64,000 bases of DNA from Negativicoccus massiliensis (GTDB taxonomy: Bacteria > Bacillota > Negativicutes > Veillonellales > Negativicoccaceae). Shown here piece by piece: positions 1 to 64,000 of the stretch. The stretch covers positions 434,001 to 498,000 of the forward strand of contig LT700188.1 of assembly GCA_900155405.1 (NCBI GenBank), read 5' to 3'. The notes under the pieces were generated by a model. That model searched no databases. It saw only the letters and a program-made list of their open reading frames with translations, and was not told the DNA's origin. The translations under genes were made by a program, and so were the position numbers. How positions within the stretch are numbered: the first letter of the stretch is position 1; each line of letters begins with the position of its first letter.

Positions 1-1281
1 GATCGTTTCACCGCATTCGTTACAATACCAGGCCGGAATCTGATGGCCCCACCAAAGCTGACGGGAAATACACCAGTCGCGAATATTTTCAAGCCAATGC
101 GTGTAAGTTTGCGTAAAACGCGGCGGTACAAATTCTGTCCGCTTTTCTTCTACCGCTTGTAACGCGGGTTTCGCCAACGGTTCCATTTTGACGAACCATT
201 GCCGCGTAGCGAGCGGCTCGATGGTCGTGTGGCAGCGCGAGCAGTGGCCGACCGCATGATCGGCATCCTCGATTTTCACCAGCAGACCTTTTTCCCGTAA
301 TGCTTCCACTACTGCTTTGCGCGCGGCATATCGTTCCATACCGTTAAAGACGCCGGCGTTTTCATTAAGCGTACCGTTCGGATTCATGATAACAATCGAT
401 TCCAATTGATGGCGTTCCCCCATCTCAAAATCGTTCGGGTCATGCGCCGGCGTGATTTTAACCGCACCCGTACCGAATTCAGGATCGACATAGCTGTCGG
501 CAACCACTTCAATTTCACGATCAGCCAACGGCACGATAACTTTTTTGCCGATATACTTTGCGTAGCGCTTATCTTCCGGGTGAACGGCGATACCGGTATC
601 ACCCAACATCGTTTCCGGTCGCGTGGTGGCAATCTGAACATAGCCTTCACCGTCGACCAACGGATAATTGACGTAGTACAGCTTACCGGCTTCGTCTTCG
701 TATTCCACTTCGATATCCGACAATGCCGTCATGCAACGCGGGCACCAGTTGGTAATTCGGAAGCCGCGGTAAATCAAGCCTTTTTCGTACAAGGAAACAA
801 AGACTTCGCGGACGGCTTTCGAGCACCCCTCATCCAGTGTAAAGCGCTCGCGTGACCAGTCACAGGAAGCTCCCAAACGACGAATCTGCTGACCGATCCG
901 GTCGCCGAATTTTTCTTTCCATTCCCAAACGCGTTCGACAAAAGCTTCTCGCCCTAAATCATCCCGTGTCAAACCCTCTTTGGCAAGTTCCTCTTCAACC
1001 TTGATTTGCGTCGCAATGCCGGCGTGATCTTTCCCCGGTAACCACAACGTGTTATAACCCTGCATTCGTTTAAAACGAATCAAAACGTCCTGTAATGTAT
1101 CATCCAACGCATGTCCCATATGCAATTGACCGGTGACATTCGGCGGCGGTAAAACAATACTGTACGCTTTTTCCCCGGGTTTCGGTTCTTCATGAAAAAC
1201 GCCGTTTTCTTCCCAGAACTGATACCATTTCTGCTCAATTTCAGCGGGATTATAGCTGGTTAAATTTTTATATTTCCTCAT
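1..1281 (-). CDS. valS: Valine--tRNA ligase, N-terminal 427 residues (runs off the window)
   Basis: Class I aminoacyl-tRNA synthetase that charges tRNA-Val in the cytoplasm. The reading frame is open from the ATG at 1281 to the window edge, so the C-terminal half, including the KMSKS loop and anticodon-binding domain, is missing. Seen: the class I nucleotide-binding signature HMGH at residues 54-57 after the family-typical run PPPNVTGQ. The inserted editing domain follows, with [11 protein letters not shown] and the conserved [15 protein letters not shown] block, and then CxxC pairs. A GGAGG sits eight bases before the start. A T-box leader with its own promoter lies directly upstream, as expected for a Firmicutes valS. 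Identity is certain; only completeness is limited by the window. Confidence 0.97.
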
Positions 1282-1301
1282 CCTGGACCCTCCTTTTAAA
1301 T

Positions 1302-1526
1302 AAAAAAATAAACTTTCGCCCACATAGGACGAAAGTTGTGCTTCCGCGGTACCACCTAAATTATCCATTGATCCCTTGAAACGCGTAACGTGCGCAACCG
1401 GACAGACCTTTCTTTCTGCCGACTCGGGGGTGACATAAAACGCAATTCGGACGATACTTGCAGCCGGTGTATCGCTCTCTGTGCCGAAGGGGCGTTTCTT
1501 CTTCCCGTCATTGTCATTAACGATTT
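1302..1526 (-). promoter_or_regulatory. T-box riboswitch leader of valS
   Basis: The minus strand carries the T-box core (AGGTGGTACCGCGGAAG) at about 1341-1357. It is followed by a terminator hairpin (arms at 1311-1318 and 1330-1337) with a T-rich run at 1302-1310, just ahead of the valS ribosome-binding site. Upstream lies an AGAGA motif followed by a purine-rich stem typical of T-box stem I. A GUC triplet (1432-1434, minus strand) followed by A sits opposite a purine-rich strand in a plausible specifier loop, and GUC is a valine codon. Family knowledge: uncharged tRNA-Val would stabilise the antiterminator. The specifier assignment is inferred from a hand fold. Confidence 0.88.
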
Positions 1527-1532
1527 GCAAGT

Positions 1533-1561
1533 ATTGTACTAAAGCATAGCTTAATTGTCAA
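1533..1561 (-). promoter_or_regulatory. Sigma-A-type promoter of the valS T-box transcript
   Basis: Minus strand: TTGACA (1556-1561), 17-bp spacer, TACAAT (1533-1538). The -35 abuts the groESL terminator, and the start point would fall just before the T-box leader. Confidence 0.8.
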
Positions 1562-1563
1562 AT

Positions 1564-1597
1564 AAAATACACCTCGTCAAATGACGAGGTGTATTTT
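1564..1597. terminator. Terminator after groESL
   Basis: Perfect inverted repeat with 15-bp arms (AAAATACACCTCGTC) and a 4-base loop, 18 bp past the groEL stop. A/T-rich ends on both sides could work in either direction. Confidence 0.8.
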
Positions 1598-1614
1598 ATG
1601 CGAATGTGGCGAGC

Positions 1615-3246
<1,632 letters not shown>

Positions 3247-3311
3247 TTAGTTTGCTCCTTTATATACACTTACACACTACATTCGTTGATATCAGTAAAA
3301 TTGGCTGTCTT

Positions 3312-3599
3312 TTATTTATCCAAAACGGCGAGAACATCGCGTTCTGCAATCAGTAAAAACTTTTCATCGTTTTCTTCGATGTCGGTACCGGCATATTTGG
3401 CAAACAGTACATGATCGCCCGCTTTCAATTCCATCGGAATCCGCGTGCCGTTGTCGGCTACTTTACCCGGTCCTACCGCAAGTACTTCCCCTTTTTGCGA
3501 TTTCTTTTGCGCAGTATCCGGCAAGAAAATGCCGCCTTTAGTTTTTTCTTCCGCTTCCACAACTTTAATCAATACACGATCTGCTAACGGTTTTAACAT
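3312..3599 (-). CDS. groS: Co-chaperonin GroES (10 kDa)
   Basis: Heptameric lid of the GroEL chamber. It has 95 residues starting MLKPLADRVLIK, with the mobile loop (KTKGGIFLPDTAQ, about residues 19-31) that contacts GroEL, and the conserved GEVLAVGPGK block. It is the first gene of the groESL operon. An AGGAGG precedes the start, and the CIRCE operator lies in the 5' leader 35 bp upstream of the ATG. Confidence 0.99.
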   Translation of the reverse strand: MLKPLADRVLIKVVEAEEKTKGGIFLPDTAQKKSQKGEVLAVGPGKVADNGTRIPMELKAGDHVLFAKYAGTDIEENDEKFLLIAERDVLAVLDK

Positions 3600-3633
3600 C
3601 TACACTACCTCCTTGAAGGATTATCGAAATTTA

Positions 3634-3660
3634 TTAGCACTCCTATTCGTTGAGTGCTAA
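3634..3660. promoter_or_regulatory. CIRCE operator (HrcA site)
   Basis: Exact consensus: TTAGCACTC (3634-3642), nine bases, GAGTGCTAA (3652-3660). It lies between the groES promoter and start codon. HrcA repression of groESL is well established for this element; hrcA itself is not in the window. Confidence 0.98.
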
Positions 3661-3671
3661 CTACATCTATA

Positions 3672-3700
3672 ATGATAAGACACTTGCCAGAAAAAAGCAA
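3672..3700 (-). promoter_or_regulatory. Probable groESL promoter
   Basis: Minus strand: TTGCTT (3695-3700), 17 bp, TATCAT (3672-3677), about 12 bp upstream of CIRCE. The same stretch holds an inverted repeat (arms GGCACTTGC / GCAAGTGTC, about 3680-3706) that may also terminate the upstream response-regulator operon. Confidence 0.6.
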
Positions 3701-3724
3701 GTGCCTTTTTGATTTTTTGTCTTT

Positions 3725-4309
3725 TTATCTTTTTGATGACGCTATTTGCTGCACTAAAGCAGCGGCAACGTCTTCGATCTTTTTCCCTTTTTGCATGGCA
3801 AAATTTCGCAGTTTTTCATAGGCCTGTTCTTCCGTTAAATGGTAACGGCTCATCAGGTATCCTTTCGCGCGATCCATCGTCTTGCGGGCCGCCAGCTTTT
3901 CTTCCGCGCGCGCGCGCGACTGCGACAATTCATTGTGTTCACGATATCGCGCCAGTGCCAGTTGCAAAGTGACTCGCAAGTCGATCTCGCGCACCGGCTT
4001 GAGTAAGTAGCCGTAGACTCCCGACTCGCCTGCCTTTTGCACCAATTTCTCTTCACTGTAGGCCGTCAGCAAAACGACCGGTCCCAGTCCTTCTGAACGC
4101 AACCGACGGGCGGTTTCAATTCCATCCAGACGCGGCATTTTTAAATCCAAAACAAAAATATCCGGCTGCCATTTTTTGCCAAGTGCGAGTGCCTCTAAGC
4201 CGTCTTTACCGATACCTACTACATCGTAACCGGATTCTGTCAACATTTCGGCAACGTCCATCGCGATCAAGCCTTCATCATCAGCTACGACTACGCGTAA
4301 GCGCTCCAT
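3725..4309 (-). CDS. ANTAR-domain response regulator (PdtaR/EutV-like antiterminator)
   Basis: Phosphorylation-controlled RNA-binding regulator. Residues 1-120 form a receiver domain with the acidic pair D10/D11, phospho-acceptor D55 (VLDLKMP), and the switch Thr and Lys (LLTAYS, LLKPV). Residues about 130-190 form an ANTAR domain (AKGYLMSRYHLTEEQAYEKL), which in this family binds paired hairpins in nascent RNA and prevents termination. The start is set at 4309 because the GGAGG lies 7 bases upstream; the ATG at 4312 has only 4. It overlaps the stop of the kinase gene, so the two are translationally coupled. The target RNAs are not evident here, since no ethanolamine or nitrate genes are nearby. 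Confidence 0.93.
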   Translation of the reverse strand: MERLRVVVADDEGLIAMDVAEMLTESGYDVVGIGKDGLEALALGKKWQPDIFVLDLKMPRLDGIETARRLRSEGLGPVVLLTAYSEEKLVQKAGESGVYGYLLKPVREIDLRVTLQLALARYREHNELSQSRARAEEKLAARKTMDRAKGYLMSRYHLTEEQAYEKLRNFAMQKGKKIEDVAAALVQQIASSKR

Positions 4310-5700
4310 CATTTTTCCTCCTTGCGCGGAAATTGGCAAACGGCGAGCACGCTATTTTTCTTGTTTTGCATGACAAAGGTGCCGCCTAAATGGAATTTCA
4401 CCAGATTCGCCACAATTTGCAAGCCGAGACGATACCGATCCGGTGAAAAATCAGGCGGCAGCGGCGGGCCGAAATTTTGAATGGTCAGTCGTAACCCATC
4501 GGTATCACCGTATAAGCGCACATTCACTTGTTGTTGCTTGCTTTCCCCTTTGCCGTGTTCACAAGCATTTTGTACCAGCTCGTGCACCGTCATTCCGATC
4601 GTCAGTGCATCTTCGGATGTCACCGTGCTCCAAGTGCCGGCAGCCTCCCAGGTAATTTCAACGGCCGGTGCCCATTCCAATCGCAACTGTTGAATCAATC
4701 CTTCGATCAATAGGGCAATATCGACTTCATCTTCCACTTGCGCGGCCAGCGTGTCGTGAATGGAAGCAATTGCCAAAATACGCCGTTCCGCCTCTTTTAA
4801 AGCCGCTTTTGTTTCCTCGCCGCTGCGTCGTTCCTGCATCCGCAAGAGACTGGCAACGGTTTGCAAATTATTCTTAACCCGATGATGAATCTCTTGAATA
4901 ACGACGTCTTTGACAAAAATTTCTTTTTCTTTTTGTCGTAGCATCGTGACGTCGGTTAAGAGCAAAAGCACGCCGGCTACGGTACCTTCCGCAGGGATAG
5001 GCAGCGCTCTGGCAGTTAATACCGCCTGCGGCAACTCCCATTCCGCCGTCACAATCGATTTTTCTGTGCGCGCCTGTTCGACCGGCGCCATCACCAGACT
5101 GTCGCTCATGCGTAACGCCGTATTCGGCTGCGAAACTTCCCAAAGATGTAATAAACGCTGCCCGATCTCATTCATATAAACAACGCGCCCCGCCGGATTA
5201 TATAGAAGTATGCCATCCTGCGTGGAAACGTTCATTTGCTCCGTCGCTTCCGCCGGATAGGGCAATCCCAGCAAACGCCAGGCGCTATCCAATAAAAGTT
5301 GCGGAGTGTTATCCGGACTGCCGACAAATGCAATCAGCGCCAGCACAAGTCCTGCATTGTCCAATACCGGGTATACATCAAACGAAAGACTTACTCCGAG
5401 TTCGACTTCCCTTCGACCGCTGATCGGTCGCCCTGTACTCAGCACGCCGGTCAGAATTTGTTCGTACTTAAGCGGAAACTTCTCGCCTACCTGACCGAAA
5501 TCAATGGCTACACCCACCGCCGGTGCTGCCTTTTCGGTAACAATAACAGCAGTCTTTTCTGCATCCGGCACAAAAAACAAAATATTTTTTTGTGTTAAAT
5601 CCGCTAAAAATCCCAGCCATGCGGTAAGTTCTGTTAAAATGCGTGCGCCGACAGCGGAAACGGCCGTTTGCGTAATATACTCCCGCAACGAAAACGACAT
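4309..5700 (-). CDS. Sensor histidine kinase, HisKA_2 family (PdtaS-like)
   Basis: Soluble sensor kinase of 463 residues with no membrane segment or signal peptide. Domain order: an N-terminal GAF-like region (about 1-125), PAS (about 155-255), HisKA_2 with the phospho-accepting His in EIHHRVKNNLQ (H272/H273), and a HATPase domain (about 340-460) with an N-box (HELVQNACEHG). This is the architecture of PdtaS, the partner of ANTAR regulators. The start at 5700 is chosen because it overlaps the tsaD stop (TGATG) and has GAGGG upstream. Its coupling to the t6A operon suggests co-expression with translation genes. The signal is unknown. Confidence 0.92.
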   Translation of the reverse strand: MSFSLREYITQTAVSAVGARILTELTAWLGFLADLTQKNILFFVPDAEKTAVIVTEKAAPAVGVAIDFGQVGEKFPLKYEQILTGVLSTGRPISGRREVELGVSLSFDVYPVLDNAGLVLALIAFVGSPDNTPQLLLDSAWRLLGLPYPAEATEQMNVSTQDGILLYNPAGRVVYMNEIGQRLLHLWEVSQPNTALRMSDSLVMAPVEQARTEKSIVTAEWELPQAVLTARALPIPAEGTVAGVLLLLTDVTMLRQKEKEIFVKDVVIQEIHHRVKNNLQTVASLLRMQERRSGEETKAALKEAERRILAIASIHDTLAAQVEDEVDIALLIEGLIQQLRLEWAPAVEITWEAAGTWSTVTSEDALTIGMTVHELVQNACEHGKGESKQQQVNVRLYGDTDGLRLTIQNFGPPLPPDFSPDRYRLGLQIVANLVKFHLGGTFVMQNKKNSVLAVCQFPRKEEK

Positions 5701-6713
5701 CACATCGTCCCTCGGAACGGCAATCTGGGGTCTGCATTTAGCGTCCAATCCGCAAATTGTCCTGCCTCGTATTGATAAAAAGCACGTGAGCCGATCATCA
5801 CCGCATTATCGGTGCAAAAACGCAAGTTCGGAGTCAGAAGTCGCAACCCCGCGCGTCGGCACGCCGCTGCCAATTCTTGACGCAAACCGTTGTTGGCTGC
5901 CACACCGCCGGCAATGCAGACGGTGTCACGATGCTGCTGTTGCGCCGCGCGAATCGTTTTTTCGACCAGCACATTCACCACCGCATGCTGAAATGATGCG
6001 GCTACGTCTTCCGGACGATACGTCTCCCCACGCTGCTTACAATTATGTAAATAATTTAAAACCGCCGATTTTACACCGCTGAAACTGAAGTCAAAGTTGT
6101 CTTCATTGCGCAATGCTTGCGGAAATTCAATCGCATGCGGATTTCCCTCAGCCGCCAAGCGATCGATATGCGGTCCGCCCGGATACGGATAGCCCATCAC
6201 GCGAGCGATTTTATCAAATGCTTCGCCGGCGGCATCATCCTTGGTCTCGCCGAGCAGTTGAAATTCGTTGTACGCCGGCACATCTACCAACATGGTATGT
6301 CCGCCGGAAACGACCAATGTCAAAAACGGCGGCTGCAAGTCCGGATGCGCCACCAGATTAGCATAAATATGCCCTTCCATATGATTTACCGCAAGCAGAG
6401 GCTTGGCCGCCGCGAAACTGAGCGCTTTTGCGCAGGCAACTCCGACAAGCAATGCACCCACGAGCCCAGGGCCCTGTGTAACCGCAATCGCATCGATATC
6501 GGCGAGCGTAAGTCCTGCCGCCGTCAGTGCTTCCGCCACGACCGGCATCACGTCTTCTATGTGGTGACGTGATGCGATTTCGGGAACCACGCCGCCGAAT
6601 CGACGATGGATATCGATTTGCGAGGCGATAATATCCGCCAATACCATACGACCGTCTTCGACAATAGCCGCCGATGTTTCATCGCAACTCGTTTCCAATG
6701 CCAAAATTTTCAC
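5700..6713 (-). CDS. tsaD: tRNA t6A37 threonylcarbamoyltransferase TsaD
   Basis: Transfers the threonylcarbamoyl group from threonylcarbamoyl-AMP to A37 of ANN-decoding tRNAs, acting with TsaB and TsaE. It is a Kae1/TsaD-family protein of 337 residues. Seen: N-terminal ALETSCDETS, the metal-ligand motif HMEGH (H111, H115), the VSGGHT ATP-binding block and GGVAANNGLR. It overlaps rimI by 4 bp. Length and motifs are normal. Confidence 0.98.
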   Translation of the reverse strand: MKILALETSCDETSAAIVEDGRMVLADIIASQIDIHRRFGGVVPEIASRHHIEDVMPVVAEALTAAGLTLADIDAIAVTQGPGLVGALLVGVACAKALSFAAAKPLLAVNHMEGHIYANLVAHPDLQPPFLTLVVSGGHTMLVDVPAYNEFQLLGETKDDAAGEAFDKIARVMGYPYPGGPHIDRLAAEGNPHAIEFPQALRNEDNFDFSFSGVKSAVLNYLHNCKQRGETYRPEDVAASFQHAVVNVLVEKTIRAAQQQHRDTVCIAGGVAANNGLRQELAAACRRAGLRLLTPNLRFCTDNAVMIGSRAFYQYEAGQFADWTLNADPRLPFRGTM

Positions 6714-7180
6714 TCGGTTCCCTCCAGTTCCCGCGTCAGTAAATAACCGTCTTCACGGGGATTACTGTATGCATCTTCACGTTTCGTTCGCACGACAAAT
6801 CCTGCCCGCTGATATAAGTCGAGCGCGACAGTATTGGATTCCCTCACTTCTAAATGCAAGTATCGTGCTTTACGATCATTCGCTTCGTCAATGGCCCGTG
6901 CCAACAATTGCGTACCGACACCTCGTTCTCTTTGGTCGGACATGACCGCAATCCGGATGAGTTGTACTTCATCCGCTACAAACCACAGATTCACGTAACC
7001 GATGACTTCCGTCCCGTTGGTGGCAACCAAAAAATTGCCCGGCCCCTGCAAGAAATCATGTTGCAACGTCTTTGCCGACCATGGATCCGGAAAACAATCT
7101 TTTTCAATTCGTTCAATCGCCGGCAAATCATCGGTGATTGCGATGCGAATATTTATTTTATTTTCCGGCGCTTTTCCCAT
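6710..7180 (-). CDS. rimI: Ribosomal-protein-S18-alanine N-acetyltransferase RimI
   Basis: GNAT-family acetyltransferase of 156 residues; RimI acetylates the N-terminal alanine of S18. The acetyl-CoA loop is visible as RGVGTQLLARAI, followed by the usual LEVRESNTVALDLYQRAGF segment near the C-terminus. It sits between tsaB and tsaD, where rimI is commonly found in Firmicutes, and overlaps tsaB by 28 bp and tsaD by 4 bp. The family has known promiscuity, so the substrate is assigned by context. Confidence 0.93.
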   Translation of the reverse strand: MGKAPENKINIRIAITDDLPAIERIEKDCFPDPWSAKTLQHDFLQGPGNFLVATNGTEVIGYVNLWFVADEVQLIRIAVMSDQRERGVGTQLLARAIDEANDRKARYLHLEVRESNTVALDLYQRAGFVVRTKREDAYSNPREDGYLLTRELEGTE

Positions 7181-7848
7181 AGCACTTCCGCCTCACTTTT
7201 ACGTAAATATTCAGGCACCAGCGTAAACACGTCATCACTTCCGCGCTGTTCCCATTCCGCCGCTGCATAGTCCAAAAGCGCCGCGGCGCGCACTGCCTGT
7301 TGGTAGGACGGTGCCAACCGCAACCCCGCCGTTTCGAGTTCGGCAGCGAAAAGCTCCGCCGCTTCACCCAGACATACTACATCTTCCGCCTTGTGTTTAA
7401 CTGCGGCAATCACTTCGGTAAGAGGTGCAATGCGACTATCAACGACCAATTCCAACCGACCATCAGTCCATCTTCCTAAGCTATAGTAGACATTTCCTTT
7501 TTGCGCGTCCAATAAAGAAAGCAACGAACCGGCAGCATTTTTATAATTATACATCAGCGCATGCATGGTATTCACTCCGACGAGCGGGATCTGTAAAGCA
7601 AATGCCATTGCTTTCGCCGTAGCCAACCCGATCCGCAGTCCGGTAAATGACCCGGGGCCGGATGTTACTGCAATACCCGTCAGGTCGGCACGATCAAGCC
7701 CCGCAAGGCGAAGAACCGTTTCTATATGGGGAACGATTTGTTCGGAGTGCGTACGTTTACGCCGCACGGAAAGCTCCGCCACTACTTTTTCTGGTGTCCC
7801 CACCGCTACGTTTGAGGTAGTACCCGATGTATCAAGCGTGAGCCACAT
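7153..7848 (-). CDS. tsaB: t6A biosynthesis dimerisation factor TsaB
   Basis: Inactive TsaD paralogue that scaffolds the TsaB-TsaD-TsaE complex. It has 231 residues with the actin-like N-terminus LTLDTSGTTSNVAV and the conserved segment TSGPGSFTGLRIGLATAKA. It lacks the HxxxH metal site of TsaD, as expected. It overlaps tsaE by 17 bp. Confidence 0.96.
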   Translation of the reverse strand: MWLTLDTSGTTSNVAVGTPEKVVAELSVRRKRTHSEQIVPHIETVLRLAGLDRADLTGIAVTSGPGSFTGLRIGLATAKAMAFALQIPLVGVNTMHALMYNYKNAAGSLLSLLDAQKGNVYYSLGRWTDGRLELVVDSRIAPLTEVIAAVKHKAEDVVCLGEAAELFAAELETAGLRLAPSYQQAVRAAALLDYAAAEWEQRGSDDVFTLVPEYLRKSEAEVLWEKRRKIK

Positions 7849-8311
7849 CTGCCGCCACCTCCTCTAACCATTGTTCCGCTTTCTTATCTTGCGCCCTAAC
7901 GATAATTTCTCGTGTCATTTCATCTTGTTTATGCATTTGCACCTGCACCGCATGTCGCGGTAACTCCTCTGAAAATTTATCCGCCCATTCTACCAGCGTC
8001 ACGCCTTCTCGTCCAAATTCTTCAAAACCTATATTGGAAAGTTCATCCGCACTCTCCAGCCGATATAAATCAAAATGATGAAACGCAAGCGGCTCGGTGT
8101 CATACTCATGCAAAATGGTGAACGTGGGACTTGTCACCTCACCCGCAATCCCTAAGCCCTGCGCTACCCCTTTGGCCAATTGTGTTTTGCCTGCTCCCAA
8201 GTCGCCTGCCAGTGCTAAATATAATCCGTCATACGCATGGTGAGCAAAAATCGCTCCGAGCCGACGGGTTTCTTCCTGTCCCTTAGTGATAAATACCGCT
8301 TGCTGTTTCAT
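7832..8311 (-). CDS. tsaE: t6A biosynthesis ATPase TsaE
   Basis: Small P-loop ATPase (159 residues) needed for turnover of the TsaBD complex. The Walker A motif GDLGAGKT lies at residues 36-43, with TSPTFTILHEY and FDLYRLE following as in the YjeE family. The start overlaps the end of thiL by 4 bp (ATGA). Confidence 0.96.
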   Translation of the reverse strand: MKQQAVFITKGQEETRRLGAIFAHHAYDGLYLALAGDLGAGKTQLAKGVAQGLGIAGEVTSPTFTILHEYDTEPLAFHHFDLYRLESADELSNIGFEEFGREGVTLVEWADKFSEELPRHAVQVQMHKQDEMTREIIVRAQDKKAEQWLEEVAADVAHA

Positions 8312-9267
8312 ATGCCTCCAAAATGATTATAGCCGGTGACTTGCAATGCGTGACACGTATCGCCATCGCATACAAATAAGCCGCTTCCTTTGGTAACGCG
8401 ACCGATCTCGTACATTCCTTGCGGTACGGTTGATGTCGCCGGCAACGTGGCAGCGAGTTCAAAGTCTTCACCGCCGTACCAAATCAGGTCTTCCGCGCGG
8501 AGCGCATGCGGATCCGAACGTTGTGCCAAATCGTTTTGCCAGATAAGCGCACTTTGTTCGACTTCGAAACGTACTTTCGACTGTTTTGCCATATCACCCA
8601 AAGCGAACGCGAGTCCGTCACTGATATCATTCATCGCTGTCGCGCCAAGCTCCCGTAATAATTTTCCTTTGGCCAATTGCGGTCGTGGCGTGTTTTGAAA
8701 CGCCCGCAACGACGCCTCGGGAGAGAGTCCGCGCGCAAGCAGATAATATGCCAGCGCCGCGTATCCGGTGGGTCCCGTCAAAACAATTCGATCACCCGGC
8801 TGCGCACCGTTTCGCGTTACGGCCTGACCACACGGCACATATCCGAGCGCTGTCGCAGTCAGTGTCATGCCGTGTCGTGAGTGTACGGTGTCCCCACCCA
8901 GGAGCAGCGCATCATACGTGCGCAAGCATTCCCCTAAGCCGCGGTATAACGAAATCATGTTTTCTTTTTGTGTCGTCTGCGGCAACGCTAACGCCACAAC
9001 AATCCCCAAAGGTTGTGCCCCCATCGCCGCAAGATCGCTCAAATTGACCGCTGCAAGCTTCCAGCCGAGTTCTTGAAATGTAATTGTTTGCGCCGAAAAA
9101 TGAACGTCTTCGGTAAGTGTGTCCGTCGTCACTACCAGTTCCGTGTTAGGAGGAGTAGCCGCAACGGCAGCATCGTCATTCAACGGTACACGAACCGCCG
9201 CCCCTCGGGTCGGACATAATGCTGCGATATCCCGAATCAAAGCAAATTCATCACGGATCGCCGTCAT
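8308..9267 (-). CDS. thiL: Thiamine-monophosphate kinase
   Basis: Phosphorylates thiamine monophosphate to the active cofactor thiamine diphosphate. It has 319 residues with the AIR-synthase-like fold. Seen: NDDAAV (D31/D32, metal and ATP binding), the TTDTLTEDVHF block, LGGDTVHS, and NDISDGLA with its conserved aspartates. It is the first gene of the operon. The ATG at 9267 is preferred over an out-of-frame ATG at 9272 because GGAGG lies 7 bases upstream. No other thi gene is in the window. Confidence 0.96.
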   Translation of the reverse strand: MTAIRDEFALIRDIAALCPTRGAAVRVPLNDDAAVAATPPNTELVVTTDTLTEDVHFSAQTITFQELGWKLAAVNLSDLAAMGAQPLGIVVALALPQTTQKENMISLYRGLGECLRTYDALLLGGDTVHSRHGMTLTATALGYVPCGQAVTRNGAQPGDRIVLTGPTGYAALAYYLLARGLSPEASLRAFQNTPRPQLAKGKLLRELGATAMNDISDGLAFALGDMAKQSKVRFEVEQSALIWQNDLAQRSDPHALRAEDLIWYGGEDFELAATLPATSTVPQGMYEIGRVTKGSGLFVCDGDTCHALQVTGYNHFGGI

Positions 9268-9291
9268 CGCATTTCCTCCTTATCTTATGCT

Positions 9292-9300
9292 ATTGTAGCA
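9292..9300 (-). promoter_or_regulatory. Extended -10 promoter of the thiL-tsa-pdtaSR operon
   Basis: Minus strand TGC followed by TACAAT (-10 at 9292-9297), about 25 bp before the thiL start. No good -35 is visible. Confidence 0.55.
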
Positions 9301-9332
9301 TACTCGCTCCGCCGCTTTGCCATGAACAAAAG

Positions 9333-9362
9333 AAAAAGCCGCGAATGTATTCGCGGCTTTTT
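9333..9362. terminator. Terminator after the amidase-GerMN operon
   Basis: Hairpin with arms AAAAAGCCGCGAA / TTCGCGGCTTTTT and a 4-base loop, immediately after the GerMN lipoprotein stop. The T-run on the minus strand fits termination of that operon. Confidence 0.85.
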
Positions 9363-9364
9363 AA

Positions 9365-9928
9365 TTACTTGCCTTCGATCAATTGCTCATCCCGTTCCAG
9401 TGGTTTTGTCAAATCCAAATGACCCGTAATGGATTCGATCGGCTCGCCTTCGATGGTGAACTGTACGCGTTCAATTTCCGGAAAATTTGTCAAAGTATTA
9501 ACGGTTTCATACACAATCAAAATTTCGCCTAATGAACCGCCCCGGTTATTTCTTACCGCCTGATTGAAATCCACGGTTGCAAGTTTCTTTTCCTGATCGA
9601 CCTCAACTTTTTTGACTTTAGCATCTGTCGGCCAAATCGGATATTTCTGCTTGCGATCTGCGGCCAGCATTTCTTCTACCGCCCGGTTCGGAGTATATTG
9701 ATCCGCTGGCACACTCACCTTTACCGGCACGAGGCGCTCTGCATCTTTACTGGGAATATAGGTGACCAGTGTTTTTTCGATTGTTGCTACCTGCTGCGGC
9801 TGACTTGTCTCCGTGGACTTTGTCGGAGATGCCGAAGGGGTGCAACCGGCAACCATCAAAATCATGCACAGCAGAAGTGCGCAGATCGACCATCTCTTTT
9901 GCAAAAAATGCAAGATTTTATTTGTCAT
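9365..9928 (-). CDS. GerMN-domain lipoprotein
   Basis: Predicted lipoprotein of 187 residues. The N-terminal hydrophobic segment ends in the lipobox VAGC with the lipidated Cys at residue 29, then a Ser/Thr-rich linker. Residues about 50-180 match the GerMN domain (ERLVPVKVSVP, AVEEMLAADR, ATVDFNQAVRNNRGG, IVYETVNTLTNFPEIERVQF). It overlaps the amidase gene by 4 bp and is co-transcribed with it. GerM in Bacillus acts during sporulation. In a diderm lineage a cell-wall role next to an amidase seems more likely, but this is inference. Confidence 0.88.
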   Translation of the reverse strand: MTNKILHFLQKRWSICALLLCMILMVAGCTPSASPTKSTETSQPQQVATIEKTLVTYIPSKDAERLVPVKVSVPADQYTPNRAVEEMLAADRKQKYPIWPTDAKVKKVEVDQEKKLATVDFNQAVRNNRGGSLGEILIVYETVNTLTNFPEIERVQFTIEGEPIESITGHLDLTKPLERDEQLIEGK

Positions 9929-10962
9929 GTAGAATACTCCTCAGCCCGTTTAAAGTATGTTTCCAATCCTTCTACAATACTCCGTGCCAATGCTTTTTGA
10001 ACATTTGTCTTTTGTAATTCGGCCCGTTCTCGAGGATTTGAGATGAATCCGAGTTCCAATAATGTCGACGGCATGCTGCTGTTGCAAAGCACATAGAAGT
10101 TCGCTGTACGCACCCCGCGGTCACCAAAATCGACGGCATCAAGATTCGCTTCGTGCAGCGATTGCGCCAACAACCGACCATAGGGAGATTCTCCACAATA
10201 ATATGCGGTCATACCGTCAATATCCGGACGCACAAACGAGTCGATATGAATACTGATAAATGCATCCGCCGCATGGGCTTCCGCCACATCCACACGCGCC
10301 TGCAATTCCTCGTCAGCATTGGCATGCGGTCGCGCCACATCGCGATCAGTCTCACGCGTCATGTATACTTTTGCACCTTTTTCTTCCAACAAAGGTTTTA
10401 AGTAAGTTGCAATCGGTAAAGTAATATTCTTTTCATATACATTTCCCTCACCGATAGCGCCCACGTCCGTACCGCCGTGACCGGGATCAATAACGATCGT
10501 TTTCCCTTTTAAGCCGGCGGTCGTTTTAAATGTAGGCACAGGAACATACTGCGGTACGTCAACCACCACGCGATATGGCTTATTGTGCGTTTCGTCACGT
10601 TTCAAAGGGAATACTTTTACACTGTTTTTAGACAGCGCCTGCGGGAATTGGAAAGATAAAACGGTATCTTTATTTTCCTGACTTACGTTAAGCTTCGACA
10701 CCATCTTCGGATTCAATGCATAGGTACCGATCACTTTTTTGCCATTCGTCTTCGCCAGTGTTACTTTCAGATTTCTACCGTTCTTGCTCAGCTCGGCATC
10801 TATACTCGGCAGACGATCCACATCCATGACTACACGAACGAACGGAACACGAGCATCATTACGGGTGACCCATCGCAGTTCTTCTACATGCGCCGCAAAT
10901 GAAGGGACTGTTTGAGAAAATAGCAGTATACAGAAAAAGCAAAATAAAATCAGTTTTCGCAC
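9925..10962 (-). CDS. N-acetylmuramoyl-L-alanine amidase with N-terminal AMIN-like domain
   Basis: Secreted zinc amidase that would cleave the peptide stem from MurNAc in peptidoglycan. Signal peptide at residues 1-24 (ends FAA), an AMIN-like beta domain at about 27-140, then Amidase_3 at about 153-340. Zinc ligands visible: H162 (DPGHGGTDVGAIG), E177 (YEKN) and the His of ISIHIDS. The catalytic Glu is in LLELGFISN. The length of 345 is typical of AmiC-like enzymes. It leads the operon with the GerMN lipoprotein, both oriented toward the terminator at 9333. Confidence 0.95.
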   Translation of the reverse strand: MRKLILFCFFCILLFSQTVPSFAAHVEELRWVTRNDARVPFVRVVMDVDRLPSIDAELSKNGRNLKVTLAKTNGKKVIGTYALNPKMVSKLNVSQENKDTVLSFQFPQALSKNSVKVFPLKRDETHNKPYRVVVDVPQYVPVPTFKTTAGLKGKTIVIDPGHGGTDVGAIGEGNVYEKNITLPIATYLKPLLEEKGAKVYMTRETDRDVARPHANADEELQARVDVAEAHAADAFISIHIDSFVRPDIDGMTAYYCGESPYGRLLAQSLHEANLDAVDFGDRGVRTANFYVLCNSSMPSTLLELGFISNPRERAELQKTNVQKALARSIVEGLETYFKRAEEYST

Positions 10963-10994
10963 GGTCCACCTCCTCCAACCGGTTCAATGCTCTT

Positions 10995-11003
10995 ATTATA
11001 GCA
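10995..11003 (-). promoter_or_regulatory. Extended -10 promoter of the amidase operon
   Basis: Minus strand TGC then TATAAT (10995-11000), 32 bp upstream of the amidase start. No clear -35. Confidence 0.6.
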
Positions 11004-11058
11004 TTTAAAACAACAAATAAGATTAAACCGTTTTAAGAATGCATTTCATATTTTATGC

Positions 11059-11310
11059 TTATTTCGTTTTCCGAATGTGCGGCGGCAATTTTTCTCCCGC
11101 GGTATCCAACGTGCGACGCAACTGTTTGACTTCCATTGCAATATCGGTCGCGGCTTTCCGATCCGTCTGCAAAAGAAGTGTAACCACTTGATTTACATCC
11201 GCGCCCTCAGGCAACCAGGCGCTCGGTAAACGGATTGTCGTTTCGTCCTCGGCCACCATTTCGGTCCATTTTGCATTTTGGCGATCAATGACGAGTCGGA
11301 TCGGCTTCAT
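11059..11310 (-). CDS. DUF3006-family small protein
   Basis: Acidic 83-residue cytoplasmic protein. It resembles DUF3006, whose members begin with a short beta strand (here RLVIDRQNAKWTEMV) and are often encoded just after secreted ComEC-like metallo-hydrolases. The start at 11310 is chosen for its GGAGA ribosome-binding site; the frame stays open upstream but lacks one. It overlaps the metallo-beta-lactamase gene by 26 bp. Its function is unknown; the pairing suggests it acts with that hydrolase or modulates it. Confidence 0.7.
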   Translation of the reverse strand: MKPIRLVIDRQNAKWTEMVAEDETTIRLPSAWLPEGADVNQVVTLLLQTDRKAATDIAMEVKQLRRTLDTAGEKLPPHIRKTK

Positions 11311-12232
11311 TGTATTCTCCTTCCACTGTATATGTACTGCCGTCGGTACGGACAGTAATGGTTCCATTGCGATCCGTACGATAAATGCGAATTCCCCGTT
11401 TTTGTAACCGTTCCAACACCGGTGCATGCGGTACTCCGTAAGGATTTCCGCGGCCGCTGGAAATCGTCGCCACCTGCGGTCGTACCGCGGCTAAAAAGGA
11501 TTTCGTCGTGCCGGTCTTGCTGCCGTGGTGACCGACTTTTAAAACAGTAGCTGCAAGTTTCTTGCCGTGTGCCTGCAAAAGTTCATGTTCCTGACACTTT
11601 TCCGCATCGCCCGTAAAGAGCATCGTAAATTGATTTGCTACCAATTTCATGACTATCGAGTGATTATTGTAATCCGGCATCCCTTTTTTATACATTACAT
11701 TTTCCGTCGGTCCGAGCACATCAAGGTACACGCCATCGCCTAAATCAACTTGCATCCCTTGCGTAAGAACATACGGACGCAAACCCTTTTTATCAAGCGT
11801 CTTCAAATACGTGCGGTAAATCGCATTCGTTTTCGTCAGACCGTCATCAAACACGTAGCGTACCGGTACGTGTTTCAATACTGCATAGGCGCCGCCTAAA
11901 TGATCACCGTCAGGGTGCGTAATGATCAGGTTTTCCACTTCTTTGACACCGTACCGATCCAAATATTGAGTAAGTGCCGAACGATGTTCCACATCGCCGG
12001 TATCGATCAATGTCCACTTGCCTTGCCAGCTGATTAATGTGGCATCTCCTTGTCCGATATCCAGACAGCGAATTACCAATTCCCCCGATTCGGTAAGCGA
12101 TGAAAAAGGATTGGAAAATTTCCACTGTGCTTGCGGATCGGACGGCGCGCCGCCGGATGGAATCACATGCTGGCAACCTGTCAATAACACAATGAATGCA
12201 GTGACAATCAATGCAAATATACTTTTTCTCAT
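11285..12232 (-). CDS. ComEC/Rec2-like metallo-beta-lactamase-fold lipoprotein
   Basis: Exported hydrolase of 315 residues with a lipobox LTGC (Cys20), so anchored outside the cytoplasmic membrane. The MBL fold is clear: CLDIGQGDATLI, the metal motif THPDGDHLGG (residues 105-114), FTGDAEK, and VGHHGSKTGT. These match the stand-alone ComEC C-terminal hydrolase family, in which the domain is proposed to degrade DNA. No ComEC membrane channel is fused. It overlaps nnr by 4 bp and the DUF3006 gene by 26 bp, forming one operon. Confidence 0.9.
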   Translation of the reverse strand: MRKSIFALIVTAFIVLLTGCQHVIPSGGAPSDPQAQWKFSNPFSSLTESGELVIRCLDIGQGDATLISWQGKWTLIDTGDVEHRSALTQYLDRYGVKEVENLIITHPDGDHLGGAYAVLKHVPVRYVFDDGLTKTNAIYRTYLKTLDKKGLRPYVLTQGMQVDLGDGVYLDVLGPTENVMYKKGMPDYNNHSIVMKLVANQFTMLFTGDAEKCQEHELLQAHGKKLAATVLKVGHHGSKTGTTKSFLAAVRPQVATISSGRGNPYGVPHAPVLERLQKRGIRIYRTDRNGTITVRTDGSTYTVEGEYNEADPTRH

Positions 12233-13737
12233 TCCATGACCTGTTCCTTATAGATATAGGGTAAAGTGTCCGCCACCTCAGTCGCTAAAAATCCGTAACC
12301 GTATTGCTCCGCCAAACGATCCGCGGCAGCGCCGTGCCACCAGATGCCGGTCGTCGCCGCATCCGCCGGCGCTAAGCCCTGCGCTAAAAGAGCGGCAATA
12401 ATTCCTGTCAATGTATCACCCGTGCCGGCCGTCGCTAATCCGGCATTGCCTGTTGTATTTACCGCTAACCTTGTGCCCTCAAACAATAATGTCGAGGCTC
12501 CTTTCAAAACGGCGACCGCTCCTGTAGCAGCGTGCAATGCTTTCACGTAACCGGGCCGATCATTCGCTATTTCTCGGTTCGTCACACGCAGCAACCGCGC
12601 CGCTTCGCCGAGGTGCGGAGTAATCACACATCGCGCAGGCAATCTATGTCCGGGATGCTGCGCCAGAGCATACAAACCGTCCGCATCGCAAACAAACGGG
12701 CAGGGAATTTTCTCTGTCATAGCAACTCCCCAGTCGGTTATTTCCTTGGCACGACCGATACCGCAACCGATAGCGATGGCATTATAACCGGATACGTCGA
12801 TTTCCGTGTCCTTAAGGGTGAAGAAGTCGGTATTGCCGACCGGTTTTACCATTACCTCCGGAATATGACCGATAACATTTCGTGCCGCGTTTTTCGGCAT
12901 AAACAATGTGACTTTACCGGCGCCGGCTCGTAACGCCGCCTTCGCGCAAAGCAAAGCGGCTCCTTCCATGCCGACACAGCCCGCGAAAACAGCAACATGT
13001 CCTTGCATTCCTTTATGACTCAACGGTGTACGCCGCGGCCAGGTAATATTTTTCTCCGTAATAAGTACGGTCGATCCGACAAAATCCGTTTTTGTCATGT
13101 CTAAGTCAGCTACTTGAAGATTACCTGCATAGATTCGTGCAGGATACATGCATAGTCCTTGCTTAGCCGCGCCGATCGTTATTGTCAAAGACGCTTTAAC
13201 GGCATCCCCCATAACATTTCCGGTATCAGCATTTACTCCTGTCGGCACATCGATTGCTACGACAGGGCAATCCCACTTTTTTGCCGCCGCATTGATCCCT
13301 GCAACTGCTTCCAGCAGATTGGAGCGCAACGGTGCATTCAATCCGATCCCGACCAACGCATCTACGATACCATGCACTTCGGAAATCTCCGGTAATTGTC
13401 CGCCGGCAGCAAACGTAACTTGTCCGCCCGCAGCACAAAAACGTTCATAGTTGATACGCGTGTCCGCAGTCATTTTTTGCGGGTCGCCGATATGAATGAC
13501 AGTAACACGTATGCCCACCGTTGCCGCATAACGGGCCATCACATAACCGTCACCGCCGTTATTACCGCTACCTGTAAAAATCGCCCAGTGATCAGCGGCA
13601 TGCGGCGCATATGTTTTTTCGATCGTCTCCCAAACCGCTTTGCCCGCCTGTTCCATCAAATCAATCAACGGTCGCTGCTCGGACTCGCTCCATGCTTTTT
13701 CTAACGCTCTCATTTCCGCCGTATTAACGATTTGCAT
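12229..13737 (-). CDS. nnr: Bifunctional NAD(P)H-hydrate epimerase / ADP-dependent dehydratase
   Basis: Repairs damaged NAD(P)H hydrates. The N-terminal YjeF_N epimerase domain (about 1-210) shows FTGSGNNGGDGYVMARYAA and AIDVPTGVNADTG. The C-terminal dehydratase domain (about 225-500) shows HKGMQGHVAVFAG, VITPHLGEAARLL and the ribokinase-like NAGLATAGTGDTLTGI. The start at 13737 follows GGGAG; an upstream ATG at 13785 has no better site and lies inside acpS. It overlaps acpS by 14 bp, a frequent Firmicutes neighbourhood. Confidence 0.96.
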   Translation of the reverse strand: MQIVNTAEMRALEKAWSESEQRPLIDLMEQAGKAVWETIEKTYAPHAADHWAIFTGSGNNGGDGYVMARYAATVGIRVTVIHIGDPQKMTADTRINYERFCAAGGQVTFAAGGQLPEISEVHGIVDALVGIGLNAPLRSNLLEAVAGINAAAKKWDCPVVAIDVPTGVNADTGNVMGDAVKASLTITIGAAKQGLCMYPARIYAGNLQVADLDMTKTDFVGSTVLITEKNITWPRRTPLSHKGMQGHVAVFAGCVGMEGAALLCAKAALRAGAGKVTLFMPKNAARNVIGHIPEVMVKPVGNTDFFTLKDTEIDVSGYNAIAIGCGIGRAKEITDWGVAMTEKIPCPFVCDADGLYALAQHPGHRLPARCVITPHLGEAARLLRVTNREIANDRPGYVKALHAATGAVAVLKGASTLLFEGTRLAVNTTGNAGLATAGTGDTLTGIIAALLAQGLAPADAATTGIWWHGAAADRLAEQYGYGFLATEVADTLPYIYKEQVME

Positions 13738-14116
13738 TCGCTTCTCCCAGTAAAACAACTCCGGCAATAGCCATTTCTTTTTCATGACTGATGGAAACTG
13801 AGGCGCTTATAATGCCAAGGTTTTGCGCTTGCTCCGCGCACACACCGTGCCATTGCAGCATCGGTTGCCCCAGTTCACTCCACAAAATTTCCACGTCCGT
13901 AAATTTACCTTTGCGAAACCCGGTGGTAAGCGCCTTGACCGCAGCTTCTTTCGCGGCATAAATTCCCGCCAATGACGCCCATTGCATTTGCACACGGCCT
14001 TGCGCATGAGCAATTTCAGCGGCCGTAAAAACACGTTCCAAAAGCTGCGGATGTCGCTCACAGGCTTTTTGGATACGTGAAATTTTCACAATATCGTTAC
14101 CAAAATAAATTTTCAT
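13724..14116 (-). CDS. acpS: Holo-[acyl-carrier-protein] synthase
   Basis: Transfers 4'-phosphopantetheine from CoA to the serine of acyl carrier protein (target acpP at 40342). It has 130 residues with GNDIVKISRI at the N-terminus (Asp8 binds Mg) and the catalytic block YAAKEAAVKAL. It heads the acpS-nnr-MBL-DUF3006 operon. Confidence 0.96.
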   Translation of the reverse strand: MKIYFGNDIVKISRIQKACERHPQLLERVFTAAEIAHAQGRVQMQWASLAGIYAAKEAAVKALTTGFRKGKFTDVEILWSELGQPMLQWHGVCAEQAQNLGIISASVSISHEKEMAIAGVVLLGEANANR

Positions 14117-14144
14117 TACATTCCCATCCTATCGAATACGTATA

Positions 14145-14172
14145 TTGCTTGCGCAACCGTTGTCAATATGAT
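14145..14172 (+). promoter_or_regulatory. Candidate rpsT promoter
   Basis: TTGCTT (14145-14150), 16 bp, TATGAT (14167-14172). It is placed between the divergent acpS and rpsT genes. Confidence 0.45.
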
Positions 14173-14228
14173 AAAATTTTAAGGTATGAAGGCATGGAAA
14201 TCGAATATACATAAAGGAGGTGACACCA

Positions 14229-14507
14229 TTGCCGCAAATCAAATCCAGCATTAAAAGCATGAAGACCGACGCTGAACGTCGTGCCCAGAATACTGCGACT
14301 AAATCTCGTATCCGTACGGCAACCAAACGTACCGTTGATGCGATCGCCGCTGGCGATGCCGAAGCCGCTCAAGCCGCGTTTAACAATGCGTCCAAACTGA
14401 TCGACAAGGCAGCCTCCAAAGGTGTGATTCATAAAAATAATGCCGCTCGTAAAAAATCGGCGTTGCGCAACAAGCTGCAAGCACAAAACGACGCAGAAGC
14501 TAAGTAA
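14229..14507 (+). CDS. rpsT: 30S ribosomal protein S20
   Basis: Small-subunit protein that binds 16S rRNA. The start is a TTG at 14229 (MPQIKSSIKS), eight bases after AAAGGAGG. The upstream GTG at 14220 lies inside the Shine-Dalgarno sequence itself and is rejected. The product has 92 lysine/arginine-rich residues, close to the usual 85-90. A non-ATG start is common for rpsT, where weak initiation is linked to autoregulation in Escherichia coli. The gene is monocistronic and followed by a hairpin terminator. Confidence 0.97.
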   Translation: MPQIKSSIKSMKTDAERRAQNTATKSRIRTATKRTVDAIAAGDAEAAQAAFNNASKLIDKAASKGVIHKNNAARKKSALRNKLQAQNDAEAK

Positions 14508-14514
14508 TAAAGAT

Positions 14515-14540
14515 AAAAAAGCTACTTCGGTAGCTTTTTT
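14515..14540. terminator. Bidirectional terminator between rpsT and pdp
   Basis: AAAAAAGCTAC, loop TTCG, GTAGCTTTTTT. It serves rpsT on the plus strand and the convergent nucleoside phosphorylase on the minus strand. Confidence 0.9.
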
Positions 14541-14560
14541 ATTTTTTCTTTTTACTGCTT

Positions 14561-15886
14561 TTATTCGCCCTGCTCAACCGCCATGTCATGGCTCAAAACT
14601 TCATAAATCAGAGGTAACTCGATTTTCTCCTGTTGCAATGTAAATGCCCGTTCCACTCGCTTTGCATACTGATCAAGGTCGGCATTTTTAGCGCCATATA
14701 AACGTGCCAACGGTGCATTCTTTTCGACATAGGCGCCCGGCTCCGCGCAAAGACGAATCCCCACCTGCGAATCAATGCGATCGCCTTTCGCCCGACGACC
14801 GGCCCCCAGCGACAACGCCACTCCCGCCAAAGCTAACGCGTCGATGGCGGCAAGATAGCCTGCTTGCGGCGCATTTACAGTGAGCGTATTGACCGTTTTC
14901 GTCAATGATTCCTGACCGATCCAAGCGGTTTCGCCGCCTTGCGCCGCGATCCATTCCGTAAATTTTTGCAAACCGGAACCGTCGGCTACTGCTTGCCGGG
15001 CTTTTGTCAATCCTTCAGCAAGCGTTCCAACAACACCTGCCGTCAGCAAAAGCGCTGCCGTCAAATGAAGTGATAACGTAACCAAGCGCTGATTACCGCC
15101 GCCGGAAAGAACTTCGATAGCTTCATCGACTTCGAGTGAATTACCGATAGCGCTCCCAAGAGGCACATTCATATCCGTGACGAATGCCGTCATCTTGCGA
15201 CCGGCGGCCTCTCCTATATCGACCATCAGCTGCGCCAATGCTTTGGCCTGTTTGCGATCATGCATGAATGCGGCCGCACCGCATTTGACATCGAGCACGA
15301 TACCGTCTGCACCCGCCGCAAGCTTTTTACTCATAACCGATGATGCGATAAGAGGCATGCTTTCAACCGTTTCCGTGACGTCGCGCAGTGCGTAAAAAAG
15401 CCCGTCCGCCGGTGCGAGTTCCGCACTTTGGCCGATGACCGCCAAACCGATCGCATCTACCTGACGGATAAACTCCGCTTCCGTGAGTTGCACTTGAAAC
15501 CCGGGAATCGACTCCAATTTATCCAGTGTACCGCCGGTAAATCCCAGACCCCGGCCGGACATTTTGGCTAAATGCGCACCGCATGCCGCCGCCAACGGTG
15601 CCACAATCAGTGTGGTAGTATCCGCCACACCGCCCGTGCTGTGCTTATCCACCAAGGAATATCCTAAATTGCGGCCGGAAAATGTTTTACCTGAATGCTC
15701 CATCGCCAATGTCAGATCGGTCGTTTCCTTCTTGGTAAGCCCTTGGAAATATACAGCCATTAACCAGGCGGCCATCTGATAATCGGGAACCTCACCCGCC
15801 GTGCAGGCTTGTACCCATTCCGTCAGTTCATCCGCGGTCGCCTGCTCTCCCAACCGCGCTTTGCGAATCATTGCCAGTGCATCCAT
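14561..15886 (-). CDS. pdp: Pyrimidine-nucleoside phosphorylase
   Basis: Phosphorolysis of uridine and thymidine to base plus (deoxy)ribose-1-phosphate. The 441 residues match the Pdp/DeoA family: an N-terminal helical domain (QMAAWLMAVYFQGL), the phosphate-binding motif KHSTGGVAD (usually GVGD), KMSGRGLGFTGGTLDKLESIPG, and DVKCGAAAFM. C-terminal GAGRRAKGDRID precedes the final beta domain. Firmicutes Pdp accepts both uridine and thymidine, so specificity is not decided here. It is flanked by terminators on both sides, so probably monocistronic. Confidence 0.95.
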   Translation of the reverse strand: MDALAMIRKARLGEQATADELTEWVQACTAGEVPDYQMAAWLMAVYFQGLTKKETTDLTLAMEHSGKTFSGRNLGYSLVDKHSTGGVADTTTLIVAPLAAACGAHLAKMSGRGLGFTGGTLDKLESIPGFQVQLTEAEFIRQVDAIGLAVIGQSAELAPADGLFYALRDVTETVESMPLIASSVMSKKLAAGADGIVLDVKCGAAAFMHDRKQAKALAQLMVDIGEAAGRKMTAFVTDMNVPLGSAIGNSLEVDEAIEVLSGGGNQRLVTLSLHLTAALLLTAGVVGTLAEGLTKARQAVADGSGLQKFTEWIAAQGGETAWIGQESLTKTVNTLTVNAPQAGYLAAIDALALAGVALSLGAGRRAKGDRIDSQVGIRLCAEPGAYVEKNAPLARLYGAKNADLDQYAKRVERAFTLQQEKIELPLIYEVLSHDMAVEQGE

Positions 15887-15901
15887 TGTTCCTCCTTGTG
15901 T

Positions 15902-15939
15902 AAATAAAAGCGGACTGCTTCAGCAGTCCGCTTTTATTT
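15902..15939. terminator. Terminator after pnp-dut
   Basis: Long hairpin, 17-bp arms (AAATAAAAGCGGACTGC and its complement) around a 4-base loop, 12 bp past the dut stop. T-run on the minus side. Confidence 0.9.
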
Positions 15940-15951
15940 GCGAAAATCACA

Positions 15952-16401
15952 CTACTGACCGGTGCTGCCGATTCCTCCGGTGCGCACACCGGTTGCCTGA
16001 TCATCCGCTACCAGCAGGTATTGCGAAAAAATCCCCTGCGCCACGCGGTCGCCTTTTTTCACCATGTAGGACTCTTCTCCCGCATTGTAAACGGCAATCA
16101 TAATATGACCTTCATTTTCTTCATTGTTGTAGTAGTCACTGTCGATAATGCCTGCGCCGTTAATCAGCAAAAGCTGATTACGAATCGAAATACCGGAGCG
16201 AATAAAAATAGCCAGGTACTCTCCCATTCCCATAAACGCCTTCAATCCGGTCGGCACTAATGTCACCTTACCGGGTAACAGTTCCACATCGGCGGCGCTT
16301 TCAATATCATAGCCGGCGCTTTCCGTTGTTTTGCGTTCGGGTAGCGTAATCTCTCGATCGGCATATTCCGTCACTACTTCAAAGCCGCGAATCGGTTGCA
16401 C
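15952..16401 (-). CDS. dut: Deoxyuridine 5'-triphosphate nucleotidohydrolase
   Basis: Trimeric dUTPase, dUTP to dUMP and pyrophosphate. All five motifs are visible in 149 residues: AGYDIESA (1), RSGIS (2), GAGIIDSDYYNNEENEG (3), KGDRVAQGIF (4) and the C-terminal TGGIGSTG (5). It lies 6 bp after pnp and is probably co-transcribed with it. Confidence 0.95.
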   Translation of the reverse strand: MQPIRGFEVVTEYADREITLPERKTTESAGYDIESAADVELLPGKVTLVPTGLKAFMGMGEYLAIFIRSGISIRNQLLLINGAGIIDSDYYNNEENEGHIMIAVYNAGEESYMVKKGDRVAQGIFSQYLLVADDQATGVRTGGIGSTGQ

Positions 16402-16407
16402 TCCGGT

Positions 16408-18513
16408 TCACTCCTTTGCCTTCGGGCTGTTTTCATTTTCGTTCAACAGCGCTTTACGCGACAAGTTGATACGGCCCTGCTTATCAATTTCGGTTACTTT
16501 AACCATGATTTCATCGCCGACGTTGACGACGTCTTCCACTTTTTCAACACGTTCTTTCGCCAGCTGCGAAATATGAACCAGACCTTCTTTGCCCGGCAAT
16601 ACTTCTACAAACGCGCCAAATTTCATCAAGCGAGTAACCTTACCTAAGTACACTTCACCCGGTTTGACTTCTTTGACGAGTCGTTCGATCATTTCGACCG
16701 CTTTTTTACCGCCTTCGCCGTCCACCGAAGCGATATAAACAGTGCCGTCCTCTTCGATATCGATCTTCACGCCGGTAGCATCAATGATGCCGTTGATCGT
16801 TTTACCGCCCGGTCCGATGACGGTGCGGATCTGATCCACTTTAATCTGCATCGTGATAATGCGCGGTGCATACGGCGAAAGGTCTTTGGCCGGTTCGGTA
16901 ATACATTCGGCGATTTTCCCGAGGATGAAATGGCGCCCTTCATGTGCCTGCTGCAGCGCGGAAGCCAAAATTTCACGGGATAAACCGTCGACTTTAATAT
17001 CCATCTGGATCGCGGTGACACCCTGTTCGGTACCGGCTACTTTAAAGTCCATATCACCGAGGGCATCTTCCATGCCCTGAATATCCGTTAAAATCGCGTA
17101 ATCTTCGCCGTCTTTGACAAGACCCATAGCGATGCCTGCGACCGGCGCTTTAATCGGTACACCCGCATTCATCAGCGACATCGTACTGCCGCAAACGCTT
17201 GCCATCGAAGAGGAACCGTTGGATTCCAAAATTTCCGAAACGACACGCAAGGCGTACGGAAATTCCGCTTCTGACGGAATTACCGGTACCAAAGCACGCT
17301 CCGCGAGCGCGCCATGACCGATTTCACGACGCCCCGGGCCACGCGTCGGACGCGTTTCACCGACACTGTAAGACGGGAAATTATATTGATGAATATAGCG
17401 TTTTTCCGTACGTTCGGAAACGTCATCAATCGTCTGCTTTTCCGAAAGCGGCGCGAGTGTGGTCACCGTGAGCGCTTGGGTTTGGCCACGCGTAAACAGT
17501 GCCGAACCGTGCGTACGTGCGAGCAAACCGACTTCACAGGTAATCGGTCGGATCTCATTCAAGGCGCGTCCGTCCGGACGGATTTTATCGACGGAAATCA
17601 TGCGTCGTACGATACGTTTCGTCAACGCGTCAAGAGCCTGACCGACATCGACCATCTGCTCCGGATAAATATCTTCGAAATGCGCGCGCGCTTCTTCTTT
17701 GACTTCATCCATATGTGCTTCACGCGTCTGCTTATCTTTGTCGAAAATCGCGTTTTTAAGGTTTTCCGCTGCGTATTCTTCCACCGCTTGCGCAATCGCT
17801 TCATCGACTTTATGCACGTCGTAAACGAGCTTTTCTTTGCCCACTTTAGCGACCATTTCCTGCTGGAAAGCAACCAGTCGGCGAATTTCTTCATGACCGA
17901 ACATAATCGCGTCCAAAACCGTTTCTTCAGGAATTTCCTGCGCTCCACCTTCGACCATCAAAATCGCGTCATCCGTACCGGCGACCGTAATCATCAAATC
18001 CGATTCTTCGCGTTGCTGCACCGTAGGATTGATGACAAAATTACCATTAACCCGACCCACCTTAACACCGGCAATCGGGCCTTCAAACGGAATATTCGAG
18101 ATGGAAAGCGCCGCCGATGCGCCGAGCATCGCCGCCATTTCCGGCGCATTGTCCTGGTCGACGGAAAGCACCGTCGCGACTACGTGCACATCGTTGCGTA
18201 CACCTTTATCAAACAATGGACGAATCGGGCGGTCAATCAAACGCGCGTTCAAAATCGCGGATTCACCGGGACGACCTTCGCGTTTTACAAATCCGCCGGG
18301 AATTTTCCCTACGGAATATAATTTCTCCTCATAATCTACCGTCAGCGGGAAAAAGTCCGTGCCCTCGCGCGGCTTTTTAGCGCCGGTCGCAGTCACCAGC
18401 ACAGCGGTATCTCCGTAACGCACCATGACGGCACCACTTGCCTGTTTGGCAAACTTGCCGGTTTCGATAACCAGCGGGCGTCCCGCCCATTCTGTTTTGA
18501 ACACCTCGTTCAT
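16408..18513 (-). CDS. pnp: Polyribonucleotide nucleotidyltransferase (PNPase)
   Basis: Phosphorolytic 3'-5' exoribonuclease. It has 701 residues in the order RNase PH-like, alpha-helical linker, catalytic RNase PH-like ([19 protein letters not shown]), KH ([16 protein letters not shown]) and S1 ([20 protein letters not shown]). The start at 18513 follows AGGAGGAG; the ATG 36 bp upstream is unsupported. In many Firmicutes pnp follows rpsO, but here rpsO is 28 kb away. Confidence 0.98.
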
Positions 18514-18553
18514 ATGACTCCTCCTATTTTCCTTTATAATCCTTAACATTATA

Positions 18554-18582
18554 ATTATGATTTATCATCTGCTATTAGTCAA
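18554..18582 (-). promoter_or_regulatory. Candidate pnp promoter
   Basis: Minus strand TTGACT (18577-18582), 17 bp, CATAAT (18554-18559). It overlaps the last codons of the upstream cation-efflux gene. Confidence 0.6.
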
Positions 18583-19740
18583 GTTTTCAGGCGTAACGTC
18601 CTCATCGTGCATAATTTTGCCGGTAACATAATGTCGATCCACCACAATCGACAACTTATATTCGGGATAGCGAGCGTGAATCATATGACTTACCTGTCGA
18701 TAAATCGTCTCGTCATCATCTCGTATGCCGTCTTCTGCTTGAAAAAAAAAATGAACCGCCCAGATATCCCCCTGTTGTGTCGCGAAAAAGTCATGGACAT
18801 CCCAACGCGGATTTACCTGCGCAACCAGCCGACGCACATTGTTTTCAACCGCAAGCGTCGCCGGATTGGAAACGTTACGCGGATCCACATGCACCAACGA
18901 TTGCGCCTTATACTCATCGCGCAAACGCCGCTCAATCGAATCCGCAACGTGATGCGCTTCCAGCAAATTCATCCGACTGTCGACCTCAATATGAATGCTT
19001 AAAAAACGGAGCCCGGGTCCATAATCATGCACAATTAAATCATGGGCGCCTTCCACCCCCGGCATATCCGTCACGGCGGTCAATATCTCCTGCTCTTCCG
19101 CCAGGCTGATTCCCTTGCCTAAAAGCTTATCTACGCCCATATAAAGAACTTTCATTCCCGTATATAAAAGTGCAAGCGATACCAGCGCGCCAATATACTC
19201 ATCAATTTGCCAGCCGCCAACGTACTGCGCTCCAATGGCCAGCAAAACGCCTGCCGTCATTAAGAAATCGCTGGCGGCATCTGCGGTAAGCGCGGCTAAA
19301 ATATCAGATCCGCCGCGCGTTTTTAAGCGGCGAAAAAAAAGCACTAATCCCAATTGTACAATAAGTGACAACACCAATACTGCAATCAGAACCGGCTCTA
19401 TGACAAGATATTGCGGATAAATGATCCTATGTAATGCTTCCGCGCCGACGCCAAATCCGGCCAGTAAAATGATGACGCCGATAACACTTGTCGCCACGTA
19501 TTCGATGCGGGCCTGTCCGAACGGATGCTCGCGGTTGACAGGTTTACCCATCATATACAGCGACAGCGCAATCATAAAAGAACTACCGATATCTGTAAGA
19601 TCATGTAGCCCGTCACCAACGACCGCGACCGATCCGAACCAGTAACCGAGACCCATTTTACCGCCGGAGAGCAATACTTTGATTACGGTATAGACCAGCA
19701 ATAGAAGGCCGATTTGTTTTCTATGCTGCGTATTTTCCAT
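18565..19740 (-). CDS. Cation diffusion facilitator (CDF) transporter, sequence corrupted by an adapter insert
   Basis: Membrane antiporter exporting Zn/Co/Fe/Mn-type divalent cations. N-terminal region with about six TM segments. Metal-site motifs: GDGLHDLTDIGSS (TM2) and the TM5 DAASDFLMT. A cytoplasmic ferredoxin-like domain starts near residue 210, with a second similar region near the C-terminus (VNPRWDVHDF). The stretch encoding FFQAEDGIRD (minus strand, 18718-18751) is exactly an Illumina adapter plus poly-A and is not real protein. Flanking sequence stays in one frame (WAVHF before, DDETIYRQ after), so the true gene is probably intact but differs here in sequence and possibly length. 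Metal specificity cannot be read. Confidence 0.85.
   Translation of the reverse strand: MENTQHRKQIGLLLLVYTVIKVLLSGGKMGLGYWFGSVAVVGDGLHDLTDIGSSFMIALSLYMMGKPVNREHPFGQARIEYVATSVIGVIILLAGFGVGAEALHRIIYPQYLVIEPVLIAVLVLSLIVQLGLVLFFRRLKTRGGSDILAALTADAASDFLMTAGVLLAIGAQYVGGWQIDEYIGALVSLALLYTGMKVLYMGVDKLLGKGISLAEEQEILTAVTDMPGVEGAHDLIVHDYGPGLRFLSIHIEVDSRMNLLEAHHVADSIERRLRDEYKAQSLVHVDPRNVSNPATLAVENNVRRLVAQVNPRWDVHDFFATQQGDIWAVHFFFQAEDGIRDDDETIYRQVSHMIHARYPEYKLSIVVDRHYVTGKIMHDEDVTPENLTNSR
18718..18751 (+). other. Embedded Illumina P7 adapter plus poly-A (assembly artefact)
   Basis: Positions 18718-18741 equal the 24-nt reverse complement of the Illumina P7 flow-cell oligonucleotide (begins ATCTCGTATGCC, ends TTCTGCTTG). 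Ten A residues (18742-18751) follow immediately, the usual read-through tail. On the minus strand it translates as the well-known contaminant peptide FFQAEDGIRD. It is not biological sequence. Bases here replace or interrupt the real cation-efflux gene. Confidence 0.96.
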
Positions 19741-19754
19741 AACTTCCCCCGGAA

Positions 19755-19784
19755 TAGAAAGACGTCCTACCGAAGTAGAACGTC
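19755..19784 (-). terminator. Terminator after the PC4-like gene
   Basis: Minus-strand stem GACGTTCTAC / GTAGGACGTC closed by a TTCG tetraloop, followed by TTTCTATT. Confidence 0.75.
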
Positions 19785-19800
19785 ATGTGTACGTCATTTG

Positions 19801-20031
19801 TTAAAATTCATCAAAGTCCATTTCGTTCAAAATGTCTTTCAGCTTTAACAACTCTTCTTTTGTCAATGTCAAACCTTTCGTCATGGCGTTATATTCCGGC
19901 TCCCAGCTGCGCAAATCAAATTTTGCAGCGCGACCGTTCCAGCTTGTAAAAGTCAGCTGCTTTTTCCAACCGTCACGGTTGGTCGAAAGATCGCCAAGTA
20001 CTTTTTCAATTTCAAAATTAATTGTGGCCAT
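19801..20031 (-). CDS. YdbC/PC4-like single-stranded nucleic-acid-binding protein
   Basis: 76-residue protein starting MATINFEIEKVLG. It resembles the bacterial YdbC family, which has a PC4 fold that binds single-stranded DNA: the pattern ...WKKQLTFTSWNGRAAKFDLRSWEPE followed by an acidic helix (LTKEELLKLKDILNEMDF) is typical. The start at 20031 matches the family; an in-frame ATG 51 bp upstream has no ribosome-binding site. It is transcribed alone, divergent from the MFS gene, with its own promoter and terminator. The physiological role is unknown. Confidence 0.85.
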   Translation of the reverse strand: MATINFEIEKVLGDLSTNRDGWKKQLTFTSWNGRAAKFDLRSWEPEYNAMTKGLTLTKEELLKLKDILNEMDFDEF

Positions 20032-20077
20032 TTTTTTCACACTCCTATTTTTTCCCAGTATTCTCGCATTAATTACA

Positions 20078-20106
20078 ATCATAGCATATGTAAATGGTGC
20101 TTACAA
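20078..20106 (-). promoter_or_regulatory. Promoter of the PC4-like gene
   Basis: Minus strand TTGTAA (20101-20106), 17 bp ending in TGC, TATGAT (20078-20083). Confidence 0.6.
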
Positions 20107-20147
20107 CTATTTACCGTTTGGCGCTACTTATCCGGGCAAACTCGATA

Positions 20148-20156
20148 TGCTATCAT
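20148..20156 (+). promoter_or_regulatory. Extended -10 promoter of the MFS gene
   Basis: TGC then TATCAT (20151-20156), 36 bp before the start codon. No clear -35. It is divergent from the PC4-like promoter 45 bp away. Confidence 0.5.
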
Positions 20157-20192
20157 AATGAGAGAAATATGTTCGGATAAGGAGATTCTTTC

Positions 20193-21440
20193 ATGCTCGC
20201 TTTGATTTATCGTACTTTCCCGGCAATGTCGGAAGTGTACTTTCGTCGTTTCTGGCTGAGCCAATGGGTCGCTTTGATCGGTCTATGGATGCAACTTACC
20301 GCGCAACAATGGCTGGTCTATTCATTGACCGGTTCACCGTTGTTGCTCGGTCTTTTGGGCGTCGCGCAATTCGGTCCGATCATGCTCTTTTCATTACCGG
20401 CCGGTGTTTTGGTAGATCGCATCGCCAAACGCTCCCTCGTTCGTTTTACACAGGCGGCTTATTTCGTGCAAGCGCTCCTGCTCGCATTGCTCGTTTTCAC
20501 CGGTTGGGTCAATTACTATAATGTATTATTCTTAGCTTTCCTCTACGGTTGCATTCAAACCATCGACACTCCGGCGCGGCAATCGTATGTCGCGGAGTTG
20601 GTACAGCCGCAGAATCTGCGCAGCGCCATCAGCATGAACTCCGCCAACTTCAACGTCGCCCGCATGATCGGCCCGGCCATCGCCGCGGTAGTGATGGCTA
20701 AATACGGCGCGGGATGGCTTTTTTTCGCCAACGCCGTTTTGATGATCCCGGTACTTTGGACGTATTGGAATTTACCGATCGTCGGCGCGCCCAAAGCCAA
20801 GGAGCAAGCCCAAACGCCATTGTCGGATATGCGTGACGGCATTTCATATGCGGCGCACAACATGCCCGTTTACAGCACGTTAACCGTGCTCTTCATCATT
20901 TCCACTTTTATTATGAATTATAATGTCATCGCGCCGGTATATGCGGATTTAATTTTGCACCGCGGTGTGACCGGATTCGGACTGATCACGTCAGCGATCG
21001 GTGTCGGTTCTTTCACCGCCGCCCTACTTTCCGCTTCGCTTGCCGACGGTCGTCCCAGTGCGCGGCTTCTGTTCGGTAGCGCCTTAACGGCCACTTCATT
21101 GCTGTTTATTTTAGCGTTATTTGATTCGTTCTATTTGGCGCTTGGCATGTTCGCCGTGTTCGGCTTCTTCGTGTTGACCTTTTTAATCAGCGCCAATACG
21201 TTGGTGCAAATGAATACGGATCTTGCCTATCGCGGTCGGATTTTATCATTGTATTCGCTTGTTTTCTTAGGCGCGACGCCGCCCGGCAATCTGCTGACCG
21301 GTTGGCTGATCGAATGGCTCGGCGTGCGTTTCGGCATCATGACTTGCGCGCTGCTCTCTTTCCTTTTGCTGATTCCGATCGGTCGCCATGTTTACCTGCG
21401 CCTGCAGAAGGATCCCCATGCGTTTCAGATGGATTCTTAA
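20193..21440 (+). CDS. MFS transporter (MFS_3 / enterobactin-exporter-like)
   Basis: 415-residue inner-membrane protein with about 12 TM helices. The N-terminal FRRFWLSQWVALIGLWMQ is characteristic of the MFS_3 group, and the loop 2-3 motif is degenerate (LPAGVLVDRIAKRSLVRFTQ). A further diagnostic stretch is DTPARQSYVAELVQPQNLRSAISMN. Family members export siderophores or drugs, but the substrate cannot be told. AGGAGA lies before the ATG. It is monocistronic, ending at a bidirectional hairpin shared with ompM. Confidence 0.85.
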   Translation: MLALIYRTFPAMSEVYFRRFWLSQWVALIGLWMQLTAQQWLVYSLTGSPLLLGLLGVAQFGPIMLFSLPAGVLVDRIAKRSLVRFTQAAYFVQALLLALLVFTGWVNYYNVLFLAFLYGCIQTIDTPARQSYVAELVQPQNLRSAISMNSANFNVARMIGPAIAAVVMAKYGAGWLFFANAVLMIPVLWTYWNLPIVGAPKAKEQAQTPLSDMRDGISYAAHNMPVYSTLTVLFIISTFIMNYNVIAPVYADLILHRGVTGFGLITSAIGVGSFTAALLSASLADGRPSARLLFGSALTATSLLFILALFDSFYLALGMFAVFGFFVLTFLISANTLVQMNTDLAYRGRILSLYSLVFLGATPPGNLLTGWLIEWLGVRFGIMTCALLSFLLLIPIGRHVYLRLQKDPHAFQMDS

Positions 21441-21513
21441 AGCGTCAGCAAACCGGAACATTCACTGCAACGCATATGTATCACCAAAACATTTCTTTTC
21501 TTCATTTGCGCAA

Positions 21514-21544
21514 TAAAAAAAGAGGCGTTTAACGCCTCTTTTTT
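21514..21544. terminator. Bidirectional terminator between MFS and ompM
   Basis: Stem AAGAGGCGTT / AACGCCTCTT with A- and T-runs on either side, between two convergent genes. Confidence 0.9.
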
Positions 21545-21553
21545 GTTTCTTCA

Positions 21554-22858
21554 TTAGAAGAAGTAGTTGAGTTCAACGCCCCACATGTTGCCATCACGAC
21601 CCGCAATATCTTCAGCAAATTCATCGTCAGCATCAACATCAATGTTAAATGCGTAGTAAGCGCTCAGCATAACATTTTCTGCCGGTACGAAGCTGGCCTG
21701 CGCCTGCCAGTAGGTTGTTTTACCGTAGAAAGAGAGCTCCATCGGATCGCCGAGCGTCATGGTCGTGCCGCCTAAGTAAGCTCCTGGTTCAACGCTTACA
21801 TAGTCAGCACCGATTTCGAAGGAACCGACTTTGCTCGTGTCGGCAACGCCGAAGAGCAAACCGGCCGTCCAGAGTTCCGGATCGTTGTAGACCTTCGTGT
21901 TGCGTACATAGTCGCCACGGAGCTGCAGCGCATCGTTGAACTGGTAGTTCAAGCCGGCGCCCCAGAATTCCAGGTCGTCTTCTTCAAATACGGGAGCACC
22001 AGTTTGGTCTACGCCATTTTCAAGTTTAGCATCCTGCGCGTTCAGGTAGAAAGCGGCAACGCCAAGACCATCCGTCAAGTCGGTCCCCGCCTGTACGAAC
22101 CAAGCTTTCGGAGTTTTGCCATCAAAGCCATGTTCTTTCGCCTCATCGGTGAACGCTTTCATGTAGCCGTAGCCGACTGCCAAATTAACGTCTTTACCGA
22201 AGTCAACTTCCACGCCATCGAAAGTATCATCATAGAATACGCCGGTCGCGCCGAGAGTCAAGTCGTAACGGCCTGCTTTCGCGCCGAAGTTATCGTTGAA
22301 ACCGTGTTCGATATACAAGTTATCAAGAGTCAAGTCCGGATCTTCTGTGTCGCTGTCGAAACCGAAGTCGCCCGAGCTGATGAGTGCGGTTACCATGGTG
22401 TTGTCCGATACTTTCGCGTTAGCCTGCAGGCGAACACGCATATCGAAGTAATCATCATCGCTTTCGTCCATGTAGCGAACGCGAGCGTCACCGGTCAATT
22501 TTACGTTGCCGACACGGTTTTCCAAGTTGGAAACGCGTACGCCGAGGCTGTTCAGTTCGTTCGCGAATTCGTCAGCCAAACGGTTCAATTGCGCCTGTTG
22601 TTCCGCGTTCAACTGATCCTGTTTCACCATCGCGCGAGCGACCATCTGCGCCATTTCATAACGGGTGATGTTCTGCTGGCCTTTGAATGTTCCGTCCGGG
22701 TATCCTTCAACAACGCCTTCAGCGGCGAGTTGGGATACTGCCTGGTAAGCCCAGTCGTTCGGAGTTACATCCGAGAACGGATTCGGGGCCGCGAATGCTG
22801 TCGTTGCGCCGAGGACGCAAGCAGCTGCCAATACTGTTGCCAATTTTTTGTTCATCAT
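21554..22858 (-). CDS. OmpM-type outer-membrane porin with SLH domain
   Basis: Major outer-membrane porin type of Negativicutes, tethering the outer membrane to peptidoglycan. 434 residues: signal peptide ending AFA (cleavage near residue 24), one SLH domain (NPFSDVTPNDWAYQAVSQL through ITRYEMAQMVARAM), a Gln/Leu-rich coiled coil (about 80-115), then a beta-barrel of alternating polar and hydrophobic strands ending NYFF, a C-terminal Phe as in barrels recognised by BamA. The start at 22858 has AGGAG 7 bases upstream; the GTG at 22864 is closer to the site and rejected. This gene is the best evidence in the window for a diderm host. It has a long 5' leader. Confidence 0.93.
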   Translation of the reverse strand: MMNKKLATVLAAACVLGATTAFAAPNPFSDVTPNDWAYQAVSQLAAEGVVEGYPDGTFKGQQNITRYEMAQMVARAMVKQDQLNAEQQAQLNRLADEFANELNSLGVRVSNLENRVGNVKLTGDARVRYMDESDDDYFDMRVRLQANAKVSDNTMVTALISSGDFGFDSDTEDPDLTLDNLYIEHGFNDNFGAKAGRYDLTLGATGVFYDDTFDGVEVDFGKDVNLAVGYGYMKAFTDEAKEHGFDGKTPKAWFVQAGTDLTDGLGVAAFYLNAQDAKLENGVDQTGAPVFEEDDLEFWGAGLNYQFNDALQLRGDYVRNTKVYNDPELWTAGLLFGVADTSKVGSFEIGADYVSVEPGAYLGGTTMTLGDPMELSFYGKTTYWQAQASFVPAENVMLSAYYAFNIDVDADDEFAEDIAGRDGNMWGVELNYFF

Positions 22859-22998
22859 TGACACTCTCCTTTTACAAAAATATGAATCCCATTGCTCTTT
22901 TTGTGCAGGAGAATCTTGGAATGCGAGTTGCCTGGTTTCCTCTATCCCGCGCTTCTCCCGTTAAACAAGTTAGAGCTCAACTTGCTTAAATTGTAATC

Positions 22999-23007
22999 AT
23001 TATAGCA
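22999..23007 (-). promoter_or_regulatory. ompM promoter (extended -10)
   Basis: Minus strand ATATGC then TATAAT (22999-23004). It implies an untranslated leader of about 130 nt, which contains a small hairpin (CAAGTT...AACTTG, about 22967-22985). Confidence 0.65.
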
Positions 23008-23067
23008 TATATCTTTAAGAATTTGTGAGCATTTATCAGTTTTATTTTAATCGTTTGTCGCATAATT

Positions 23068-23104
23068 AAAATCACCTCCGGGAATATCTCTTGGCGGTGA
23101 TTTT
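23068..23104 (-). terminator. Terminator after uppP
   Basis: Inverted repeat AAAATCACC / GGTGATTTT with a 19-base loop, 22 bp past the uppP stop, T-rich on the minus strand. Confidence 0.65.
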
Positions 23105-23125
23105 CTATGCCGGACTATTTCTTTA

Positions 23126-23920
23126 TTAAAACCAAAAATACAAACAGGTTACCACCGCGAGTAGAAAGCGATAGTACGCGAACGAAGCTAGACTCGAATT
23201 ATTTAAAAATTTTAGGAACCACAGCACCGATGCATAAGCAACGACGGCGGCGGTAACAAAACCCAACGCAAAAATGCCGAAATCACTCCAGTGCAAATAC
23301 CGCCAAATTTTCAACAAATCATAAGTGCATGCTACAAACATCAACGGCGCGGCCATGATGAACGAAAAATCCGCGGCCGCTTTACGGGAAACGCCGAGTA
23401 AAAGACCGCCGGAAATCGTTGAGCCGCTACGCGAAAAGCCTGGCCATAAAGAAAGGATCTGAAACACGCCGATCAGAATCGCCTGTTTTGTCGTAATGGC
23501 GTCGACATCGGCAGTACGCGTTCGAATATTGACACGTTCCGCAAACAACATCAGGATGCCGCCCAGGATCAAACCGATAACGACTGTTTGCCAGCCGAAT
23601 AAATACGTCTTAATAAAGTGATGCGTCAGGTAGCCGACCGCCATCGCCGGCAGCATCGCGCAAACCAGATTGTAGCAGGAAGTGCCGCGTTTTTTGAACC
23701 AGTTTTCGCGCCGCAACATCATTTTAAATTTATCCTTATAAATCAAAAGCACAGACAAAATAGCGCCCAACTGAATAAATACTTCAAAAACGCTTTCTTT
23801 AGTACCTGAAAACCCGATCATATCTCCGACAATAATCATGTGTCCGGTGCTGGATACCGGAATATATTCGGTTAAACCTTCCACAATACCGATGATTAAC
23901 GCGGCCAAATATTCAGACAT
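23126..23920 (-). CDS. uppP: Undecaprenyl-diphosphatase UppP/BacA
   Basis: Integral membrane phosphatase that recycles undecaprenyl pyrophosphate for cell-wall synthesis and gives bacitracin tolerance. 264 residues with the two active-site loops EGLTEYIPVSSTGHMI (residues 14-29) and PGFSRSGSTISGGLLLG, and about seven or eight TM helices. It lies 24 bp after a Nudix gene and is probably co-transcribed with it. Confidence 0.97.
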   Translation of the reverse strand: MSEYLAALIIGIVEGLTEYIPVSSTGHMIIVGDMIGFSGTKESVFEVFIQLGAILSVLLIYKDKFKMMLRRENWFKKRGTSCYNLVCAMLPAMAVGYLTHHFIKTYLFGWQTVVIGLILGGILMLFAERVNIRTRTADVDAITTKQAILIGVFQILSLWPGFSRSGSTISGGLLLGVSRKAAADFSFIMAAPLMFVACTYDLLKIWRYLHWSDFGIFALGFVTAAVVAYASVLWFLKFLNNSSLASFAYYRFLLAVVTCLYFWF

Positions 23921-23944
23921 ACTTGTTCCTCCTGCATGTAATTC

Positions 23945-24451
23945 TTAGATCAACAAACCTTGATGAAACAATTCGTTCAATACCGTTCGATCGGTCGGGA
24001 ATGCCAGCTCCGGCAGATCTCGGTAGTGAAAATAACGCGCATCCGCCGCGTCATCTGCGGCTTGCAAATTCCCGCCCGTTACTTTGCAAATAAACCAGCA
24101 GCCGACACTGAGCGCAGCCGGCTGATGAAAGTTGGACTCGACTTCATAGATACGCTCGGCGATAACGGTAAGTCCCGTTTCCTCCGCCATTTCCCGAGTC
24201 AATGCGTCGCGGATATCTTCGCCCCACTCAATATGACCGCAGGGAATGCACCATTTCCCCGGATAGGTTTCGCCGACGGCGCGTTGTACCAGCAGTATCT
24301 CGCCGGACTCATTCAAAACAATTCCCGCCACGGCCGCCATCGGATTGCGATACAAAAATTTTTCGCAATGCGGGCAATACAAGCGCGACTGTTCTTTATT
24401 CGTTTTCGTTACCAGGGGTGTGCCGCAATACGGGCAATAGCGATAGTCCAT
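23945..24451 (-). CDS. Nudix hydrolase with N-terminal zinc ribbon
   Basis: 168 residues. The N-terminal zinc ribbon (CPYCGTPL ... CPHCEKF) is followed by a Nudix domain with a full Nudix box, GHIEWGEDIRDALTREMAEE. The arrangement resembles NudC-like and other zinc-ribbon Nudix proteins, but the C-terminal NudC signature is not seen, so the substrate is open. It is preceded by a terminator and followed closely by uppP. Confidence 0.88.
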   Translation of the reverse strand: MDYRYCPYCGTPLVTKTNKEQSRLYCPHCEKFLYRNPMAAVAGIVLNESGEILLVQRAVGETYPGKWCIPCGHIEWGEDIRDALTREMAEETGLTVIAERIYEVESNFHQPAALSVGCWFICKVTGGNLQAADDAADARYFHYRDLPELAFPTDRTVLNELFHQGLLI

Positions 24452-24464
24452 GCCGCCTCCACAA

Positions 24465-24496
24465 AAAAGAAGAACCGCTTCCGCAGAAGCGGTTCC
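24465..24496 (-). terminator. Terminator after the BrxF-like gene
   Basis: Stem GAACCGCTTC / GAAGCGGTTC with a 4-base loop, then TTCTTTTTTG on the minus strand, 14 bp past the stop. Confidence 0.85.
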
Positions 24497-24509
24497 TCAG
24501 CTATGGTTA

Positions 24510-24974
24510 TCAGTCCAGCGTAATGACCTGTTTTGGATCATCAATGTCAAAACTGAAATAATTTTCTTTGCTGTTATGTTCCAATTTTAAAGTCTTACCG
24601 TCAAACGAGCCGCGCCAGCCAACGATAATGGTATGATCCTGACTGAGTTTTTTAATAACTTCCAGCGGTTCCAATTTAAAGATCGGTGCGAAAAGGATTT
24701 CCACGCCGTCTAAAATCACGACACCCGCAGCAAGCGCCTTGAATGCTTTCACAAACGATTCTTTCGCTTCCACCTTGCGCTCTTCGTTTTCCATTTCAAA
24801 CAGTTTTTCCATTAAGAGCTCTTTGGCTTCTACGTAAGTATAGTCTTCCGCTTGTTCCACTTCCCGCAAAAGTTTGCTTTTCCCCGAACCGGCACCGCCG
24901 ACCACAAAGAGCAACTTTTCCGGTAATTCCTGAACTTCCTGTACACGTGCCTTTACATCTGCTACTGTCACCAT
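24510..24974 (-). CDS. Small P-loop ATPase resembling BREX type-3 protein BrxF
   Basis: 154 residues. Walker A GGAGSGKSK at 26-34, then an acidic helical middle, a Walker-B-like strand AGVVILDGVEILF (about 84-96), and the distinctive FKLEPLEVIKKLSQDHTIIVGWRG ... GKTLKLEH segment. From memory this layout and the final strand pattern match BrxF, the small ATPase of BREX type 3 phage-defence loci. No pglZ, brxC, methylase or helicase gene is near; neighbours are a Nudix gene and a secreted protein. It has its own terminator. Function outside BREX is unknown. A different small AAA-like family remains possible. Confidence 0.7.
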   Translation of the reverse strand: MVTVADVKARVQEVQELPEKLLFVVGGAGSGKSKLLREVEQAEDYTYVEAKELLMEKLFEMENEERKVEAKESFVKAFKALAAGVVILDGVEILFAPIFKLEPLEVIKKLSQDHTIIVGWRGSFDGKTLKLEHNSKENYFSFDIDDPKQVITLD

Positions 24975-25033
24975 GCTATCACGCCCCTGTACAATTTTGT
25001 TATGGTTATTATAATATAGATTTTCCGAAATGG

Positions 25034-26194
25034 CTAGACTTGAGGTTCTGATTTATCTTGTGACTTACGAGTGAAACCGTATCGTTCCTCCGACGTAGCC
25101 GCCTGACTGATTCGCCCCTGTGTCAAAATGATATCCGTCAGTTGATCTTTTTCCGTATCCAGCACAAAGACCAGGTAAATTCGTTTCGCAAGATTTTGCG
25201 GATAATACAATAATGCGGTCTGCTGTTGATCGCCGACATGCACGATGGCATTCGGCTCGCCGTAAACATGCGTCACGGTAGAAAGGCTGTCACCAATCGC
25301 AATGCCTTTATCCGTCGCCGCATTCGTATTGCGTAAAAATACGCGTTTTATTTTTTGCGTCTTACTGTCTACCGTTACCCCGAAGTCACCATGCATCCAA
25401 ATTTCGGTTTCTCCCTGCGTCAAATGCGTTTCCCACTCCGACCAGGAGGGCTCTTGGTACATTGTTCCCGGAACAAATCCCAATAGCGATGCCGGCGTAT
25501 TTACGGTGAATGACAAGTCCTGTTTCTCTTTGGACACGGAGACATATGCCAGCTGCATGGACTTTACCTGCAATTCATGTATCGCAAAGGTCAATTCGTA
25601 AGTAATTTCATTTTCGTACAACCGGTAACGATAGTAAGAAGTTTTTGTCAACGGATCGTACTCTACGAGAGAAGGAGTACCGTATACGCGGATCACATTT
25701 TCACGACTGTTGCCGATGCCGATACCGCGCGATGTCATGAGCTTTGCTTTGGTAACTGTAAGCGCGCTGATTCCGGTCAGCGTTCGCGTCGGTTCCACGC
25801 CGATAGTCGCAGCCGTTTTTTGATCATACGGCAAGCCCTGTTGCACTGCCGCATCCGCGTCTTCAAAATGGTAGCGATCAATATGATTGCCTCGCACGAT
25901 CGTAAGAGGTGCTCCCAGCACGTCAGTTAATTTCTCCGGGTCGTCACCGAGGCGCAGACCTCCTACGGAAAAATCTTGCGCCGCAAGCGGTTCGTTTTGA
26001 ATTTCAGCAACACTCCATACGAGCATCTTCTGATTTCCGTCAGGCCCCGTTTCCTGACGCGCGGCACCGGCCGCTGAATTGACTCCCGGCGGCGTCACCG
26101 GCTTGGTTGTCATATCCGCTTGTGCTGCGGCAAAACACGGTAATGACAGTACACATGCGGCGATCAAGAATTTTTGTAAGCTGTAATTTTTCAT
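25034..26194 (-). CDS. Secreted protein with three BamE/SmpA-like repeats
   Basis: Not recognised as a named protein. 386 residues with a Sec signal peptide (residues 1-25, ends AAA). Three similar units are visible: FSVGGLRLGDDPEKLTDVLGAP (about 75-100), GIGIGNSRENVIRVYGTP (about 160-180) and GIAIGDSLSTVTHVYGEP (about 290-310). Each has the pattern hydrophobic-x-G-(D/N)-S...V..(V/L)(Y/L)G.P seen at the start of BamE/SmpA/OmlA modules. No lipobox Cys, so a soluble periplasmic protein is likely. The start at 26194 follows GGAGG by 6 bases. It is divergent from the SIMPL-domain gene. A cell-envelope role is inferred. Confidence 0.65.
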   Translation of the reverse strand: MKNYSLQKFLIAACVLSLPCFAAAQADMTTKPVTPPGVNSAAGAARQETGPDGNQKMLVWSVAEIQNEPLAAQDFSVGGLRLGDDPEKLTDVLGAPLTIVRGNHIDRYHFEDADAAVQQGLPYDQKTAATIGVEPTRTLTGISALTVTKAKLMTSRGIGIGNSRENVIRVYGTPSLVEYDPLTKTSYYRYRLYENEITYELTFAIHELQVKSMQLAYVSVSKEKQDLSFTVNTPASLLGFVPGTMYQEPSWSEWETHLTQGETEIWMHGDFGVTVDSKTQKIKRVFLRNTNAATDKGIAIGDSLSTVTHVYGEPNAIVHVGDQQQTALLYYPQNLAKRIYLVFVLDTEKDQLTDIILTQGRISQAATSEERYGFTRKSQDKSEPQV

Positions 26195-26308
26195 TATATC
26201 CTCCACGGTGCTTGATTTAACCGTTTATTTCCCTTGCTCTCAATTATACCAAAATGCGATGTGGTAAAATATTCTTAGATAGATTTTGTTTTTAAAGGAG
26301 GGTTTTCT

Positions 26309-27031
26309 ATGTTACGAAAATGGATTTTAGCAGGCTTACTTGCCACCGGTCTTACCGCCACTGGAATGTACGGCGTGCAGGCCGCTGTAATGGACGCTGC
26401 CGCACCGCAACGCACGGTCTCCGTCGAGGGGCAGGCGCAACGCGAGTTGGTTCCCAATAAAGCGCAGATGCGTTTCGGCATTGAAGGGCAAGGTGCGGAT
26501 GCCAGAGTGGCGAAAGAAGCCTACGATCAGCGCATGCAATCGGTAGTGGCTGCCCTTAAAGCGGCCGGCGTAAAAGATAAGGACTTGAAAACCGCCAACT
26601 TCTTAATTATGCCGGTATATGTGCATCCGGAAGACAATATACCGAGAATTAAAGCGTATCGTGTGACCAACGAAATCGTCTTTGAAACGAAAGACACCGC
26701 TCTTTTGAGCCGTGTGTTGGACTGCGTTGTAAGCGCGGGCGCCAACACGGTTTCCGATGTTCAGTTTGTCGTGGATCAACCGCAACAGTTGAAAGACGAA
26801 TTACTGGCCGAAGCCATTGCCAACGGTCGTCGCACCGCGCAAATAATGGCGCGCGCGGGACATGCTCGTCTGGGACGCCTGATGAATGCCAGCGTCGCTC
26901 CGACAAATGAATACTGGGCGGCGCCGATGATGGCTAAGGCAGCGTTTGATAACGCACCTTCCACACCTCTTTTCGCCGGCAATCAAAAGGTATCGATGCG
27001 CGTCAGCCTCGTGTTTGAGTTAGTCGACTAA
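26309..27031 (+). CDS. SIMPL-domain (DUF541) periplasmic protein
   Basis: 240 residues with a signal peptide (about 1-25, ends VQA). The SIMPL fold follows: RTVSVEGQAQRELVPNKAQMRFGIE, then AALKAAGVKDKDLKTANF, then the terminal strand VSMRVSLVFEL. Related proteins in Gram-negatives (YggE, BP26) are periplasmic and linked to oxidative stress. GGAGGG lies before the ATG. It is followed 10 bp later by a flavin reductase-like gene, so the two are probably one operon. Confidence 0.85.
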   Translation: MLRKWILAGLLATGLTATGMYGVQAAVMDAAAPQRTVSVEGQAQRELVPNKAQMRFGIEGQGADARVAKEAYDQRMQSVVAALKAAGVKDKDLKTANFLIMPVYVHPEDNIPRIKAYRVTNEIVFETKDTALLSRVLDCVVSAGANTVSDVQFVVDQPQQLKDELLAEAIANGRRTAQIMARAGHARLGRLMNASVAPTNEYWAAPMMAKAAFDNAPSTPLFAGNQKVSMRVSLVFELVD

Positions 27032-27041
27032 AAGAGTTCAT

Positions 27042-27563
27042 ATGGCGACAGAATGGAATACTCTGACCCCCGCCGAAGCCGCCGCCAAATTTGTCGGCGC
27101 TGTGCGCGGCGGTGTATTTTTAACGACAGGCACGCTTACCGAGGCCAACTCGATGTATTTAAACTGGGGTTCGATCGGTTACCGTTGGCGGCGATATGTT
27201 GTCACGATCTGTGTAAAGCCGTCACGATATACGCATGAACTTTTAGAAAAAAGAAATGAATTTACGATCTCCGTCCCCTTGCGTGATGATTACCGCGCGA
27301 TGCTTCAATATTGCGGTACGCACAGCGGTCGCGACGAAGATAAAATAACCGCTGCGGGTCTGACTCTTTGCGCTCCCAAACGAGGCAACACACCGGTGTT
27401 AGGCGGTACCGGATGGCTTCATTTGGAATGTCGTACTTTGCAGTCGTTGGCATTCCCTAAAGAGAGTTTGGATCCGGAAGTATTCAGTTTCTTTTATGAT
27501 CGTGAGCCGGATGATGTACATACATTTTATGTAGCGGAAATCATGAGTGCTTACGAAGTATGA
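27042..27563 (+). CDS. Flavin reductase-like (FMN-binding split-barrel) protein
   Basis: 173-residue cytoplasmic protein. The flavin reductase-like domain shows [26 protein letters not shown], then [27 protein letters not shown], as in the NADH:FMN oxidoreductase group. The split barrel normally binds FMN; the substrate is unknown. Second gene of the SIMPL operon, followed by a hairpin terminator. Confidence 0.85.
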
Positions 27564-27572
27564 TTTTTTTGC

Positions 27573-27606
27573 AAATAGCCGTTCTTTTGAGCGGCTATTT
27601 TCTTTT
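27573..27606 (+). terminator. Terminator after the flavin reductase-like gene
   Basis: Arms AAATAGCCG / CGGCTATTT around a 10-base loop, followed by TTTTCTTTTT. Confidence 0.8.
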
Positions 27607-27633
27607 TGTGTATCACAAAAATACATTTGTCTA

Positions 27634-27662
27634 TTGTCTTTCCACACTTATTTCGCTATAAT
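27634..27662 (+). promoter_or_regulatory. sstT promoter
   Basis: TTGTCT (27634-27639), 17 bp, TATAAT (27657-27662). Confidence 0.7.
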
Positions 27663-27690
27663 AAGCGTATTAAATTGTGGAGGGATGAAG

Positions 27691-28911
27691 ATGATTAAAA
27701 ACTTTTGGCGCTGGGTCAATGAAACCAGCTTGGTAAAATTGATCCTGGTCGGGATCATCTTGGGTATTCTGCTCGCCGTATTTATTCCCCAATGGGCAGC
27801 GTCCGTTTCTATTTTGGGCACATTATTCGTTAATGCGTTAAAAGCGGTTGCGCCTGTTCTTGTATTTGTCCTCGTAATGGCGGCACTGGCAACCAAACGC
27901 GCAGGTACTTCCAGCAACATGCGGCCGATCCTGGTACTTTATATTGTGGGCACTTTCGTCGCATCACTGACGGCTGTCGCGGCCTCTTTCCTGTTTCCGA
28001 CGGCCTTACAGCTGCAAGTCACCGATGCACAGCTCGCTCCGCCGAGTAATATTATCGAAGTCATCCGTACTGTCGTTCTAAATATCGTCGACAATCCCGT
28101 GCATGCGCTCATGAATGCCAACTACATCGGCATATTGGCCTGGGCAAGCGTCATGGGGATTGCGCTCCGTCAGGCCAACGACACAACGAAACAGTTGATC
28201 TCGGATTTCGCGCAAGTGATCACACAATTGGTACAATGGGTATTACGCTTTGCTCCGCTCGGTATTTTCGGCTTAGTCGCATCCACCATTGCCGAAAGCG
28301 GCTTCGATGCCCTCATCGGTTATGTAAAATTGCTTTCGGTATTGCTTGGCTGCTTCTTCTTCATCGCGTTGGTGATGAATCCTTTGATCGCATTTATCAA
28401 AATGCGCATCAATCCGTATCCGCTTGTTTTGACAACTCTGCGTGAAAGCGGTTTGTACGCCTTTTTCACACGCAGTTCCGCCGCGAATATTCCGGTTAAT
28501 ATGAACCTTTGCCAAAAGCTCGGCCTGGATGAAGATACATATTCCGTATCCATTCCGCTGGGTGCCACCATTAACATGGCGGGCGCAGCAATCACCATTG
28601 CGGTGCTGACACTTTCTGCCGTGCATACACTCAATATTCCGGTCGATTTTGCGACGGCGTTTCTCCTCTGTGTCATTTCTGCCGTCGGCGCCTGCGGCGC
28701 GTCCGGTGTGGCGGGCGGTTCGCTTTTACTGATTCCGTTGGCCTGCAGCCTGTTCGGCATCAGCAATGACATCGCCATGCAAGTCGTCGGTGTCGGTTTT
28801 ATCATCGGTGTTTTGCAAGACTCCTGCGAAACCGCTTTAAACTCTTCCAGCGACGTGCTTTTTACCGCTGTTGCAGAGTTTGCCGAACGTCGTAAAGAAG
28901 GTCGTTTATAG
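27691..28911 (+). CDS. sstT: Serine/threonine:sodium symporter SstT
   Basis: Dicarboxylate/amino acid:cation symporter family, importing serine or threonine with Na+. 406 residues with about eight TM helices and two re-entrant hairpins. Seen: [20 protein letters not shown] (hairpin 1, serine-rich) and [14 protein letters not shown] (TM7 Na-binding NMxG). The C-terminal [18 protein letters not shown] block is typical of SstT. The start at 27691 lies 7 bases after GGAGG; the ATG at 27685 is too close. It has its own promoter and terminator. Confidence 0.92.
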
Positions 28912-28921
28912 TTACTGAAAT

Positions 28922-28955
28922 AAAAAACGGTATCCTCGAATGGATACCGTTTTTT
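28922..28955. terminator. Bidirectional terminator between sstT and the disulfide reductase gene
   Basis: Stem AAAAAACGGTATCC / GGATACCGTTTTTT with a 6-base loop, between convergent genes. Confidence 0.9.
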
Positions 28956-28958
28956 ATT

Positions 28959-30476
28959 TTATACTTTACCTTCCACAAAATATCTGGTCCACATCGAAAC
29001 TTCATTTAAGCTCGGATGCGGTGCCATCGTTTCACTCACCGTTTGCACACGTTGCGGCAAAAGCTCACGAACTAAACCTCGCTCGCGCAATTTCTGCACC
29101 GTCTCCGAACCGATTTCATGATGAATCGGCGTCAGTTCCATAGTCCCTGCATTCAACAGATTCACATACGGCTGGAGTAAAACAGAAGCCTGATAACCAA
29201 CCATATGAGCGCCCAAAATAATTTGCGTCGGACGATCAATCACCAGCTTGATAAATCCGTCTTCCGGACTCCCGTGCGTGATGCCGAGCGCATAGGCTTT
29301 GACCGTCTCAGAGTAATAATGTAACGCGGTCTGTACTTCATATCCCTGTTCTTTAGCTGCTTTTTCCGTCAAGCCCACATGCGCCACTTCCGGATGCGTA
29401 TAGGTAACGACCGGAACATTTGTGTAGTTTGCCCAGCGCCATTTTTGCGGATCTTTCTCTTCATACAAATTATGGGCAATAATGTCCGCTTCATAGTTTG
29501 CTTTGTGCCGAAACGGCGCCTGTCCATTTACATCTCCCAACGCATAAACACCCGTTTGAGACGTTTCCAAAAATTCGTTTGTAATAATATTTCCTTTATT
29601 GTCCGTTTTAATTTCCGTCTTTGCCAAGTCCAGCCAATCTGTATTAGGGATAATCCCCGAGGCGACGAAAACAACATCCGTGGTAAAGGTTTTATTTTCT
29701 TTCGTTTTCCGATCGCTGATCACACAACGGATCTTCTCCCCGTCTTTGCGGACACTTTCTACCGACTGATTGGTATAAACGGTAACACCCGCATTTCGCA
29801 AGGACCGCAAAATAAATTCCGAAATTTTAGGTTCTTCGCGCGGCACAAGATATTGATTATGCTGCACCAAAGTCACGTTGACGCCCAATGCGGAAAAACT
29901 GTGCGCAAATTCGGTACCGATCGGACCGCCGCCCAAAATCGTCATGGTCTCCGGCAAGGTTTTGAGAAAACGATCACCGAAAAAAGATTCGCTTGTTAAG
30001 TATGGAATGGTTTCCAAACCGGGCACATCGGGAATATTGGTGCGCGCCCCCACTCCCAACACAATGATCGGTGCGGTAATATCTGCCGTCTTACTTGCGT
30101 CACAAGTGACTTGGAGTGTATCTTTACTGATAAATTTTGCGGTGCCGTGATACACATCCAAATTTTCGCGTTGCTCATAATCTTTCGCCATAGTTTGCGA
30201 AACGTTGATTTGTTTCCAAAGCCGTCGCGAAATAACCTCCCAATCGAGCGTCGGTTTTTTTCCTTTAACGCCCATTTCCTCCCAACGTTCCGTATCCCGC
30301 AAGGCATCCGCCGCCGTTACCATAACCTTGGTCGGAATGCAGCCATGATTGAGGCAGGTACCGCCAAATTTAGCGCGTTCCACTACCGCTACTTTTTGAC
30401 CGTGTTGCAACGCAGTTTCCAGCACGGTCAAAGCGGCTCCGGTACCTACTACGATCAAATCATATTTTTTTACCAT
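28959..30476 (-). CDS. Pyridine nucleotide-disulfide oxidoreductase (dihydrolipoyl dehydrogenase / mercuric reductase-like)
   Basis: 505-residue FAD enzyme. FAD-binding VVGTGAAL, redox-active disulfide GGTCLNHGCIPTK, NAD(P)-binding GGGPIGTEFA, second FAD motif GVYALGDVNGQ, and dimerisation domain ending HPSLNE. In the family that His-Glu pair is the catalytic base in dihydrolipoamide dehydrogenase. No lipoyl-domain or mer genes are adjacent, so the disulfide substrate is uncertain. The start at 30476 follows GGGAG. The gene is convergent with sstT and divergent from the sirtuin gene. Confidence 0.88.
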   Translation of the reverse strand: MVKKYDLIVVGTGAALTVLETALQHGQKVAVVERAKFGGTCLNHGCIPTKVMVTAADALRDTERWEEMGVKGKKPTLDWEVISRRLWKQINVSQTMAKDYEQRENLDVYHGTAKFISKDTLQVTCDASKTADITAPIIVLGVGARTNIPDVPGLETIPYLTSESFFGDRFLKTLPETMTILGGGPIGTEFAHSFSALGVNVTLVQHNQYLVPREEPKISEFILRSLRNAGVTVYTNQSVESVRKDGEKIRCVISDRKTKENKTFTTDVVFVASGIIPNTDWLDLAKTEIKTDNKGNIITNEFLETSQTGVYALGDVNGQAPFRHKANYEADIIAHNLYEEKDPQKWRWANYTNVPVVTYTHPEVAHVGLTEKAAKEQGYEVQTALHYYSETVKAYALGITHGSPEDGFIKLVIDRPTQIILGAHMVGYQASVLLQPYVNLLNAGTMELTPIHHEIGSETVQKLRERGLVRELLPQRVQTVSETMAPHPSLNEVSMWTRYFVEGKV

Positions 30477-30554
30477 ACTATCTCCCATCATTTGCATTCA
30501 TAATTACTCATTTCTTTTATTTTAGCACGAGCGCGAAAATAGATTTTTTACAGA

Positions 30555-30563
30555 TGCTATAAT
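30555..30563 (+). promoter_or_regulatory. Extended -10 promoter of the sirtuin gene
   Basis: TGC then TATAAT (30558-30563), 30 bp before the start codon. Confidence 0.6.
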
Positions 30564-30593
30564 GAAAGAAACGGTAATGCAAAGGAGGTCGCT

Positions 30594-31364
30594 ATGACAC
30601 GCACAAATGCATCCTATCAAGAGCGATTGAAAGCATTTCAAAATCTTTTACAAAACCATCAGCGCATCGTTTTTTTCGGCGGTGCCGGCGTCTCTACCGA
30701 ATCCGATATTCCGGATTTTCGCGGGACACATGGTCTTTTTAACCGCGACACGGGTACGCCCTACTCGGCGGAAGAAATGGTCTCGCATCATTTCTATGTC
30801 GAGCATCCAGAAGAATTTTTCAGCAACTACAAAGTGCGCCAAGGCATGATGAAGGATGTACAACCGAATCGCGCCCATATAATGCTCGCCAAATTAGAAA
30901 AACTGGGGAAACTCCAAGCGATCATCACGCAAAATATCGACGGTTTGCACCAACGCGCCGGCAGCCAAACCGTTTACGAACTGCACGGCTCCATTCATCG
31001 CAATTACTGCACCAAATGCCATGCATTATACTCCATTGACGAGATTATCGAACGCAGTGCCCCGATACCGCATTGCGATAAATGTGGTGGCATTATCAAG
31101 CCGGATGTCGTTTTATTTGAAGAGCCGTTGGATAATGATACGGTTTCCCATGCGATTCGGGCGATTCGTGAGGCCGATATGCTGATTATCGGCGGCACCA
31201 GTTTAGTGGTTTGGCCGGCTGCCGGATTCATTCATGAATTTGGCGGTGATGCAGTAGTCTTGATTAATCAGGACTCCACTCCGCGCGATCAAGCGGCCAA
31301 TATTTTATTTCGAGAGTCTATCGGTCAGGTATTGGAGGACGCGATCTCGCCTTTACTTATATAA
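30594..31364 (+). CDS. NAD-dependent protein deacylase, Sir2 family
   Basis: Removes acyl groups from lysines using NAD, giving nicotinamide and O-acyl-ADP-ribose. 256 residues: NAD-binding GAGVSTESDIPDFRG (the usual Gly before IPDF is Asp here), catalytic His in TQNIDGLHQRAG / YELHGSIHRN, a four-Cys zinc site (CTKC ... CDKC) and IIGGTSLVVWPAA. AAAGGAGG precedes the ATG. It is monocistronic with its own hairpin. Acyl preference cannot be read from sequence. Confidence 0.94.
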   Translation: MTRTNASYQERLKAFQNLLQNHQRIVFFGGAGVSTESDIPDFRGTHGLFNRDTGTPYSAEEMVSHHFYVEHPEEFFSNYKVRQGMMKDVQPNRAHIMLAKLEKLGKLQAIITQNIDGLHQRAGSQTVYELHGSIHRNYCTKCHALYSIDEIIERSAPIPHCDKCGGIIKPDVVLFEEPLDNDTVSHAIRAIREADMLIIGGTSLVVWPAAGFIHEFGGDAVVLINQDSTPRDQAANILFRESIGQVLEDAISPLLI

Positions 31365-31390
31365 AAAACACGGCGTACGCCGTGTTTTTT
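31363..31390. terminator. Terminator after the sirtuin gene
   Basis: Perfect palindrome AAAAAACACGGCGT / ACGCCGTGTTTTTT directly after the stop codon; may also serve the convergent membrane-protein gene. Confidence 0.88.
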
Positions 31391-31413
31391 TATTTCTATT
31401 GTTTCGTGTTTTC

Positions 31414-31992
31414 TTATTGATTCTTTTGCGGATGGTGTTTTGCCGCCACTTCTGTGCGACGTTTACGGGCACGATTACGACCGACTTTAATTTGCGGTAG
31501 CGGTCCGCCGATGACGTGGCGCAAGTGCTCCGGCCATGCATAATCGACGGCTAAAGCCAGCAACATAGCCAACAACGCCGCTACTGACCAAGGTACGAAA
31601 ATAGTCAACGCCTGGTCGCCGATCAGACACCACAATAAAAACAGTCCCATTCCGACTTGACCGATATAACCCCAGCCAATGGCATATGCATAGCGAAGCC
31701 AGCCGCTGTTTTTCTTTTGCTCCATTACGGTTCCGAAGTAATAAGCAGCGGTACCGACCGAAATCGCGAGCATCAAATGTCCGGCGATCCCCAGCGGTAA
31801 CCCCTGCCAATAGCCGACCATAACAAAACCGATAAACCCGACCAATGCACCGATAATCGGTGCCATAATGAGTGCCGCCAAATAAGGAGCAAACGCTGTT
31901 AAATTAACATACGGAATAATTTGCAAACCCATTCCGGCGATGCAAACCATAATGTACGCAAAAGAAAATAAGACAAGACGTTGACGTGACAT
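31414..31992 (-). CDS. Six-TM integral membrane protein, possibly an ECF-type S component
   Basis: 192 residues. About six hydrophobic segments span residues 5-150, with polar and glycine-rich loops (APYLAALIMAPIIGALVGFIGF, WQGLPLGIAGHLML). A strongly basic cytoplasmic tail follows (KVGRNRARKRRTEV). Size and pattern resemble substrate-binding S components of ECF vitamin transporters, but I cannot name a subfamily and no ATPase or EcfT gene is adjacent. Treat as a hypothetical membrane protein. Confidence 0.5.
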   Translation of the reverse strand: MSRQRLVLFSFAYIMVCIAGMGLQIIPYVNLTAFAPYLAALIMAPIIGALVGFIGFVMVGYWQGLPLGIAGHLMLAISVGTAAYYFGTVMEQKKNSGWLRYAYAIGWGYIGQVGMGLFLLWCLIGDQALTIFVPWSVAALLAMLLALAVDYAWPEHLRHVIGGPLPQIKVGRNRARKRRTEVAAKHHPQKNQ

Positions 31993-32063
31993 GTAAAAGC
32001 TCCATTTCTAAACGTAAGTTATTTAGATTATAACATTTCACTTCCGCTTCGCCAACTGCCCCC

Positions 32064-32115
32064 AATCATGCAATAAAAAAGTGCTGCATATGCAGCACTT
32101 TTTTATTGCATGATT
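32064..32115. terminator. 52-bp perfect palindrome acting as the tuf terminator
   Basis: Two exact 26-bp arms (first begins AATCATGCAATAAAAAAGTG) meet at 32089/32090 without a spacer. The right end overlaps the tuf stop codon. The central GTGCTGCAT stem with a T-run on the minus strand is a good intrinsic terminator; the outer AATCATGCAAT arms extend it unusually far. Confidence 0.9.
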
Positions 32116-33301
32116 ATTTTTCGATAGCGCTGACAACGCCTGCACCGACGGTGTGACCGCCTTCACGAATCGCGAAACGCAAACCTTCTTCGATCGCGAT
32201 CGGCGTGATCAGTTCGATTTTCATCGTGACGTTGTCGCCCGGCATGCACATTTCTGTGCCTTCCGGCAGTTCAATGTTGCCCGTTACGTCCGTGGTACGG
32301 AAGTAGAATTGCGGACGATATCCGTTAAAGAACGGGGTGTGACGGCCGCCTTCTTCTTTCGTCAATACGTATACTTCCGCCGTGAATTTCGTGTGCGGAT
32401 GAATGGTGCCCGGTTTCGCCAGTACCTGACCGCGTTCGATGTCCGTACGTTCAATACCGCGCAACAGCGCGCCGATGTTGTCGCCGGCGACCGCCTGATC
32501 CAAGATCTTGCGGAACATTTCTACGCCCGTTACTACCGTGCTGGTCGGTTTGTCCTGCATGCCGACGATTTCTACGGTGTCACCGACTTTGACTTCACCG
32601 CGTTCTACACGGCCGGTAGCTACCGTACCGCGTCCGGTGATGGTGAAGATGTCTTCGACCGGCATGATGAACGGTTTGTCCGTGTCACGTTGCGGGGTCG
32701 GAATGTACGCATCTACCTGCGCCATGAGTTCTTTGATTTTTTCTTCCGCTTCCGCATCGCCCTGCAAGGCTTTCAGCGCGGAACCGACTACGACCGGAAT
32801 GTCGTCGCCCGGGAAGTCGTAGCTCGAGAGCAGTTCACGGACTTCCATTTCAACGAGTTCCAAGAGTTCCGGATCGTCGACCTGGTCGGCTTTGTTCAAG
32901 AATACGACCATGGCCGGTACGCCTACCTGGCGAGCCAAGAGGATGTGTTCACGCGTCTGCGGCATCGGGCCGTCCGCGGCCGATACTACGAGGATCGCGC
33001 CGTCCATCTGCGCGGCGCCGGTGATCATGTTTTTAACATAGTCAGCGTGACCCGGGCAGTCTACGTGAGCGTAGTGACGGTTCTCGGTTTCGTATTCTAC
33101 GTGCGAGGTGTTGATGGTAATGCCGCGTTCGCGTTCTTCCGGCGCTTTGTCGATCTGGTTGTAGTCCTGGAATTCCGCTTGGCCGCTTTCCGCGAGAACT
33201 TTCGTAATCGCTGCGGTCAGGGTCGTTTTACCATGGTCAACGTGACCGATGGTACCGATATTAACGTGCGGTTTGCTGCGTTCAAAATGTGCTTTTGCCA
33301 T
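32114..33301 (-). CDS. tuf: Elongation factor Tu
   Basis: GTPase that delivers aminoacyl-tRNA to the ribosome. 395 residues: G1 GHVDHGKT, G3 [13 protein letters not shown]4 NKADQVDD, then domains 2 and 3 ([43 protein letters not shown]). A stand-alone gene downstream of a tRNA cluster, with its own promoter. A second tuf copy in a str operon is possible elsewhere. Confidence 0.99.
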
Positions 33302-33341
33302 AGGGGTAATTTCCTCCTTTGAATAAAAAATAGCTATTCAT

Positions 33342-33370
33342 ATTTTAACGCAAAAAAACAATAACGGCAA
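33342..33370 (-). promoter_or_regulatory. tuf promoter
   Basis: Minus strand TTGCCG (33365-33370), 17 bp, TAAAAT (33342-33347). Confidence 0.7.
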
Positions 33371-33392
33371 GGGTTTGCCAATTTTATATAAT

Positions 33393-33413
33393 AAAAAAAC
33401 CTCTCTGCAGAGG
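33393..33413 (-). terminator. Terminator of the tRNA cluster
   Basis: CCTCT / AGAGG stem with a 4-base loop followed by TTTTTTT on the minus strand, just past the last tRNA and before the tuf promoter. Confidence 0.8.
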
Positions 33414-33418
33414 TATAG

Positions 33419-33495
33419 TGGTGGCGGCGCAGGGATTTGAACCCCGGACACTGCGGGTATGAACCGCATGCTCTAGCCAACTGAGCTACGCCGCC
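33419..33495 (-). tRNA. tRNA-Met(CAT), elongator type
   Basis: Acceptor arms GGCGGCG / CGCCGCC, D-loop TAGCTCAGTTGGCTAGAGC, anticodon stem TGCGG / CCGCA with loop TTCATAC, T-loop GGTTCAAATCC. CCA is encoded. Position 1 pairs with 72, so elongator rather than initiator. Confidence 0.93.
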
Positions 33496-33499
33496 ATGC

Positions 33500-33575
33500 T
33501 GGAGCTGATGACCGGGATTGAACCGGTGACCTTATCCTTACCAAGGATACGCTCTACCGACTGAGCTACATCAGC
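33500..33575 (-). tRNA. tRNA-Thr(GGT)
   Basis: Acceptor GCTGATG / CATCAGC, anticodon arm TATCC-TTGGTAA-GGATA giving GGT, T-arm GGTTCAATCC, encoded CCA. Confidence 0.95.
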
Positions 33576-33614
33576 TTATCCTTTGGCAATTTATCTGAAA
33601 GGAATTAGATGACT

Positions 33615-33690
<76 letters not shown>

Positions 33691-33698
33691 ATGTTCAA

Positions 33699-33784
33699 TG
33701 GTGGAGGGAGAAGGATTCGAACCTTCGAAGGCAATAGCCGGCAGATTTACAGTCTGCTCCCTTTGGCCGCTCGGGAATCCCTCC
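33699..33784 (-). tRNA. tRNA-Tyr(GTA)
   Basis: Class II tRNA with a long variable arm. Anticodon arm GCAGA-CTGTAAA-TCTGC gives GTA. Acceptor GGAGGGA / TCCCTCC, CCA encoded. Confidence 0.95.
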
Positions 33785-33793
33785 ATGCAATGC

Positions 33794-33869
33794 TGGAGCT
33801 GGCGATAGGACTTGAACCCACAACCTACTGATTACAAATCAGTTGCTCTACCGATTGAGCTACGCCAGC
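33794..33869 (-). tRNA. tRNA-Thr(TGT)
   Basis: Acceptor GCTGGCG / CGCCAGC, anticodon arm ACTGA-TTTGTAA-TCAGT gives TGT, CCA encoded. First gene of the five-tRNA transcript. Confidence 0.95.
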
Positions 33870-33888
33870 ATGCGTCATAACAAAATTA

Positions 33889-33917
33889 ATTATACTGATG
33901 CGGTCGGGTCTTGTCAA
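33889..33917 (-). promoter_or_regulatory. Consensus promoter of the tRNA cluster
   Basis: Minus strand TTGACA (33912-33917), 17 bp, TATAAT (33889-33894): a perfect sigma-A promoter 20 bp before tRNA-Thr(TGT). Confidence 0.9.
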
Positions 33918-33982
33918 GTGCTTCTTTCCTTGCTCCTTTGTTTTGCTGACTTTCATAGTCTAACATAATTTTTGCGTTTTGG

Positions 33983-34216
33983 CTACTCTTTTTTGACAAA
34001 ATCTTCAGGGCTTTCTGCGATCTGAAGCGGAATTGCAAGCGATTGCAAAATGGCACAAACGTCCGCTTTAGTATCCTCGGTCGCGCGGACGCGAGCAATC
34101 CCCAGCCGGGGATCGACGGTCGTCACCACGCCTAAATATTCATACCCTTCCAAAATGCGTACAACATACGTAATATAGCGACGTTCTGTTTGAAAGTACA
34201 CTTCGCTGTCACCCAT
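33983..34216 (-). CDS. DUF4911 family protein
   Basis: 77-residue protein with an N-terminal strand-rich stretch (RRYITYVVRILEGYEYLGVVTTVDPRLGIARVRAT) matching the DUF4911 family as I recall it, found next to U32 peptidase genes in Negativicutes and Clostridia. It overlaps the U32 gene by 8 bp. Function unknown; context links it to tRNA hydroxylation or protein turnover. Confidence 0.7.
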   Translation of the reverse strand: MGDSEVYFQTERRYITYVVRILEGYEYLGVVTTVDPRLGIARVRATEDTKADVCAILQSLAIPLQIAESPEDFVKKE

Positions 34217-35435
34217 GGATTTGTCTCCGCATCAGGCTGTGTTTAGTAACCGCTTGCTGCATCAGCAGACGTACCAGCATACGCGGATGCGGCGCCCGGG
34301 AAATGGCTTCCCCTTCCCCGTCGGTCATCTGTTCGATTTTCTGCGTAAACACGTTTCCTTCCGGCGTGCGAAACTCAACGAGTTCACCGACCGCGAAATG
34401 GTTGCGCTGCTCGATAAGAGCCGTTTGAGTTGCCTCATCGTATTCCAAAACCAAGCCGATAAACTCATGGCTTTGCACGTTACTTGAGCTGCCGTAAATT
34501 TGATCCTGCTCGCTCGGTCTTCCCACAGCAAAACCGGTGGTATACGGTCGATGCGAAATTTTTTCCAATTCCTGATACCACTCCGGACGTACGTAGTAGT
34601 CGTCGCCCTCCCGCAAATACGCATCCAGCGCGCTTCGATAAACGCCGGTCACAGTGGCCACATAATGAGCGCTTTTCATGCGACCCTCGATTTTAAAGCT
34701 GGTGATCCCCGCTTCCGCCATCTTCGGGATCAGCGGCAATAAGCACAAGTCTTTGGAATTAAAAATATACGTTCCGCGTTCGTCTTCTTCGACGGGCCAA
34801 TATTCACCCGGTCGCGCTTCTTCCACCACACGATATTTGTAGCGGCAAGCCTGAATGCATTCGCCGCGATTAGAGTCACGCGTTTCTGAAAAATAGTTGC
34901 TCAAAAGGCATCGCCCCGAATAGGAAATGCACATCGCGCCGTGCACAAAACTTTCGATTTCAATGCCTGTTTTTTCGTGAATTTCCTTCGTTTCATCAAG
35001 GGACAGCTCTCTCGCCAGTACAATGCGACTCGCTCCCTGCTGCTGCCAGAAACGCGCCGCCGACCAGTTCGTAGTATTTGCCTGCGTAGAAACATGTAGT
35101 TCTGTATGCGGCGCATATTCTTTCGCCAGCATAAAAACTCCCGGATCGGAAATGATCAACGCATCCACTCCGAGCTGATCCAAGCTTTTCAAATAGTCAG
35201 GTAATTCCGGCAAATCCCGGTTATGCGCCATGATGTTCACCGTGACATATACTTTTTTGCCGCGTTCATGGGCAAATTGAATACCTTCCGCCATTTCAGC
35301 AGTATCGAAATTACCGCCATACGCGCGCAAACCGAATGCCTTACCGCCTAAGTATACGGCATCGGCTCCATACTCAATAGCGAATTTAAGTTTTTCCAAA
35401 TTGCCGGCTGGTGCCAGCAGTTCCAATGGTTTCAT
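34209..35435 (-). CDS. U32 peptidase-like tRNA uridine hydroxylase subunit (TrhP/YrrO-like)
   Basis: 408 residues. U32 signature with the clustered cysteines of this family: CISYSGRCLLSNY, then RGECIQACRYKY. N-terminal ELLAPAGNLEKLKFAIEYGADAVYLGG. In Bacillus the U32 proteins YrrN/YrrO (TrhP1/TrhP2) introduce 5-hydroxyuridine at position 34 of tRNAs, and yrrL(mltG)-yrrM(trmR)-yrrN-yrrO is one operon. The same order occurs here with a single U32 gene, which supports the tRNA role over proteolysis. It lies 9 bp after the methyltransferase gene. Confidence 0.85.
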   Translation of the reverse strand: MKPLELLAPAGNLEKLKFAIEYGADAVYLGGKAFGLRAYGGNFDTAEMAEGIQFAHERGKKVYVTVNIMAHNRDLPELPDYLKSLDQLGVDALIISDPGVFMLAKEYAPHTELHVSTQANTTNWSAARFWQQQGASRIVLARELSLDETKEIHEKTGIEIESFVHGAMCISYSGRCLLSNYFSETRDSNRGECIQACRYKYRVVEEARPGEYWPVEEDERGTYIFNSKDLCLLPLIPKMAEAGITSFKIEGRMKSAHYVATVTGVYRSALDAYLREGDDYYVRPEWYQELEKISHRPYTTGFAVGRPSEQDQIYGSSSNVQSHEFIGLVLEYDEATQTALIEQRNHFAVGELVEFRTPEGNVFTQKIEQMTDGEGEAISRAPHPRMLVRLLMQQAVTKHSLMRRQIHG

Positions 35436-35444
35436 ACTATGCTT

Positions 35445-36065
35445 CTATCCCTTTCGTCGGGCGACGGCAAAACCGTCCCCCGTTTCATATATGCTCGTCG
35501 TAAAATAACGCGGATCTTTCAAATACGCAAGAAAAGCGCGCATACGGTGTGCAATCGTTCGCATGCGCCGCGGTACATCTCTATCGTCAGCACATACATA
35601 ACCGCGAAATAAAACGTTATCCGCTAAAATAGTCGCATTTTTTTGCAAGAGCGGTTCTGCTAAACGCAAATGCTCCAAGTAGTGACCTTTGGATCCGTCA
35701 AGGTACAGCAGATCAAACGGTCCTTTGATTTCCCGCAACGCCTCTTCCGCAGTCGCCGACACCACCGTCACTCGATTCTCTACGCCTGCTTGTCTCATTC
35801 GTTTCCTTGCTTCCCGATACCGCGGAGCAAACGGCTCAATAGTAACGATCTCCGCCGGCGGCAATAGCGTCGCCATCAAAAGTGCCGAGTAACCGATCCC
35901 CGTGCCGATTTCTAAAATCCGACACGGAGCCGCCGCGAGTACGGCCGAACGAAATAAGTTTTCTTCGCTCTTACGAATTTGCGGTATACGAATATCGTCT
36001 CCATAGCGGCGCAAAGCTGTGACTTCATTATTGAGATGCGGCATATCGGTCGATATTGGCTTCAT
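35445..36065 (-). CDS. trmR: SAM-dependent O-methyltransferase, probably tRNA 5-hydroxyuridine methyltransferase TrmR
   Basis: Class I methyltransferase, about 206 residues. SAM-binding motif LEIGTGIGYSALLMA, then IEPFAPRYREARKRM and LLYLDGSKGHY (metal and SAM region of the catechol-O-methyltransferase-like group). Placement between mltG and a U32 gene matches Bacillus trmR, which makes 5-methoxyuridine at position 34. The start is uncertain: ATGs at 36065 and 36044 both lie inside the overlapping mltG end, and neither has a strong ribosome-binding site. Confidence 0.8.
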   Translation of the reverse strand: MKPISTDMPHLNNEVTALRRYGDDIRIPQIRKSEENLFRSAVLAAAPCRILEIGTGIGYSALLMATLLPPAEIVTIEPFAPRYREARKRMRQAGVENRVTVVSATAEEALREIKGPFDLLYLDGSKGHYLEHLRLAEPLLQKNATILADNVLFRGYVCADDRDVPRRMRTIAHRMRAFLAYLKDPRYFTTSIYETGDGFAVARRKG

Positions 36066-37017
36066 GTTCTTCATATGTCTTGGCAAAATGGTGACATCCT
36101 TTAGCGTCCGCCACAAAATATAAATATTCGGTAGTCGGTGCATGTAATACCGCATCCATCGCCGCTTTGCCGGGGGCCGCCACCGGTCCAGGCGGCAATC
36201 CCTTATGCAAATAGGTATTATACGGCGAAGGAATTTGCGTATCGGCAATACTTAAAACCGGTTTCGGCTCTCCTAAAATATACTGGATACTTGCGCAAGA
36301 TTGGAGAGGCATACCGATCGCCAAGCGCTTCTTGAACACTGCAGCAATCGTATAGCGATCATCCTCATACATGGCCTCCTTTTCCACCAGGGACGCCAAT
36401 GTGATGAAGTCATGCAGACTGTATCCCTGCGTAGCGATTTCTTGCCGCAATTCGGGTGTCAGTTGCTTTTGCATTTCTCGATTCATGTGCGCGATGATAT
36501 CATTGACCGATGCACCGTCCGGAACATCATACGTAGAAGGAAACAAAAATCCTTCTACTGGATAGTCGGTAGCTCGTGTGCTCTGCATATCTGCAGGCAA
36601 ACTATAAACCTTCGCCGCCGCTAAGAAATCATGTTTCTTAGCGATACCCAACCGATCCAGTCGCTTCGCAATTTGCGACACGGTAAATCCTTCCGGAATT
36701 ACCACCTGCCGAGCAGCGGGTCGTCCGTCACGCAAGGCGGCGATTACGGCCGGCATCGCCATATTCGTCATAAGATCGTAATGCCCTTCTTGGAGCTTAT
36801 CGGCGTTCCCGCTCAAGTATAGTGCGGCACGAAAGATATGCGGATTCCAAATGATATTTTTATCTGCAAGGATTTGGGCTATTTCCGCTCCCGTTTGCGC
36901 CGCCTCAATCCGTACCGTTACAGGCTTGCTTTGCGCCAACGGATTTTTGCCGTAAAGCAAAACACCGCCCGCGATGAGTAAGATGAGCAGTACTGAAATA
37001 CCGATTCTTTTCTTCAT
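36028..37017 (-). CDS. mltG: Endolytic murein transglycosylase MltG
   Basis: Cleaves nascent glycan strands and so sets their length. 329 residues: a single N-terminal TM anchor (about 5-24), a LysM-like region (about 34-85), then the YceG catalytic domain with the Glu in SLVEKEAMYEDDR and the block IPSPYNTYLHKGLPPGPVAAPG. It is the first gene of the mltG-trmR-U32-DUF4911 operon and overlaps the methyltransferase. Confidence 0.95.
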   Translation of the reverse strand: MKKRIGISVLLILLIAGGVLLYGKNPLAQSKPVTVRIEAAQTGAEIAQILADKNIIWNPHIFRAALYLSGNADKLQEGHYDLMTNMAMPAVIAALRDGRPAARQVVIPEGFTVSQIAKRLDRLGIAKKHDFLAAAKVYSLPADMQSTRATDYPVEGFLFPSTYDVPDGASVNDIIAHMNREMQKQLTPELRQEIATQGYSLHDFITLASLVEKEAMYEDDRYTIAAVFKKRLAIGMPLQSCASIQYILGEPKPVLSIADTQIPSPYNTYLHKGLPPGPVAAPGKAAMDAVLHAPTTEYLYFVADAKGCHHFAKTYEEHEANIDRYAASQ

Positions 37018-37054
37018 ATATACCTCAATGTACTCATTGTAAAGTTATTTTTTT

Positions 37055-37063
37055 ATTATAGCA
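37055..37063 (-). promoter_or_regulatory. mltG promoter (extended -10)
   Basis: Minus strand ATATGC then TATAAT (37055-37060), 38 bp upstream of mltG. Confidence 0.6.
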
Positions 37064-37092
37064 TATCCTTTAAAATACTCTTTTCGATCTTG

Positions 37093-38139
37093 TCATTGAC
37101 AGTACAATGACGATTCCAACCGCCTTTGGTAAGTTTGCGTTGTGGTGGTAAAAAAGACTGTTCCCGTTGGTACGTCAGCGGATTCCCGCCAAGTAATCGA
37201 ACCGTCATATTTCTCCTTGCATTTTTTGATATTGGCATTTTTATGCCCACGTACTTTGCTGGCATCACGTGTTGCGTAAGTGATCATCACCGGTCCGCGC
37301 GCCTGCTGTAAACCTTTTTTAAGTTCCTGCGCGTACGATCGCGCGATAGCCAACTCTCCCAACGCCGGATGGTACGGTCCCGCGACATACGCAGCATGCG
37401 AATCCAAATCTTGCGTTGCCTGCAAACCGATCCGAATGACAGGAATGTTATGTTTTGCTAAATATCGTCTCCACCATGCACTGACAAAAATCGCCTGTGT
37501 AAGCGTAAAAGGCCTATAATCGCCATTACTATACTGTCTTTCCAGCAATGTATCGCGTAACACTAACGCCGGATAAATTCGCACAAAATCGGGGGCTAAC
37601 GCAACCGTTTCTCGAATGGTCTTGCGCAATGTCGCAAAGGTTTCGCCGTAAAGACCGGGTAGAAGTTGTATTCCTACCTGCATACCGCCGCGGCGAAGAA
37701 TTTCCACCGCCTTGGCCACCACCGCACTGCGATGGCCGCGACGGGCCTGCCACAAAACGGTATCATCCAAACTTTGCACACCGAGCTCTACCGTACGCAC
37801 ACCGTGCGCATATAAAAAAGCGGTATTTTCAACACTGATGCAGTCCGGTCGTGTGGAAAGGCGCAATGCGGCCACATCACCTTTTTCCCATGCACATTTG
37901 GCCGGCGCGAGTAATGCCCGCTGCCGCTCTTTACTGAGTGCGGTAAAAGAGCCGCCGTAGAACGCTACCTGCCAGCGATACGGCCGCGTCGTCGAAGCAA
38001 GATATTCCGCAATCGTTTTCGCGACCATAGCCGGCGTAGTGCGCTCTGTCTGTGCCGTCAATTTCCACTGGTTGCAAAAACTACAGCGATACGGACAACC
38101 GTCATGCGGAATAAAGATGGGAATAATCGCTTCTCTCAT
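37093..38139 (-). CDS. Elp3-like radical SAM protein
   Basis: 348 residues. Radical SAM cluster motif GCPYRCSFCNQ (C-x3-C-x2-C) near the N-terminus, then FYGGSFTALSKE, LSTRPDCIS and VELGVQSLDD, a set shared with the Elp3/YhcC group. The acetyltransferase domain of true Elp3 is absent. The start at 38139 is the only Met before the cluster motif. No Shine-Dalgarno is visible within 12 bp, because the rnc terminator hairpin occupies that space. Substrate unknown; family members modify tRNA or macromolecules. Confidence 0.82.
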   Translation of the reverse strand: MREAIIPIFIPHDGCPYRCSFCNQWKLTAQTERTTPAMVAKTIAEYLASTTRPYRWQVAFYGGSFTALSKERQRALLAPAKCAWEKGDVAALRLSTRPDCISVENTAFLYAHGVRTVELGVQSLDDTVLWQARRGHRSAVVAKAVEILRRGGMQVGIQLLPGLYGETFATLRKTIRETVALAPDFVRIYPALVLRDTLLERQYSNGDYRPFTLTQAIFVSAWWRRYLAKHNIPVIRIGLQATQDLDSHAAYVAGPYHPALGELAIARSYAQELKKGLQQARGPVMITYATRDASKVRGHKNANIKKCKEKYDGSITWRESADVPTGTVFFTTTTQTYQRRLESSLYCQ

Positions 38140-38142
38140 TGT

Positions 38143-38166
38143 AAAAAAGCGCGGTCACGACCGCGC
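38143..38166 (-). terminator. Terminator overlapping the end of rnc
   Basis: Stem GCGCGG / CCGCGC (outer half 38149-38154, inner half 38161-38166) followed by TTTTTT on the minus strand. It includes the rnc stop codon and lies 4 bp before the radical SAM start. Confidence 0.75.
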
Positions 38167-38883
38167 TCCTCCATTTGTCTGTAACTTTTGCAATGCGGCT
38201 TGCGCTGCTTGTTGCGCGGCCGCTTTTTTGCTTTTCCCTACACCGGAGGCAACCGCCTCGCCATTCAATTCCACTTCCATATAAAACGTTTTATCATGAT
38301 CCGGACCTTCATCGCGCAACAAATTATAACGAAGATCCACATCTCCATCCTGCTGCAAAAATTCCTGCAACTCCGTTTTATAGTCGCGCGTGTAGTCGCC
38401 GCTGTCAATCAGATCCAGGTACGGTTTCAAATGTTCCATGATAAATTCCGTGGCCGTTTCGTATGATGTATCAAGATAAATCGCGCCCACTACCGCTTCA
38501 AATGCATCCGCCAGAATCGATGCCCTTTGTCGTCCCCCGGTGTGTTCTTCGCCTTTACCCAGTCGCAAGGTTTCACCCAAGTGAAATTTGCGGGCGCAAG
38601 AAGCCAAAGCAGGCTCACAAACGGCGCTCGCTTTGGCCCGTGTCAAATCCCCTTCGGGCCAAGCCGGGTATTTACGAAAGAGATACTCTCCAATCACCAA
38701 ATCCAGCACGGCATCGCCTAAAAATTCGAGCCGTTCATTATCATGTATCCCCTGTTGCTGATGTTCATTCGCATAGGATGTATGTGTCAGGGCCGTACTC
38801 AAAAGAGAATGATCACGCACCGGGATATGATGTTCAGCGGCAAAATCCTGAATCTGTTTGCGCCGCACTTCCGATGGAGTCAT
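38155..38883 (-). CDS. rnc: Ribonuclease III
   Basis: Double-stranded-RNA endonuclease for rRNA and mRNA processing. 242 residues: RNase III signature NERLEFLGDAVLDLVIGEYL, a second acidic cluster (ADAFEAVVGAIYLD), then a C-terminal dsRBD (KTELQEFLQQDGDVD ... GVGKSKKAAAQQAAQAAL). The start overlaps the fabF stop by 1 bp (TGATG). rnc after the fab operon is a standard Firmicutes order. Confidence 0.97.
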   Translation of the reverse strand: MTPSEVRRKQIQDFAAEHHIPVRDHSLLSTALTHTSYANEHQQQGIHDNERLEFLGDAVLDLVIGEYLFRKYPAWPEGDLTRAKASAVCEPALASCARKFHLGETLRLGKGEEHTGGRQRASILADAFEAVVGAIYLDTSYETATEFIMEHLKPYLDLIDSGDYTRDYKTELQEFLQQDGDVDLRYNLLRDEGPDHDKTFYMEVELNGEAVASGVGKSKKAAAQQAAQAALQKLQTNGGARS

Positions 38884-40130
38884 CAGTCATTTCCTTCCGG
38901 TTTGCGCATTATAATCACCGCATTTTGCCCACCGAAGCCGAATGAGTTTGACATGGCCGCACGTACTTTCACTTTGCGCGCGCCTTCCGTCACATAGTCC
39001 AAATCACAATCCGGATCCGGATGTTTCAAGTTGATCGTCGGATGAACTTCGTCATTTTCAATTGAAAGCGCCATAACGACCGCTTCTACAGCACCGGCCG
39101 CGCCGAGCAAATGGCCGGTCATTGATTTGGTAGAGTTCACCACCAAGCGATCTGCTTCCGCACCAAACAATGCGCGGATAGCGTGCGTTTCATTTTTATC
39201 ATTGAGCGGCGTCGCCGTTCCGTGAGCATTGATATAATCAATATCCTGAACAGTTAATTGCGCATCCTGCAATGCTCTTTCCATGCACTTTTGGGCTTGG
39301 CAACCTTCCGGAGCCGGTGCCGTAATATGGTACGCATCACCATTCGACCCATAGCCGCACAATTCCGCATAAATATGCGCGCCGCGTTCGACCGCATGGT
39401 TCCATTCTTCCAGTACGAGCATGGCCGCGCCTTCACCGAAAACGAACCCGTCACGTGTTGCATCAAACGGGCGCGATGCTTCCTCCGGCTCACCGTCAAA
39501 CGTGGAGAGCGCTTTCATTGCGATAAAACCGGCGAACGGCAACGGACTGATGGCCGCTTCGGCACCGCCCGCAATGACAATATCCGCATCACCGTAACGA
39601 ATCATGCGCAGCGCATCACCAATCGCATTTGTCCCCGATGCGCAGGCCGTCACATCAGTAATGACCGGACCGCGTACATCCAGTGCAATGGAAATTTGAC
39701 CGGCCGCCATATTGGCAATCATCATCGGGATCGCAAACGGACTGACGCGGGAAGGGCCGCGGTTCGCAAGACGATCCGCTGCGTCTTCGATCGTGGTGAT
39801 ACCACCGATACCGGTGCCGACCACCGTACCGATCCGATCATGGTCCAGCTCGTTCCAATTGATTTTAGCGTCTTCCACCGCCATTTTGGCCGCGGCCACA
39901 CCAAAATGAGCAAATCGATCCATATGACGCGCTTCCTTACGATCCATATAATCGGTCGCGGTAAACCCTTCGACCTCACCGGCAATGCGCACGGCAAAAT
40001 CCGTCGTATCAAACGCAGTGATCCGTTTAATACCCGACTTTCCCGCCAATAAGTTTTGCCATACAGTCTCTTTGCCGATGCCGACCGGAGAAATAATACC
40101 AAGACCTGTTACTGCTACGCGCTTGCGCAT
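38883..40130 (-). CDS. fabF: 3-oxoacyl-[ACP] synthase II
   Basis: Chain-elongating condensing enzyme, 415 residues. Cys-His-His triad visible: DVTACASGTNA (Cys), NAHGTATPLND (His) and NSTKSMTGHLLGAAG (His, with the Lys). The start at 40130 follows GAGGTGG by 5 bases. It is separated from acpP by a terminator and about 170 bp that contain a small inverted repeat, so it may have its own promoter. Confidence 0.97.
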   Translation of the reverse strand: MRKRVAVTGLGIISPVGIGKETVWQNLLAGKSGIKRITAFDTTDFAVRIAGEVEGFTATDYMDRKEARHMDRFAHFGVAAAKMAVEDAKINWNELDHDRIGTVVGTGIGGITTIEDAADRLANRGPSRVSPFAIPMMIANMAAGQISIALDVRGPVITDVTACASGTNAIGDALRMIRYGDADIVIAGGAEAAISPLPFAGFIAMKALSTFDGEPEEASRPFDATRDGFVFGEGAAMLVLEEWNHAVERGAHIYAELCGYGSNGDAYHITAPAPEGCQAQKCMERALQDAQLTVQDIDYINAHGTATPLNDKNETHAIRALFGAEADRLVVNSTKSMTGHLLGAAGAVEAVVMALSIENDEVHPTINLKHPDPDCDLDYVTEGARKVKVRAAMSNSFGFGGQNAVIIMRKPEGND

Positions 40131-40185
40131 ATTTTCCACCTCGTCCAGTTTCATTATCTATGATTCATCACGCCTGCGTAAGTGC

Positions 40186-40207
40186 TGTTACATCTTTAAT
40201 TGTAACA
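40186..40207. repeat. Inverted repeat upstream of fabF
   Basis: TGTTACA (40186-40192), 8 bp, TGTAACA (40201-40207). It lies about 60 bp upstream of the fabF start. Could be an operator or an mRNA hairpin; no known regulator matched. Confidence 0.5.
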
Positions 40208-40296
40208 CTTCACCATACCGGCATGTGTACTGCTATTATTATAAAGCTGTTGTGCCGTTATAATCGATACACAGCTGATCTTATGATAAGAGCATA

Positions 40297-40332
40297 AAAC
40301 GGGAAAACCGGGAGGCGAGCGCTTCCCGGTTT
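40297..40332 (-). terminator. Terminator after acpP
   Basis: Arms AAACCGGGA / TCCCGGTTT with a 10-base loop, T-rich beyond on the minus strand, 10 bp past the acpP stop. Confidence 0.75.
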
Positions 40333-40341
40333 CGACCTCGA

Positions 40342-40578
40342 TTACGCAATATTCTTGTCAATGTAGTCGACCGTATCTTTAACGGTTTTAATTTTTTCGG
40401 CTACATCATCAGGGATTTCAATTTCAAATTCTTCTTCAAACGCCATAATCAATTCAACGATATCCAAAGAATCCGCGCCAAGATCATCAATGAAAGTGGA
40501 GTCGATTTGTACATCCGCTTCATCCACACCCAGCTGTTCTACAACGATCGCGCGTACCTTTTCAAATGTATTGTTCAT
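40342..40578 (-). CDS. acpP: Acyl carrier protein
   Basis: 78 acidic residues carrying growing acyl chains. Phosphopantetheine attachment site [14 protein letters not shown] (Ser at the DSL). AcpS at 13724 would modify it. It has its own consensus promoter and a terminator behind it, so it can be transcribed more strongly than the rest of the fab operon. Confidence 0.98.
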
Positions 40579-40606
40579 GGTTTCACCACCTTTCCGGTTT
40601 TGGTTT

Positions 40607-40635
40607 ATTATATTACATCTAACGGGTCATGACAA
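40607..40635 (-). promoter_or_regulatory. Internal acpP promoter
   Basis: Minus strand TTGTCA (40630-40635), 17 bp, TATAAT (40607-40612), in the gap between fabG and acpP. Confidence 0.8.
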
Positions 40636-40653
40636 ACTGCCCGGTAGCGTCAT

Positions 40654-41391
40654 CTACATAGCCATACCGCCGTTGACTTGCAACACTTGTCCGGTAATGT
40701 ATTTCGCCTCGTCGGAGGCCAAAAAACGTACCGCCGCGGCAATATCTTCCGGCTCTCCCATTGCTCCCAGAGGAATTTGCTTGATCAGACTTTCTTTAAT
40801 TTTGTCCGGCAATCCGCTGGTCATATCGGTGTGAATAAATCCGGGCGCAATCGCATTCACACGAATACCGCGCGCGGCAAATTCTTTCGCATTCGCTTTC
40901 GTCAAGCCGATAACCCCTGCTTTGGCAGCGGCATAATTAGCCTGACCGATATTACCCGTCACACCGACGACGGAACTCATGTTAATGATGACGCCGCGGC
41001 GCTGCTTAAACATATCGCCGATGACGGCTTGCGTCATCAAGAAGACGCCTTTTAAGTTGGTGCTCAAAACAGCGTCCCAGTCAGCCTCTTTCATCCGTCG
41101 CACCAAGGTATCGCGGGTAATGCCAGCGTTATTTACCAGCACATCAATGTGCGAAAATTCTTTTTGCGTTTCAGCCACAATCCGTTCCGCTTCGTCTTTT
41201 CGGGAAACGTCCCCCTGTACCAAAACAGCTTTTTGACCGCATGCATTCACCGCTTGCGCCGCTTCTTCCGCCGCACTTACATTACTGGAGTAATTAATTG
41301 CAACATCATAGCCGGCCTGCGCCAACGCAACAGCCACTGCCTTCCCGATTCCGCGCGATGCGCCGGTAACAAGTGCTGTTTTAGTTGTCAT
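40654..41391 (-). CDS. fabG: 3-oxoacyl-[ACP] reductase
   Basis: NADPH-dependent SDR enzyme reducing the beta-keto group. 245 residues: TGASRGIGKAVA cofactor motif, NNAG, and the catalytic Ser-Tyr-Lys (SSVVG ... YAAAKAG). C-terminal VNGGMAM. It overlaps fabD by 11 bp. Confidence 0.97.
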   Translation of the reverse strand: MTTKTALVTGASRGIGKAVAVALAQAGYDVAINYSSNVSAAEEAAQAVNACGQKAVLVQGDVSRKDEAERIVAETQKEFSHIDVLVNNAGITRDTLVRRMKEADWDAVLSTNLKGVFLMTQAVIGDMFKQRRGVIINMSSVVGVTGNIGQANYAAAKAGVIGLTKANAKEFAARGIRVNAIAPGFIHTDMTSGLPDKIKESLIKQIPLGAMGEPEDIAAAVRFLASDEAKYITGQVLQVNGGMAM

Positions 41392-42331
41392 TTTGTACCT
41401 CCCTAAAATATGTCAAAGTAGCTTCTAAGCTGGTAACATCTTCGACATGTTCCCGATGTACACCGGATGCAATTTTTTTCATAAAACCGCTTAAGACGGT
41501 GCCCGGACCCACTTCTACCATCGTATCCACACCTTTAGTCAAAAGCACATGCATGCTGTCTTCCCAAAGGACCGGATGGGCCGCCTGTTCGACTAGCGAT
41601 TCGCGAATTTCCGCGCTCGTATAAACCGGTTGGGCATGCACATTGGCAATCACGGGAATTTGCGCCTCTTTGATCTCGATCGTATGCAAGACTTGCGCCA
41701 ATTTTTCGGCTGCCGGTTGCATCAATGTGCTGTGAAACGGTGCCGAAACCGGCAACGGAATCGCCCGACGTGCGCCCGCTTCTTTCATTTTCTCACATGC
41801 TACCGCCACCGCATCTGTCGTCCCCGCAATGACAACTTGTCCTGGGCAATTGAAATTCACGGCTTGCACGATTTTCCCTTGTGCCGAAAGCTCTTCGCAA
41901 ATTGTGATGATTTTTTCGCGTTCCAGGCGAATGATTGCCGCCATACCGCCCTCTCCGATCGGTACGGCTTCCTGCATGAACTTTCCGCGCGCGTGTACGG
42001 TACGTACCGCATCCACAAACGAAATAGAACCTGCCGCCACAAGTGCTGAGTATTCTCCTAAGCTATGACCGGCAAGATATTCCGCGGTAATCCCCGCTTG
42101 TGCAAGCAGATCATAGGCCGCTACGCTTGCCGTCAAAATCGCCGGTTGGGTATACTGCGTCTGCTGTAATTTTTCTGCCGGACCTTCAAAAATTAATTCA
42201 CTCAGCTTCCAGCCGAGCGCTTCATCCGCTTCTTCAAAACGGTTGCGTACGCTTTCATATTGCGCCGCCAAGTCCTGCATCATTCCTACTTTTTGCGAGC
42301 CCTGACCGGGAAACAAAAATGCCGTTTTCAT
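41381..42331 (-). CDS. fabD: Malonyl-CoA:ACP transacylase
   Basis: Loads malonyl onto ACP. 316 residues with FPGQGSQKVGMM, the nucleophile elbow GHSLGEYSAL, and a His in PVSAPFHSTLMQ. It overlaps fabK by 4 bp. Confidence 0.97.
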   Translation of the reverse strand: MKTAFLFPGQGSQKVGMMQDLAAQYESVRNRFEEADEALGWKLSELIFEGPAEKLQQTQYTQPAILTASVAAYDLLAQAGITAEYLAGHSLGEYSALVAAGSISFVDAVRTVHARGKFMQEAVPIGEGGMAAIIRLEREKIITICEELSAQGKIVQAVNFNCPGQVVIAGTTDAVAVACEKMKEAGARRAIPLPVSAPFHSTLMQPAAEKLAQVLHTIEIKEAQIPVIANVHAQPVYTSAEIRESLVEQAAHPVLWEDSMHVLLTKGVDTMVEVGPGTVLSGFMKKIASGVHREHVEDVTSLEATLTYFREVQNDN

Positions 42332-43269
42332 ACCTTCACCTCGCTGATACGTTGCTGCGCGACGGCAGCTTCTTTGATAATCGAAGTAATAATTTCACGT
42401 ACCGGTTTGATATCGTTCACTAAGCCTGCAATTTGTCCGACCATGATCGATCCTGTCTTCATATCTCCCAAAATCGCCGCCCGACGCAAACTCCCCGCAC
42501 CAAGGCCTTCAATTTCCGCTAACGGCGCGTTGATGCTTTCCAATTTTTCATACTGTCGGGAAAGCGCATTGGCGATCACGCGCACGGGATGTCCCGTCGT
42601 ACGCCCGGTAATCACCGTCGAACGATCCCGTGCTTTTAAAAGCGCTTCTTTATATGCCGGATGGGCAATGCATTCTTCACTGGCCACAAAGCGTGTACCC
42701 ATCTGCACTCCAACCGCTCCCAATGCCAACATGGCGATCAAAGCTCGGCCATCGGCAATACCGCCGGCCGCAATAACGGGCAGTTCTACTGCATCTACTA
42801 CTTGCGGTACCAACGCCAAAGTAGTTACCTTGCCGACATGGCCGCCGCTTTCCAGTCCTTCTGCAATAACGGCATCGACTCCGACACCTGCCAACCGTTT
42901 GGCTAACGCCACAGCGGAAACGACAGGAATGACCTTGGCACCGGATGCTTTAAAGCGCTCAATGTACTTCCCCGGATTTCCCGCCCCGGTTGTAATAACC
43001 GGTACTTTTTCCTCACAAACGGCTGCTACACACTCTTCAACAAAAGGTGAACGCAGCATCAAATTGACACCGAAGGGTTTCTTCGTATGCGCTTTCACTT
43101 GCCGGATCTGTTCACGAAGAAGATCACCCGGCATATTACCGGCCCCAATCACACCGAGGCCGCCCGCCTCCGAAACAGCGGAGGCTAATTCCCAAGTTCC
43201 GAGCCAAGCCATACCGCCTTGAATAATCGGTGCTTCAATTCCCAATAATTCTGTCAGTTTCGTTTTCAT
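42328..43269 (-). CDS. fabK: Enoyl-[ACP] reductase II (flavoprotein)
   Basis: FMN-dependent enoyl reductase that replaces FabI and is insensitive to triclosan. 313 residues of the nitronate monooxygenase-like TIM barrel: IEAPIIQGGMAWLG, GGLGVIGAGNM, AEGLESGGHVGKV, AAGGIADGRALIAMLALGA. No fabI is seen in the window. It lies 4 bp after fabH. Confidence 0.96.
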   Translation of the reverse strand: MKTKLTELLGIEAPIIQGGMAWLGTWELASAVSEAGGLGVIGAGNMPGDLLREQIRQVKAHTKKPFGVNLMLRSPFVEECVAAVCEEKVPVITTGAGNPGKYIERFKASGAKVIPVVSAVALAKRLAGVGVDAVIAEGLESGGHVGKVTTLALVPQVVDAVELPVIAAGGIADGRALIAMLALGAVGVQMGTRFVASEECIAHPAYKEALLKARDRSTVITGRTTGHPVRVIANALSRQYEKLESINAPLAEIEGLGAGSLRRAAILGDMKTGSIMVGQIAGLVNDIKPVREIITSIIKEAAVAQQRISEVKV

Positions 43270-43273
43270 TCCG

Positions 43274-44266
43274 CTACCGCCATTCCATACAAAGGCTGGC
43301 CCAGGTTAAGCCGGCACCGAATCCTACTAAGACGACCTGATCGCCGCTTTTAATTCGACCGGCATGCGCCGCTTCATCCAATGCGATTGCAATCGATGCG
43401 CTGGACGTATTACCGTAGCGATCCAAATTTTCAAAAATGCGTTCTGCGGGTAAAGATGTTTTCTTGGCCGCGGCTTGAATGATCCGCTCATTCGCCTGAT
43501 GCGGGATCAAAAGATCCACGTCATCATAGGTAAGACCGCATTTAGCAAGTGCCCTTTCGGTAGACTCGCCGATAACGTTTACCGCGAATTTGAAGACATC
43601 TTTACCATTCATGCGAATTGCTATTTTCTGATCAGCGAGTTCCGGATGCAAATCGCCATGAAAAGGTCCGCCGAAAATCCCCAGTGCACCGTGACCGGAG
43701 CCGTCCGATCCGAGATCGATCCCGCCGATACCACCGGTTGCCACTTCCCCTAAAACAACCGCACCGGCACCGTCACCGAAAAGCACACAGGTGTTTCGAT
43801 CCGTCCAATCCACAAAACGGCTCAATACTTCTACGCCGACAACCAACGCCTTCTGATATAAACCGGTAGCTAACATTTGACTCGCTACTGCGGTCGCATA
43901 CACAAAACCGCTGCACCCCGCAGTCAGGTCGAATGCGCCTGCCGCGGGAATTCCCAACATATCCTGTAAAACGCAGGCGGTCGAAGGCGCAATGGTATCC
44001 GGCGTACATGTCGCCACGACCACAAGATCAATTTCCTCTACAGTAACACCGGCATTCACCATTGCTTTTTCTGCCGCTTTTTTGGCTAATGAGACAGTCG
44101 ATGTTCCGAGTTCGGCAATTCTCCGTTCACGAATGCCCGTTCGTGTCCGAATCCATTCATCTGACGTGTCTACCATTTTTTCTAAATCCGCATTGGTGAG
44201 GACATGTTCCGGCACATACGAGCCGGTTCCTAAAATTCCGATCCGCCGTAACGTACTACTCTTCAT
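43274..44266 (-). CDS. fabH: 3-oxoacyl-[ACP] synthase III
   Basis: Starts chains by condensing acetyl-CoA with malonyl-ACP. 330 residues with nucleophile Cys118 (DLTAGCSGFVYA), the His of LIPHQANERI, and the third-residue Asn in the GNTSSASI region. It overlaps plsX by 11 bp. Confidence 0.97.
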   Translation of the reverse strand: MKSSTLRRIGILGTGSYVPEHVLTNADLEKMVDTSDEWIRTRTGIRERRIAELGTSTVSLAKKAAEKAMVNAGVTVEEIDLVVVATCTPDTIAPSTACVLQDMLGIPAAGAFDLTAGCSGFVYATAVASQMLATGLYQKALVVGVEVLSRFVDWTDRNTCVLFGDGAGAVVLGEVATGGIGGIDLGSDGSGHGALGIFGGPFHGDLHPELADQKIAIRMNGKDVFKFAVNVIGESTERALAKCGLTYDDVDLLIPHQANERIIQAAAKKTSLPAERIFENLDRYGNTSSASIAIALDEAAHAGRIKSGDQVVLVGFGAGLTWASLCMEWR

Positions 44267-45278
44267 TCGTTGCGTCCACCGTTTCTAAAGCTGTTTTGAT
44301 ATGTTCTACCATTTCTGAATCCGCAATATGTGACGCAAGTCGTACGGCATTTTGAATCGCCCTTGCCTTGGATGCGCCATGACAAATCACCAAACCGCCT
44401 TCGACACCCAAAAGCGGTGCGCCTCCGTACTCCGCGTAATCCACTTTCTTCAACGCCTGTTTCAGCGCCGGCCGTAAAAGCCAACCGCCTAATTTGGCAC
44501 GCCAACCGTTTTTCATTACCGCATCTTTTAAAAGATGCATCATCATAGTGGCCATGCCTTCCGCAAATTTTAAAACGACATTGCCCGTAAAGCCGTCACA
44601 CACAACGACATCAGCCACACGCTTCGGAATATCTCGTCCTTCGACATTGCCGATAAATCGGTAAACCGATTGTTCTTGCATCTTGGGATATACTTCCGTA
44701 ACGACATTGCTGCCTTTGATTTCTTCGGTACCGATGTTCAGCAAACCGACGCGCGGCTCCACAACACCATATACGCGTTGCATAAACACGTGCCCCAGCA
44801 AAGCGTTTTGTAACAAATTTTCGGCTCCGGGATTGGCGCTGGCCCCCGAATCAATCAAAAGCGTGGTGCCTCCATCCTGTGTCGGCAAAGGAGTTGCAAT
44901 CGCCGGCCGACGAATTCCTTTAATACGTCCCAAGCCGAACAGACCTGCCGTTACAGCGGCCCCCGTCGAACCGGGCGCAACCAACGCACCACAATGACCT
45001 TCTTTAACCAGCTTCGCCGCCACTACGATCGAAGCATCTTTCTTCTTGCGGTACGCCATCCCCGGATGTTCGTCCATACCGATGACCTGACTTGCATGCT
45101 GAACTTTTACCAACGGGTCATTGGTCATTCCCGCCGCTTTGACGAGAGGCAAAATCTGCGCCTCATCCCCGACGAGAACCACCGGAATCCGCCAAGATCG
45201 AACGGCATCCAATGCTCCGCGAACTATTTCCACGGGCGCGTAATCGCCGCCCATTGCATCTACTGCTATTACTTTCAT
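44256..45278 (-). CDS. plsX: Phosphate acyltransferase PlsX
   Basis: Converts acyl-ACP to acyl-phosphate for phospholipid synthesis. 340 residues: VIAVDAMGGDYAPVEIV at the N-terminus, GALVAPGSTGAAV, LNIGTEEIKGS and the C-terminal GVEGGLVICHGAS. It overlaps fapR by 4 bp. Confidence 0.97.
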   Translation of the reverse strand: MKVIAVDAMGGDYAPVEIVRGALDAVRSWRIPVVLVGDEAQILPLVKAAGMTNDPLVKVQHASQVIGMDEHPGMAYRKKKDASIVVAAKLVKEGHCGALVAPGSTGAAVTAGLFGLGRIKGIRRPAIATPLPTQDGGTTLLIDSGASANPGAENLLQNALLGHVFMQRVYGVVEPRVGLLNIGTEEIKGSNVVTEVYPKMQEQSVYRFIGNVEGRDIPKRVADVVVCDGFTGNVVLKFAEGMATMMMHLLKDAVMKNGWRAKLGGWLLRPALKQALKKVDYAEYGGAPLLGVEGGLVICHGASKARAIQNAVRLASHIADSEMVEHIKTALETVDATNEE

Positions 45279-45826
45279 AGTCGCACCTCAGAATATGATT
45301 TCAAAATAAATTTAGCTCGAAACACTTCGGCGCAATCACGTAAACATTTGGCCCAAACGTAATGTTCCGAACCTCGCTGACGCACGACCGTAAGTTTCCA
45401 AACAAGCGTGTCACCAACGCGCACCGGCGCTTTATATTTAATGTTCCCGACGCCGCATACCGCACTAGGTAAAGCCAGCACTTTGTCCCCCAACGCCGTT
45501 GCCATCCCGTAAAGCGTCTGGGCCGGTACAAATCCGGTGGCATCGACCAGATGAGGCGTCACCGTCAACATAGATAACGCGGAACGTTTGGAATTATATT
45601 CCAATAATTGACCGTATACCGCTTTTTGTTCCGTCGGAGGTCCGTTTTTAGCGGCGGCTTTGCGTAGCCGCACGCGTACTTCCGGTATATCCAACGCGGT
45701 TCGGTCCAAACGAATCGTCGCCACCGAAACGCCCAAGTCGTCAGCTAAGTCTTCATCCGTCAAAAACGGTTGCTCGCGCAGCATGGTGACGATCTTCTCT
45801 CGTCGCTGGTCTCTGACTAATTTCAT
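45275..45826 (-). CDS. fapR: Fatty-acid biosynthesis repressor FapR
   Basis: Malonyl-CoA-responsive repressor of lipid genes. 183 residues: DeoR-like HTH (DEDLADDLGVSVATIRLDRTAL, about 24-45) then a hotdog effector domain (about 85-180, YGMATALGDKVLALPSAVCGVGNIKYKAPVRVGDTL). It heads the fab operon, so it probably represses itself and everything downstream. Confidence 0.96.
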   Translation of the reverse strand: MKLVRDQRREKIVTMLREQPFLTDEDLADDLGVSVATIRLDRTALDIPEVRVRLRKAAAKNGPPTEQKAVYGQLLEYNSKRSALSMLTVTPHLVDATGFVPAQTLYGMATALGDKVLALPSAVCGVGNIKYKAPVRVGDTLVWKLTVVRQRGSEHYVWAKCLRDCAEVFRAKFILKSYSEVRL

Positions 45827-45844
45827 GGCGACTCCTTTCGTTAA

Positions 45845-45876
45845 ATTATCACTACATACTAATACCTAATGATAAT
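45845..45876. promoter_or_regulatory. Candidate FapR operator upstream of fapR
   Basis: 32-bp imperfect palindrome, outer arms ATTATCA / TGATAAT, 12 of 16 positions symmetric, with TTAG half-site-like repeats in the middle. It begins at the -10 and covers the likely start point, a repressor position. FapR identity is inferred from context. Confidence 0.5.
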
Positions 45877-45904
45877 TTTAACAAAAATCATGTATCTCGC
45901 GCAA
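45875..45904 (-). promoter_or_regulatory. Candidate fapR-fab operon promoter
   Basis: Minus strand TTGCGC (45899-45904), 18 bp, TAAAAT (45875-45880), overlapping the palindrome. Confidence 0.5.
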
Positions 45905-45969
45905 CCAGTCTGTGTAAATATCATAAAATTTAAATTTTTCTACAAAAAATTGTCTTGCTTTTATAAAAC

Positions 45970-46001
45970 AAAAAAGAAGCGGCATAACCGCTCCTTTTTT
46001 G
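45970..46001 (-). terminator. rpsO terminator
   Basis: Stem AAGGAGCGG / CCGCTTCTT with A- and T-runs, directly after rpsO on the minus strand. Confidence 0.85.
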
Positions 46002-46004
46002 TTT

Positions 46005-46271
46005 TTATTTGCGCAAATTCAATTTGTCCAAGAGATTACGATAGCGTTCGATATCTTTACGACGCAGGTAATCCAACAAACCGCGACGCTGACCAACCAA
46101 TTTCAGCAGGCCGCGACGGGAATGATGATCGTTCTTGTGCTCTTTCAAATGATCGGTCAGGTAGTTAATACGGGCCGTCAAAATCGCGATTTGCACTTCC
46201 GGAGAACCGGTGTCCGTGTCGTGAACACGGTTTTCCTCAATAAGTTTCTGTTTCTGTTCCAAAGTCAACAT
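46005..46271 (-). CDS. rpsO: 30S ribosomal protein S15
   Basis: 88 residues, normal length. Conserved [38 protein letters not shown] and [10 protein letters not shown], the 16S rRNA contacts. Monocistronic, not beside pnp as in many bacteria. Its leader of about 80 nt can form pairings such as CTTTGC...GCAAAG (about 46300-46340), consistent with S15 autoregulation, though not proven. Confidence 0.98.
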
Positions 46272-46358
46272 AGCAATTCCTCCTTGATTTCATCTGCGCT
46301 TTGCCAAGTATACCGTCGGAGATTCGGCCAACCGAGCAAAGTCGAAATCCACTTGTTA

Positions 46359-46387
46359 AGTTTACCTGAATTCAAGTGAAAAGTAAA
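46359..46387 (-). promoter_or_regulatory. Candidate rpsO promoter
   Basis: Minus strand TTTACT (46382-46387), 17 bp, TAAACT (46359-46364). Confidence 0.4.
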
Positions 46388-46409
46388 GCTTTTTATTTTC
46401 GTTCAAAAA

Positions 46410-47306
46410 TCACGGCAAACCTTCCGCCATCAGACCTGCATACCGTTCCTGCAACGCTTTCGTTACCGGTCCGATTGTGCCATCGCCCACCGTTTCTTTA
46501 TCAATCTTCAGAACCGGAATAATGCCAGCGGTCGTACTCGTGTAGAATACTTCTTCCGCTTTCGCCAAATATTCCCGATCAATTTTACGCTCAATTACGG
46601 TGACGCCACAACTCGGTGCTACTTTTGTAATGACCAGCTGGCGGGTGATACCTTTTAAAATCAACTCATCCGCGGGGCGTGTCCACAAAATACCGTCACG
46701 TACCATGAAAACGTTCGAGCTGGTACCTTCCATTAATTCATCGCCACGGAACTGGAAGGCTTCCGCGCATTTTTTATGACGCGCTTTTTCCGCTCCCAGT
46801 ACGTTGGGAATCAAATTCAAGCTTTTGATGTCACAATGCTGCCAGCGAATATCATCAATGGTAATGACTTTCGCGCCGTTTTTCGCCAATTCTGCTTTGT
46901 GGGGATTATCCTCGTTGACGTACATCAAAATATTGGGGGTAATACCTTCCGGGAAAGCATGCACGCGCGGTGCGGTGCCGCGGGTAACCTGCAGGTAAAC
47001 GGAACCGTTTTGGATGCCGCTTTCTTCGACCAGAACATCGTGCAGCTCCGTTAGTTCATCCGGCGCGATCGTCGCCGGAATTTTCATGAGCCGCAGCGAT
47101 CGGTAAAGACGATCGAGGTGGTACGAAAGAGCAAAGCATTTACCATTGTGCACTTTCGTCACTTCATAAACACCGTCACCGAAGTAATAGCCGCGATCAA
47201 GCGGACTGATTTTAACTTGGTCCAGTGTCGTATATTCATAGTTATAAAAAGCAATATCTTTTCTTTTTTTCATTTCAACAGGTGCGACTGTCTGTTCCAC
47301 TTTCAT
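46410..47306 (-). CDS. dat: D-amino-acid aminotransferase (class IV PLP)
   Basis: Fold-type IV transaminase interconverting D-alanine and D-glutamate, supplying D-amino acids for peptidoglycan. 298 residues with the catalytic PLP lysine in CDIKSLNL (same context as Bacillus D-AAT), SPLDRGYYFGDGVYE, and GDELMEGTSSNVFMV. A branched-chain aminotransferase is the main alternative, but the DIKSLNL context favours Dat. It lies 4 bp after bcp and is probably co-transcribed. Confidence 0.85.
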   Translation of the reverse strand: MKVEQTVAPVEMKKRKDIAFYNYEYTTLDQVKISPLDRGYYFGDGVYEVTKVHNGKCFALSYHLDRLYRSLRLMKIPATIAPDELTELHDVLVEESGIQNGSVYLQVTRGTAPRVHAFPEGITPNILMYVNEDNPHKAELAKNGAKVITIDDIRWQHCDIKSLNLIPNVLGAEKARHKKCAEAFQFRGDELMEGTSSNVFMVRDGILWTRPADELILKGITRQLVITKVAPSCGVTVIERKIDREYLAKAEEVFYTSTTAGIIPVLKIDKETVGDGTIGPVTKALQERYAGLMAEGLP

Positions 47307-47310
47307 CCTC

Positions 47311-47763
47311 CTACGCTTGCAAATCCTTAAGTATTTCCTGAATGTGAGTCGCGGGCTTTACGCCATGATAAATATGCGTAAGTACCCCTTGCTGATCCAT
47401 AACAAAGGTCGAGCGGGCAATTTTTTCACCCGGGTCTTCCGTTTTCAGCACGCCGAAATCACGACACATCTGTCCCTGAGGATCACTCAAAAGAGCAAAT
47501 TCCAACTGTTCTTTCGCTTTAAAATCCTGATGCGAATTCGCATCATCTCGACTGATACCGTACACGGCATAACCGAGCTTTTGGAAATCTCCGATATGGC
47601 GCTGAAAATTTTGCGCTTCAAGAGTACAACCGGGTGTTTTGTCTTTGGGATAAAAATACAAAATCACTTTTTGTCCTTTGAGGCTGTCTTTTGTTACCGT
47701 TTGCCCATTATCGGCAAAGGCCGTAAATGCAGGTGCCGGTGCACCGACTTCTAAATTCGCCAT
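47311..47763 (-). CDS. bcp: Thioredoxin-dependent peroxiredoxin (BCP/PrxQ family)
   Basis: Reduces hydroperoxides. 150 residues with the peroxidatic Cys in YFYPKDKTPGCTLEAQNF. The residue five positions later, a resolving Cys in many BCPs, is Gln here. The only other Cys lies in DPQGQMCRDFG, so the enzyme may be 1-Cys or use that more distant residue. A perfect consensus promoter precedes it. Confidence 0.93.
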   Translation of the reverse strand: MANLEVGAPAPAFTAFADNGQTVTKDSLKGQKVILYFYPKDKTPGCTLEAQNFQRHIGDFQKLGYAVYGISRDDANSHQDFKAKEQLEFALLSDPQGQMCRDFGVLKTEDPGEKIARSTFVMDQQGVLTHIYHGVKPATHIQEILKDLQA

Positions 47764-47802
47764 GATTTCACCCCAATTAATGTATAGTTACGGAACAAGT
47801 TT

Positions 47803-47831
47803 ATTATAAACAAGTGATATAAGCGTGTCAA
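47803..47831 (-). promoter_or_regulatory. Consensus promoter of bcp-dat
   Basis: Minus strand TTGACA (47826-47831), 17 bp, TATAAT (47803-47808), right after the pyk stop codon. Confidence 0.85.
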
Positions 47832-47839
47832 AGTTTCAT

Positions 47840-49600
47840 TTATCTGGCATTGACACGACCACGGTAAATAAAACCGCGCGCCGCATCCACCGTTACCCGT
47901 TCCCCGGTCAGTAAGCGTGTCAACGCCTGTTTTACGCCCACTACCGTCGGCTTTTTCCATTCCAGTCCGACCACGGCGGCGGGACTGGTCAAGCCTTCTT
48001 CTACCGCGATAATAGCGCCGGCTTGCTGCACATAAGGCACAATATTTTCATCCATTGTGTCAACAACTAAAATATCACCCGGCTGAAATACGGGAATATT
48101 TTGTGGCTTCGCCAAAACTATTTTTCCGGTAGCGGATCCGTTACCGACGCCCATTCCTTTCAAAAGGACCTGTCCTGCCACATGAACGCGAATCATATTA
48201 GTGGTGCCCTCTTTACCGGACGGAACACCGGCAGTGATAACAACCAGGTCACCATCATCAATGACACCGGCGCGCATGGCGGCAGCAACCGTCATATTGA
48301 CCATCCTATCAGTGTTTTCTGTGGATTCACCAATAATCGGTGTAACGCCCCAATAAAGAGCTGCACGACGTAATGAACGCAAATGCGGGGATACCATAAC
48401 AAGCGGACAGTCCGGGCGATATTTGGAAACCATGAGCGCTGTACGACCCGATTCACTGGCCGTTAAAATGGCTTTGGCATGTAAATTTTGCGCAATCGTT
48501 ACCGTAGACTGACTGATGGCTTCCGTAGTCACCGCCGCTTCGCCCGGCAACGGTCGCGGACGTTGTTGGTACAGCGGACTGCGTTCTGTATATTGTGCCA
48601 CTTTGAACATGGTCTCCACGGCCGTTACCGGATACTTACCGTTTGCCGTTTCACCGCTGAGCATAATCGCATCGGTACCATCCAAAATCGCATTTGCAAT
48701 ATCGCTTGTCTCCGCACGAGTCGGCCGCGGATTGACAATCATCGATTCCAGCATTTGTGTGGCCGTAATAACCGGTTTACCCAGTCGATTACAAAGAGAA
48801 ATCATTTCTTTTTGCAGCAATGGTACACGTTCCGGCGGAATCTCCACGCCCAAGTCGCCTCGGGCCACCATCATGCCATCCGCCTGCTGCATAATCGACT
48901 CCACATTTCGTAAGCCTTCTTCATTTTCAATTTTAGCAATAACGCGAATATGGCTGCCCCCAGCTTTTTCGAGAAAGCGTTTAATCTCAACAATGTCGTC
49001 CGCGCGTTGGATGAATGATGCCGCCACATAATCAACGTCTTTTGCGACGCCAAACAGCAGATCCTCTTTGTCGGCCTCGGAAAGTGCCGGCAACAGCAGG
49101 GGCAATGAAGGACACGCTACTCGTTTCCGATCGCTGATAACTCCGGTGTTTTCCACCACCGTCGTTATTTTGCCGGATTCAACGTTGGTTACCAACAAAC
49201 GAACCAGTCCGTCCGCCAGCAGGATCGACTGCCCCGGGCGTGTTTGCCTCCATAATTCCGGATAGGAAACAGTCGCTTGATGTTCATCGCCGAGAACCAT
49301 TTCACTTAGCAAGCTAAATGACGTTCCTTGTACGAGTTCGGTCGAACCTCTGGCAAAAAAACCAAGCCGCATTTCCGGTCCTTTGGTGTCCAACATCAAA
49401 GCGACCGGTGTTTTTAATTTCTCCGCCGCCGCTTTAACGGCCTCCATACGCCGCCCCTGTTCTTCATTCGTACCGTGCGAAAAGTTGAACCTCGCCACAT
49501 TCATACCGGCCGCAATCATGCGTTCCAATACTCCCGGTGCATCGGTACCCGGACCTACGGTACAAACGATCTTAGTACGTTTGGACATGACCGAATCCAT
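47840..49600 (-). CDS. pyk: Pyruvate kinase with C-terminal PEP-utiliser-like domain
   Basis: Final glycolytic ATP-forming step. 586 residues: TIM barrel with MLDTKGPEMR, MVARGDLGVEIP and ITATQMLESMI, then the alpha/beta C-domain, then an extra domain (about 485-586) related to the PEP-synthase swivelling domain, as in Bacillus-type kinases. In that domain the usual Ser-His-Ala-Ala reads SPAA, so the phosphohistidine position is lost and the domain is structural at best. The start at 49600 has GAGGAGG upstream and abuts the etfA stop. Confidence 0.97.
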   Translation of the reverse strand: MDSVMSKRTKIVCTVGPGTDAPGVLERMIAAGMNVARFNFSHGTNEEQGRRMEAVKAAAEKLKTPVALMLDTKGPEMRLGFFARGSTELVQGTSFSLLSEMVLGDEHQATVSYPELWRQTRPGQSILLADGLVRLLVTNVESGKITTVVENTGVISDRKRVACPSLPLLLPALSEADKEDLLFGVAKDVDYVAASFIQRADDIVEIKRFLEKAGGSHIRVIAKIENEEGLRNVESIMQQADGMMVARGDLGVEIPPERVPLLQKEMISLCNRLGKPVITATQMLESMIVNPRPTRAETSDIANAILDGTDAIMLSGETANGKYPVTAVETMFKVAQYTERSPLYQQRPRPLPGEAAVTTEAISQSTVTIAQNLHAKAILTASESGRTALMVSKYRPDCPLVMVSPHLRSLRRAALYWGVTPIIGESTENTDRMVNMTVAAAMRAGVIDDGDLVVITAGVPSGKEGTTNMIRVHVAGQVLLKGMGVGNGSATGKIVLAKPQNIPVFQPGDILVVDTMDENIVPYVQQAGAIIAVEEGLTSPAAVVGLEWKKPTVVGVKQALTRLLTGERVTVDAARGFIYRGRVNAR

Positions 49601-49601
49601 A

Positions 49602-50597
49602 TTAGTCCTCCTCGAGTTGCGCCAACATTTCTTTTAAAACAATATGAACATCACCGACAATACCATAATCGGCGCGTTGAAAAATCGGGGCCTGCGGGTC
49701 TTTATTGATTGCGATCACTGTATCCGCGCCACTGATTCCGGCAAGATGCTGAATCGCGCCGGAAATACCGAAAGCAAAATAAATTTTCGGGCCGACATTT
49801 TTACCGGTTTGACCGACTTGATGAATAGACGGTTCCCAACCGGCATCAACGGCCGCACGTGAAGCCGCGACAGTGCCACCCAACTTCCGAGCCAACGTGT
49901 GCAGTTTTTGAAATGCTTCTGCCGAGCCCATACCGCGCCCGCCGCTGATAATAATCTCCGCATCTTCGAGATTGACCTCTTCCTGCGGTACATGTTCATA
50001 ATCCGTACGAAGTGTACGAATGGTCCCTGCGGGGATTTCTACTGCCAATGTCTCAACACGCCCTTTACGAGACGAATCCGGCGCCGGTTTTGAAAATACG
50101 TTCGGCCGTACCGTACCCATTTGCGGCCGATGTTTCGGACAAATGATATCCGCTAAAATATTGCCTCCCAACGCAGGACGAGTCCATGTCAATGATCGTG
50201 TTTCGGCGTCCATCTTAATATCGGTGCAGTCGGCCACTACACCGCATTGCAGTCGCGCCGAAAGGCGCGGCGCCAGATCGCGTCCATTGTGGGTGGCTCC
50301 GATTAAAATCGCAGCAGGTTGAACTTCACGGCACAGCTGCTCGAGTGCATAGGTGTATCCTTCCGTCGAATACTCTTTTAATTCGCTCGCCGTCAAATAA
50401 TGCACCACGTCTGCACCGGCTGCGATGAGATCTTGCGCCAAGCCTTCTACATTTTCTCCGATGAGCACGGCATGAACTTCTTCCCCGCTCGCTTCCGCCA
50501 ATTCGTGTGCTTTACCGATCAGCTCCATGGTGACCGGTCGTAACTTCCCTTCAAAATGTTCCGCGACAACATAAAGGTGACGTGCTTGTTCGTTCAT
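49602..50597 (-). CDS. etfA: Electron transfer flavoprotein subunit alpha
   Basis: FAD-binding ETF subunit, 331 residues. N-terminal ETF fold, C-terminal FAD domain with GRGMGSAEAFQKLHTLARKLGG, SRAAVDAGW, QVGQTGKNVGPKIYFAFGISGAIQHLAG and INKDPQAPIFQRADYGIVGD. It overlaps etfB by 4 bp. The partner dehydrogenase is not in the window, so the pathway is unknown. Confidence 0.96.
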   Translation of the reverse strand: MNEQARHLYVVAEHFEGKLRPVTMELIGKAHELAEASGEEVHAVLIGENVEGLAQDLIAAGADVVHYLTASELKEYSTEGYTYALEQLCREVQPAAILIGATHNGRDLAPRLSARLQCGVVADCTDIKMDAETRSLTWTRPALGGNILADIICPKHRPQMGTVRPNVFSKPAPDSSRKGRVETLAVEIPAGTIRTLRTDYEHVPQEEVNLEDAEIIISGGRGMGSAEAFQKLHTLARKLGGTVAASRAAVDAGWEPSIHQVGQTGKNVGPKIYFAFGISGAIQHLAGISGADTVIAINKDPQAPIFQRADYGIVGDVHIVLKEMLAQLEED

Positions 50598-51397
50598 TGG
50601 GCACCTCCTTGGCGTTGGAAACCGCGCTCTTTGAGTTTTGCGAGCAAAGCCTGCACCGCTTGTGGCTCGGACAAATCAGTAAAAATCTCGCCGCGGCTGT
50701 GCCCTTCCGGCGTATACACACGACGCACCTGCGTCGGCGAACCGGCCATACCGATTCGTTCCGGTTCAACAGGAAGATCCTCCGCCGTGAGCGTTTTTAT
50801 TTCCGCCGTGCGTGCTGCAATCAGCCCACGAAGCGACGGATAGCGCGGCGTATTCAGATGTTTAGTGGTCGTCACCAATACCGGCAATTCTACTTTTATC
50901 GTCTCGTAGCCGTCCTCATGCTCGCGTACGACTTGTGCCGTAGTTCCTTTCAGTGTAAAAGCTACGGCTCCGCTGACTTGCGGCCAGTCGAGCATTTCCG
51001 CAATTTGCGCTCCCACTTGCGCCGTATCTCCGTCAATGGCCTGTTTGCCGCAGAAAATCAAATCGAAAACACCGAGCGTACGAATCGCCGTTGCCAGCGT
51101 ATACGCCGTCGCCAACGTATCGGCTCCGCCGAATGCGCGATCACTGATTAAATACGCATGATCGCACCCTTTGGCTAAACACTCTTTGAGCACTTCCTTC
51201 GCTTGCGTCGGCCCCATTGTAATAACCGTGACCGTCGCGCCGTAACTGTCTTTTAATGCGAGCGCTTCTTCCACCGCGTGTTCATCAAAAGGGTTCAAAA
51301 TATTCGGCACACCGGCTCGTTGCAGGCGATTTGTTTTCGGATCCAGCTTGACCTGCGATGTATCCGGCACCTGTTTTACACACACTAAAATCTGCAT
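50594..51397 (-). CDS. etfB: Electron transfer flavoprotein subunit beta
   Basis: 267 residues forming a heterodimer with EtfA. N-terminal ILVCVKQVPDTSQVKLD, NPFDEHAVEEALALK, the nucleotide-binding GKQAIDGDTAQVGAQIAE and PVLVTTTKHLNTPRYPSLRG. Its start codon abuts the dnaE stop with no gap, so dnaE-etfB-etfA-pyk is one transcript. Confidence 0.96.
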   Translation of the reverse strand: MQILVCVKQVPDTSQVKLDPKTNRLQRAGVPNILNPFDEHAVEEALALKDSYGATVTVITMGPTQAKEVLKECLAKGCDHAYLISDRAFGGADTLATAYTLATAIRTLGVFDLIFCGKQAIDGDTAQVGAQIAEMLDWPQVSGAVAFTLKGTTAQVVREHEDGYETIKVELPVLVTTTKHLNTPRYPSLRGLIAARTAEIKTLTAEDLPVEPERIGMAGSPTQVRRVYTPEGHSRGEIFTDLSEPQAVQALLAKLKERGFQRQGGAQ

Positions 51398-54300
51398 TTA
51401 AGCCTCCTTCATTCCGACCTTGTCATTACCCAAAAGGGCCTGTAGCTGCGTAATCACTTCACGGCTGCCATCAATATAGTACGCTTCATTCATGGGAACT
51501 GTCAGACCGGTTCGTTCCACAATTAGCGTGACCGGTATTGTTCCGTGATGCGTCGTTAAAATAGTTGCCAACGCTTGGCTCACGGAAACGCCTTCATGCG
51601 CGGCGTCAATGCGCAAATTTATTTCCTTCGGCATCGTTCCCGGCGCAAGTGACACTCCCGCCTCCGACACATGCGGAGTGGTACTCGTTGACTGCGCTTC
51701 ACCAGGTAGAGCGGCGATTTTCATAGCGTCCCACTCCGGCACCACGACGGTTTGATTGGCAATCAGTTCCAACGGATACACCGCCTGCGCAATAATTTTC
51801 GTTTCACGCTCATTGGCTTGCGTTCGACCTTCGATCAAAACAGCGGCGTCCACCGCTAACAATGCCGCGACCTCTTCCCAAAGATTAGGGAAAACCACGA
51901 CTTCGATATTAGCGCCGAAGTCTTCCACCGTGGCAAAACCCATTTGCTCATTGCGTTTCGTCAAAAGTCGACGTAAAGCCGTTACTGTTCCGCCAATCCA
52001 TACTTTTCGCTGATCATATGTCTCACCGTTTTCGCGTAATTCATAAATAGGCGTTGCCTTGCGTAAAATTTCTTCATAAGGAGAAAGAGGATGGCCGCTC
52101 ACGTAAAAGCCTAGCGTTTCTTTTTCACCGGTTAAAAGCGTCGCAAGATCCCACGCAGGTACATTGGGATAGGTCAATGTCGGTACCGCTAACGGAATAT
52201 CATCAAACAAACCTGTTTGCAATGAATTGGCATTTTCCCGCTCTGTTGCACCGATCCGAATCGCATCCGGCACTGCTTCATAAATTTGAGCACGATGAAT
52301 TCCTTCCGCATCCGCTAAACGATCCATGGCACCGGCCCGGACCAGGGATTCGGCAGCGCGCTTGTTGACCGCTACATGCTCCGCCAACTCAATCAGTGAC
52401 CGAAAACCCGTCGGCGTATCGCCCTGTGCTTTTTCTTCTTGCAAAATAATTTCACGCGCTTTGACGATCGCTTCCGCCAGACCGTCGCCCACATTTTTGA
52501 CCGCGGAAAGGCCGAATCGAATCGCTTCTTTTTCCACCGTAAAATCGACCGCACTTTGATTAATGTCCGGTCCCAAAACACGAATACCGTGCAGACGGCA
52601 GTCGGCAATATAATGGCTTAATTTATCACTGTTTTCTTTATAACTCGACATCATCGCTGCCATAAATTCCGGCCGATAATGTGCTTTCAAATAAGCGGTT
52701 TGCCAGGCAATCAATCCATAGCAGGCGGAGTGTGATTTATTAAAACCGTAGCCGGCAAAATACACCATCTGATCGAAAACATGATTGGCGATCATGGTAG
52801 GGATGCCTTTTTGTTCCGCTCCCGCTAAAAACTTATCGCGCTGCGCAATTAGGACATCTTCTTTCTTTTTGCCCATCGCACGACGCAGTAAATCCGCCTC
52901 GCCGAGAGTAAAGCCGCCAAGAACAGACGAAATTTGCATTACTTGTTCTTGATATAAGATAACGCCGAATGTTTCTTTCAAAATCGGTTCCAATAACGGA
53001 TGCAGATATTCCACTTGCGCATCGCCGTGACGACGGCGAATAAAGTCTTCCGCCATCCCGCTGCCGAGCGGCCCTGGACGATACAGCGCCACCATCGGAA
53101 TCAAATCGGCAAACCCTTCCGGTCGTAATTGCTTTAAAAGCGCCGTAAACCCGGACGATTCAGATTGAAACACACCGACCGTATCGCCTTCGCAAAGCAT
53201 CGCGCAGGTTTCGGGATCGGTCTCGGGTAAATGATCCACATCCACGCTGATGCCTCGATTTTTTCGGATTAATTCAACCGTTTCCTGGATCACAGTCAAG
53301 TTACGTAAACCCAAAAGATCCATTTTCAACAACCCGAGCTCTTCTACGGTGTCTTTCTCATACTGCGTCTGCAAATAATCATCTGCAGACTTTTGCAACG
53401 GCACGTGTTCGGCGACTGGATCTTTACTGATCACAATGCCCGCCGCGTGTGTGCCAGCATGACGGCTCAATCCTTCCAATGCTAGCGCATAGTCGATAAG
53501 CTGATGAATTTGCGGCTCACTGTCATAAGCAGCCCGAAATTCCTTCACGCTTTCCAACGTATCTGCAAGCGTCACACCCGGTCCACCAGGTATCATTTTT
53601 GCAATGCGATCCACATCGGGGTAAGGTAAATTCATGACACGCCCGACATCACGTACAACCGCTTTAGCCGCCATCGTGCCGAACGTGATGATTTGTGCGA
53701 CATGTTCGGCGCCATATTTGCGCGCCAAGTAGTCGATAACATCCGCACGGCCTTTATATCCGATATCGGTATCAATATCCGGCATACTGATACGCTCCGG
53801 ATTCAAAAAGCGTTCAAACAGCAGTCCGTGCGCCAACGGATCCAGATTGGTAATCCCCAATAGATAAGCAACGATACTGCCCGCTGCCGAGCCGCGCCCC
53901 GGCCCTACCGCAATGTCCTGTGATCGCGCATACGCAATAAAGTCCATGACAATCAAAAAGTAGTCACTGAAACCCATGCTTTCAATGATTCCAAGTTCAT
54001 ATTCCAACCGTTCTCTGACTTCATTGCTGATGACGTCATACCGCTTTGGAAGTGCTTCTTCACATAATTTGCGCAAATAGGTTTGCGCGGTAAATCCTTC
54101 CGGCACCTGAAACGCGGGCAAGTGATGCTCACCGAATACAAAATCAACTTGGCAACGCTCCGCGATAGCCACCGTATTACTGAGAGCTTCGGGAACATCG
54201 GAAAAAAGCGCCGCCATCTCATCGCCGGACTTACAATAGTACTCGTCATTGGCAAACTTAAATGTCTGATTATCTAATGTTTGTCCGGTAGAAATACACA

Positions 54301-54964
54301 GGCGCACGTTTTGAGCACCGGCATCTTCCCGTCGAATATAGTGGAAATCATTGGTCGCCACTACACCGACGCCGTATTCACGTGCCAATGCAATTAGTGA
54401 TTCACGTACCGCTTTTTCTTCCGGTAATCCGTGATCCTGTAATTCAATAAAATAATTTTCCCGACCGAATATCTTAATGTACCATTCGATGATTTCCCGC
54501 GCCTTTGCTTCATCTCCGGCCAACAACGCTTGCGGCAGCTCACCGTTAATACAAGCGGACAGCGCAATCAATCCGTCAGCGTATTGCGCGATGGTTTCAC
54601 GGTTCACACGAGGTTTACGCCAATATCCGACCGTGTTGGCAATCGTATCGAGTTTTGACAGATTACGATAGCCCTCATTGGTTTCCGCCAGCAAAATCAG
54701 GTGGCGCAACTTCTCTTTACCGCCCAAATCCTGCGCGCCGAGTTCACGTTCGGTCACGTATACTTCACAACCGATAATCGGCTTGATGCCCTGCTTTAAC
54801 GCTTCTTTATACAGATAAACCGCGCCATACATGACGCCATGGTCGGTGATGGCAAGCGCCTCCTGACCAAGTTCTTTAGCGTAAGCGACCAGGTCTTTGA
54901 TGCGACTGATTCCATCAAACAAGCTGTACTCCGTATGCGTATGCAGATGTACAAAAGGTGTCAT
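51398..54964 (-). CDS. dnaE: DNA polymerase III subunit alpha
   Basis: Replicative C-family polymerase of 1188 residues, DnaE not PolC (no embedded exonuclease). PHP domain at the N-terminus (HLHTHTEYSLFDG), GPGRGSAAGSIVAYLLGIT, catalytic acidic motif PDIDTDIGYKGR, the helix-hairpin-helix stretch, an OB domain (VWIGGTVTALRR) and a C-terminal tail. The start at 54964 follows GGAGG by 5 bases; a frame extension 51 bp upstream is unlikely. Confidence 0.97.
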   Translation of the reverse strand: MTPFVHLHTHTEYSLFDGISRIKDLVAYAKELGQEALAITDHGVMYGAVYLYKEALKQGIKPIIGCEVYVTERELGAQDLGGKEKLRHLILLAETNEGYRNLSKLDTIANTVGYWRKPRVNRETIAQYADGLIALSACINGELPQALLAGDEAKAREIIEWYIKIFGRENYFIELQDHGLPEEKAVRESLIALAREYGVGVVATNDFHYIRREDAGAQNVRLCISTGQTLDNQTFKFANDEYYCKSGDEMAALFSDVPEALSNTVAIAERCQVDFVFGEHHLPAFQVPEGFTAQTYLRKLCEEALPKRYDVISNEVRERLEYELGIIESMGFSDYFLIVMDFIAYARSQDIAVGPGRGSAAGSIVAYLLGITNLDPLAHGLLFERFLNPERISMPDIDTDIGYKGRADVIDYLARKYGAEHVAQIITFGTMAAKAVVRDVGRVMNLPYPDVDRIAKMIPGGPGVTLADTLESVKEFRAAYDSEPQIHQLIDYALALEGLSRHAGTHAAGIVISKDPVAEHVPLQKSADDYLQTQYEKDTVEELGLLKMDLLGLRNLTVIQETVELIRKNRGISVDVDHLPETDPETCAMLCEGDTVGVFQSESSGFTALLKQLRPEGFADLIPMVALYRPGPLGSGMAEDFIRRRHGDAQVEYLHPLLEPILKETFGVILYQEQVMQISSVLGGFTLGEADLLRRAMGKKKEDVLIAQRDKFLAGAEQKGIPTMIANHVFDQMVYFAGYGFNKSHSACYGLIAWQTAYLKAHYRPEFMAAMMSSYKENSDKLSHYIADCRLHGIRVLGPDINQSAVDFTVEKEAIRFGLSAVKNVGDGLAEAIVKAREIILQEEKAQGDTPTGFRSLIELAEHVAVNKRAAESLVRAGAMDRLADAEGIHRAQIYEAVPDAIRIGATERENANSLQTGLFDDIPLAVPTLTYPNVPAWDLATLLTGEKETLGFYVSGHPLSPYEEILRKATPIYELRENGETYDQRKVWIGGTVTALRRLLTKRNEQMGFATVEDFGANIEVVVFPNLWEEVAALLAVDAAVLIEGRTQANERETKIIAQAVYPLELIANQTVVVPEWDAMKIAALPGEAQSTSTTPHVSEAGVSLAPGTMPKEINLRIDAAHEGVSVSQALATILTTHHGTIPVTLIVERTGLTVPMNEAYYIDGSREVITQLQALLGNDKVGMKEA

Positions 54965-54987
54965 GGTCGCCTCCTCTCTTCTACCGA

Positions 54988-56658
54988 TTACACTATTGAT
55001 GTCTGCGGTACACACTGATCATGTCCCGCCGTACCGATAAATTCACGTAAAATCGAATTCGACGGTACCATCGCCGGATTCAGTGGTTCAAAAACATTTA
55101 AAAACTCAAGTAAACGATGGGCTTCATTCGCTACCGGTGAAGTATTCGGAATCGCTTTTAAAAGCGGCTCTGCCAACACTTTAAGTACCGGAAGTTCATA
55201 CAACAGCGCCGTATTGAAAATAATATCCGCTTCTTCCTGGAAAGGAAAAACATAGGATTCTTCGCCAAATCGTACATTACGCCAAATTTTTAGTGTCTCT
55301 TCCGCGCTGTGCGCACGAAACTGGTTGTCACGGACCATACGACGCAATAAACGTGTATCCGTAGTGGAAATTCGATTGTGATCGCTGATGGTCAACTGCG
55401 TTAATGCGCCCAGGTAAAGATGCAGTCTCTGGTACGCAGGTACGGCACGCGAAACGCTCGGATTCAGCGCATGCAGTCCTTCTAAAATAATCGGTTGATC
55501 AGGACTCAAGGTGGTTTCCCGCTCCGCAAAATATTGCTTACCGTGAACAAAATCATAGCGGGAAAGCTTTACGGGTTCCCCTGCCAAAAGAGCCGTCAGC
55601 TGCCGTTCCAAAAGCGCCGTGTCCAACGCGTCAACGGATTCATGATCGATCTCATCATCGTCTGTTCGCGGACGATCATCCAAACTATAGTAATAATCGT
55701 CCAGAGAAATCATTACCGGCTGAATACCGTTGACCTGCATTTGTACCATCAGTCGCCGCGTAGTGGTCGTTTTCCCCGCCGAAGACGGTCCGGCGATCGT
55801 AATTAACCGAATACCGGGTCGACTTTCCGCGACGCGGTCGGCAATTTGCGCCAGCTGTTTTTCATGCAGCGCTTCCGCCATGGCAATAATCTCTTTAATA
55901 CGACCGTCGGCAATCGCGCGATTTAAATCCCCTACATAGCGACATCCGACCCGTTCGCTCCAGTTCGTCGCTTCAAAAAAGACGCGTGCAAACTCACGTA
56001 ATTCCACATATTCAGGCAAAGCGTGCGCCGAATAAATATTAGGAAAGCGCAGTAAAAATCCTGGCGCGTAATGGACGATGTCAAACACATTTACCTGACT
56101 CATATTCTGCAACAACGGACCGAAATAAAAGTCAACATAATCGCCGCAACGGTAAAGATAAATCTGGTTCGGACGAAGCCCCTGCAGACGCTCCACTGCA
56201 CGCAGGCGTCCCGACTTTTGACAATACGCAATCGCTTCCTCTTTACTTTCCGTCTGCTTAATAATCGGTCGACCTTCCTGCACAATTTCATGCATTCTGT
56301 CTTCAATTTTTTGTATTTGAGAAATCGTTGTCGGTCGATCCTGAATAATCTGTCCGTATAAGGCGCGCCCCAAGGAGTGTTCAATCTGCACTCTGGCATC
56401 CGGATACAATTCACGAACAGCCATCGCCATCAGCATAATCAAAGTTCTCTGGTACGCGCGATTGCCGGTAGCGGATTCCAGTGTCTCAAAGCTGATGACG
56501 GCATTATTTTGCAAAGTGGCTGTGAAGTCGAGAGTCCGCCCGTCCACCAATGCGAATACTGCCCCCGGGGCCGTTTCTCGAACGCTTTCCCAGACCGTCC
56601 CCACAGTGGTGCCTTCAGGTACTTTCAAAGTTTGCCCCTGATATTGTAGTGTAAGCAT
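54988..56658 (-). CDS. Nucleoside kinase with TGS and ThrRS-like N-terminus, uridine kinase-like C-terminus
   Basis: 556 residues. Residues 1-60 look like a TGS domain (LKVPEGTTVGTV). About 65-270 resemble the second additional (editing-type) domain of threonyl-tRNA synthetase. The C-terminal half is a uridine kinase/phosphoribulokinase P-loop domain with Walker A AGPSSAGKTTTTRRL, DDYYYSLDDRPRTDD and EGLHALNP. This fusion is widespread in Clostridia and Negativicutes as 'nucleoside kinase'; the biological substrate is not established. It sits 23 bp before dnaE on the same strand. Confidence 0.88.
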   Translation of the reverse strand: MLTLQYQGQTLKVPEGTTVGTVWESVRETAPGAVFALVDGRTLDFTATLQNNAVISFETLESATGNRAYQRTLIMLMAMAVRELYPDARVQIEHSLGRALYGQIIQDRPTTISQIQKIEDRMHEIVQEGRPIIKQTESKEEAIAYCQKSGRLRAVERLQGLRPNQIYLYRCGDYVDFYFGPLLQNMSQVNVFDIVHYAPGFLLRFPNIYSAHALPEYVELREFARVFFEATNWSERVGCRYVGDLNRAIADGRIKEIIAMAEALHEKQLAQIADRVAESRPGIRLITIAGPSSAGKTTTTRRLMVQMQVNGIQPVMISLDDYYYSLDDRPRTDDDEIDHESVDALDTALLERQLTALLAGEPVKLSRYDFVHGKQYFAERETTLSPDQPIILEGLHALNPSVSRAVPAYQRLHLYLGALTQLTISDHNRISTTDTRLLRRMVRDNQFRAHSAEETLKIWRNVRFGEESYVFPFQEEADIIFNTALLYELPVLKVLAEPLLKAIPNTSPVANEAHRLLEFLNVFEPLNPAMVPSNSILREFIGTAGHDQCVPQTSIV

Positions 56659-56695
56659 TTTTACCTCCCGTCATTCGTTTCGCTTGTTTACCGTT

Positions 56696-56704
56696 ATTAT
56701 AACA
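56696..56704 (-). promoter_or_regulatory. Candidate promoter of the nucleoside kinase-dnaE operon
   Basis: Minus strand TGT then TATAAT (56696-56701), 37 bp before the kinase start. No convincing -35. Confidence 0.4.
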
Positions 56705-56747
56705 CGCCAACTTTTAGCCAATGCATACGCGTAATGGATTAGCTTTA

Positions 56748-56779
56748 TTGTAAACTATTATATTTTTATTTGTTGACTA
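56748..56779 (+). promoter_or_regulatory. Candidate BirA (biotin repressor) operator
   Basis: Left half TTGTAAAC (56748-56755) is identical to the BirA half-site. A 16-bp spacer follows, then GTTGACTA (56772-56779), which matches GTTTACAA at 6 of 8 positions. The spacing fits known BirA operators. The right half overlaps the -35 of the bioY-containing operon, so binding would block RNA polymerase. Inferred, not tested. Confidence 0.65.
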
Positions 56780-56801
56780 TTTTCATAATCTTCGTTATAA
56801 T
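56773..56801 (+). promoter_or_regulatory. Promoter of the dehydratase-bioY-thiolase-ligase operon
   Basis: TTGACT (56773-56778), 17 bp, TATAAT (56796-56801), 22 bp before the first start codon. Confidence 0.8.
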
Positions 56802-56823
56802 ATCTCACGTAAAGGAGATCTGC

Positions 56824-57342
56824 ATGCACTCATTGTATAAAACAGCTTGTCGTTTGGAAACCGGTCTTACCGCGGAGGTTGTTATCGGTCGCTTGCGTCT
56901 GATGCTGACACCTGCCACTTCTCATGCCGAGGTTCGCACGCGCCGTAACGCCGCTACAGTGACGGTCAGCAATGAAATAGGTACGCTCGTGATGACCTTG
57001 CTTGCCGGTGCACCGCATCCGCACGAGGAGCACACGGAGGCGATTCCGCAAAACGCTTCGCCTTGGCGCTCGTTTAGCGCCGATGAAGTACATGCGTTTG
57101 TCGACGCTATGGATGATACCAATCCGATCCATCAGGGAAATTGTCCGGTGGTACCGGGATATCAGATGTTGACCGCCTGGCTTCAGGATCACCGCGATGT
57201 AGTTTCCTGCGACATGCGTTTCCATCATGCCGTAAAAAGCAATGCTCTTATTTATTTAATAACCGACGGCACGATGGTACAAGCGTATACAGCATTCGGA
57301 CTTGCCTTTACACTATCATTTACAAAAGGAGTTGCAAAATGA
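56824..57342 (+). CDS. MaoC-like hotdog (R)-hydratase/dehydratase
   Basis: 172 residues. The C-terminal half carries the MaoC hydratase motif D98-x-N-P-I-H103 (MDDTNPIHQ), with VVPGYQMLTAWL next, as in (R)-3-hydroxyacyl dehydratases. The catalytic Asp/His dyad is intact. The N-terminal 75 residues are not recognised. ATG with GGAG 7 bases upstream. First gene of an operon with bioY, a thiolase and an acyl-CoA ligase; its stop overlaps the bioY start (ATGA). The natural substrate is unknown; a 3-hydroxyacyl-CoA or -ACP intermediate is the expected class. Confidence 0.7.
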   Translation: MHSLYKTACRLETGLTAEVVIGRLRLMLTPATSHAEVRTRRNAATVTVSNEIGTLVMTLLAGAPHPHEEHTEAIPQNASPWRSFSADEVHAFVDAMDDTNPIHQGNCPVVPGYQMLTAWLQDHRDVVSCDMRFHHAVKSNALIYLITDGTMVQAYTAFGLAFTLSFTKGVAK

Positions 57343-57860
57343 GTTCTTTAACAGCACGTGATTTAACCAAAATGGCCTTGCTGGTCGCGCTTCTATTCGT
57401 AGCCGCCTTCATTGCAGTTCCCTTACCCTTTACCCCTGCCATGATTACCATGACAACACTGGTCTTTAACTTAACCGCCTTTTTATTGCCGCCGAAGCAA
57501 ACGTTGATTGTTTGCATCGTTTATACTTTATGCGGCGCGGCAGGATTGCCCGTCTTCACCGGTGGTGTTGGCGGTTTGGGTAAATTATTCGGTCCGACCG
57601 GCGGTTTCATTTTTGCATTTATAGTTGCCTATCCTTTAGTCAGCATGTTCAAAGGCAAGGTGCGTTCGTTCTGGCGCTACGTGGCAGCGGGCGTCTTCAT
57701 CGGTATTCCGATTACTTATATCGGTGGTGTGCTCGGCATGATGATCGTACTGCACATGGGTCTCTGGCCGGCTATCGTAGCCGGTGCGTTACCGTTTATT
57801 CCGGGCGATATTTTAAAAACCATTGTCGCCGCTTTCATTGCCTTGAAGATTCGAGTGTAA
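57339..57860 (+). CDS. bioY: Biotin transporter BioY (ECF S component)
   Basis: High-affinity biotin-binding membrane subunit. 173 residues with about six TM helices: MALLVALLFVAAFIAVPLPF, the family block YTLCGAAGLPVFTGGVGGLGKLFGPTGGFIFAF, and MGLWPAIVAGALPFIPGDILKTIVAAFIA near the end. The start at 57339 has AAAAGGAG upstream; the frame stays open for 198 bp before it, inside the previous gene, and that is rejected. No ecfA or ecfT is adjacent, so it uses shared ECF parts or works alone. Behind a candidate BirA site. Confidence 0.95.
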   Translation: MSSLTARDLTKMALLVALLFVAAFIAVPLPFTPAMITMTTLVFNLTAFLLPPKQTLIVCIVYTLCGAAGLPVFTGGVGGLGKLFGPTGGFIFAFIVAYPLVSMFKGKVRSFWRYVAAGVFIGIPITYIGGVLGMMIVLHMGLWPAIVAGALPFIPGDILKTIVAAFIALKIRV

Positions 57861-57861
57861 T

Positions 57862-58992
57862 ATGCGCGAAGTTTATCTTGTCGACTGCCGCCGTACGCCG
57901 ATTGGCGTTTCCGGCGGCAGTCTTCGTTACACACCTCCGGAAAAATTGGCAGCGGCCGTAATGGCAAAACTGTGGAATGATGCCAATCGCCCGCATGTCG
58001 ATGCGATCATCGGCGGCAATGCGGTCGGTACCGGCGGGAATCTCACGAGGCTCGGCGCGCTTTACAGTGAACTGCCTGAAAGCATTCCCGCATGGACGCT
58101 CGATATGCAATGCGCTTCCGCCTTGACCGCCATCAGCACCGGCTATGCGCAAATTGCCGCGGGTATTCATGATGTTATTATTGCCGGCGGTATGGAGAGC
58201 GCTTCATTGCAACCGCTTCGCACCTATGCGCCGAATGATGAACGTCAAGGCTCTTACAAGACGGCGCAATTTTCCCCCGGCGAAATCGCTGCCGACGCGA
58301 TGCTTCGAGGGGCCGAGAGAGCAGTACAAAAACTCGGTGCGACACGCGAAGAGCTGGATGAGTTAGCGTTGCAAAGCCATCAACGCGCATTGGCCAATGC
58401 CCAAACGGATACGTTAAAGAATTGGCTCGTGCCGGTGCCCGAATTGGCGAGCGATGAATGTTTACGGCCGCGCATGCGTTTACAACTTCTGCAACGTTTA
58501 CCGTTGCTCTTAGGTCCGGGCACACATATTACAGCGGGTAATGCCTGCCTGATTCATGACGGGGCTGCGTTTGCCATGCTCGCCGGTCAAGAAGCGATCG
58601 AACGGTACCACTTACGACCGCTTGCCAAAATCATTGCGGTCGCGCAAGGTGCCAGTGATCCTTTACTATCTCCACTCGGTGTAAAACACGTCAGTACATT
58701 GGTGCTTCAAGCGGCCCATTTGCAAATGGATGACATGGATACAATCGAATGGAATGAGGCGTTTGCCATCATCGATTATCTCTTTGCGCGTTCGTATCCG
58801 CAACGTGTCGATCGGTATAATCCGCTCGGCGGCGCGTTGGCGTACGGTCATCCGTACGGTGCCTCGGGGGCAATCATTTTGACCCACTTGCTGGCCCGCC
58901 TGCATGCTATCGAAGGTCGTTACGGACTGTGTGCCATCGCCGGCGCCGGCGGCACCGGTTGCGCCATGATCGTGGAGCGTTGCCATGAGTAA
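57862..58992 (+). CDS. Acetyl-CoA C-acetyltransferase (thiolase), YhfS-like
   Basis: 376 residues, slightly short for a thiolase (about 390). Nucleophilic Cys84 (DMQCASALTA), NEAF motif, His330 (ALAYGHPYGASGA) and the second Cys357 (CAIAGAGGTG), so all catalytic residues are present. Starts 1 bp after the bioY stop with a weak ribosome-binding site, so translation is probably coupled. In Bacillus, yhfS (thiolase), yhfT (ligase) and yhfU (bioY) form a BirA-regulated operon of unknown product; this gene is the yhfS counterpart. Confidence 0.88.
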   Translation: MREVYLVDCRRTPIGVSGGSLRYTPPEKLAAAVMAKLWNDANRPHVDAIIGGNAVGTGGNLTRLGALYSELPESIPAWTLDMQCASALTAISTGYAQIAAGIHDVIIAGGMESASLQPLRTYAPNDERQGSYKTAQFSPGEIAADAMLRGAERAVQKLGATREELDELALQSHQRALANAQTDTLKNWLVPVPELASDECLRPRMRLQLLQRLPLLLGPGTHITAGNACLIHDGAAFAMLAGQEAIERYHLRPLAKIIAVAQGASDPLLSPLGVKHVSTLVLQAAHLQMDDMDTIEWNEAFAIIDYLFARSYPQRVDRYNPLGGALAYGHPYGASGAIILTHLLARLHAIEGRYGLCAIAGAGGTGCAMIVERCHE

Positions 58993-60301
58993 TTTCATTC
59001 ACCGCCTCCACCATTGGGCTGAAACACGTCCGGAAAAAATAGCGCTGCAAGTCGATGACAGAATGTATACCTATGCCGAATTGCTTCATGAAATCGACGC
59101 GCTTGCCGAAAATTTACCGTTTCCGTCCGGCAGCGGTGTCCTTATTCAAGAAACGGATCCCGCGCAGCAATGGTTGCTTTTTCTAGCGTCACGCAAAGCC
59201 GGTTTACGACCGGTCCTTTGCCACCCCGATTTACCGGTGGAAGATGTGCGAAACATTGCCGAGTCAAATAGTCTCTTCCTTTTTGACGGTACCTTCTGCC
59301 CATCTGACGTGACAAAAATTCCGGTCGCGGCGGAGTTTGGTATTTTGTCGTCCGGCAGTACGGGTCTGCCCAAACTTTTTTGGCGCGAAGAACGTAGCTG
59401 GACAGACTATTTCCCCATTCAAAATAAAATTTTTGGAATTAATGCAGAATCCCGCTTATTTTTCCATGGCTCATTCAGCTTTACCGGGAATTTCAATTCG
59501 TTTGCCTGTGTATTTTGGGCCGGCGGGTTTGCCCGTACGATTTCCGCGTATGCACCGCGCCGCTGGTGGTATATCCTCCAAGAGGAATCCATCAACACGC
59601 TGTATCTTCTGCCGGTGAAATTGCGCCAGATCCTGCGCGCGGCAAAAACGGATATTGCGCCCGCTATGCGTGCTGTTTTTACCGGCTCGCAGTCGTTGGA
59701 CAAAGAGCTTTCCGCCGCGTTGCAAAATCATTTCCCGCAGGCGCTGATTACGTTATATTACGGCGCCGGTGAGCTGAATTATATTACCTATTGCCACATT
59801 GACGAGTGGGATCGGGAGCCGGGTATCGTCGGTAAACCGTTTCCGCAGGTCAGGGTCAGAATTAAGGATGCGTCGATTTACGTGACAACTCCTTTTGGCG
59901 TTATCGGCAGCGATCACGAAATGACCCTCGGCGATACCGGTACATGGACGCCGCGCGGCAACATTCGTTTTACCGGTCGCTCCAATGCGGTGATTAATTG
60001 CGCCGGACGTAAAATCTCCGTCGCTAAAGTCGAGGACGCATTACGTGAAACACCCTTGATCAAAGATGTTACCGTATTTGCCGTTCCCGATACGAAGCGC
60101 GGTGAAGTGCCGGCGGCCGCTGTAGTTGTCGAACAAAAGCAGCCCCTTTCCGCATTGCGAAAAATGGCGCTGAGTTTACCCTCCATCGAGCGGCCGCGCT
60201 ATTGGCTGCAATATGCGGAATTGCCGCTAAATTCCTGCTCCAAACCGGATACTCATACCATGCTCACCGATTGGCAAGCCGCACAAAAAAAAGACGCGTA
60301 A
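58985..60301 (+). CDS. AMP-dependent acyl-CoA synthetase/ligase, YhfT-like
   Basis: 438 residues, shorter than typical 500+ ligases. ATP loop LSSGSTGLPKLFW, the adenylate block YYGAGELNYI, the hinge TGRSNAVINCAGRKIS, and the C-terminal Lys in SCSKPD at the family's A10 lysine position. It overlaps the thiolase by 8 bp. It would activate a carboxylic acid (possibly a dicarboxylate such as pimelate) to the CoA ester. Substrate unproven. Confidence 0.85.
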   Translation: MSNFIHRLHHWAETRPEKIALQVDDRMYTYAELLHEIDALAENLPFPSGSGVLIQETDPAQQWLLFLASRKAGLRPVLCHPDLPVEDVRNIAESNSLFLFDGTFCPSDVTKIPVAAEFGILSSGSTGLPKLFWREERSWTDYFPIQNKIFGINAESRLFFHGSFSFTGNFNSFACVFWAGGFARTISAYAPRRWWYILQEESINTLYLLPVKLRQILRAAKTDIAPAMRAVFTGSQSLDKELSAALQNHFPQALITLYYGAGELNYITYCHIDEWDREPGIVGKPFPQVRVRIKDASIYVTTPFGVIGSDHEMTLGDTGTWTPRGNIRFTGRSNAVINCAGRKISVAKVEDALRETPLIKDVTVFAVPDTKRGEVPAAAVVVEQKQPLSALRKMALSLPSIERPRYWLQYAELPLNSCSKPDTHTMLTDWQAAQKKDA

Positions 60302-60313
60302 GCGTCTTTTTTT
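60286..60313. terminator. Bidirectional terminator between the ligase gene and recG
   Basis: Stem AAAAAAAGACGC / GCGTCTTTTTTT with a 4-base loop. It includes the ligase stop codon and touches the recG stop. Confidence 0.88.
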
Positions 60314-62345
60314 AATGCTGCAACAATGCAAGAAATGCTTTCCCAAACCGTTTTTGTAATTCGCCAAGCAATATAGGATCGGTTGTTTGAGCATAGCTTC
60401 CCGCCACTTCACGCGCCTTCACCAAGAGCGGTAAGTCGTGGATGGGATCCGCCACTTTAAGGTCCGGCAAACCGTGCTGTCGATATCCGAAAAGTTCTCC
60501 CGTGCCGCGCAACAGCAAATCTTTTTCCGCCAACGTGAAACCGTCTTGAATTTCGGTCATGTAACGCAAACGCTCCTGCGCTAATTCGGTTTGGCTGTCG
60601 CTTACCAAAATGCAATATGCCTGCGCGCTGCCACGGCCGACACGACCGCGCAACTGGTGTAGTTGCGCTAAACCGAAACGCTCTGCGCCTTCCACGAGCA
60701 TGACCGTCGCATTCGGCACATTTACGCCGACCTCCACCACGCTGGTGGCGACCAGTAAATGGTATTGGCGCTTGGCAAAAGCTGTCATCACCGCCTGTTT
60801 GTCGTCCGCTTTTAACCCGCCGTAAACCAGACCGACGCCGAATTCGTGAAATCGCTTTTTCAGCTCTTCGTACACCTCTACAGCAGCCTTTAAATCCATT
60901 TTTTCGGATTCTTCGACAAGAGGACAAACAACATAGACTTGGTGTCCCCGTGTCATTTCTTTCTCCAAAAAATGTAAAATTCGCGGCATATACGAACGGT
61001 TCACCGCAAAAGTCTGAACCGGTTTGCGACCCGGAGGCATTTCACGAATGAGAGATATATCTAAATCGCCATATACGGACAAGGCCAATGTACGCGGAAT
61101 CGGCGTCGCTGTCATTACCAACGTGTGCGGTGCGCTCCCTTTTTCTTCCAAGCGCATGCGTTGCCGTACACCGAAGCGGTGCTGCTCATCCGTCACGACC
61201 AAGCCCAGGGCCTTCAATTCCACGTCTTCTTCTAAAAGAGCATGCGTACCGATACATACCGTTACTCTACCGTCACGCAGTCCGGCAAGAATATCTTCCC
61301 GCTCACTTTTGTTGGTTTTGCCCGTCAAATTGGCAACGCGGATACCGAGCGGCGCTAAAAGCGGCTGCAGCGTTTCATAGTGCTGATTCGCGAGAATTTC
61401 CGTCGGCGCCATCAAAAGCGACTGGTACCCGTTTTCCGCCGCTTTCGTCATCGCAAGCGCCGCCACTACCGTTTTACCGCTGCCGACATCCCCCTGCAGT
61501 AACCGCCGCATCGGCACGATCCCTTCCATATCATCGCAAATATCCGCCAATGCCTTTTGCTGGTCGCCGGTCAAACGGTACGGTAAGGTTTGCATCAGCT
61601 GTCGAAAAAGATTGCCGTTCGGTGCACATTTGATGCCGACGGCTCCTATCTCACGCTGCGCGCGCAACCGCAAAACGCCAAGTTGCAAAAAGAAAAGTTC
61701 TTCAAAGGCCAATTCCTGACGAACCGCATCTGCCGTTTCCTGATCCGGAGGTTGATGCACAAGACGCGTCACTTCAGCACGCGAACGCAGGCCGAGTTGC
61801 TGACGCACATCCGTCGGTAATGTCTCGGGAATATCTTTTACCGCAACCAATGCCGTTTGGATCCAACGTTCCAGACTTGCCGGCCGGATGCCTTCCGTCA
61901 AGCCATAGACCGGTTGCAACTTGCCTTCGACCGCAGTCCGGTCGTCGGGGAACACGACCTCGGGCGAATTCATTTGATATTTACCATAGCCCGCTTTAAT
62001 GCGTCCGAAAGCGATAATCCGATCGCCCTCATGAAACAGCTTTCGCTTGAACGGCTGGTTGAAATAAACCAGCTCGAGGTTGCCGCTGTCATCGTTTACG
62101 ATCACATTTAAAATGGACAAGCGCGGGCGCGGGCGGCGCTCCTGCACTTTCGTGATAACGCCTGCCACAGTCACGTCAGCACCATCCGCCAGAGCACGAA
62201 TCGGCACTACTTGCGAATAATCACGATAGGCGCGCGGATAATATTGCAGCAAATCGCCCACAGTATGTATGCCAAGAACAGCTAAACGCTGCTCTGCGGC
62301 TTTACCGATGCCTTTAATGACTGTTACCGAATCTTGCCAATGCAT
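60312..62345 (-). CDS. recG: ATP-dependent DNA helicase RecG
   Basis: Branch-migration helicase for stalled forks and Holliday junctions. 677 residues: N-terminal wedge domain, helicase motif I GDVGSGKT, motif Ia APTEILANQH, motif II DEQHRFG, motif III TATPIPRTLAL, motif VI QLRGRVGRGS. Normal length; monocistronic between two terminators. Confidence 0.97.
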   Translation of the reverse strand: MHWQDSVTVIKGIGKAAEQRLAVLGIHTVGDLLQYYPRAYRDYSQVVPIRALADGADVTVAGVITKVQERRPRPRLSILNVIVNDDSGNLELVYFNQPFKRKLFHEGDRIIAFGRIKAGYGKYQMNSPEVVFPDDRTAVEGKLQPVYGLTEGIRPASLERWIQTALVAVKDIPETLPTDVRQQLGLRSRAEVTRLVHQPPDQETADAVRQELAFEELFFLQLGVLRLRAQREIGAVGIKCAPNGNLFRQLMQTLPYRLTGDQQKALADICDDMEGIVPMRRLLQGDVGSGKTVVAALAMTKAAENGYQSLLMAPTEILANQHYETLQPLLAPLGIRVANLTGKTNKSEREDILAGLRDGRVTVCIGTHALLEEDVELKALGLVVTDEQHRFGVRQRMRLEEKGSAPHTLVMTATPIPRTLALSVYGDLDISLIREMPPGRKPVQTFAVNRSYMPRILHFLEKEMTRGHQVYVVCPLVEESEKMDLKAAVEVYEELKKRFHEFGVGLVYGGLKADDKQAVMTAFAKRQYHLLVATSVVEVGVNVPNATVMLVEGAERFGLAQLHQLRGRVGRGSAQAYCILVSDSQTELAQERLRYMTEIQDGFTLAEKDLLLRGTGELFGYRQHGLPDLKVADPIHDLPLLVKAREVAGSYAQTTDPILLGELQKRFGKAFLALLQH

Positions 62346-62370
62346 AATTACCTCCTCTCCCCTATTATAT

Positions 62371-62400
62371 AAAAAACGGACTCTTGCGAGTCCGTTTTTT
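62371..62400 (-). terminator. Terminator after the NCS2 permease gene
   Basis: AAAAAACGGACTC / GAGTCCGTTTTTT with a 4-base loop, 5 bp past the permease stop. Confidence 0.9.
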
Positions 62401-62404
62401 ATGA

Positions 62405-63754
62405 TCAGTCCTCCTGCGGCAAAATCAAATTCAAAACAATTGCCACAATGGCCGCCGATGCCACGGTCGAACCAAGTACATATTGCAGCAACTCAGGCAG
62501 CGTTGCCATGTAGTCTTTCGGCAGCAAATACAAAGCCAACGAAATAACCATCGGGACTCCGATGACAAACATGTTGCGTTCGGTAAGCCGTTCCTGTTTC
62601 AAAATACGAATTCCCGAAAGGGAGATAATCGCGCAAACGACCACGAACACACCGCCGATTACCGGTGCCGGAATGGACGCAATCAATGTTGCCAATTTGC
62701 CGGACAAGCCGAACATCATCAGCCACGCGCCGGCGCCGTAAAACGCATACCGGCTGGCGACACCGGTGATGGAAATCAAACCGGCATTGGTCGAATAACC
62801 GGTGACCGGAGTCGAGCCGACGAGGCTCGATACCAAACAGCCGAGGCCTTCACCGACCACGCCGCGATCGACCTGTTTCGGTGTGACATCTTCATTGATC
62901 ACCGATCCGATCGCAAACCAGGTACCGGTGGTCTCCGCCATCAACACGAAGAATACGAAAATCATCGTTAAAATAGCCGATGGTGTAAAGCTCGGCATAT
63001 AATCGATAAATGCCAAATGCGGCCGCGCAAGCCAACCGGCCGCCGCCACGCTTTCCCATTGAAAGCGTCCCATCACCTGTGCCGCGACACTTCCCGCAGC
63101 CAGTGCAAAAATAACGGCACCGGTTCGCAGCCAATTCCCTTTTTTACCCATGTGAATACCCAAGGTCACGCAGAAGATCAAGGTCACAACCGAAACCAAC
63201 GCCAGTAAAATATTCTGTGTCACGGTTTCCGTTCCGTAAATCGCGTAGATATTTGAATCCAGCGCCACCGGCAGTAACGACAACCCGATGATTAAAATAA
63301 TCGTACCGCCCACCAGACGCGGCACCAACACATTGATCAGTTTGCGGAACACCCCGGTCAAACCGAGCACGACCAATATCAGCGAGGCCACCATCGTCGA
63401 ACCGAACACTTCATTCAGCCCTAAAAATCCTCCACCGGCTGCCATCGTTATCCCGACAATAGCGCCGATCGGCACATAACTCGGGCCTTGTGCGATCGGA
63501 AATCGCATACAAAAATGCGCCTGAATGATCGTTGCAATCCCCGCCGCCAGGAATGTCGCCTGAATTAGAATCGACGCTTCCGCGACCCCCAAGCTTAAAA
63601 TCGATGCGATGACAAACGGTACGACGTACACATCCATCGCCAACACGTGTTGCAAACCGAGAAAAATAATTTTATTCCAGGGCAATTTTTCATTCGGCGC
63701 AACAATTAAATGTCCTTCATACTGTGTTTCCTGCAAATTTTTTGCCGACTCCAT
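62405..63754 (-). CDS. NCS2-family purine (xanthine/urate or guanine) permease
   Basis: 449 residues with about 12-14 TM helices. NCS2 signature region FCMRFPIAQGPSYVPIGAIVG, TM8-like AETTGTWFAIGS, and the TM10 helix VGEGLGCLVSSLVGSTPVTGYSTNAGLI. NCS2 members carry uracil or purines. The next upstream gene is a guanine-deaminase-like protein, which favours a purine. 9 bp separate the two genes, so they are one operon. Confidence 0.88.
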   Translation of the reverse strand: MESAKNLQETQYEGHLIVAPNEKLPWNKIIFLGLQHVLAMDVYVVPFVIASILSLGVAEASILIQATFLAAGIATIIQAHFCMRFPIAQGPSYVPIGAIVGITMAAGGGFLGLNEVFGSTMVASLILVVLGLTGVFRKLINVLVPRLVGGTIILIIGLSLLPVALDSNIYAIYGTETVTQNILLALVSVVTLIFCVTLGIHMGKKGNWLRTGAVIFALAAGSVAAQVMGRFQWESVAAAGWLARPHLAFIDYMPSFTPSAILTMIFVFFVLMAETTGTWFAIGSVINEDVTPKQVDRGVVGEGLGCLVSSLVGSTPVTGYSTNAGLISITGVASRYAFYGAGAWLMMFGLSGKLATLIASIPAPVIGGVFVVVCAIISLSGIRILKQERLTERNMFVIGVPMVISLALYLLPKDYMATLPELLQYVLGSTVASAAIVAIVLNLILPQED

Positions 63755-63763
63755 GAGTTCTCC

Positions 63764-64000
63764 TTAACGACCTGACACCAATTGTCCCTGTACCCATACT
63801 TTAGTAATATTGGCACGGTTGGCAGTAAATAAAATTTTCTGTAATACAGACTGTGCGTCGTCCTCACTGTACAAAACAATATCGGAGTGGGGTGCCGCCA
63901 CATCGATCAACTGCACATCCCAATGATATCCCGGCAGAAACAGACCGATATTTTGGTGCAATGCTTCGCCACCCGCCGTTGTCGCCATATAAAACGCATG
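63764..64000 (-). CDS. Guanine deaminase-like amidohydrolase, C-terminal 78 residues
   Basis: The gene enters from the right edge; only the end is present. HAFYMATTAGGEALHQNIGLFLPGYHWDVQLIDV is typical of the C-terminus of guanine deaminases and related amidohydrolases (guanine to xanthine), where the TIM barrel gives way to the final beta strands. The metal-binding motifs are outside. Its operon partner is the NCS2 permease, consistent with purine salvage. Chlorohydrolase-type enzymes are the main alternative. Confidence 0.75.
   Translation of the reverse strand, partial: HAFYMATTAGGEALHQNIGLFLPGYHWDVQLIDVAAPHSDIVLYSEDDAQSVLQKILFTANRANITKVWVQGQLVSGR

Follow-up and report, generated by a model that had tools for sequence, protein, structure and literature searches.

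Adapter contamination in public genomes usually takes the form of an Illumina P7 end carried by a recognisable stem and situated mostly at contig ends, as in 117 of the 123 matches listed for the P7 end followed by A6 (84 with a TruSeq stem, 33 with a Nextera stem). The site considered here, within a gene for a cation diffusion facilitator (CDF) in the window (the whole stretch of 64,000 nucleotides that was analysed), shares with this TruSeq and Nextera contamination the exact P7 end and the poly-A behind it. It differs in having neither stem nor index, in its position in the interior of one 1.36-Mb contig, and in that native bases are replaced one for one rather than extended. Among the matches listed, the only other stem-less interior site is that of Paenibacillus sp. 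GM2 (NZ_LN831279.1; L113:6047-6085), where P7 is followed by A15. There, the native sequence is present in a second tandem copy 120-130 bp downstream; an alignment of the two copies passes through the adapter with no gap, and the downstream copy naturally starts with ATCTCGTATGCCG, identical to bases 1-13 of P7. Common to both cases is a similarity-guided, length-preserving overwrite in a contig interior and without a stem. The likeness to the adapter is, however, a contiguous 13-mer in GM2 and a dispersed identity at the CDF site; furthermore, the GM2 locus is not a conserved gene and was compared with a paralogous copy, whereas the CDF site was compared with a relative. The GM2 case implies that the present window is not the sole instance of a similarity-seeded overwrite that preserves length. 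None of the titles found in literature searches on contamination by adapters, on screening and on gap closing describes such an overwrite pattern.

On the forward strand, positions 18718-18741 of the window hold the 24-mer ATCTCGTATGCCGTCTTCTGCTTG, which matches the reverse complement of the P7 oligonucleotide exactly (24/24), and the ten A's placed directly after it (18742-18751, same strand) constitute a poly-A tail as made by a read running past the adapter end. The sequence-only reading had recognised this arrangement and judged the 24-mer to be beyond chance; the match is indeed exact, and 100 shuffles yield 0.00 expected occurrences even with up to 3 mismatches allowed. That reading had also pointed to the rest of the assembly as the place to look for the same 24-mer, and the search gave no further copy: there is one in the whole 1,360,589-base genome (G000, a single contig), and none in the 3 family relatives searched. 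The same locus in the nearest relative (G001, from the same genus and with a DNA identity of 92%) and in the other homologues is without adapter sequence. Runs of A or T with a length of 10 or more occur only twice in the 1,360,589 bases of G000, both as tails behind adapters (A10, A18), and are absent from G001. The index and stem upstream of P7 are not present at the CDF site, and the sequence found there instead is native gene sequence common to G001, which argues against a simple read-through contig and fits a partial overwriting. Given that G001 has AAAA at the same place, the last four A's of the tail (18748-18751) are probably native rather than derived from the adapter.

Comparison with G001 reveals replacement instead of insertion. 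The relative aligns across the whole CDF gene over 1401 columns with 92% identity and 0 gaps. At the site, GTCGCGCGTACCGTCTTCTACTGAAATATCAAAA in G001 is opposed to ATCTCGTATGCCGTCTTCTGCTTGAAAAAAAAAA in the window, with 23 of 34 positions equal and, for the P7 part alone, 16 of 24. The differences are confined to an overwritten tract at 18718-18747 (assigned to neither strand), where 11 of 30 positions deviate from G001 without a gap; native sequence lies on either side, and the flanking bases are common to the window and G001, including AAAATGAACC after the tract. Elsewhere in the CDF gene, no 30-nt window has more than 8 differences from G001, and the substitution rate between the two genomes is 6.2% genome-wide. 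From the gapless alignment it follows that the 34 adapter and tail bases took the place of native ones and that none was added. The anatomy of an insertion, as implied by the sequence-only reading, must therefore be abandoned: 34 bases are exchanged for 34 homologous bases without a gap, and the insertion model was rejected on this ground. Excess divergence was dropped as sole evidence, being non-specific: in G000, 199 regions contain a gapless 30-nt window that departs from G001 at 11 or more positions.

The position of the tract in the genome is itself informative. Scores for P7 plus A10 were computed at all 2,810,104 gapless registers of the G001 genome, both strands included; the register homologous to the site obtained 23/34, a score that only 2 registers attain and none exceeds. 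A randomly placed adapter join would thus land on such a look-alike with a chance of about 2 in 2.8 million, and the location of the tract at a site ranking among the genome's closest likenesses to the adapter argues that its placement was guided by similarity. A point against the overwrite is that the 23/34 match of the G001 version looks too weak for strict mappers. Either the strain's own sequence must have been closer to the adapter than that of G001, or a permissive step must have been used.

A second adapter is present in the same genome outside the window (G000:C1:854665-854740), comprising the full 58-nt TruSeq universal (P5-side) adapter and A18. It resembles the CDF site in the combination of adapter and poly-A and in the library type, of which it represents the P5-side arm of TruSeq; it differs in that the whole stem is included, 111 bases of the relative are lost and 174 bp are added. 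Collinearity with G001 extends to the base before this adapter and resumes at L155 position 1723. The replaced stretch extends over G000:C1:854665-854914 (L155:1472-1722), and its G001 counterpart, 111 bases among which lies a portion of the 5' end of a symporter gene, was not found elsewhere in G000. The adapter and A18 are followed by 174 unplaced bases of 32% GC, for which no match was obtained in E. coli genomes, phages, plasmids or viral contigs. The site is a false junction or gap fill by which the symporter gene lost its start, and it is located within a nominally complete genome. Searches for other traces gave little: AGATCGGAAGAGC occurs in G000 at the P5-side site only, the TruSeq R1 stem was not found genome-wide in G000, a Nextera match with 2 mismatches at 1211839 is probably due to chance, and a single further exact 14-mer, at 1291710, does not exceed chance, since G001 has two.

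The second adapter with its poly-A provides independent evidence of untrimmed TruSeq reads in the assembly. Because of it, the adapter origin of the CDF tract and the use of untrimmed reads, both already proposed from the sequence, are close to certain. The second site (L155) also offers precedent for another explanation, in which adapter and tail were inserted, or contigs were joined chimerically, during primary assembly and the equal length is a coincidence. Native sequence ends there at the first adapter base, exactly as such a junction would have it, and the gap is filled with adapter, A18 and the low-GC bases. For the CDF site we nonetheless regard this origin as distinctly unlikely, in view of an alignment with no gap at all, a register that shares the top likeness to the adapter with just one other in 2.81 million, and the absence of the index and stem found ahead of P7 in joins of this kind.

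The gene carrying the tract encodes a CDF family transporter of 391 amino acids (18565-19740, reverse strand), as shown by its ORF and by the Pfam domains Cation_efflux (PF01545, E 4.8e-35) and ZT_dimer (PF16916, E 8e-19), in agreement with the family assigned earlier. The ORF is open through the tract, where its translation reads ...VHFFFQAEDGIRDDDET..., and the reading frame is kept because the overwrite preserved length; the continuous frame of the flanking parts, noted before, is borne out by the gapless G001 alignment, in which the adapter replaced an equal length. The artefact accounts for F, F, Q, A and I at residues 332-335 and 339, where G001 has D, I, S, V and T, amounting to five changes within eight positions. 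An alignment with homologues, as had been suggested for the region around residues 325-345, sets the protein apart at residue 332, which is D or E in 10 of 10 aligned homologues and F in the window's protein only. The pattern at the site in G001 and the ten homologues is F[DE] followed by a hydrophobic residue, and at the tract the real gene of the organism most likely specifies a C-terminal strand of the ordinary CDF kind. The statement of the sequence-only reading that the true sequence is unknown is correct base for base, but the kind of sequence to be expected is shown by G001 and the ten homologues. The native protein happens to contain EDGxRDDDE at the site already, a likeness that makes the artefact harder to spot. 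The sequence-only reading described the adapter peptide as known from contaminated databases; QAEDGIRD was not found in any paper of the literature searched.

Another idea is that the sequence is real, the gene having drifted by chance to the exact P7 plus A10 from an ancestor that was already similar. The G001 sequence does resemble the adapter (16/24 over P7, 23/34 over P7 plus A10), the ORF is intact and the surrounding region is ordinary. Drift would, however, have to supply eight specific substitutions to adapter bases in 24 nt at about 6% divergence, together with an A10 run that has no counterpart except behind the other adapter and the loss of an acidic residue kept in all ten homologues, and this in a genome that independently holds a full TruSeq adapter. 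Natural convergence is rejected for requiring the eight exact substitutions within 24 bases and the unique poly-A, and its probability is considered negligible. The tract in the CDF gene is a laboratory and software artefact, not biology.

The tract is best understood as a similarity-guided, length-preserving overwrite of a native look-alike by adapter from untrimmed TruSeq reads, and to this explanation as a whole we assign a probability of about 95%. Where fragments were short (or adapters had formed dimers), untrimmed TruSeq reads would have continued into P7 and from there into the A's of dark cycles. Such adapter reads may then have been aligned or merged onto the CDF locus, where the native sequence was by chance similar to P7 and poly-A, and the consensus would have been rewritten to adapter over a footprint of about 18718-18747, with length and frame retained. 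Only the locally alignable part would have been written in, hence the lack of index or stem. We infer that the responsible program step was most likely consensus polishing, read error correction or gap-filling, and not primary graph assembly. Considering the CDF site and GM2 as two independent examples, it seems somewhat probable that consensus steps on untrimmed reads selectively overwrite adapter look-alikes in register. If true, there exists a class of in-frame, length-preserving and stem-less adapter errors that mimic natural protein variants.

The biological interest of the locus is low; its value is that of a data-quality record and warning. Residues 332-335 and 339 are unfit for use in alignments, trees and family models, and the genome, with the start of its symporter gene lost at the second site, is to be treated as finished with untrimmed reads. 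An error that keeps both length and frame passes annotation checks, and comparison with a relative is thus more reliable than the hunt for frameshifts. P7 sites in contig interiors or on long contigs are also seen in isolate genomes at L066, L079, L133 and L134 (also L073 and L078). Several such isolates bear IHUMI/Marseille strain names or the epithet 'massiliense', which, as an impression among the matches listed, hints at one shared finishing pipeline. In three cases (L077, L085 and L097), metagenome-assembled contigs carry P7 with poly-A at both ends.
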